Below, piece by piece: positions 1-32,512 of a stretch of DNA of 32,512 bases. Under the pieces are notes generated by a model. The model did not search any database and was not told where the DNA came from. It saw only the letters and a program-made list of their open reading frames with translations. This stretch comes from an uncultured cyanobacterium (GTDB taxonomy: Bacteria > Cyanobacteriota > Cyanobacteriia > Cyanobacteriales > Geitlerinemataceae), in NCBI GenBank assembly GCA_937899645.1, contig CALCCD010000053.1:1-32512 (forward strand), read 5' to 3'. The position numbers were made by a program, and so were the translations under genes. Within the stretch, counting starts at the first letter, position 1. Every line of letters starts with the position of its first letter.

Positions 1-78
1 GAGGTTCCCGTACCTTACCGAAAAGCCATAACCTAGCTCTATCCACCAACGCCCGACGATCGAGCCTACAGTTTGAAA

Positions 79-798
79 TTACAAAACACCCGCGCTGGGC
101 ATTAGGGTTAGCTCCTCGACAACGGCGCTGTCCGGTAGCGAAAGCACGCCCAATACCGCCTCGGCGACGGTTTCGGGCGTCAGCATTGCATTGCGATCGA
201 AGTCGGCATCGACGGTATCGGTATCCCAAATCGGCGTATTGACCGAGCCGGGACAGATGGCCGTGACGCGGATGCCATTGGCGCGCTCCTCGGCGGCAAT
301 GCCCCGCGAGAGGGCCATCAGGGCGAACTTGCTGGTGCAGTAGCCGACCCAGCCGGGGAAGACCTGCTGTCCGGCGACGGAGACGACGTTGACGATCGCG
401 CCGTTGCGCTCGCGCAGGCCGGGTAGCAGTGCCTGGACGCACTGGAAAACGCTGGTGACGTTGAGATCCATGATGGTCTGCCAGCTTTCGAGGGGCATGT
501 CGTCGAGGTTGCCGGTGTAGCCCATGCCCGCATTGTTGACGAGGATGTCGATCGGGTGGCGATCGCCGATCGCGGCAACTTTCTCGCGAACGTTGGCCAC
601 GTCGGCCAGGTCGATCGCGTAGATGTGGGCGCTAACGCCACAGGCGCGTACCTCTTCGGCCACTTTTTCTAGCTTGTCCATCGAGCGGCTGACGAGAATC
701 AGATCGGCTCCGGCTTTGGCCAGGACGAGCGCGATCGCGCGACCGATGCCGCTACTCGCGCCGGTGACGAGGGCGTATTTTCCGTTGAAGTCGCTCAT
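79..798 (-). CDS. SDR family NAD(P)-dependent oxidoreductase
   Basis: This is a 239-residue classical short-chain dehydrogenase/reductase, a cytoplasmic Rossmann-fold enzyme that reduces or oxidises a carbonyl/hydroxyl with NAD(P)H. The cofactor loop TGASSGIG is at residues 12-19 and NNAG at 88-91. The catalytic residues N113, S140, Y153 and K157 are all present (the YCTSK motif holds Y and K). The length is normal for the family. It resembles the general SDR oxidoreductases of the YdfG type, but the substrate cannot be read from sequence. It is transcribed away from the dispersed repeat at 850-962 and has no close partner gene on its strand except sppA, about 210 bp upstream. Confidence 0.93.
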   Translation of the reverse strand: MSDFNGKYALVTGASSGIGRAIALVLAKAGADLILVSRSMDKLEKVAEEVRACGVSAHIYAIDLADVANVREKVAAIGDRHPIDILVNNAGMGYTGNLDDMPLESWQTIMDLNVTSVFQCVQALLPGLRERNGAIVNVVSVAGQQVFPGWVGYCTSKFALMALSRGIAAEERANGIRVTAICPGSVNTPIWDTDTVDADFDRNAMLTPETVAEAVLGVLSLPDSAVVEELTLMPSAGVL

Positions 799-849
799 GA
801 AGAAGTGTCGGGCAGAACCCTAAGGTGTGTTGTCTGTGGACTGGCAATC

Positions 850-962
850 CTAGAGCGTGTCATCAATGCGCGCCAGAACCTTTGTGGAGCGAGCGATTAC
901 ACGCCCGCCCCAAAGACAATACTAGGGGCTGTGACTCCTGTGGAATAAGAGCGACAGATTTA
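850..962. repeat. Dispersed intergenic repeat, copy 1
   Basis: This stretch of roughly 113 bp starts with CCTAGAGCGTGTCATCAA and ends with GAGCGACAGATT. It matches 10391-10490 closely at both ends (the GTGTCATCAA block, the GCGCCAGAACCT block, and the GGCTGTGACTCCT block) and less well in the middle. It encodes no convincing protein. It could be a MITE remnant, an insertion-sequence end or a structured RNA element; the two copies alone cannot decide. Confidence 0.7.
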
Positions 963-978
963 AGTGATGGCAGACCCT

Positions 979-1003
979 AGCGGCTGGTGGAGCCAGCCGC
1001 TAT
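979..1003 (-). terminator. Perfect 10-bp hairpin just after sppA
   Basis: TAGCGGCTGG and CCAGCCGCTA form a perfect 10-bp stem with a 5-nt loop, starting 6 nt beyond the sppA stop codon on the minus strand. The position suits a terminator, but no clear T run follows it on the minus strand, so it may only stabilise the mRNA 3' end. Confidence 0.5.
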
Positions 1004-1009
1004 CGAACC

Positions 1010-2827
1010 CTAATCGATATCAAACGAGTGGGGCAGACGCGTGTAGGCTCCAATCGGATCGTTGTAGGAGCCCAGCTCGCTCAGCTCGGTCTGGAGCTTT
1101 TGCCACTCGCGCTCCAGAGGTGAGGCGATCGCGGCCTTTTGCTTGCGGCCACCGAGGCGGATTTCTCCCAGGCGCTCGGCGATTTTCTCTTCGAGGGTTT
1201 GGGTGCGCGGGTATTCTTCGACTTTCCAGGAGTCGAGTTCGGCGCGCTCGGCGGCGCTGGCGATCGCGGCTTCGATGCCGCCGAGGCGATCCACCAGGCC
1301 ATTATCGAGGGCTGCCGACCCCGACCAGACTCGACCGCGTGCGATTTCGCGCACTCGCGCTTCCGGCAGGTCGCGACCGCGTGCCACCTCTGAAACGAAC
1401 TGGGTATAAATGCGATCGATAAATTTCTGAATCAGCGCCAGCTCGGCCTCGGTTTTCGGGCGGGCGACGGTATTGATATCGGCAAAGGGCGAGGTCTCGA
1501 CGCTGTCCCAGGTCGCGCCGTTGTTGCTGGCCAGCTCTTCGAGGTCGAACAGCAGCCCGAAGACGCCGATCGAGCCGGTAATCGTATTCGGCTCGGCGAT
1601 AATCTCGTCGGCCACCATCGAAATCCAGTAGCCGCCCGAGGCCGCCACGTTGCCCATCGAAATGACGATCGGCTTGACTTCGGAGATCAGCTCGACTTCA
1701 CGCTTGATTGTCTCCGAGGCCGAGGCGCTGCCGCCGGGGCTGTTGATGCGCAGCACGACGGCTTTTACGTCATCGTCGAGGCGCAGGTCGCGCAGTTCTT
1801 CCGCGAGGCGATCGCCGCCAATTTGGGTGCTGTCGCCGCGCCCGCTGACGATCGAGCCTCGAGCGTAGAGCACGGCAATCTCGTCGCTGCCCTCGCCACT
1901 GTTGTTGAGGTCATCGCCGAGCGCTTCGGCATAGGCCAAGACACTTTTACTGCGGAACGACTCGTCCGGCTCGGTGACTTCGGTCAGCTCCTTGAGACGC
2001 GCTTCGATTTCGTCGGTGTAGGCGATGCGATCGACGAGCTGGTTGCTGGCGGCTTCTTCCGCGGTCAGCAAGCCGGTCGAATTGGAGAGCGCCTGGAGGC
2101 GAGCCACGTCTAGGTCGCGATCGCGAGCGATCGTCTCCAGCAGCGTGCCCCAGATATCACCCAGCAGTGCCGTGGTTTGCTCGCGGTTTTCCGGACTGAA
2201 GTTCTGGCGGGTTAGCGGTTCGACCGCAGATTTATAGTCGCCGACGCGCACCACCTGCACGCCCACGCCGTACTTCTCAAAAGCACCACCGAGGAACAGC
2301 GACTCGGAGCGCAGGCCGTTCAACTCCACCGAACCCAGCGGGTCGATCGCCAGCTCGGTCGCGGCACTGCCCAAAATCAAGGCCCGCTCCGACCAGTCGC
2401 GATCGTAGGCAATCACCGGCTTGCCCGAAGCGCGGAAGGTGTCGATCGCGCGGCGCACCGCCAAGGCATTGGCCGAACCCGTCGCAAAGCTGCCCGTCGT
2501 ACCGTCGAGATAGAGCCCGACGATATTGGAGTCTTCGGCGGCGCTTTCGATCGCGCCGGTCACGGCCCGCAGGCTGAGGCTGCGCGTCGCGTCGTCGCTG
2601 AAAATCTGCTGGAGCGCTTCGCCCGGGCTCAGGTCGGCCTGAGCGTCTTCGATCGGCAGAGACAGGTCGAGGCGCAAGACAGTGTTTGCCTCGATTTCGG
2701 GGCGCACGTCCTTAGAAGACGAGGCCGCCAAAAAGACAAAGCCCGCGCCGATGGCGACAATGCCGAGGCTGGAGAATAGAACCAGTGCGGTGAAGGTCGC
2801 GAGAACTGACTTGAGAAAACTACGCAT
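1010..2827 (-). CDS. sppA: Signal peptide peptidase SppA, 67K type (protease IV)
   Basis: This 605-residue protein has one N-terminal membrane segment (about residues 10-35) and two tandem ClpP-fold S49 peptidase halves. It is the long E. coli-like form rather than the short one-domain form. SppA degrades signal peptides left in the membrane; in cyanobacteria and plastids it is also linked to light acclimation. The catalytic pair is visible: the lysine of GDYKS at K199 in the first half and the serine of AASGGYW at S397 in the second. The SPGGS motif at 363-367 lies in the second half as expected. It appears monocistronic, with a strong hairpin after the stop codon. Confidence 0.95.
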
Positions 2828-3290
2828 GGGTTGAGACTAGGAGCGCATTAACGGCGCGTCGCCAAAGGTCTCACCATTGTATCGATATCTAAATGACTGG
2901 GACTCACGTGCGATTCCCCAAAACCTCTGATGCCTCGCCCTCACGGATCGCCTGAAACTGCGAAATCGAGTTTGTACCTCCGAGGCTTGCATAAGCTCCG
3001 ATCGTTCGGCTTCAAATGGTTTGGCAGGGTCGCGACAGCGTCCGGGATGGAGCGATCGCGGCTCGTAAGGCGTAAAGTAGCGGCTCGACTTCCAGCAACG
3101 GCCAGAATTACGATCGTCTTTCGCGATCGCCACTCTCCCCTGGCCCCGCGCCGTAGGATCGAAAGGCCGCTCCGAGCCGCAGCCCGACTGGATCTTCTTT
3201 GCCCGGATCGCCGCGCGGCCTTGTCGTCAGCTCGATCGCGGCTCAACAGCAGCCCAAAAACGGCTCAACAACGCAGACCTGAACTGATAC
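2828..3290. other. Intergenic region with no recognisable gene
   Basis: This gap of 463 bp separates sppA (minus) from the first HpsE-like gene (plus). Open frames here on either strand are short, arginine-rich and unlike any family I know, as expected for shadow frames in GC-rich DNA. It must hold the divergent promoters, but I see no clear -10/-35 pair. Confidence 0.5.
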
Positions 3291-4286
3291 GTGGACTTTA
3301 CGGTTGCCATCTGTACTTATAACGGGGCGAAGCGCCTGCCTTCCGTGCTCGATCGCCTGCGGGTCTGCCACGGCCATATGAGCGATCGCGGCGCGGCACT
3401 GCGCTGGGAAATCGTTGTCGTCGATAACAACAGCAGCGACGGCACGGCCCAGGTCGTCGCCGACTATCAGTCCCGCTGGCCGAGCGACTGTCCGCTGCGG
3501 TGCGTGTCGGAACTCCAGCAGGGTCTGGCCTTTGCGCGCCAGCGGGCGATCGAATCCGCCGCCGCGCCGATCGTCGGCTTCCTCGACGATGACAACCTGC
3601 CCGACCCGAACTGGATCTTGGCGGCCCACGGCTTCCTGGCGACGAGCCCTAAAGCTGGCGTGGCCGGAAGCCGCGTCCTGCCGGAGTACGAAGTACCGCC
3701 ACCGCCGGATTTCGACCGCATTCGCGCCTTTTTAGCCCTGACCGATCGCGGCGATCTCCCGCATCTGTATCAGCCCGCCGCCCGCGTCTTGCCCCCCGGT
3801 GCGGGCTTGGTGGTGCGGCGCGACCTGTGGTTGCGGCTCGTGCCCGAGCGCCTAGAACTGGTCGGTCGCACTGACGGTCAGATGCGCGCCAGCGAAGACC
3901 TAGAGGCGGTTTTGCATTTTCAAAATATGGGCTGGGAGGTGTGGTACGTGCCCGACGCGATCGTCCGCCACCAAATCCCGCGCTGGCGGCTGACCGAGGA
4001 GTACCTGTCGCAGTTGATGTACGGCGTCGGCCTGAGCCGTTATCGGACGCGAACGATGCGCTACCCGAGCTGGATGCAACTGCCGATCCTGCTGCTCTAC
4101 ACCGCCAGCGACCTGTTGCGCCTGGTACGGCACCGCTGGGAGTACGGGCGCGCCTGGCGATCGAAGACGGTCGCCGTCGCCCAGCGCCAGCTCTACCTCG
4201 GTAGCCTGGTGGGGATGCAGCAAGCCGCAGCCAAGTCCCTTATCAGCAGCTGGGAGAGAGTTTTTGGACAACGCCAACCGCGCTGA
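3291..4286 (+). CDS. HpsE-like family 2 glycosyltransferase, copy 1
   Basis: This 331-residue GT-A glycosyltransferase begins directly at the fold's first strand (VAICTYNGA), followed by VVVDNNSSDGT and an acidic DDDN motif at 99-102. The acidic motif would bind the metal and nucleotide sugar. The overall pattern matches the cyanobacterial HpsE group, implicated in hormogonium or other extracellular polysaccharide synthesis. No transmembrane segment is evident, so it probably works on the cytoplasmic face. The start is a GTG placed exactly at the domain N-terminus, without a clear Shine-Dalgarno. It overlaps the next gene, a paralogue, by 23 bp, so the two are co-transcribed. The sugar donor and acceptor cannot be inferred. 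Confidence 0.85.
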   Translation: MDFTVAICTYNGAKRLPSVLDRLRVCHGHMSDRGAALRWEIVVVDNNSSDGTAQVVADYQSRWPSDCPLRCVSELQQGLAFARQRAIESAAAPIVGFLDDDNLPDPNWILAAHGFLATSPKAGVAGSRVLPEYEVPPPPDFDRIRAFLALTDRGDLPHLYQPAARVLPPGAGLVVRRDLWLRLVPERLELVGRTDGQMRASEDLEAVLHFQNMGWEVWYVPDAIVRHQIPRWRLTEEYLSQLMYGVGLSRYRTRTMRYPSWMQLPILLLYTASDLLRLVRHRWEYGRAWRSKTVAVAQRQLYLGSLVGMQQAAAKSLISSWERVFGQRQPR

Positions 4287-5397
4287 CGCCGATCGCCCGG
4301 ACAACAGATCCGGCAGCCCGCTCGCAGATTCGATCGCGAGCCCGATCGCCATTACCGTCGCCATCTGCACCTACAACGGTGCGAACCGCCTGCCGGAAGT
4401 GCTCGATGCTTTGGAGCGCCAACAGCTCCCCGAGGCGCTGAAGCCCAATTTGGAAGAAACCGGCCCGAACTGGGAAGTACTGGTCGTCGATAACAACAGC
4501 ACCGACGCCACTCGCGATGTTGTCGCCCAGTATGCGACGCGCTGGCAGCTCGATCGAAACTTGCCGAGCCCGCGCTGCATCCACGAACCGCGCCAGGGCA
4601 CGACCTACGCGCGCCAGCGGGCCTTTCGCGAAGCGCGCGGCACTTGGGTCGGCATCCTCGACGACGACAATATTCCGCCGCCCACCTGGCTGACAGCGGC
4701 CTCTAGCTTCATTCGCCAGTCCGAGCGAGATCGTTCCCACCTCGGCGCGTTCGGCGGCAATATCCGCCCTCGGCTCGACGCCGAACCGCCCGCGTATTTC
4801 GACCGCGTGGCAATTTTGCTGGCGCTCTACGATCGCGGCGATCGCGCCTTCCAGTACCGGCGCGACGTTGCGGGCCGCATCGTCCCCGCCGCGCCAGGTT
4901 CGTTCGTACGTCGCCAAGCCTGGTTCGAGGCCGTCCCGCTCGATCGCCTGCGCCTGGGCGGACGCGACGAGCGCGGCGGCACCTTCATCGGCGCGTGCGA
5001 AGACCTCGAGGCGCTGTTCTACCTGCAAAATTCGCGCTGGGAAATCTGGCACGCCCCGGCGCTCTGGGTCGAGCACCACCTGCCGCCCCGACGCCTCGAG
5101 CCGGACTATCTGGCCAAAGTCGCTTTGACTTCTGGCCTCTCGAACCACGCACTGCGGCTGGCGCGGCTAGGCATCGCGCGGCGCGGCGAGATGCGCTGGC
5201 GCGTCGGGGCTTACTTTCTGTCGGATGGCTGGAAGCTGGCGGTGCGCCTGCTACGAACCCATTCCCAGCGCCATCACCCGCCGATTGCTTGCGATCGGGC
5301 CGCCCACTGGGGGCGCTGGCTGAGCCCGCTCGCTTTTGTACTCGAAAAAATACGGAGATGGCCTACGAGAATTTACGTAGTTGTTAGGAGGCGATAG
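4264..5397 (+). CDS. HpsE-like family 2 glycosyltransferase, copy 2
   Basis: This 377-residue paralogue of the preceding gene has the same order of motifs: VAICTYNGA, VVVDNNSTDAT and DDDN at 133-136, then ASEDLEA-like CEDLEAL further on. It has about 28 extra N-terminal residues, apparently unstructured. A TTG start at 4264 is chosen because GGGAGAGAG (4252-4260) lies just upstream and no ATG precedes the domain. It probably arose by tandem duplication, and the two enzymes may add successive sugars to one exopolysaccharide. The C-terminus ends in a basic tail. The function within the family is inferred; no other polysaccharide genes lie in the window. Confidence 0.84.
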   Translation: MDNANRADADRPDNRSGSPLADSIASPIAITVAICTYNGANRLPEVLDALERQQLPEALKPNLEETGPNWEVLVVDNNSTDATRDVVAQYATRWQLDRNLPSPRCIHEPRQGTTYARQRAFREARGTWVGILDDDNIPPPTWLTAASSFIRQSERDRSHLGAFGGNIRPRLDAEPPAYFDRVAILLALYDRGDRAFQYRRDVAGRIVPAAPGSFVRRQAWFEAVPLDRLRLGGRDERGGTFIGACEDLEALFYLQNSRWEIWHAPALWVEHHLPPRRLEPDYLAKVALTSGLSNHALRLARLGIARRGEMRWRVGAYFLSDGWKLAVRLLRTHSQRHHPPIACDRAAHWGRWLSPLAFVLEKIRRWPTRIYVVVRRR

Positions 5398-6187
5398 CAA
5401 TTCTGGTGCGTGATTCTCCTCTCTCGATTTATTTGGTCTGCTCGAACAGTCGCGGCTTTCCTGGTGTCTCTTTCACGCTTGCCTTCATGACATCTTTAAA
5501 ACTAGGCATGCTCCAGGATCGGACGGTCGTTTTGGCGATCGGGTTCGACAAGTTATCGTCTTTTTAATTGCGCGATCGAATGCGTCTCAACGAGACTTCA
5601 CAGGCGCGAAGTTTCGTCTTCCGATCCTGGTAGTCCGTAGCGTGGCCGCAACCGGTGAAATCAACTATCGGTTGAACCGCGCAGGCCCGAGACTTCCAAC
5701 ATCAAGCGCCTTGAAGCTCCGAGCCAAAAGAATCAAAAGCTGTTATTTTTTCTCGCGAGAACGTTGCAAATCGCGGCATAACGTGAGATTCGTTCATGGT
5801 GGCGAGAGCTCGACTCTCACTATCTCGGCCGATGCGAAGGCGCTTTTCTCTGCGTCGATATGCGCGATATTTTGTCGGCGCTCGTTTGCCAATAACCCGT
5901 AGGCATTGGCGTAAAATGCTCGCAGGTCTACCAGTCATCGTGAAAGGTAAACTTCCCTTAACTCAGTCACGTAAATAACGAACGAGCGCAGGCGAAAACT
6001 GGAGAGTGCTACGGTGTAATTCAAAAGAGCCACCGCCGTACCGGACTTCTCGAATCAGACTCAGACGAATTGCGATTTGCTTCCCGGTCGAGCCCTCCGG
6101 CAACCTCGACGCGCTGACATTGCCATCGACTCCGCTCGAGACAGCGGCAGCTCGACGCAACAGCGTTCTTAGCATCCATGCGCGCGC
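5398..6187. other. Long intergenic region, no convincing gene
   Basis: This stretch of 790 bp is relatively AT-rich for the window. An imperfect hairpin lies at 5590-5617 (ACGAGACTTC against GAAGTTTCGT, 8-nt loop); it has no T run. Short frames on both strands show no family resemblance. Promoter elements for the following c-di-GMP gene probably lie here, but I cannot place them. Confidence 0.5.
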
Positions 6188-9100
6188 ATGGCCCGCATTT
6201 ACTCTTCGCCTGATGTCAGGTTCTTGGACGATATGTCACGACGCCACGCTACTTTTCCGAAGCTTCACGTCTCTGCTGTCGCTGTGCTTAGTGTGGGTCT
6301 TGCGGTGACGTTGGTTGCGGCGATTTCCATTCCGGGGCGCGCGCCGTTCTCCACAGGCCGCAGGGCGGCCAAGTCGGCACCACTCGGTGTCGATGCTGCG
6401 CGTGCGAGAGCAGAGGGTGCGGGCTGCGATCGCTGGTTCTGCGACTTCAATACGGCGCTGGCGATCGCACTGTGGAGCGCGACGGCTCTCGAAACGACGA
6501 TTTTGATCTGGTTAGCGATGCGCCTGTATCGCCACGGCCTGCTGCCCAGTCGCGATGCTGCCGAGTTTGGGCTGGCGGATTCCGCGCCGGAGCTGACCCT
6601 GCTCGCTGGGCTCGATTGCGACCGAAGCTGGTTGCCCTGGGCCCTCGATGCCAGTCCCCTCGCCGTGGCGATCGCTCTGCCGGATGGTCGGATCGCCACC
6701 TGTAATTCAGTGCTGCTGGAATTTGCCGACAGGTCGCGCGCGTCTGCGATCGGCACGCGTTCTCTCGACCTGTGGCGCTACGAAGACGATCGCGAGGCGG
6801 CGCGGGCGGCGATCGAGCGCGCGGGCGATCGCGACTGGTCGAGCTTCCGTTCGCGGCGGCTCGACACGCATGGCAGCACCCGCTGTTTTAACTGGTGCGT
6901 TCGGCAGGCCCGCCTCGATCCGGGCAAATTAACGCCGGAGAGCGCCGCTGAGTTCGAGCGCACGGTGGGCGAGACTGGCGAGCCCGAGGCGGCGGCAGGC
7001 GATCGCACCCACGGCGTATACGTTTATCTCGGCCTCGAGGTCGTGCGGCGTTGCCAGCACGAGGCAGTCTCGCTGCAGGCCGAAATCGTCCAGCAGGCAC
7101 TGATGGTGCCGACCTTCGAGAAGGCGCTACGGGCTTGCCTCGACTGCTGGTGCGCGCGGCTGCCGTGGGACTACGGAGAGGCTTGGGCTCTCGACCCGCA
7201 AACCCAGGGCGCTTCTCTCTCCCTCAGCCACGCGCCCCGGGCGGCGATCGGGCGATCGCTGGCACAGTTTTGCCGCCGAGCCAACCTCGACTTTGGCGAT
7301 GATGCGTCCGGAACGAGCCGTATCTCCCAGGCGATCGCCCGCCGCCGCGTCGAATATATTCCCGACCTCGACGCCGTGGAAGCAACCGCCTTTGGTCACC
7401 GAGATCTGGCTCTGGAGAGCGGGCTGGGCTGCTGCGCGATCGTCCCCTTCGAGTTGGGCCGCACGCCGGTCGTATTCTTGCTGTTCGCCGAGCGCCACAG
7501 ACCCGAGATCGCCCGCGCCCTGCCAACGATCGAGGCGGTGATGCCCTACTTAGAGCGCGCGCTCCAGCGGCAGCACGCGGTGGCCATCACCCTCAACAAC
7601 GGCCACCCCCCGCGCATCTTCGAGAACGCTGTCGAAGGTCTGTTTCAGCTTTCACCGCGCGGCTGCTACCTTAACGCCAACCAGGCACTGGCCAAAATCT
7701 TCGGCTACCGCACGCCGGAAGAGCTGGTTGAAAAGTTGTCGAATATCCGCGAGCAGTTCGTAACCGGCAGCCGTTACACGAAGTTCGATCGTCAGCTCCA
7801 CAGCAGCGGCCGCCTCGAGCGCTTTACGGCAGAAATGTACCGTCGCGACGGCTCGACGATCTGGGTCGAGGTCGTGGCGCGGGCAGTGTTCGATAAAGAC
7901 GGCGATATTCTCTACTCTGAAGGCTCGGCGATCGACATTACCGAGCGCCAGCGCACTGAAGACAAACTACGCTACAGCGCTACCCACGACGAGCTGACCG
8001 GGCTGTGGAACCGCGCCTGGTTTATCGAGCAGCTCCAGCGTATCCTCAAGCGGGCGCGCCGCCACGACAATCACTCGTTTGCGGTCTTCTTTATCGACCT
8101 CGACAACTTCAAACTGATCAACGATACCCTCGGCCACCTCGTGGGCGATCGCCTGCTCGTAGCCCTCTCCCAGCGGCTTAACGCCTCGCTTCAGCAGGGG
8201 CAGTCTTTGGCGCGCCTCGGCGGCGACGAATTTACCCTGTCGATCGATCGCATCGCCGACGAAAACGAAGCACTCGAAATCGCCAGACGGCTCTGCCAGC
8301 AGCTCGAGCAGCCGTTCCAGATCGACACGCACCAGCTCTTCGCCAAGGCCAGCATCGGCATCGTGATTGGCGCGCGTCAGTACGAAACGCCCGAGATGGT
8401 GCTCAAAGACGCCGACATCGCCATGTACAGCGCCAAGGCGCGATCGAAGTCCGGCGGTGGCGACACCTCCCACTACGTGCTTTTCGATGAAGAGATGGGC
8501 CGCGCTTCCCAGCGCCGCCTGCGTCTCGAAGACGACCTGCGGCGGGCGATCGAGTACGGCGAGATGTCGCTGCACTACCAGCCGATCGTCGATCTCGAAT
8601 CGATGCAAACGATCGGCTTCGAGGTGCTCTGTCGCTGGCAGCACCCTCAGTACGGCACGATTTCCCCCGGCGAGTTTATCCCGCTGGCCGAAGAGTCCGG
8701 CGCGATCGTCAAGATCGGCGAGTGGGTGCTTTGGGAAGCCTGCCAGCAGCTCCAAAACTGGAAGCGCAGCGGTCTGCGCCACGGCGTCGCCATGAGCGTC
8801 AACGTCTCCAGTCGCCAGCTCACCTCCGGGCTGATCGCCCAAATCGATCGCGCCCTGGAAAACTTCGATATCCAGCCGGGCGAGCTCAAGGTGGAAATCA
8901 CCGAGACGGTGGTGATGTCCGACCTCAATCAGGCGCGCTTCATTCTTCGGCAAATCGAAGACCGCCAGATCCCCATTCTGCTCGACGACTTCGGCACGGG
9001 CTACTGCTCGCTGAACTATCTCTACGAGCTGCCGATCGATACCCTCAAAGTCGATCGCTCCTTCGTTTCGACGATCGACGATCGCACCGATCGTCGCCAG

Positions 9101-9298
9101 GTGCTCGATACGATCTTCCAGCTTGCCGAAAGCCTCGATCTCAAGGTGATCGCCGAGGGCGTCGAGAACGCCGAGCAGGTCGCTTACCTCGAGCGACAAA
9201 AGCGCTGTTTCGGCCAGGGATATTTGTTCTCGAAGCCCGTTCCCGCCTCCCTTGCCCGCACGCTGCTCGATCGCGGCTGGCCCGATATCGCCGTGTGA
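6188..9298 (+). CDS. Membrane PAS-GAF-PAS-GGDEF-EAL c-di-GMP protein
   Basis: This 1036-residue protein is likely to make and/or degrade cyclic di-GMP in response to a sensed signal. It has two hydrophobic segments (about 26-48 and 88-114), a PAS-like region (about 145-285), a GAF-like region (about 297-460) and a second PAS (about 470-590). GGDEF (about 595-765, motif intact at 678-682) and EAL (about 780-1030) follow. The EAL signature reads EVL at 812-814. The other EAL catalytic stretches (EITETVV, DDFGTG, KVDRSF, GVENAEQ) are intact, so phosphodiesterase activity is plausible. The inhibitory RxxD site expected 5 residues before GGDEF reads QQGQ, so product inhibition is probably lost. 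The start is uncertain: ATG 6233 would also keep both membrane segments. Confidence 0.92.
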   Translation: MARIYSSPDVRFLDDMSRRHATFPKLHVSAVAVLSVGLAVTLVAAISIPGRAPFSTGRRAAKSAPLGVDAARARAEGAGCDRWFCDFNTALAIALWSATALETTILIWLAMRLYRHGLLPSRDAAEFGLADSAPELTLLAGLDCDRSWLPWALDASPLAVAIALPDGRIATCNSVLLEFADRSRASAIGTRSLDLWRYEDDREAARAAIERAGDRDWSSFRSRRLDTHGSTRCFNWCVRQARLDPGKLTPESAAEFERTVGETGEPEAAAGDRTHGVYVYLGLEVVRRCQHEAVSLQAEIVQQALMVPTFEKALRACLDCWCARLPWDYGEAWALDPQTQGASLSLSHAPRAAIGRSLAQFCRRANLDFGDDASGTSRISQAIARRRVEYIPDLDAVEATAFGHRDLALESGLGCCAIVPFELGRTPVVFLLFAERHRPEIARALPTIEAVMPYLERALQRQHAVAITLNNGHPPRIFENAVEGLFQLSPRGCYLNANQALAKIFGYRTPEELVEKLSNIREQFVTGSRYTKFDRQLHSSGRLERFTAEMYRRDGSTIWVEVVARAVFDKDGDILYSEGSAIDITERQRTEDKLRYSATHDELTGLWNRAWFIEQLQRILKRARRHDNHSFAVFFIDLDNFKLINDTLGHLVGDRLLVALSQRLNASLQQGQSLARLGGDEFTLSIDRIADENEALEIARRLCQQLEQPFQIDTHQLFAKASIGIVIGARQYETPEMVLKDADIAMYSAKARSKSGGGDTSHYVLFDEEMGRASQRRLRLEDDLRRAIEYGEMSLHYQPIVDLESMQTIGFEVLCRWQHPQYGTISPGEFIPLAEESGAIVKIGEWVLWEACQQLQNWKRSGLRHGVAMSVNVSSRQLTSGLIAQIDRALENFDIQPGELKVEITETVVMSDLNQARFILRQIEDRQIPILLDDFGTGYCSLNYLYELPIDTLKVDRSFVSTIDDRTDRRQVLDTIFQLAESLDLKVIAEGVENAEQVAYLERQKRCFGQGYLFSKPVPASLARTLLDRGWPDIAV

Positions 9299-9320
9299 GT
9301 TTCGGGGCGGGCGAAGTCGG

Positions 9321-9326
9321 TATAAT
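9321..9326 (+). promoter_or_regulatory. Possible -10 box upstream of the amidase gene
   Basis: A consensus TATAAT lies in the gap before the amidase gene. There is no good -35 at 16-18 bp, so it would be a -10-only promoter with a leader of roughly 250 nt. Confidence 0.3.
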
Positions 9327-9582
9327 ACGCTAGCCTCAAGGACTGCGATCGCTCGAAGCCGAGCGAACCAGCCGCCTCTATCTCACGCAAGCGAGCCCCC
9401 AGTATTTTTCCTCCGTCGAGCGTGCCACCGACCTCGTTGTCAAGGTTCTGGCGCGAGCTGACGACACGCACCTAAAGTTTGATAGGGTTTGATGCCGCTG
9501 ACTTGCTGCCGATAGGCAGGCGGGCGGCGATCGCCACGGCCCTCTGCGGCCGCTCTCCCCCCTCACGATCCTCAGGACTGTC

Positions 9583-10395
9583 ATGAAGCCTTACCTCGCC
9601 GCCGCCGTCCAAATGACCAGCGTGCCCGACCTGGCGGCGAACCTCGCCCAAGCGGAAGAAGCGATTGACCTCGCCGTCCGGCGCGGCGCGGAGCTGGTCT
9701 GTCTGCCGGAGAATTTTTCCTTCCTGGGCGAAGAGGGCGAAAAGATCGCCCGCGCGGCGGAAATCGCCGAACAAAGCGAAACGTTCCTGAAGACGATGGC
9801 CCAGCGTTACCAGGTGGCCGTCCTCGGCGGTGGCTTCCCGGTTCCCGTGGACGAGCAGCGCGTCGCCAACACCGCCCTGCTCTACGATCGCAACGGCATC
9901 GAGTTGGCACACTACGAAAAAGTCCACCTCTTCGACGTCAACCTTCCCGACGGCAACACCTACCAAGAGTCGAGCACGGTGCGCGCCGGAACCGACCTGC
10001 CCCAGGCCGTCCGCTCCGACACGCTGGGCACGTTGGGTCTGTCGGTGTGCTACGACGTGCGCTTCCCCGAACTGTACCGCCACCTCTCGAAGCAGGGGGC
10101 AGACGTGCTGTTCGTCCCGGCGGCGTTTACGGCCTTCACCGGCAAAGACCACTGGCAGGTGCTGCTCCAGGCGCGGGCGATCGAAAATACCTGCTACATC
10201 GTCGCTCCGGCCCAAACCGGCTGCCACTACGGGATTCGTCGCTCCCACGGCCACGCGGCGATCGTCGATCCGTGGGGCAGCATCCTGGCCGATGCAGGCA
10301 CCGAGCCCGGGCTGGCGATCGCCGAGATCGCCCCGGACTACCTCGCCAGCGTCCGCAACCAAATGCCGTCGCTCCAGCACCGGATTTTTGCCTAG
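9583..10395 (+). CDS. Nit1-type carbon-nitrogen hydrolase
   Basis: This is a 270-residue member of the nitrilase superfamily with the Glu-Lys-Cys triad visible: E43 in LPENFSF, K113 in YEKVHLFD and C156 in SVCYDVRFPEL. The CYDVRFPEL and FTGKDHW motifs are those of the Nit1 branch. Nit1 enzymes hydrolyse the amide of deaminated glutathione, a metabolite-repair reaction; the omega-amidase role is the alternative. The length is full and the protein is expected in the cytoplasm. The stop codon TAG lies inside the first bases of dispersed repeat copy 2, so the repeat abuts or overlaps the gene end. Confidence 0.9.
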   Translation: MKPYLAAAVQMTSVPDLAANLAQAEEAIDLAVRRGAELVCLPENFSFLGEEGEKIARAAEIAEQSETFLKTMAQRYQVAVLGGGFPVPVDEQRVANTALLYDRNGIELAHYEKVHLFDVNLPDGNTYQESSTVRAGTDLPQAVRSDTLGTLGLSVCYDVRFPELYRHLSKQGADVLFVPAAFTAFTGKDHWQVLLQARAIENTCYIVAPAQTGCHYGIRRSHGHAAIVDPWGSILADAGTEPGLAIAEIAPDYLASVRNQMPSLQHRIFA

Positions 10396-10490
10396 AGCGT
10401 GTCATCAACCAGCGCCAGAACCTCTGGGAGGAACGCCCGACCCGAAAAAGTAATACTGGGCTGTGACTCCTCCGGAGTAAGCGCGACAAG
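10391..10490. repeat. Dispersed intergenic repeat, copy 2
   Basis: This second copy of the element at 850-962 is about 13 bp shorter because of small gaps in the middle. The end blocks (CCTAGAGCGTGTCATCAA and GGCTGTGACTCCT) are the best conserved. A small internal hairpin, ACTCC/GGAGT, is intact here and imperfect in copy 1. The element begins within the stop codon of the amidase gene. Confidence 0.7.
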
Positions 10491-10558
10491 CTTGATTGGC
10501 GATTCTCCCCTTGAAAGGCTGTCGGGAGCGGCATGCCGAAAACGCGCTGAAAACTTGG

Positions 10559-10589
10559 TTGACGAGACGACGATCGCCCGTGTTATATT
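10559..10589 (+). promoter_or_regulatory. Likely promoter of tRNA-His
   Basis: TTGACG (10559-10564) and TATATT (10584-10589) resemble a sigma-70 promoter, with a long 19-bp spacer. Initiation a few bases downstream would give a leader of about 20-25 nt before the tRNA. Confidence 0.5.
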
Positions 10590-10619
10590 ACGTGGGCGCA
10601 AAACACGCGCGAACATCAT

Positions 10620-10693
10620 GGCGGGTGTAGCCAAGTGGTTAAGGCAGCGGATTGTGATTCCGCCATTCGCGAGTTCAAGTCTCGTCATCCGCC
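10620..10693 (+). tRNA. trnH: tRNA-His (anticodon GTG)
   Basis: A full cloverleaf can be drawn. The 7-bp acceptor stem GCGGGTG/CATCCGC has one G-U pair. The anticodon GTG is at 10654-10656, within a stem CGGAT/ATTCCG context, and the T arm is closed on TTCAAGT. The histidine-specific G-1 is present (10620), opposite discriminator C73 (10693). CCA is not encoded. A promoter-like element lies just upstream and a strong hairpin terminator about 65 bp downstream, so it is probably a single-gene transcript. Confidence 0.95.
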
Positions 10694-10759
10694 CTTTCTA
10701 AGCTTAGTTCTGTCGGCATTTCCAAAAGGAAATCGACTAGCAGCGCATAATAAAAGCTC

Positions 10760-10798
10760 AAAAGGCGGGCGTTTCCACTGGGGAGACGCCCGCCTTTT
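10760..10798. terminator. Strong bidirectional terminator
   Basis: AAAAGGCGGGCGTTTCC pairs with the complementary arm GGGAGACGCCCGCCTTTT. It gives a GC-rich stem flanked by A and T runs on both sides. It can end the tRNA-His transcript on the plus strand and the small ORFs read leftward on the minus strand. Confidence 0.85.
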
Positions 10799-10888
10799 GG
10801 CATGTCTTCGGTTTTCATATCGTCTCTTGTCTCTTGTGGCAATGCGGCAACGGGATTGGTAACGGCAACAGAAGGCTGCGCGATCGAC

Positions 10889-11038
10889 CTAGCCGAGCAG
10901 GAAGGTCAGCAGGGACGGAGCAGCGAGCGTCGTAACCACGATCGCGATGACAATACACAGGTCGATGGTCAGGTCGAGAAAGCTAGACTTGCGGGCTTGC
11001 ATCGCGTTGGAGAATTGGAGATTCGAGTTGGACATCAT
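10889..11038 (-). CDS. Small single-span membrane protein of unknown function
   Basis: This ORF of 49 codons starts at a double ATG (11036-11038 or 11033-11035). The first part is polar (about residues 1-20, with the basic MQARK) and is followed by one hydrophobic stretch at about 21-47, containing IVIAIVV and APSLLTFLL. The shape fits a small thylakoid or plasma-membrane subunit with its basic end in the cytoplasm. I do not recognise it as any known small photosystem subunit. It shares strand with the 57-codon ORF upstream and ends before the bidirectional terminator, which supports it being real. No clear Shine-Dalgarno is seen. Confidence 0.45.
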   Translation of the reverse strand: MMSNSNLQFSNAMQARKSSFLDLTIDLCIVIAIVVTTLAAPSLLTFLLG

Positions 11039-11082
11039 TATGGTTATCGGCTCTGTGGCTTGAAATTTTCGGGACGCTAGCG

Positions 11083-11256
11083 TTAATCGATGACGGTCAG
11101 GTGACCGCGACGGATAGCGTGCATCAAGCGCGCGGCGATATCCAGAGCGCCCTCATCTACCATTTCCGAAGTCAGCATCACCCAGTCTCGACGGCAGATA
11201 TGGCCGCTTTCCCAGGCGAGGGTGAAGACTTTTTCGGCGATGGCAGTTGTGAACAC
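11083..11256 (-). CDS. Small conserved-looking protein, 57 residues, unknown
   Basis: This ORF runs from a GTG preceded by GAGGAA with a 9-nt gap, a good ribosome binding site. It codes for a compact, mixed-charge protein with no membrane segment: VFTTAIAEKV, then WESGHICRRDWVM, then an amphipathic helix around residues 31-50. The in-frame stop shortly upstream rules out a longer N-terminus. It lies 44 bp upstream of the small membrane ORF on the same strand, so they may form a two-gene unit. The composition is not that of a shadow frame, but I cannot assign a function. Confidence 0.5.
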   Translation of the reverse strand: MFTTAIAEKVFTLAWESGHICRRDWVMLTSEMVDEGALDIAARLMHAIRRGHLTVID

Positions 11257-11688
11257 GGCTTTGGGTTCCTCGTTTCTCTGATGTATCTAGTATCGAAGTT
11301 TCGAGGCCGACGAGCAGCGATCGCCTGTCGGATTTGACGTGATTCGAGCAGAGCATTAGCCGTGACCGATCGGGGTGAGAGGTGTGACCCCGATCGCACC
11401 TATTCTCGGGCCTTATTTCTATCCTCCTTACCGCTAGAATCACTACGTAGTGGAAAATACGGGCTTTTTGGTCGCCCGTCTTCAAGTTTCTCCCTTCTAC
11501 TCCAGGTTCCACTGGGGGTTCTTCGGAAACTGGTTCGGATTTTACGTCCGTAATGCTCGCATCGTCGTCGCCGATGCGCTCGGCGCAGTCTGTAGAAAAA
11601 CAGCAAGGCGACGGACAGTACGGAACGGGTGCGCGTGTTGTCGTGATGCCGTTGTCATGGGGTCGGGATGGCGAGATCTGTAAGATCG
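11257..11688. other. Intergenic region with a GC-rich inverted repeat
   Basis: This gap of 432 bp lies between the UvrD-like helicase gene and the small ORFs. It contains a perfect 10-bp inverted repeat, CGATCGGGGT/ACCCCGATCG, at 11367-11376 and 11387-11396 with a 10-nt spacer. Without a T run it is more likely an operator or an mRNA hairpin than a classic terminator. No coding frame here is convincing. Confidence 0.5.
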
Positions 11689-14145
11689 CTACCCCTCGTT
11701 GCGAGACGGTCGATCGAGAGCCTCGGGAAAGCGATCGCACAGCGCCATAAAAGCCGGGCAAGGCTCTTGGGGCTGGATCGAATCGGGCTTGCTCCAGGAA
11801 AACGGCGCTTGCTGAGCCGCCGAGAGCCACAGCAGCCGCTTCGCCCGCGTCATCGCTACGTACAGCAGGCGGTACTCTTCGGCGCGCTTGACCCGTTCGG
11901 CGAGCTGCCAGTCGTCGCGTAGGGTTTCGGCTTGGGGCGAGCCAGAGTCAGGCGCTTTGGGAGGTGCGATCGTCCGATCGGGGTCGGGGTCGAGAGCGAT
12001 CGCGCCCGCCTCGCCTGCCATGCCCGCATGGAGCGCCCGTCGCAGCCGCGCTTTCGCCACGTCCGGCAGTGCCACATCTCCCAGAAAACGGCAGGCCACC
12101 GGCACGTAGAGCGATCCGGGAATCGAGTCGGCCTGGAGAAACGGCACGAATACCGCGTCCCAATCCAGCCCCTTGGCCTTGTGCATGGTCATCACCGTCA
12201 CCACGCCGCCGCGTGCGTACTGGGATTCGCTGCTTTCGATTTCCACCGGCTCGAAGCGTTCGGTCTCGACGATCTCCGTCAGCGCCTCGATCGCCTCGCG
12301 TAGCGACTGCCTTGCGCTGTCGGCAACGCGCTCGGCCAGCTTCTCGGCGGTGGCCAGCTCGGCGGCATCGTAGCGCAATGCGAGCGCCAGAAAGCCGATT
12401 AGGTGCGACTGGGGCAGATCGAGGCGGGCGCGCAACAGCGATCGGCAGAAGTGGGCCGCCACGCGGGTCTCGTCGTCGGGCTCGGGGTCGAGGGGGCCGG
12501 GATAAATAAAGCGCTCGGGCAGAATGGCGAGGCGATCGAGGTCTTGCTTGGGGCAAAGCTGGCGAGCGGCGAGTAAACTCAGCAGCGCTTTGAGGTTGTC
12601 GGGCGAGTGGGGCCGATCGAGGAAGCGCAACACCTGCAATACTTCGGCGGGAATGGCGCTGTTGCGGGCGCTGGCGGCGGCGTCGTAAACCGGCAGGTTG
12701 GCGCGGGCGGCAGCGAGGCGAGCGACCACAAACGTGCCCTGCTGGTGCGTCCGCACGAGGATGGCAATGCTGGCCTCCGGGCGATCGCGCAGCACCGTCT
12801 CGATGCGTTCGGCGATGCGCGCGATCGTTTCGTCGGTGGTGGCGGGGCGGTGGAGTTCGAGCCCAGCTTTGAGGTCGATTTCAGAGCCACCACCGATTGG
12901 TTCGGGGTTCGCGTTGAGCTGGGGGTCGTCGGGCTCGACGGGGGAGATGTATTGCCTGCGGAAGGGCGGTGCGCCACCGCTGCGGTCGCTGCGCCACCGC
13001 TCGTTAATCCAATCCAGGGCGAAGTTGGCCGCATCGAGAATCACCGGGCTGCTGCGTCCGGCGCGATCGATAGTGGCGAGGCGACCGGCGCGATCGCAGC
13101 GCTGACAAAACTGCCGAAAGAAAATCGGATCGGCAGGAGTAAAGGTCGCATTAATCGCCTGGTTGGGATCGCCGACGCGGACGAAGTGGCGCAGGTTCGG
13201 ATTGTCCGGCTCCTCGGGGTCGGCGGCGAGGCGCTCTAGTAGTCGGGTTTGCAGCGGGGTCGAGTCCTGGGCTTCGTCCTCGAAGACGCCGAAAATTCGG
13301 GTCTGCCACCGGTGGCACGCGGTGGGATGTTCCAGCACGCGCAGCGCTGCCAAGATGGTGTCGTCGTAGTCGATCGCCTGCCGCGCCAGCAGTAGCCGCT
13401 CGTACTGCTCGTAGAGTCCGGCGGCGATCTCCAACACCGGGTAGTCCGCTGCGTTCGGGGCGCGGTTGCGATCGGCCTGGAGCATCCGACCCAGGTTCCG
13501 CAGCGCCAGCGGACTCATCCCCGAAGATTTCGCCTCGCGCACGACGGTCTGAATCAAGCTCGGTAGCAGCTCCGAGTTCAGCACCGATCGGCGGCGCAGG
13601 CGCTCGGTCTCTTCGCCATCGAAGCCCGCCCCGACCAGCAGCAGGTCGTAAAGCTGCGGATTTTCGCTCGCCCAGCGATCGATGCAGGCCAGCAGCGATC
13701 GCCGATCGCGCTCTAGCTGCAGCAGCGTCATTGCCTGTAGGTCGATGCCCGACAGCTCCGGATGGCGCGTGGCGATATTCAGCGCCAGACTGTGAAGCGT
13801 TGAAACGAAGAAACCACCGGGCGGAAGCCGGTGCTGCTGCAGGTAGCCCCGGACTTTGCCCTTGAGGCTCGCCGCTGCCGATCGCGTAAACGTCACCACC
13901 GCCAGTTGCCGCGTGCCCCACAGCCCGAAACGCGCGATCGCTGCCGCCACTCCCGCCGCCATGCCGGTGGATTTGCCCGCGCCGGGAACTGCCGATACCG
14001 CCAGCTCGCCCCCAGTCCAGTCGGCGATTTCGCACTGCCCCGGACGCAGGCCCGCCCGGATTGCCGCCAGCTTTGCCGCCACGGCGTTACCCGCGTCTCC
14101 GTCGGTATTGTCCAGCCGCCGCGATCGCTCGAAAAGGTCAGTCAC
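11689..14145 (-). CDS. UvrD/Rep-like superfamily 1 DNA helicase
   Basis: This 818-residue SF1A helicase would unwind DNA 3'-5' with ATP. Motif I is AVPGAGKS (52-59), Ia is VVTFTRSAA, II is DEAQ (290-293) and III is VGDPNQAI (from 324). Motif V is TMHKAKGLDWDAV and VI is YVAMTRAK, so all key elements are present. It diverges from housekeeping UvrD/PcrA: the N-terminus has about 30 residues before a Q-motif-like region, and the 2B domain appears altered. It belongs with the ATP-dependent helicases seen in many cyanobacteria, possibly in repair or recombination. It starts 22 nt after the stop of the membrane-anchored gene upstream, so the two are probably co-transcribed. Confidence 0.9.
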   Translation of the reverse strand: MTDLFERSRRLDNTDGDAGNAVAAKLAAIRAGLRPGQCEIADWTGGELAVSAVPGAGKSTGMAAGVAAAIARFGLWGTRQLAVVTFTRSAAASLKGKVRGYLQQHRLPPGGFFVSTLHSLALNIATRHPELSGIDLQAMTLLQLERDRRSLLACIDRWASENPQLYDLLLVGAGFDGEETERLRRRSVLNSELLPSLIQTVVREAKSSGMSPLALRNLGRMLQADRNRAPNAADYPVLEIAAGLYEQYERLLLARQAIDYDDTILAALRVLEHPTACHRWQTRIFGVFEDEAQDSTPLQTRLLERLAADPEEPDNPNLRHFVRVGDPNQAINATFTPADPIFFRQFCQRCDRAGRLATIDRAGRSSPVILDAANFALDWINERWRSDRSGGAPPFRRQYISPVEPDDPQLNANPEPIGGGSEIDLKAGLELHRPATTDETIARIAERIETVLRDRPEASIAILVRTHQQGTFVVARLAAARANLPVYDAAASARNSAIPAEVLQVLRFLDRPHSPDNLKALLSLLAARQLCPKQDLDRLAILPERFIYPGPLDPEPDDETRVAAHFCRSLLRARLDLPQSHLIGFLALALRYDAAELATAEKLAERVADSARQSLREAIEALTEIVETERFEPVEIESSESQYARGGVVTVMTMHKAKGLDWDAVFVPFLQADSIPGSLYVPVACRFLGDVALPDVAKARLRRALHAGMAGEAGAIALDPDPDRTIAPPKAPDSGSPQAETLRDDWQLAERVKRAEEYRLLYVAMTRAKRLLWLSAAQQAPFSWSKPDSIQPQEPCPAFMALCDRFPEALDRPSRNEG

Positions 14146-14167
14146 GGACTTCTATAGAACGACAGCA

Positions 14168-15553
14168 CTAAGGAGTCTCGGACGCGTCCGGAGCATGGCG
14201 CGCCAGCAGCTTGCCGTCGGGTGCGAGAACTTCCAGGGGGATTCCGGCGCTGTCGCCGATCGACTCGAGCGCGTCGATCGTGCTCTGCAAATGCCGCTCG
14301 AGCTGGACGCGGGTTTCGGTGGACTGGTTTTCAGCGGCTTGGCGATCGAGGTCGCGCACGGTGGCCAGATACTCCGGCTTCAGCCGCACCACCACCTGCG
14401 ACTCAGACACCGCAAAGCTACAGATCGGCGTCTCGGCGCGGCACAGCTCGGTCAGGTTTTTCGAGATTTGCGCCAGATGCAGCGCCATTTCTTGGGTCGC
14501 GACGGTCTGGGCCAGCGATCGCGTGTGAGATTCGAGAGCGGCGCGGGCGTTCTCGGCATAGGAGCTTTGGGTCGGCACTGCGCGCAGGTTGGCGATCGCC
14601 TGCTGCCAAAAGCCGATCGACTCCTGCCAGCGCTTGCCGTCCAGGGCGGTGCGGGCGCGATCGGCGGCCTCGGTCGCTCGCTGGTAGCGCAGTGCGCCGG
14701 TTTGCTCGCGCTCGCGCTGGCGATGGGCGATATCGCGCTGGGGCGTGTAGTCCGTCAGCAGCGACTGGGCCGCTTCGGAACCCGTCGTGCCGCCCGGAAC
14801 CCGCATCAGCGACTCGATCGCCAGTTGCCAGCTCGCGTGGGCCTGCTGCCACTCCCCGAGACTGGCCGCGTTTTCCTGCCGGGTCACTGCCACCTCCGCC
14901 GCCAGCCGCGCCGCCGCCACATCTTCTTCGGCGCGACGCTCCAGCACCGTCCGCCGACGGATCGCCTCCAGATGCTGACGGTACTCAACTAACTTCGTCT
15001 GCGCGACCGGGTAGGCGGCGTTGCTGTCCGGGATGCCTTCCAGGGTGGCGATCGCTCGCGCCCACAGCGCCTCCATTTCCTGCCAGCGCTCCAGAGGGTG
15101 GGGTGGTTCCTGACTGAGCTGGGCCGCTTCCCAACCGTAGGACAACCCCGCGATCGTCGCGCGCAGGTCGTCCTGGCTGCGGGTCAGCGCAGCGAGCCGC
15201 TCGTTGGCTTCTCTGTCGTGGCGCGACCAGGCCGGAATCGGCTCCAACACCTCGCGGGCGATCGCCAACTGCTGCCAGCCGCGCTCGAGGTTGGTCGTGC
15301 TGGGTTCGTTGCGCAGGCGCTGTAGCGCTTCAGTTTCCAGGCTCTCGGCGCGATCGAATCGACCCACGCACCCGCTCAACACGCAGGGCCGGGTCGCCGC
15401 ATAGACCGCCGCGCCGAGCAGCATCGCCCCCGCGCCCACGGCCAGCAGCAACAGCCCGAGGCGCGAGTTGCGCCGACGCCGATTGCGTGGTTCGGAACCT
15501 CGGCGTGGGGTCGCAGCATCGCCCGAACCAATAAATGCAAAAGAGCTAGACAT
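14168..15553 (-). CDS. Membrane-anchored helical repeat protein, unknown function
   Basis: This 461-residue protein has a basic N-terminus (RNRRRR), one membrane segment (about 32-53) and a pair of cysteines (57, 62). A long helical region with repeated W-x-x-A units follows (for example WQQLAIAREVLEPIP, WQLAIESLMRVP, WQQAIANLRAVP). These units look like TPR-type or coiled-coil repeats of about 70-100 residues. The start at 15553 is preferred to an upstream frame extension that lacks any sensible sequence. The soluble part is probably outside the cytoplasm. It lies directly upstream of the helicase gene on the same strand. I recognise the general type from cyanobacterial genomes but know no function. 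Confidence 0.75.
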   Translation of the reverse strand: MSSSFAFIGSGDAATPRRGSEPRNRRRRNSRLGLLLLAVGAGAMLLGAAVYAATRPCVLSGCVGRFDRAESLETEALQRLRNEPSTTNLERGWQQLAIAREVLEPIPAWSRHDREANERLAALTRSQDDLRATIAGLSYGWEAAQLSQEPPHPLERWQEMEALWARAIATLEGIPDSNAAYPVAQTKLVEYRQHLEAIRRRTVLERRAEEDVAAARLAAEVAVTRQENAASLGEWQQAHASWQLAIESLMRVPGGTTGSEAAQSLLTDYTPQRDIAHRQREREQTGALRYQRATEAADRARTALDGKRWQESIGFWQQAIANLRAVPTQSSYAENARAALESHTRSLAQTVATQEMALHLAQISKNLTELCRAETPICSFAVSESQVVVRLKPEYLATVRDLDRQAAENQSTETRVQLERHLQSTIDALESIGDSAGIPLEVLAPDGKLLARHAPDASETP

Positions 15554-16091
15554 GGCGATCGGTAATCGAAATAACGAAGAGGAAGAAACGAATAGGCCGC
15601 GTGCGGGCAGGCCGAACGCGGCTTCAATTCTAATGCAGCATTGGGCTCCACGTCGCCCGTTGCCGCCCGCCTCAAACCCCGATGCCCCTCGGTCTCTTCT
15701 TACGAATGGCAACCGTCGTCACAACTGACCCGTCAGACTCGTAACGGGCTTTTTACGTAAATCTTAAGAAATAATAAAGAAGACGATCCCGTAACTTCGG
15801 CTGAACTTGCCTGGGTCGGTCGGCGTGTCCGCGTGATTTTCCCGCTCCAGTCGCCGATCGTCACGGCAACACCCGCAGATCCCCCCAGTCGAGCCTGGGA
15901 AACGGAAACACGGGCAATGGCACATATAAACGAAAGCTATAACGTAAACAATTACGGCGATAGCACGGCGTAAAAGGGGCTGTGTTAATCTGAATCCAGA
16001 CTTTCCGTGGCATTGCTAACAGTTTTTTTACTGAGTTTCAAGGTCATCGGGATTGTTCTTTTCCTTTTCGATTTCCCGGAGTTATTTTTCA
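15554..16091. other. Intergenic region, likely long leader of the RRM gene
   Basis: This gap of 538 bp lies between divergent genes and is AT-rich next to the RRM gene. Cyanobacterial rbp genes are often cold-induced through their 5' leader, so the T-rich stretch at 16020-16090 may be such a leader. I cannot place the promoter with confidence. Confidence 0.4.
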
Positions 16092-16373
16092 ATGGCCATT
16101 TACGTAGGTAACCTGTCTTACGACGCTACCGCCGACGACCTGATCGCCGTGTTCGCAGAATACGGTGAAGTCAAACGCGCTCAAATTCCTACCGACCGTG
16201 AAACCGGTCGTTCCCGCGGATTTGGTTTCGTTGATATGGGAACCGATAGCGAAGAGTCGGCAGCCATCGAGGCACTTGACGGTGCTGAGTGGATGAACCG
16301 CCAGCTGCGCGTTAACAAAGCGAAGCCCCGCGAGCCTCGGAACAACGGCAGCTTCAGCTCGAACCGCTACTAA
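16092..16373 (+). CDS. RRM-type RNA-binding protein (cyanobacterial Rbp)
   Basis: This 93-residue protein has one RNA-recognition motif (residues 2-80): RNP2 is IYVGNL (3-8) and RNP1 is RGFGFVDM (42-49). A short basic/glycine/serine tail follows. It matches the cyanobacterial Rbp family, which binds RNA and is commonly raised at low temperature; members also help localise photosynthetic mRNAs. The ATG at 16092 is preferred over one 39 nt earlier because MAIYVGNL is the family's standard start, and GGAG lies 11 nt upstream. A rho-independent terminator follows at 16559. Confidence 0.95.
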   Translation: MAIYVGNLSYDATADDLIAVFAEYGEVKRAQIPTDRETGRSRGFGFVDMGTDSEESAAIEALDGAEWMNRQLRVNKAKPREPRNNGSFSSNRY

Positions 16374-16558
16374 AAGCGTTCGACGCTCGATCGCCAGCGA
16401 CGAGCACTCTCGAATTTCATTCGGATATCGGTTTAAGATAATTACTCTACGTTCGTAAAGTATTTCGACTGTATTTCGTCTCGAGTTCGCGACTGACGGT
16501 TCCATTCGTTCCACCGCCCCCCGGCCAGCGAGCGTGGATTCTCAGTCAGTCAACAGTC

Positions 16559-16589
16559 AAGCTCTCATTTGTGAGGCTTGGCTTTTTTA
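16559..16589 (+). terminator. Rho-independent terminator after the RRM gene
   Basis: CAAGCTCTCA pairs with TGAGGCTTG (one bulged T) over a TTTG loop, and a T run follows at 16584-16589. It lies about 185 bp past the RRM stop codon, so that mRNA has a long 3' end. Confidence 0.75.
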
Positions 16590-16638
16590 GTGCAAATTTT
16601 CCAGCGCGGCCCTCCATCAAGGCAGCATCGAGATCGTC

Positions 16639-16667
16639 TGCCCGTCCGGCTCGAAGCTGGACGGGCG
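16639..16667. terminator. GC-rich hairpin between convergent genes
   Basis: CCCGTCCGGC and GCTGGACGGG (one G-T pair) form a stem with a TCGAA loop, extendable by about two pairs. It sits 18 bp past the stop of the minus-strand cysteine-repeat gene. There is no T run, so the terminator role is tentative. Confidence 0.45.
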
Positions 16668-16684
16668 GGAAACCGATTGAGGAG

Positions 16685-17191
16685 TTAAGGGGTCGGAAAA
16701 ATATCGCGCACGCGATCGTCGGCGTCGATGCAGGTGTCCATCGCCACCTCTACGCCGAGCGGGATATTGTCGCCTAGGGCGATCGTGCAGTTGGCGAACT
16801 CGATCGGCAGCAGACTGCGGCGGCAGCGGTCTAGCACCATCATCGGCACGGCTCCGTTCGAGTCAGCATCGATGCGGGTCGTGCAGCTCGCCAGCTCCAG
16901 CGGGCGTCGGACTTCGCGGCAAGAGTCGAGGGCGTCTTCCGCCGCGATCGCGGTATTGTCCTCGATGCGGCTGACGCAGGCGGACAGATCGCGAGGCTCG
17001 TAGGCCGTGGCGCAGGCGGCGGCGGCGGCTTCGGCGTTAATGCCGTCGTCGAGCAGCTCGATCGCGCAGGTGGCGTAGTCCGGCTGAGAGCGATGGTTGA
17101 TGTAGCGGGCGGAGACGGGAGACGCCGCGATCGCGAACAGGCCGCAGAGAGTCAGGCCGCTGGCGATCGGACGCAAAGCGTTAAAAGTCAT
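16685..17191 (-). CDS. Secreted cysteine-repeat protein, unknown function
   Basis: This 168-residue protein has a signal peptide (about 1-28, ending PVSA) and then four tandem units of about 30 residues (from about 38). Each has two cysteines about 17-20 apart, in the pattern C-A/T/V-x-R/E-L/I ... A-x-D-x-C. The units are separated by short P- or R-containing links. The eight cysteines would form disulphides outside the cytoplasm. The start at 17191 is chosen because it begins the signal peptide; the longer frame adds a non-hydrophobic stretch. It is a cyanobacterial hypothetical of unknown role and is not in an obvious operon. Confidence 0.8.
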   Translation of the reverse strand: MTFNALRPIASGLTLCGLFAIAASPVSARYINHRSQPDYATCAIELLDDGINAEAAAAACATAYEPRDLSACVSRIEDNTAIAAEDALDSCREVRRPLELASCTTRIDADSNGAVPMMVLDRCRRSLLPIEFANCTIALGDNIPLGVEVAMDTCIDADDRVRDIFPTP

Positions 17192-17380
17192 CGTGGTTTC
17201 GGGCGCGCTGTGGGTCGCGAATGTGAAGTTCGTGGAGGTCGGGGAAAGTTTGTGAAGGCGGACTGTGCCGCGACTCACCCCATCGCCGAGAGCGGCATTA
17301 GCATCTTAATTGTCCGGGGCGGCGCTTGTCGCGGCTTCCCGCACGGACTTCCCTTATCTCGGTGCAGATCGGCTCGCGAG

Positions 17381-18040
17381 TTACTGCGTTGGAGTCGCTG
17401 CGATCGCGCTCTTCGCCGCGTCGTCGCGCACCCACATCGCCAAGCCACCCCCCTTGCCCCGCGCCGCGATCGCCGTCTCGCTTACCCAGAAATAGTTGAA
17501 AAACGGGCGTTTGCTCAGCGGGCGATCGGCGAATCCGGCCTCGCTGTCCGCGCCGCCACCGATCGCGCCGCGCCACGCCGTCCACGACCCGAGCCCGACC
17601 GACCAGCGCGTGAAGTCGAACGCCATGATTCGTTTCCCGGCGATCGCCTCGATCGGGCCGGTTACGGTGAGGGCGAGGGAGCCAATCGCGACGCAGTTGA
17701 CCGCGCGACCGAGGCCGGGATTTTCGCTCGATTCCGCCGCGTCCGCCGCCTGATAAGCGATGTGGATCGTCGGGAATACGGGCAAGTAGCGACCCGCGCC
17801 GATCGCCTTGCCCGCCCGCTTGCGGGTTTTCTGCGTCCCCGTGACAAAGGCCAGTCGCCAAGTTCCCAGGAGCTGTGACAGGGTATTCGAGCCGCGATCG
17901 CGCTTGCTGGCGCGCTCCAAAGTCAGCATTGCTTCGACCACGTCTGGGGGCGCGGGGCGATCGCCACCCCGAGCGTAAGCAACCGCAGCGCGGGTCAGGA
18001 GTTCGGCGGCGCTGGTTTGGGGGTCGGTGGCGGCAGTCAT
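17381..18040 (-). CDS. PAP/fibrillin (plastoglobulin)-like protein
   Basis: This 219-residue protein is similar to the cyanobacterial PAP/fibrillin family, lipocalin-like proteins linked to thylakoid lipids, plastoquinone and photoprotection. The family hallmark LLGTW (57-61) is followed by FVTGT. A C-terminal RGKGGGLAMW motif is typical of the cyanobacterial group. The ATG at 18040 is chosen because the 92 residues before it in the open frame are arginine-rich and unlike the family. The basic/low-hydrophobic N-terminus lacks a signal peptide. It is transcribed in the same direction as the PEP-CTERM gene, but a terminator at 18071 separates them. Confidence 0.82.
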   Translation of the reverse strand: MTAATDPQTSAAELLTRAAVAYARGGDRPAPPDVVEAMLTLERASKRDRGSNTLSQLLGTWRLAFVTGTQKTRKRAGKAIGAGRYLPVFPTIHIAYQAADAAESSENPGLGRAVNCVAIGSLALTVTGPIEAIAGKRIMAFDFTRWSVGLGSWTAWRGAIGGGADSEAGFADRPLSKRPFFNYFWVSETAIAARGKGGGLAMWVRDDAAKSAIAATPTQ

Positions 18041-18070
18041 GGCAGTGGAAACTCGGCAGTTAACGCCGAC

Positions 18071-18107
18071 AAAAAACAAGAAAGGAGCGCCATCAGACGC
18101 TCCTTTC
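18071..18107 (-). terminator. Rho-independent terminator of the PEP-CTERM gene
   Basis: GAAAGGAGCG and CGCTCCTTTC form a perfect 10-bp stem with an 8-nt loop. On the minus strand a TTTTTT run follows (AAAAAA at 18071-18076). It lies about 40 bp past the PEP-CTERM stop and 31 bp before the fibrillin-like start. Confidence 0.85.
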
Positions 18108-18146
18108 ATCATTGCGCGTATTCGCGCGCGGTGCAGTAACGGAGAA

Positions 18147-19154
18147 CTATGCGGCCTGTAGCTGGCGACGACGCGAGAGGCGAATCGCGCCTGCAACCGC
18201 ACCCATGCCCAGCAGCAGCGACGGTTCGGGGACTTCCGTCGGCGTCGGATCTGCCGGTTGCGGCGGCGTCGGCAACGTACCGGTGAATTCGTAGTTGTGG
18301 AACTCGCCGTTACCATTCGCGAGCGTGGCAGACTTGGCCACCGTTTGGCCTTCGATATTGCCCTGCTTCAGGGTTATGTGAGCATCAGGAGCCAGGATCG
18401 TACCGCGCCACTGGATGTTCGAGAGGTCGATATTCGTTGCTTTGTTAAAGTTCCAAACGACGTTCGACCAGACGTTGGAGTCTGCGTGGGCTTCGATATG
18501 CTTGAAGAGCGTGATGCCGCCGTCAACGATCTCGTCTTCGACGTTAATCACGATCAGATCGGATGCAGACGAGGCATCAAGGAAAATTTCCTTCATGTTC
18601 GTCAGGCTCACGTTGAAAACGTGGGTTCCTGTCCCCGAGCCTTGCATGTTGAGGCGAGGATACCAAGGATCGTTCGTAACGGTAGACGTGCCCGTTTCTC
18701 CAAGCGCAAATAGTTGGTCTGAAAGCACTTGGTAATATTCCTCTGCTGACGCAAAGTCGATCGGCGTTCCCGACTGGGTCGAGCAACCACCACAGTTATA
18801 GTTCACGCTGGATGACGTACCGCCCACCACGGTGTTACCACCGAAGACTTGGCCTCCGCCGCTGTAGCTGAGGTTGCCGCCCACAACGAAGTGGTCGTCG
18901 CTACCATTAGAACTCGCGACTCGATCGGCAATGCCCACACCACCAGTCAGCGTGGCGTTGCCGCCAACAGCCACTCGTCCTTCAACATCTCCCCCGTGTT
19001 GAGTCCAGTCGTCGAAGAGGAAGAGGTTGTAGTCCTGTGCCGCACCGGACAGCGAACCCGCCTGTGCGGATGGTGCGATGAGGAGCGCCACCAGTGCCGC
19101 AGATGCGAACGAAGCCGAGCGCGGGAGTGAGTGCTTGAGGGTCATGTACGTCAA
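18147..19154 (-). CDS. Choice-of-anchor A PEP-CTERM exported protein
   Basis: This 335-residue exported protein has a signal peptide (about 1-32, ending SAQA) and a body with VGGN/GGG repeats of the choice-of-anchor-A type. A proline-rich link and a PEP-CTERM tail follow: VPEP at 308-311, a hydrophobic stretch, then RLSRRR. PEP-CTERM tails are recognised by exosortase and hold proteins for surface or exopolysaccharide-linked delivery; no exosortase gene lies in the window. An in-frame ATG three codons later (19145) is an equally possible start. Its ligand is unknown. The two-cysteine CGGC around residue 121 may coordinate a metal or form a disulphide. Confidence 0.9.
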   Translation of the reverse strand: MTYMTLKHSLPRSASFASAALVALLIAPSAQAGSLSGAAQDYNLFLFDDWTQHGGDVEGRVAVGGNATLTGGVGIADRVASSNGSDDHFVVGGNLSYSGGGQVFGGNTVVGGTSSSVNYNCGGCSTQSGTPIDFASAEEYYQVLSDQLFALGETGTSTVTNDPWYPRLNMQGSGTGTHVFNVSLTNMKEIFLDASSASDLIVINVEDEIVDGGITLFKHIEAHADSNVWSNVVWNFNKATNIDLSNIQWRGTILAPDAHITLKQGNIEGQTVAKSATLANGNGEFHNYEFTGTLPTPPQPADPTPTEVPEPSLLLGMGAVAGAIRLSRRRQLQAA

Positions 19155-19329
19155 GGTTGCGACTTGCAGTTATTAACCATCCTAGGTATGAACCTCAGCC
19201 GGTAGGTGAAGTTTCCGTAAATTCTCGACAGCTCGAGCGTGAAGTTTCGATGAAGCTGTGAAGACACGGGCGGTCGAGGAGCGCATCGTCTTCTCCTCAA
19301 CCGCAATTGCACGATGACGATCGCTGGCG

Positions 19330-20010
19330 CTAACTCTCGTTTTCCAACACCGTGCAAAACTTCGTCACGCCCGGAATCATGTTGTTGAAATAGCTCGCGT
19401 GATAGGTGACGTACGGCTCGAAATACTTCCCGTAGAGACGCAGCGCCGGGTCGTTCCCGAGAATCGCCATAATCCCGAGGGTCTTCGCGCCCAGCTCCAC
19501 CGCCCGATCGCGTGCCGCCTGCATGAGCTGGTGTCCGAGGCCGCGCCCGCGAAACTCCGGGAATACCGCCACCGTCTCGACGATCGCCTCCGCTTGAGGC
19601 ACGAGGAAATCCGGGCGCGACTGGAACATCACCGCATAGCTCTTCGAGAACGTCTCCACCTGGGTGTCGTTCCAGCCCAGTTGCCGCGCGACCTCCGGCA
19701 GACGATCGAGATCGAACGCGCCCTTGCTGGCGGTGGCAGCATCCGCCAGATACACCGAACAGCCCGCCGCAATTTTGCCGTCAATCTCCAACAGCACGAA
19801 GTCATCTACACCGCCCCAAAGGCTCGCATGACACCGGAATGCCGCATCGAGAAACGTCAGTGTATCCGTATCCGTCCCCTCCAGCAGGTCATCGAAGAAC
19901 GAGACCTCGCGTGGCGGAATCGAAGCCTGGTGGTCGATTTGTACGAGCGCGTCGATATCGGCGATCGACGACATCCGAACCTGAGCTTTTTTGAGAATTG
20001 CTCTTTCCAC
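19330..20010 (-). CDS. GNAT family N-acetyltransferase
   Basis: This 226-residue protein has the acetyl-CoA loop RGRGLG (154-159) after VAVFPEF, followed by the GNAT helix (HQLMQAARDRA). It would transfer an acetyl group from acetyl-CoA to a small-molecule amine or a protein. The GTG at 20010 is chosen because AAGGAG lies 7 nt upstream. The N-terminal third is less typical. It is divergent from the TetR gene over paired operators and is probably repressed by it. The substrate is unknown; a role in resistance or detoxification fits the pairing with a TetR regulator but is inference. Confidence 0.88.
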   Translation of the reverse strand: MERAILKKAQVRMSSIADIDALVQIDHQASIPPREVSFFDDLLEGTDTDTLTFLDAAFRCHASLWGGVDDFVLLEIDGKIAAGCSVYLADAATASKGAFDLDRLPEVARQLGWNDTQVETFSKSYAVMFQSRPDFLVPQAEAIVETVAVFPEFRGRGLGHQLMQAARDRAVELGAKTLGIMAILGNDPALRLYGKYFEPYVTYHASYFNNMIPGVTKFCTVLENES

Positions 20011-20021
20011 GATCTAGCTCC

Positions 20022-20050
20022 TTGACATACGGTTTGTATGTAAGAAATTT
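20022..20050 (+). promoter_or_regulatory. Promoter of the TetR gene
   Basis: A TTGACA -35 (20022-20027) and AAATTT (20045-20050) are spaced by 17 bp. The -35 overlaps operator 1. A near mirror promoter for the acetyltransferase lies on the minus strand: TTGACA read from operator 2, and TAAATT at 18 bp. Confidence 0.6.
20024..20042. promoter_or_regulatory. TetR-type operator 1
   Basis: The palindrome GACATAC-N5-GTATGTA has 6-bp perfect inner arms. It shares arm sequence and spacer length with operator 2, and its centre is 31 bp from operator 2's, about three helical turns. It overlaps the TetR-gene -35. Confidence 0.8.
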
Positions 20051-20054
20051 AGCC

Positions 20055-20073
20055 GACATACATTGTGTATGTC
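20055..20073. promoter_or_regulatory. TetR-type operator 2
   Basis: A perfect palindrome GACATAC-N5-GTATGTC with 7-bp arms lies just before the TetR start. It covers the -35 of the divergent acetyltransferase promoter. A regulator bound at both sites could control both genes, including its own. Confidence 0.85.
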
Positions 20074-20082
20074 AAGCGTCCC

Positions 20083-20673
20083 ATGCCCAAAAATGCCAGA
20101 AGCGTGGCGAAAGCCGAAACTTCAAACGCCCTGATCGCCTCAGCGCGGCAGCATTTCTTCGATCGCGGTTACGCCGATGCGTCGATGGAAGCCATCTGCC
20201 AAGACGCGGGCGTCACGCGCGGCGCGCTCTATCACAACTTCGGCGGCAAGCTGGGGCTGTTCGAGGCGGTGGTGCGCCAAATTAACGACGAGATTTTCGA
20301 TCGCCTCGAAGCGACGACGCCCGAAGACTGGCCGACCCTCGATGGCTTTGTGGGCGGCTGTTTGGTGTATTTGCAGCTCGCCAGCGAACCGGAAGCGCAG
20401 AAGATCGTGTTTCGCGAAGCGCCCGCCGTCCTCGGTCAGAAGCTGCGCGACCTGGACGCCGAAAGCTATCTCGCGCCGCTTCAGGAAGCGCTCGAGGAGC
20501 TGATGCGAGCGGGGGAGATTGTCGAGCTGGACGCGGTGGCGCTGGCGCGGATGCTCAACAGTGCGGTGCTCGAAGGGGCGCTGCTGATAGCGGAAAGCGA
20601 TCGCGATGATGCGGCGATCGATCGCGTCTCCCGCACTGTAGAGGGGATGATTTTCGGCTTGAAATCGGGGTAG
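20083..20673 (+). CDS. TetR family transcriptional regulator
   Basis: This 196-residue regulator has an N-terminal TetR helix-turn-helix at about residues 34-53 (MEAICQDAGVTRGALYHNFGG). A helical ligand-binding domain with no recognisable ligand signature follows. It probably represses its own gene and the divergent acetyltransferase gene through the two 19-bp operators. The ATG at 20083 is preferred to a GTG at 20065, which would fall within operator 2. The ligand is unknown. It is the only regulator seen in the window outside c-di-GMP signalling. Confidence 0.92.
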   Translation: MPKNARSVAKAETSNALIASARQHFFDRGYADASMEAICQDAGVTRGALYHNFGGKLGLFEAVVRQINDEIFDRLEATTPEDWPTLDGFVGGCLVYLQLASEPEAQKIVFREAPAVLGQKLRDLDAESYLAPLQEALEELMRAGEIVELDAVALARMLNSAVLEGALLIAESDRDDAAIDRVSRTVEGMIFGLKSG

Positions 20674-20778
20674 TCTCGCCGCCCGACTTCTCGCCCTTCG
20701 CGAAGATCTCGCCCCGCGCCCCACGCGCCCGACGAACCCGTTACGATAATCAAACAGCCGTCCTTCCCGAGCCGACCC

Positions 20779-22802
<2,024 letters not shown>

Positions 22803-22806
<4 letters not shown>

Positions 22807-23702
22807 ATCCAAACGCGAACCCAGAACCAATGCTGGAACTATCCAAGCCGCTGCCGGAGGGCTGGCGGGTGCGGCGCAAGCCGGGGACGGGGCGGCGCTA
22901 TCGGGAGGTGCTGGCCGAGGGGGTGGAGCTGGTGATGGTGGAGATTCCGGCAGGGGAATTTTGGATGGGGAGCGCGGAGGGCGAGCCGGGGGCGTATGAA
23001 GACGAGCAGCCGAGGCATCGGGTGTCGCTGGAGCGATTTTTCTTGGGGCAGATGGCGGTGACGCAGGCGCAGTGGCAGGCTGTTGCGGGGTATCCGCAAA
23101 TTGAGACCGAGCTAAAGGCTGACCCGTCGCGATTTAAAGGTGGAAATCGACCGGTGGAGCGGGTGAGCTGGGAGGAGGCGCGGGAGTTTTGCCAGAGGCT
23201 GTCGGTACGGACGGGCAAGGACTACCGGCTACCGAGTGAGGCGCAGTGGGAGTATGGCTGTCGGGCGGGGACGGAGACGCCGTTTCATTTTGGGGATTTC
23301 TTGACGGACGAGCTGGCGAATTACAGGGCGACGGAGGTTTTCAATGGGAGCCCGGAGGGAAAGTATCGCAAGGAGACGGTAGAGGTGGGGAGCTTTGCGC
23401 CGAATGCTTGGGGGCTGCACGAGATGCACGGGAACGTCTGGGAGTGGTGTGCGGATGACTGGCATCGCAGTTACGACGGTGCGCCGACGGATGGAAATGC
23501 TTGGCTAAATGAAAATCGTACAAAAACCACCGAAGAGGATGAAACAGAAAATAGTACGAAAAACAAAGTGCTGCGCGGCGGCTCCTGGAACGACTTTCCT
23601 CGGATTTGCCGTTCTGCCATTCGCGGCAACGTTTCGCGCGCGGATCGTGACGGCTACCTCGGTTTTCGGGTGTGTTGCGTCCCCCCGAGGGCTCTTCGAT
23701 AG
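22803..23702 (+). CDS. DGR target 1: FGE-like (SUMF1) variable protein
   Basis: This 299-residue FGE-sulfatase domain protein has a short N-terminal extension before [11 protein letters not shown]. The C-type-lectin-like fold ends in RGGSW and GFRVCC. Residues 257-296 are coded by VR1. The two catalytic cysteines of true formylglycine-generating enzymes sit in the loop just after RGGS(Y/W). Here that loop is the randomised stretch, and the only fixed cysteine before the RSA motif lies at a different place, so it is probably a binding protein rather than an enzyme. The GTG at 22803 overlaps the uvrB stop; ATG 22830 is the alternative. The stop TAG lies beyond the TR-matched part, so the tail RALR is not randomised. 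Confidence 0.93.
23571..23689 (+). repeat. Variable repeat 1 (VR1)
   Basis: These 119 bp align without gaps to the TR at 25380-25498. Thirteen positions differ, all at TR adenines: 8 A-to-G and 5 A-to-T. In the TR, 12 codons carry adenine (11 AAY, one ATT); here they code N, D, F, I, I, G, N, V, D, D, G, Y. The invariant CTCGGTTTTCGGGTG end through CCCCCCGAG is the presumed initiation-of-mutagenic-homing (IMH) side. Confidence 0.97.
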
Positions 23703-23795
23703 TTGTACGATATTTCTTAATTCTTAACTCTCTTCTCTTTTCCCTTTTCCCCATCGCCGAAGGCGATCGATTTTTTTTTGAGATTTTGGGGTCTT
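23690..23795 (+). repeat. Conserved 3' flank of target 1
   Basis: This sequence is strongly similar to the flanks of targets 2 (26559-26657) and 3 (32347-32436), including ATAGTTGTACG, TTCTTAACT and TCTCTTTTCCC. It has no counterpart after the TR beyond CTCTTCG. It also matches target 2 past the T run (GAGATTT...GGGGT). Confidence 0.85.
23753..23779 (+). terminator. Hairpin/T-run after target 1
   Basis: ATCGCC and GGCGAT flank a GAA loop, and a 9-T run follows at 23771-23779. The structure is that of a rho-independent terminator. It also stands where DGRs are known to carry an inverted repeat downstream of the VR (studied in Bordetella phage BPP-1). Confidence 0.75.
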
Positions 23796-23817
23796 GATTT
23801 GAGGTAGGCTCGGGGGT

Positions 23818-24177
23818 ATGAAGACTTCCAATTCAAGCCCAAATTCGGAGCTGCCCGTTATCCAGCAGACCTACGATCTGGTGAAGTGGTACGTGCCGAT
23901 TTTGAACCGGCTGCCCCGGAGCCACAAGTTTGCGCTGGGCGATCGGATGGTGGCGGGGCTCTACGACCTGCTGGAGGGGCTGGTGGCGGCGCGCTACGCG
24001 ACGCAGAAGCTGGCGATCGTCCAGCCGCTAACGGGCCGGGTGAACGTCTTGAAATATCAAACACGGCTGCTGCTGGACTTCCGGCTAGTGGAAGCGCGGC
24101 GCTACGAGTACGCCAGCCGCAAGCTCGATGAGGTGGGGCGGCAGCTCGGCGGCTGGGTCGCCCATCTCCAGCAGTGA
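23818..24177 (+). CDS. avd: Avd-like DGR accessory variability protein
   Basis: This 119-residue, mostly helical protein is typical of the DGR accessory family: a four-helix bundle that forms a basic pentamer and works with the reverse transcriptase in making mutagenised cDNA. The family pattern of a basic LPRSHKFALGDR at about 32-43 is clear, followed by helices rich in L, R and A. It sits between target 1 and the reverse transcriptase, its usual neighbour. Its closest non-DGR relatives are the 23S rRNA intervening-sequence proteins, but context makes Avd the best call. The hairpin/T-run after target 1 separates it from that gene. Confidence 0.9.
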   Translation: MKTSNSSPNSELPVIQQTYDLVKWYVPILNRLPRSHKFALGDRMVAGLYDLLEGLVAARYATQKLAIVQPLTGRVNVLKYQTRLLLDFRLVEARRYEYASRKLDEVGRQLGGWVAHLQQ

Positions 24178-24254
24178 CGCTCCGACCGCGATCGAACATT
24201 TAGTGTTTGTTGTGTTGGTGGACTCTATGTCGCGCTGAACCGGGGGATCGCACG

Positions 24255-25340
24255 ATGAAACGCTACGGCAACCTCTACGGCGAGATTACGAGCTTCGAGA
24301 ACCTGCTGAGCGCGGCCAAACGCGCCCAGCGCGGCAAGCGCTACCGCGAGCCGGTGTTGGCGTTTAATGCCGAGCTCGAAGGTAATCTGTTGCGGCTCCA
24401 GCGAGAGTTGCGCCACCAAATATACGAACCGGGTGCGTATAAACTCTTCGAGATTTACGAGCCGAAGCGACGGGTCATCGCCGCCGCGCCCTACCGCGAT
24501 CGCGTCGTGCATCACGCGCTGTGCAATATCATCGTGCCGATCTTCGATCGCACGTTTATCGCCACCACCTACGCCAACCGCAGCGGCTACGGTTCGCATC
24601 GGGGGTTGCGGCAGTTCGTTCGGTTCGCGCGATCGAGCCGCTACGTGTTGCAGTGCGACATTTGCAAATATTTTCCGAGCATCGATATCGCAATCCTGAA
24701 GGCGCAGATCCGGCGGAAGCTGAAATGCAAGCCGACGCTGTGGCTTATCGATACGATTCTCGATAACCAGCAGGTTCGTAAAGCGCCGCTCGGCAAATCG
24801 GTCGCGCCCGATCGCCCGATCGACTACTTCCCCGGAGACGACCTGCTCGCGCCGCTGACCCGCGCCAGGGGCTTGCCGATCGGCAACCTCACCAGCCAGT
24901 TTTTCGCCAATCTGTACCTGAGCGGCTTCGATCGCTATGTCAAAGAAACACTGAAAGTTTCAAAATACCTGCGCTACGTGGATGACTTCGCGCTGTTTAG
25001 CGACGATCGCGGCTTTTTGACCGAGTGCCGCGTGGCGATCGAGGCTTATCTGGCGACGCTGCGGCTTAGGATTCACCCGATTAAAAGCCAGCTCTTCCAG
25101 ACGAAATACGGCGCGAGTTTCGTCGGCTTTCGGGTCTTGCCCGATCGCATCCGCGTCCGCAACCACAACCTGCGCCTCGGGCGGCGGCGTCTCGCCCAGT
25201 TGCGCTGCGATCGCACCCTCACCCCACGAGAAATCCAGCAGCGCTTGCAAAGCTGGAACGCCCACCTCGCACACGGCGACACCTGGCGGCTGCGGCAGAA
25301 GATTTTCGAGCCGGACTTTCGCGAAGATTTAAAATTTTAA
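24255..25340 (+). CDS. DGR-type reverse transcriptase
   Basis: This 361-residue group II-like reverse transcriptase carries out mutagenic cDNA synthesis from TR RNA, misincorporating opposite adenine. The catalytic YVDD is at 241-244. The DGR-diagnostic IGNLTSQ (209-215) replaces the QGxxxSP of other retroelement RTs. No maturase or endonuclease domain follows, as is usual for DGR RTs. The ATG at 24255 is preferred to a TTG at 24207: GGGGGA precedes it at about 8 nt and the domain begins directly. It lies downstream of avd and upstream of the TR. Confidence 0.97.
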
Positions 25341-25379
25341 GCTCGTTTAGAGTAGAAAGCGGGGCGGGCAATATAGCGG

Positions 25380-25498
25380 CTGCGCGGCGGCTCCTGGAAC
25401 AACAATCCTCGGAATTGCCGTTCTGCCATTCGCAACAACAATTCGCGCGCGAATCGTAACAACAACCTCGGTTTTCGGGTGTGTTGCGTCCCCCCGAG
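25380..25498 (+). repeat. DGR template repeat (TR)
   Basis: This 119-bp template lies 39 bp after the RT stop. It has 24 adenines, grouped in AAC/AAT triplets that read as NNN stretches, so mutation at A gives many residues without stop codons. It is identical to VR1, VR2 and VR3 at all non-adenine positions. After 25498 the TR reads CACTCTTCG where the VRs read GGCTCTTCG, GATTCTTCG and GATTCTCCG. This fits the known IMH*/IMH difference that makes transfer one-way. No protein is coded here. Confidence 0.97.
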
Positions 25499-25683
25499 CA
25501 CTCTTCGCTGTCAGAGTTGGCGGATGGGAATCTGTCGAGCGTATCCGAAGAGTCCAGACCCGTTCCGGTGATGTCTCGCCCGATCGCATTTTCGGTCGGC
25601 GGTGCATCCGAAAATACCCGGCGATCGGCGAGCTTGGTAGGCGCGCCGAAGAGTCTGTCGATCGCCACCCCTTTGCCTCACCC

Positions 25684-26571
25684 ATGCCCCAAGCCGATCG
25701 CCCCTTGCACCGCCTCGTCATCCGAAAACGCAGGCTCGACCTGCCGAGCTATCTCGAAGACCTCGGCAGCGGCGTGACGCTGGCGCTGCGCCCCATCCCC
25801 GCTGGTCGCTTCCGGATGGGCTCTCCAGAGGATGAGCTAGAGAACTACGAAGACGAGCAGCCGCAGCACGAAGTCCGGCTAGAGAAGTTTTTCCTGGGGA
25901 AATATCCCGTGACGCAGGCGCAGTGGCGAACGGTGGCGGGCTATCCGCAAATCGAGGCCGAGCTAGATCCCGACCCGGCGAACTTCAAGGGCGATAACCG
26001 CCCCGTAGAGCAGGTGAACTGGGACGCGGCGCGGGAGTTTTGCCAGCGGCTGTCGGCACGAACGAGGAAGGACTATCGTTTGCCGAGCGAGGCACAGTGG
26101 GAATATGCCTGTCGGGCGGGAACGACGACGCCGTTTCACTTTGGCGAGACGCTGAGCGATGTGCTGGCGAACTATCGCGCGCAGGATTGGGAGTATGAGG
26201 GTAAAACTTATCCTGGCGTCTACGGGCGCGGGGCGTATGGCAAATTTCGAGAAGAAACGACGACAGTCGGCGACTTTCCGGGGAACCGCTGGGGGCTGCA
26301 CGATATGCACGGGAATGTCTGGGAGTGGTGTGCGGACGACTGGCACGAAAGTTACGACGGTGCGCCAACGGATGGCAGCGCTTGGCTGTATGAAAACAGT
26401 ACAGAAATCGCAGAAGAAAGCAGTACGGAAAACAAAGTGCTGCGCGGCGGCTCCTGGGTCGGCAATCCTCGGGTTTGCCGTTCTGCCGTTCGCGACGACT
26501 TTTCGCGCGCGTATCGTTACTTCAACCTCGGTTTTCGGGTGTGTTGCGTCCCCCCGAGGATTCTTCGATAG
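25684..26571 (+). CDS. DGR target 2: FGE-like (SUMF1) variable protein
   Basis: This 295-residue FGE-sulfatase domain protein is a close paralogue of target 1: both carry PAG-R/E-F-x-MGS, an ACQ-type LPSEAQWEY, and the VR-coded RGGSW...GFRVCC end. A proline/basic N-terminal stretch of about 30 residues precedes the domain. VR2 starts at residue 253. True FGE catalytic cysteines are not visible, so ligand binding is more likely than catalysis. It lies downstream of the TR on the same strand and no separate promoter is apparent, so TR RNA and this mRNA may overlap. The start ATG at 25684 has no strong Shine-Dalgarno. Confidence 0.92.
   Translation: MPQADRPLHRLVIRKRRLDLPSYLEDLGSGVTLALRPIPAGRFRMGSPEDELENYEDEQPQHEVRLEKFFLGKYPVTQAQWRTVAGYPQIEAELDPDPANFKGDNRPVEQVNWDAAREFCQRLSARTRKDYRLPSEAQWEYACRAGTTTPFHFGETLSDVLANYRAQDWEYEGKTYPGVYGRGAYGKFREETTTVGDFPGNRWGLHDMHGNVWEWCADDWHESYDGAPTDGSAWLYENSTEIAEESSTENKVLRGGSWVGNPRVCRSAVRDDFSRAYRYFNLGFRVCCVPPRILR
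26440..26558 (+). repeat. Variable repeat 2 (VR2)
   Basis: This repeat is 119 bp and gap-free against the TR. Fifteen positions differ, all at TR adenines: 7 A-to-G, 8 A-to-T. The 12 variable codons read V, G, N, V, V, D, D, F, Y, Y, F, N. Confidence 0.97.
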
Positions 26572-26657
26572 TTGTACGGTATTCTTGATTCTTAACTTTC
26601 TTCTCTTTTCCCTTTGGTCATCGCCGTTAGGCGATCGATTTTTTTTGAGATTTGGGG
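26559..26657 (+). repeat. Conserved 3' flank of target 2
   Basis: This flank matches the flanks of targets 1 and 3, with only a few base changes to target 3 up to the T run. The right-hand end runs into the antitoxin-like frame on the other strand. Confidence 0.85.
26620..26646 (+). terminator. Hairpin/T-run after target 2
   Basis: ATCGCC and GGCGAT flank a GTTA loop, with 8 T at 26639-26646. The structure is identical to that after target 3, and target 1 differs in the loop. Confidence 0.75.
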
Positions 26658-26977
26658 TTGGGTGGCGCATGGCTGCTGTCACGAACCCGATCCCGGCACT
26701 CGCCGTCTTCGAGCTGTTGCAGCGCCCGAGTCGCCAGGTCGTCCAGCCGCCCCGCTGCCACATCCGCCTCAATTTGCCGATCCCAGCGCTCCGCCTCCAG
26801 CGCTGCAAACCACTCGCGAAAGGCCGAAAAGTCCTGGGTTGAAAGTTGCGCGACGGCGCGTTCGACTTCTTGCAGGGGCGTTGGCTGGATTTGTGAACTC
26901 AACTGCGATTCGGTCTTATAGTGTGGCAGAGCGGGGTGATGCCCCACCGATGACGATCGCGCTCCAACTATGACCAC
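26627..26977 (-). pseudogene. Antitoxin-like remnant beside the target 2 flank
   Basis: Residues 35-94 of this 116-residue frame resemble a common addiction-module antitoxin family: LQEVERAVAQL, then FREWFAALEAERWDRQIEADVAAGRLDDLA and a final short GEC. Family members end a few residues after this point. Here the frame runs on into a basic tail (the KSQKKSIA end) encoded by the reverse strand of target 2's conserved flank. No matching toxin gene is next to it. The simplest reading is a gene cut at its 3' end when the target cassette arrived. The start is uncertain: ATG 26977 overlaps the start of the next plus-strand gene, TTG 26902 is an alternative. It might still be expressed. Confidence 0.5.
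26917..26922 (+). promoter_or_regulatory. Possible -10 box of the ternary operon
   Basis: TATAGT lies 47 bp before the ATG of the first gene of the three-gene operon. A weak TGAACT at 17 bp would be the -35. A short GGGG/CCCC hairpin follows in the leader (about 26933-26946). Confidence 0.3.
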
Positions 26978-28349
26978 CTGGGAACACGATAAGCAGCACT
27001 ATCAACGCTTGTGTGAGCTGTATGATGAAGCGCTGGCCGACTGCGGCACGGAGGCCGAGGCTGGCCTGGTTCGCAAGTTGCGGCAGCCATATCAGGATAA
27101 GCTCGAGCAGATCGAGCGCCATCTCTCCGCTGGCGACTCCATTTACGACACCGCGTTCGGCCAGGATGATTCGCTCTTGTCCACCGAGACACGCTGCAAG
27201 GATGGCGGTAGGCAGAAGCTGCGTCAAGCCCTGGCAGACCTTTGTCGGAGCTACAGCAAGCTAAGAGTATATGTTTCAGATATCGACGGCTACAAGCTCA
27301 ACGAAATTGTTGAATCGCGGAATCTCGAGAGCGCTGCATTTGACTTTATCGAACATCTCGAATCTAAAGGCAAGCTCGACCGCTTTTGCGATCTGTTTCT
27401 CGCGACCGAAGCCATCAATGAAAACTCGGAGTTCGTCAAGTTCCGCCGCTGGTGGCAACAGAGGCAGAACCCGCGCGAGCCCTTCATTAGGCCCGACACC
27501 GCCACAGACCCCGACAACCTCGACGACGATCGAGATATTCACGCCCATCTGCTGGTGTTAGCGAAACGGGGCGGCGTCGGCGATCGCTTCCTAACTCGCG
27601 TCACCCTGAAAACTGCGGACAAGACAGAAATTCCCATTCAGCAAATCGACGGCGATCTCGATCTGACGCTGGCTGACTTTCCAGAGCGTCTCGACGACTG
27701 GATCGAATGTTCTATAGAAATTTTGGATGAGATTGTCGAGGACTCGAGCGCCGACGATTGGCAGCTCACCGTCGATCTATTCCTGCCGACGGAATGGCTC
27801 GCACAGCCGCTCGCGCTCTGGTGTGCCGATCGTCTCAAAAAATGGGAGAACATCAATATCGCCATCGTCGTTCGCTGTGCCGATCGTTTCGATCGCCGCC
27901 AGCACTCCAAGTCCGGCAAATACAGCCACCGCGCCTTGTACAAAATGCTTCGAGGACGCCGACGACGCTTTTGCAGTGCCTTATCGGATGTCACAGCCCC
28001 ACTCAAAAAACTGACCTGGGCGCGCCCGAGCGACGGCTTCACTCAAGAGTTTGCTGCCCTGCGCTGCACCTGCGACTGGCTTTCTGGCGCGAGCTGTGAA
28101 GAGGCTTGGACAAATCTGATCCTCTCCGGTATGCCCCTCGCGTTCTGGACGTACGCCCAAACTGCCACCACCGAAGAAATCGACGCTACCTACGATCTCT
28201 TGCTGGAGAAAGATCGCGCCGCCTTTTATCCCGCGATTTGCGAAACCCGCCATCCGAATAATGCAGATGGCCGCCTCCCCGCCCTCGGCGTATTCTACGA
28301 AGGCGATACAGACCGCTACGACCCGCAAGTCCCCAAACGAGCCCGCTAA
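26970..28349 (+). CDS. EAD1-like/VMAP-like protein of a MoxR-vWA ternary system
   Basis: In this 459-residue protein, about 1-75 is a helical N-terminus. About 80-158 resembles the effector-associated domain EAD1 (a death-like helical adaptor): LRQALADL, NLESAAFDFIEHLESKGKL, then FVKFRR. About 188-459 looks like the C-terminal VMAP region of vWA-MoxR-associated proteins, with LFLPTEWLAQPL and a C-terminal LPALGVFYEG end. In ternary systems VMAP proteins are thought to couple the vWA-MoxR sensor to an effector through the EAD; no separate effector is seen here. It is first of three tightly packed genes: the MoxR ATG is 10 nt after its stop. The family call is from pattern and context and needs a profile search. 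Confidence 0.7.
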   Translation: MTTWEHDKQHYQRLCELYDEALADCGTEAEAGLVRKLRQPYQDKLEQIERHLSAGDSIYDTAFGQDDSLLSTETRCKDGGRQKLRQALADLCRSYSKLRVYVSDIDGYKLNEIVESRNLESAAFDFIEHLESKGKLDRFCDLFLATEAINENSEFVKFRRWWQQRQNPREPFIRPDTATDPDNLDDDRDIHAHLLVLAKRGGVGDRFLTRVTLKTADKTEIPIQQIDGDLDLTLADFPERLDDWIECSIEILDEIVEDSSADDWQLTVDLFLPTEWLAQPLALWCADRLKKWENINIAIVVRCADRFDRRQHSKSGKYSHRALYKMLRGRRRRFCSALSDVTAPLKKLTWARPSDGFTQEFAALRCTCDWLSGASCEEAWTNLILSGMPLAFWTYAQTATTEEIDATYDLLLEKDRAAFYPAICETRHPNNADGRLPALGVFYEGDTDRYDPQVPKRAR

Positions 28350-28359
28350 CCCGATCGCC

Positions 28360-29499
28360 ATGACCTCCTGGAAACGCTTCTCCCGCGACGGGGACATCAC
28401 CCCCCTCACCACCGAGAACCTGCCCGCCGCTCCCGCGTGGCGCGAGTTCATGGACGCCGACACCTTCGCGGGCTACCAGCAAGAAGACGAGCGACGCAGG
28501 GCACACATCCAAACCCAAGCCCAACGCGACCCCCGCAGCAACGAACGGGGCGAAAGCTTCCGCATCCGCGAGCCGGAGATCGTCGACGCCGTCAACGCCG
28601 CGCTCTACCTCCGGCGTCCGCTCCTCGTGACCGGCAAACCGGGCTCCGGCAAAACCTCCCTGGCCTACGCGATCGCCCGCAAGCTAGAGCTGGGAACCGT
28701 GCTGCACTGGCCGGTCAACGCCCGATCGACCCTCACCGACGCGCTCTACCGCTACGACGCGATCGCCCGCCTGCAAAACTCCCAGCTCGAAGAAACACAA
28801 AAAAAACGCGCGATCGGCAACTACATCACCCTCGGCGCGGTCGGCACAGCCTTTTTGCCCGCTGCGCTGCCCCGCGTCCTGCTGATCGACGAAATCGACA
28901 AATGCGACATCAACCTCCCCAACGACCTGCTGGAGCTGTTTGAAGAAGGGCGCTACGACATCCCCGAGCTGGTGCGCGCCCAGACCGGCGATCTCGACGC
29001 GATCGAGTCGGAGGGGGTGGACAATTCGGACAATTCAGGCGAATCGGGCGAGTCGGACAACTCTTCCGTGCTGACCACCCGCGTGCGCACCGCCGACCCC
29101 GACCTCTCGGCCACGATTCGCGGCGGGCGCGTGCAGTGCTACCAGTTCCCGATCGTCGTGATGACCAGCAACGGCGAGCGCGACTTTCCGCCCGCATTCC
29201 TGCGGCGCTGCCTGCGGTTGCAGATGCCCGACCCGACCAAAAACGCCGCCGCGCTGGAAGATATCGTCGAAGCGCATCTGAAACGCGGCAAAGACAAAAC
29301 CCGCTGGGCGGACATGAAAGCCGAAATTGACTCGCTAATTCGTGAATTTACGAACAAACGCGACAGTCCGCTGGGCGATGTGGCAACCGACCAGCTCCTG
29401 AATGCGGTGTACCTGCTGACGCGGGAGGTGTCGCCCGACGTTGACGAGCGCGATCGCCTGCGGACGATGCTGCTGCGCGAGCTGAGCCAGGGGGATTAG
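28360..29499 (+). CDS. MoxR-like AAA+ ATPase of the ternary system
   Basis: This 379-residue AAA+ ATPase has Walker A GKPGSGKT (92-99), Walker B LLIDEID (174-180) and a sensor-1-like MTSN followed by the arginine finger region (FLRRCL). This is the MoxR/AAA_5 pattern, whose members act with von Willebrand A proteins as remodelling or switch ATPases. A low-complexity DNSDNSGESGESDNSS insert lies at about 222-240. The ATG at 28360 is chosen because it lies 10 nt after the previous stop; an upstream start would overlap the VMAP-like gene. It is followed 10 nt later by the vWA gene. It probably changes the state of that vWA partner. Confidence 0.88.
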   Translation: MTSWKRFSRDGDITPLTTENLPAAPAWREFMDADTFAGYQQEDERRRAHIQTQAQRDPRSNERGESFRIREPEIVDAVNAALYLRRPLLVTGKPGSGKTSLAYAIARKLELGTVLHWPVNARSTLTDALYRYDAIARLQNSQLEETQKKRAIGNYITLGAVGTAFLPAALPRVLLIDEIDKCDINLPNDLLELFEEGRYDIPELVRAQTGDLDAIESEGVDNSDNSGESGESDNSSVLTTRVRTADPDLSATIRGGRVQCYQFPIVVMTSNGERDFPPAFLRRCLRLQMPDPTKNAAALEDIVEAHLKRGKDKTRWADMKAEIDSLIREFTNKRDSPLGDVATDQLLNAVYLLTREVSPDVDERDRLRTMLLRELSQGD

Positions 29500-29509
29500 G
29501 GAGATTTCC

Positions 29510-32359
29510 GTGGAGGGGCAACCGTCACCACTGAAAGAGCTGACGCGGCTTTTGGGGCGCGATCGCGACGAGTTCGACGGCCTGACCGGGCGCGAAATCG
29601 CCGAAGTGCTGTGGCTGGCGCAGCAGATGGACGAGACCGCCGCCGCACCGCAGCCGGAGCCGGACGCACCGGAGCCCGAGATCGAAACGAGCGTTGATAA
29701 GACGCCCGCGTCAGAGAGCGACGCCAGCCCGATCGTCGAGACCGCCCCGCCGCCAACGACCACCACCGAAGCCGCCGCCGAACTCTACCCCCAGCCACCC
29801 GACGCCCCGACGAACGCCGCCGACGCCTTCGCCGTCCCCGACCCGAGCGAGATTTCCGATCCGCTGGCGCTGGCGCGGGCGCTGCGCCCCCTGGCGCGAC
29901 GCTTGCCGATCGGCAGACCCAACCTGCTCGACGAAGCCGCGACGGCCGATCGCGTCGCGGAAACCCGCACCCTCGATCCGGTGTTGCGCCCGGAGACCGA
30001 GCGCTGGTTCGATGTGGCGCTGGTGGTGGACAGCAGCACGTCGATGCAGCTTTGGGATCGCTTCGTGCGAGATCTGCGACGCTTGCTGTCGCGCTATGGC
30101 GAATTTCGCGACGTGCGCTGCTGGCGGCTGCGGGCGGGGTTGCTGGAGGCGTGGAACACTCGCCACCACCGTCCGAGCGCGCTACTGGTGGGCGATCGCC
30201 GTCGGATCGTGGTGGTGGTAAGCGATTGTGTCGATCGAGCTTGGTATTCCGAAAGCTCCGAAGCCCAGCGCGACAGTCCGAACCGCGCGGCGCTGGCGCT
30301 CTGGGCGGCGAAGCTGCCGACGGCGGTGTTTCAGGTGTTTCCCGAGCGGCTGTGGGAGAAGACCGCGATCGCGCAGATGCTCCCAGCGGCGCTGCGGGGT
30401 CGGCGGTTCGGTCAGCCCAGCGCCAGTTTGCGACCGCGGCTGCTGTCGCCGTTCGATCGGCGCGACGTGCGCGAGGAGCTGGCAGCGCACCCCGAGCGGC
30501 GCGGCCTGTTTTTGCCGTTGCCGATCGTCAATGTCGAGGCGCGGAGTTTGGCGGCCTGGGCGCAGGTGGTGGCGGGGACGCGGCAGCAGGTGGAGGCGAG
30601 CGGCGGGCTGTGGCGATCGGTGGTGGGGCTGTCGGAAAATTCGGAAAATGCTGCGCTGGGCGAGTTTGACGATTTGGGCGATGAGTTTGACGAACTCGAA
30701 GAAGAGCCGCTGACGCCGGTGGAGGTGTTTTTGCTGACGGCGTCGCCGATCGCGAAGCGGCTGGCGGGGCTGCTGGCGTTGGCTCCGGTGGTGACGCTGC
30801 CGATCGTTCGGTTGATTCGGGGGGCGATGCTCGAGGAGGCGCGGACGGAACACGTGGCGGAGGTGCTGACGAGCGGGCTGCTGGTGCGGCAGGCTCGGCG
30901 GGTTCCGGAGGAGGTGGAGAGAGAGAAGCGCGATCGAGAGATTTACGAGTTCGTGGATGCAGACGATGCAAAGCAGGGGGCAACGCGGGAAAGGCTCGGC
31001 AAGCTGTACGACGATGTTAACCGGCGGCTGGTGATTGACAAGGTGTCGATCTATATCGCGAAGCGGCTGGGGCTGAGCGCAGAGCAGTTTTTGGCGCGGT
31101 TAGGTGGCGTAGCGAAGGGCTCGGCGGCGGAAAATAGCGAGTTTCTAGCGGCGTTCGCGCGGGTGATGGCGCGGGATTTGGTGCGGTTGGGCGGGCGGTA
31201 TGCGGCGATCGCGACGCGGCTCGCTCCGGCGGCGGTGGCCGAGCTGGAAGCTGAGGAAGCGCCGCCTGCTGGGGAAGGAGTAGAGGGAGGAACGGGCGAG
31301 GGGATGCAAGGTTGGCCGCTGGAGGCGTTTGAGTTTGAGTATCTGGAGCTGGAGGCGGCGGCGGCGGATGAAGTGGGCGATGAGGCGGGCGAGCTGTTTC
31401 CGCTGGTGTCCGACCCGAGCGAGGTGGCGGAGATCGAGACGGTGTTGGAGCGGTTTGAGTTTGAGACGGCGACGATCGAGCGAGTGACGAGTTTCCGGGG
31501 TTTGTTGCAAGCACGTATCACATTGTCTGGCCTCAAACGACAACCGGAATGGGAGATTCGCAAGTGCCGGACGGAAGCCTGGGGCTATACCGAACGGCTC
31601 GACGACGAAGTGGCGATCGAGTTGGTCGCGATCCCCGAGGGGACTTTTACGATCGGCGCACCGGACACCGAGCCGGACAGCTACGACAACGAACGCCCGC
31701 AGGTGGAGGTGACGCTGGAGCCGTTCTATATGGCGCGGACGCCCGTCACCCAAGCCCAGTGGCGCATCGTGGCGGGGTATCCGCAGATCGAGATCGAACT
31801 CGACCCCGACCCGTCAAACTTCAAGGGCGACAACCGCCCGGTGGAACAGGTGAGCTGGGAGGCGGCGGTGGAGTTTTGTCAGCGCTTGTCTGCCGCCACC
31901 GGCCAAGATTACCGACTGCCGAGCGAAGCTCAGTGGGAGTACGCCTGCCGCGCGGGAACGACGACGCCATTTTGTTTTGGCGAAACGCTGAGTACCGACC
32001 TGGCGAATTACGATGGCGATTTCACGTATAACGGCGGCCCAAAGGGGGAAGATCGCCGCGAGACCACGGAGGTTGCCAGCCTCCCAGGTAATGCCTGGGG
32101 GCTGCATGATGTACATGGCAACGTTTGGGAATGGTGTGCGGATGACGGTGGTGACTATGGCGACCTGCCTCTGGATGGTTTGCCTTGGCAAACTGAAGAG
32201 AATGAAAATCGTACAGAAAGTCGGCGGCTGCGCGGCGGCTCCTGGCTCAACCTTCCTCGGAATTGCCGTTCTGCCTTTCGCTACCTCTTTTCGCGCGCGT
32301 ATCGTTTCTACTCCCTCGGTTTTCGGGTGTGTTGCGTCCCCCCGAGGATTCTCCGATAG
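29510..32359 (+). CDS. DGR target 3: vWA/SAV_2336-like protein with FGE-like tail
   Basis: In this 949-residue fusion, residues 1-42 form a small helical segment (LLGRD...EIAEVLWLAQQ). A proline/acidic linker of about 50 residues follows. About 110-370 is a vWA domain with the MIDAS motif D174-x-S176-x-S178 (DSSTS). About 430-640 is a helical region as in SAV_2336-type proteins (LTASPIAKRLAGLLALAP). About 690-949 is an FGE-like domain ending in VR3 (from residue 907). The start is GTG 29510 with GGGAG upstream, 10 nt after moxR. vWA domains bind metal-dependent partners, here likely the MoxR ATPase; the FGE-like tail would be the ligand sensor. FGE catalytic cysteines are absent. It is the only target fused to a signalling module. 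Confidence 0.93.
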   Translation: MEGQPSPLKELTRLLGRDRDEFDGLTGREIAEVLWLAQQMDETAAAPQPEPDAPEPEIETSVDKTPASESDASPIVETAPPPTTTTEAAAELYPQPPDAPTNAADAFAVPDPSEISDPLALARALRPLARRLPIGRPNLLDEAATADRVAETRTLDPVLRPETERWFDVALVVDSSTSMQLWDRFVRDLRRLLSRYGEFRDVRCWRLRAGLLEAWNTRHHRPSALLVGDRRRIVVVVSDCVDRAWYSESSEAQRDSPNRAALALWAAKLPTAVFQVFPERLWEKTAIAQMLPAALRGRRFGQPSASLRPRLLSPFDRRDVREELAAHPERRGLFLPLPIVNVEARSLAAWAQVVAGTRQQVEASGGLWRSVVGLSENSENAALGEFDDLGDEFDELEEEPLTPVEVFLLTASPIAKRLAGLLALAPVVTLPIVRLIRGAMLEEARTEHVAEVLTSGLLVRQARRVPEEVEREKRDREIYEFVDADDAKQGATRERLGKLYDDVNRRLVIDKVSIYIAKRLGLSAEQFLARLGGVAKGSAAENSEFLAAFARVMARDLVRLGGRYAAIATRLAPAAVAELEAEEAPPAGEGVEGGTGEGMQGWPLEAFEFEYLELEAAAADEVGDEAGELFPLVSDPSEVAEIETVLERFEFETATIERVTSFRGLLQARITLSGLKRQPEWEIRKCRTEAWGYTERLDDEVAIELVAIPEGTFTIGAPDTEPDSYDNERPQVEVTLEPFYMARTPVTQAQWRIVAGYPQIEIELDPDPSNFKGDNRPVEQVSWEAAVEFCQRLSAATGQDYRLPSEAQWEYACRAGTTTPFCFGETLSTDLANYDGDFTYNGGPKGEDRRETTEVASLPGNAWGLHDVHGNVWEWCADDGGDYGDLPLDGLPWQTEENENRTESRRLRGGSWLNLPRNCRSAFRYLFSRAYRFYSLGFRVCCVPPRILR
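32228..32346 (+). repeat. Variable repeat 3 (VR3)
   Basis: This repeat is 119 bp and gap-free against the TR. Sixteen positions differ, all at TR adenines: 12 A-to-T and 4 A-to-C, with no A-to-G. The 12 variable codons read L, N, L, N, F, Y, L, F, Y, F, Y, S, clearly more aromatic and aliphatic than VR1. Confidence 0.97.
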
Positions 32360-32436
32360 TTGTACGATATTCTTTATTCTTAACTCTCTTCTCTTTTCCC
32401 TTTGGTCATCGCCGTTAGGCGATCGATTTTTTTTGA
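32347..32436 (+). repeat. Conserved 3' flank of target 3
   Basis: This flank nearly matches that of target 2 from ATAGTTGTACG through the hairpin and T run. It diverges right after the T run (GAAAAATAG), unlike targets 1 and 2, which continue GAGATTT. Confidence 0.85.
32408..32434 (+). terminator. Hairpin/T-run after target 3
   Basis: ATCGCC and GGCGAT flank a GTTA loop and are followed by 8 T at 32427-32434. It is likely to end the ternary operon. Confidence 0.75.
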
Positions 32437-32490
32437 AAAATAGCCCTTAGAGTACTCCACGGAAATAAATGTCCAGCATTCAGAATTCGA

Positions 32491-32511
32491 GCACTGAGCT
32501 TGTCGAAGTGC
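32491..32511. repeat. Small palindromic repeat (possible REP-like element)
   Basis: GCACT and AGTGC flank GAGCTTGTCGA, giving a short hairpin at the window's edge. Sequences of this kind (CTGAGCTTGTCGAAG) are common dispersed palindromes in many bacterial genomes. The window ends before its full extent can be seen. Confidence 0.4.
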
Positions 32512-32512
32512 G

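Follow-up and report, generated by a model that had tools for sequence, protein, structure and literature searches.

Cyanobacterial diversity-generating retroelements (DGRs) and their link with MoxR/vWA/VMAP genes have already been described (PMC7517822, PMC10907252 and PMC7159879, available text). A minimum of 55% RT identity is given for the cyanobacterial clade-5 DGRs in the accessible part of PMC7517822 and, according to that of PMC7159879, about 80% of the cyanobacterial and gammaproteobacterial VMAP-ternary systems are linked to a DGR. In the BPP-1 system the spacer 3' of the template repeat (TR) is reported, in the available portion of PMC12875486, to fold and to recruit RT-Avd. In Nodularia spumigena CCY9414, according to the available text of PMC3610870, a strong start site lies 199 nt after a DGR reverse transcriptase (RT), and a possible DGR RNA occurs in 70 near-identical copies.

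The window, that is the whole 32,512-nt stretch of DNA analyzed here, is a complete contig (C53) of a 4.55-Mb draft genome in 134 contigs. Its gene content and sequence indicate a chromosomal DGR of the cyanobacterial clade-5 type, with a TR, VRs differing from it at adenines only, Avd, RT and FGE-fold targets, a reading to which we give a probability of about 0.96. The order is VP1 with VR1, Avd, RT, TR, structured RNA, VP2 with VR2, VMAP-like protein, MoxR-like ATPase and VP3 with VR3:

22803..23702, + strand: target gene 1 (VP1), 299 aa, FGE-sulfatase/C-type-lectin fold (PF03781, 1.7e-46)
23571..23689, + strand: VR1, 13 differences from the TR, all at A
23818..24177, + strand: Avd accessory protein, 119 aa (NF033474, 2.1e-35; bAvd PF22296)
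24255..25340, + strand: DGR reverse transcriptase, 361 aa from ATG 24255 (RVT_1; alignment to 8ub7)
25380..25498, + strand: template repeat (TR), 24 adenines
25497..25669, + strand: conserved structured RNA directly 3' of the TR (alignment and covariation, 95 sequences)
25684..26571, + strand: target gene 2 (VP2), 295 aa, FGE fold (PF03781, 6.2e-49)
26440..26558, + strand: VR2, 15 differences from the TR, all at A
26970..28349, + strand: VMAP-like protein, 459 aa, with VMAP-C and a weak EAD1 (PF20028, 3.8e-10)
28360..29499, + strand: MoxR-like AAA ATPase (AAA_5, 5.2e-09)
29510..32359, + strand: target gene 3 (VP3), 949 aa, with an SAV_2336-type N-terminal part (NF041121, 1.9e-98) and a C-terminal FGE domain (PF03781, 1.8e-45)
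32228..32346, + strand: VR3, 16 differences from the TR, all at A

Between the RT stop and the TR lie 39 nt, and 13 nt remain between each VR and the end of its gene, stop counted. The RT open frame as listed begins at TTG 24207. The best solved relative of the RT is 8ub7 (E 3.9e-51), which we take to be the BPP-1 RT, and comparison with BPP-1 brt by tblastn gave 35.7% identity (E 6e-44). The protein carries IGNLTSQ and YVDD, motifs that mark DGR RTs. Avd scored above the NCBIfam cut-off for NF033474 and had no match among solved structures at E 0.01; Avd and this RT each have a single match in the genome. PADLOC returned only RT families for the RT and only ATPase families for the MoxR-like protein. 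The RT is 58-74% identical to its listed relatives (the best of the matches), which are mostly cyanobacterial, and these values lie above the 55% given for clade 5, the comparison being one of identity and not a tree.

Seven matches to the FGE domain were found in the genome. The predicted structure of VP2 (pLDDT 84.2) matched the folds of PvdO (Z 31.6) and of the Treponema variable protein 2y3c, TvpA (Z 30.1), with lower matches to TaqVP (Z 14.1) and Mtd (Z 13.4). In the VMAP-like protein VMAP-C was detected at 40.5 bits (PF20028, cut-off 27) and EAD1 at 22.4 bits, under the cut-off of 24.2 (PF19955). The ATPase was recognized by AAA_5 at 36.7 bits (cut-off 22), the MoxR label being taken from gene context. 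The first 700 residues of VP3 showed no Pfam domain at E 1; the NF041121 match and a DxSxS motif (DSSTS) are the two features by which its N-terminal part is called vWA-like. Under the published proposals, the MoxR/vWA/VMAP genes would form a conflict system with VP3 as its variable sensor, VP1 and VP2 being CLec-only companions. The locus fits as a further example of the already known DGRs that diversify putative conflict-system or immune sensors.

The best 80 of 311 RT-related loci were kept for comparison. Among these AVD was found in 79 and an FGE target in 74, and among the 49 of them with full flanks MoxR was found in 28, the VP3 N-terminal part in 19 and, by direct comparison, VMAP similarity in 1. 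In 106 loci, the window counted and some genomes present twice, the RT was closely followed by a TR that had an A-only partner. Typically the TR of this family lies 40-170 nt 3' of the RT and forms an A-only run with a VR near avd, and a second, downstream VR is common; the window has three in-locus VRs, as have L025 and L091. At some family loci the scanner for A-only runs found none. Since these scans select A-only runs, they show how common the anatomy is and cannot measure how often the rule fails.

The TR comprises 119 nt (A24 C39 G30 T26), its boundary having been set by eye in the earlier note, which had counted 13, 15 and 16 differences between it and VR1, VR2 and VR3 in a gap-free comparison and had placed all of them at TR adenines. 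Tabulation of 25380-25498 against 23571-23689, 26440-26558 and 32228-32346 reproduced these figures exactly: 44 of 44 differences lie at TR adenines, none of the 95 non-adenine positions is altered in any copy, and the 119 bp hold no non-A mismatch. When C, G or T was taken as the mutable base in the same test, 13, 15 and 16 exceptions remained for the three VRs. Non-A mismatches start directly 3' of the 119-bp boundary, with patchy similarity (CTCTTCG) just past it. Twenty-two of the 24 TR adenines vary in at least one VR; those that never vary are at TR positions 74 and 118, the latter in the final GAG. Upstream of that GAG all 12 A-containing codons vary (7 AAC, 4 AAT and 1 ATT), in agreement with the earlier description of twelve variable codons, mostly AAY, and stop codons are avoided as it stated, no A-to-N outcome of these codons being a stop. 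About 3e13 protein variants are possible from them. The replacements over the three VRs were T (25), G (15) and C (4). The substitution spectrum may differ between VRs (4 of 2000 permutations were as high; p 0.00-0.02 with one site per codon), and by codon position the difference gave p 0.013 at the first and 0.12 at the second.

With random placement over 119 sites, the probability that all differences fall on the 24 adenines is 2.8e-37, so drift alone is insufficient, as had been argued before. Adenine-specific mutagenic retrohoming, the reading first proposed, is also supported by the sequence, in which the A-only pattern is found together with Avd, RT, TR and CLec/FGE-fold targets; to our knowledge it is the sole known mechanism giving A-to-N changes at many adenines and none elsewhere. 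With zero exceptions in 285 non-adenine comparisons, the three-target locus is a clean example of a DGR. BPP-1, taken as a positive control, showed 18 of 22 TR/VR differences at A and 4 of 22 at non-A positions, indicating that DGRs need not lack the latter.

It is extremely improbable that the three VRs are ordinary duplicates that diverged by drift or selection, without retrohoming. In its favour, the targets are paralogous and their 3' flanks (23703-23810, 26572-26679 and 32360-32467) are 84-94% identical over the first 50 nt past the stops, but a chance of about 3e-37, the lack of any non-A change, synonymous or otherwise, in 119 bp x 3 and the recurrence of the A-only pattern at many other loci argue strongly against it. 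The VRs are 86-87% identical to one another, compared with 54-63% for the upstream coding DNA of the three targets. An enzyme editing adenosines in DNA or RNA would agree with every change being at A, but is just as implausible a source of the VR mutations: deamination yields A-to-G, whereas 25 changes here are A-to-T and 4 are A-to-C, and the unmutated TR adjoins an RT. Deamination, duplication and drift were therefore rejected as the source of the A-only VR differences.

A fifth TR-like copy is present on another contig (C65:8605-8723), at the 3' terminus of a gene (L015:7330-8733) that encodes an EAD1-FGE protein of 467 aa. Of its 28 differences from the TR, 12 are at A and the remaining 16 fall on other bases, so that it breaks the A-only rule; the gene looks like a target that is no longer overwritten. 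This degenerate copy would suit a fossil DGR, in which past diversification has stopped and the three VRs are frozen. For the window we regard this as unlikely, since the RT and Avd reading frames are intact and none of the 95 non-A positions has drifted in three copies, against a difference of 37-46% in the neighbouring coding DNA.

The final 33 bp of the TR contain one A and are common to all VRs, a candidate IMH site. A hairpin followed by a T-run starts 62 nt after VR2 and VR3, an exact pattern unique to these in the genome, and a variant of it follows VR1. The signal for a family-wide DNA cruciform 3' of VRs was weak, a hairpin being found in 18 of 137 VR flanks compared with 6 upstream controls. 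Just 5' of the TR, at about 25355-25372, lies a G-rich motif (GGGGCGGGCAA-like) conserved in 8 aligned sequences. In BPP-1 cDNA synthesis is ended by the 5' flank, of which this motif may be the counterpart.

Immediately after the TR, some 170 nt form part of an RNA that shows strong covariation among 95 distinct sequences. In the window the RNA contains helices H1 (25500-25506/25547-25553), H2 (25510-25511/25543-25544 and 25517-25525/25530-25538), H3 (25568-25574/25604-25609) and H4 (25622-25634/25652-25664, inner 25640-25642/25645-25647). Of the 40 pairs in the alignment, 33 show double changes; paired cells amount to 96.1%, compared with 82.5% in shuffles, and double-change cells to 606, compared with 153, the margin being large even though the structure was derived from the tested alignment itself and kinship among sequences inflates the counts. 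None of 500 shuffles reached the observed level of pairing or of double changes, and sliding the partner by one column lowered pairing to 43-46%. The alignment sets include near-duplicates from overlapping locus sets, only identical segments having been removed. The folding energy of the window RNA by itself does not stand out from that of its shuffles (z -0.89; 35 of 200 equally good), covariation being the basis for the structure, and an Rfam search of the region gave no match up to E 5.

Of the 106 TR-bearing loci, 99 have an anchor motif of this RNA no more than 330 nt past the end of the TR run, 82 of these at 44-59 nt. A covariance model built from 32 sequences, the window's among them, scored the window RNA at 121.9 bits and recovered 6 of the 7 TR-bearing loci that lack the motif. 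These figures bear on whether the RNA is instead a leader or regulator of target gene 2, outside the retrohoming RNA, as its end 15 nt before the VP2 start might suggest. Its position 3' of the TR in nearly all of these loci, the many TR-RNA loci that list an upstream VR only and its presence 3' of TRs in cassettes without a nearby RT make such a role improbable.

The cyanobacterial RNA occupies the position of the BPP-1 spacer and probably functions like it. Against BPP-1 the model scored at most 5.3 bits (E 0.44), away from the TR flank, and 3.5 bits (E 1.3) just 3' of the TR, neither being significant, so a shared position is stated and homology is not claimed. Among 80 IMG/VR loci with RT relatives, one matched the model at E < 0.01 (E 2e-4). 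By analogy with BPP-1, RT-Avd would bind the TR-RNA together with the folded segment on its 3' side and make from it a cDNA carrying errors opposite template adenines; this cDNA would then take the place of the VR at the 3' end of each of the three targets, rewriting up to 12 codons. We found no earlier description of a covarying cyanobacterial DGR RNA, nor of the non-autonomous DGR cassettes considered below, in a literature search whose coverage of subscription papers was thin.

The RNA model had matches in 114 of 388 genomes of the order at E 0.001, and the RT in 71 of 388 at E 1e-100, the 388 genomes behind the two counts being likely one and the same set. A census with stricter filters, in which the weakest matches were omitted and listed copies of at least 100 bits were counted, gave 130 copies in 92 of the 388 genomes. 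An RT match within 3 kb accompanied 76 of the 130 listed copies, some of the matches counted as RT being incomplete or having stops, and an RT fragment accompanied 8; the other 46 had neither an E 1e-100 match nor a fragment from further searches within 3 kb. The RT-linked copies were mostly downstream of the RT on the same strand (70 of 76), with 5 upstream and 1 on the opposite strand. In G662, G563, G588, G278 and G606 the RT is preceded by an RNA copy, an arrangement like the gene order of BPP-1; G606 has copies on both sides.

Nineteen of the 46 RT-less copies are in genomes with an RT elsewhere, G317 being a genome with both. Twenty-four genomes without an RT match at E 1e-100, part of those with RT-less copies, were rechecked at E 1e-8: nothing matched in 9, 7 carried RT fragments of 49-66% identity and the remaining 8 gave only distant stretches of 26-33%; an RT may also be hidden by draft assembly or by contig ends. 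For 17 of the 46 RT-less copies, a TR immediately preceding the RNA could be matched to a VR in the same stretch of about 10 kb, in A-only runs of 64-129 bp with 7-19 differences; when another base (C, G or T) was treated as mutable, these loci gave no run. Pieces of Avd or RT are also present at L320 and L332, and setting these two aside leaves 15 clean cassettes with TR, RNA and a nearby A-only VR, RT and Avd being undetected in the examined stretch (L300, L301, L303, L305, L306, L310, L312, L318, L319, L321, L322, L324, L330, L334 and L346).

The other 29 RT-less copies comprise 15 with a target match running into the RNA, 6 with an upstream target and no A-only run and 8 without a target, the first class including, besides genuine VP-RNA fusions, loci matched through the TR only (L313, L325 and L329). 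At L304, L314, L317, L323, L326, L335, L337, L343, L344 and L345 the FGE target end runs into the RNA and no separate TR was seen. Were the mRNA of such VP-RNA fusions to act as template for itself, adenines should be depleted over time.

Three genomes share an identical TR and have VRs that differ mutually at 16-21 sites, all of them TR adenines. In a nearest-copy test of 45 RT-less copies (one being too near a contig end), with a sample of family loci as the RT-linked side, the nearest RNA was another RT-less copy for 30 and the nearest TR likewise for 24. One sequence group spans several genera of one family. To judge by their sequences, the 17 RT-less TR/VR cassettes appear as if served in trans. 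The main rival is decay after RT loss, which fits the RT remnants at L299 and L302 and genomes such as G147, with zero RT match at E 1e-8. In the view that we favour, the RT recognizes the TR with its folded RNA as a unit, and units of target, TR and RNA can exist separately from the RT. The fuller proposal, that the TR and its covarying 3' RNA form a portable module recognized in trans by RT-Avd and that the RT-less cassettes are non-autonomous DGRs using an RT encoded elsewhere or since lost, is tentative, and we place it slightly below even odds. The covariance model offers a way to find DGR templates without an RT gene, which would escape RT-based surveys, and opens to testing whether, within a single bacterium, DGR machinery acts in trans on numerous scattered templates and targets.

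The two adenines of AAY codons mutate in a coupled manner in-frame (OR 23, p 2e-35) in the 109 motif-framed pairs kept from 139 natural TR/VR pairs, 30 having been rejected. Early out-of-frame controls looked significant (p 4e-5 in one, 0.003 in a second and about 0.02 or less for three of four subsets in a third) because wrong reading frames inflated them; with checked frames the out-of-frame coupling was not significant (OR 2.5, p 0.16), nor was a simple purine/pyrimidine test in 53 viral TR/VR pairs. Residues at the 1189 AAY codons of the 109 pairs were Asn (20.4%), Tyr (18.5%), Asp (17.7%), Ser (9.2%), Leu (8.7%) and Phe (7.6%), with Cys, Arg and Pro at no more than 0.5% each. Since amino-acid selection suffices for the in-frame pattern and the out-of-frame control failed, no claim is made for coupled misincorporation as a property of the enzyme.

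Compared with described systems, the window locus resembles the cyanobacterial clade-5 DGRs (Vallota-Eastman 2020, PMC7517822; Dore 2024, PMC10907252) in its FGE/CLec targets, several per locus, and in its association with MoxR/vWA/VMAP genes, and has no feature outside those given for clade-5 DGRs in the available text of these two papers. With BPP-1 it shares Avd, RT, TR and a CLec-fold gene whose 3' end carries a VR, TR/VR differences mostly at adenine (18 of 22 in BPP-1) and a structured spacer RNA 3' of the TR (PMC12875486, available part). The two differ in that the BPP-1 TR lies between avd and the RT, whereas that of the window follows the RT gene. The VMAP ternary conflict systems (Kaur 2020, PMC7159879, available text) are alike in VMAP-C, the MoxR ATPase, a vWA-like-FGE fusion and DGR linkage, with the differences that vWA is recognized in the window only by NF041121 and the motif and that the EAD1 match is under its cut-off. 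The RT-less cassettes are nearest to the trans-diversified or incomplete DGR loci of Thiohalocapsa (Dore 2024, PMC10907252), where targets also occur without a complete local DGR and trans action has been proposed. Unlike those loci, as far as they are presented in the available part of that paper, the cassettes found here retain their own TR and 3' RNA, and several belong to groups spanning genera.
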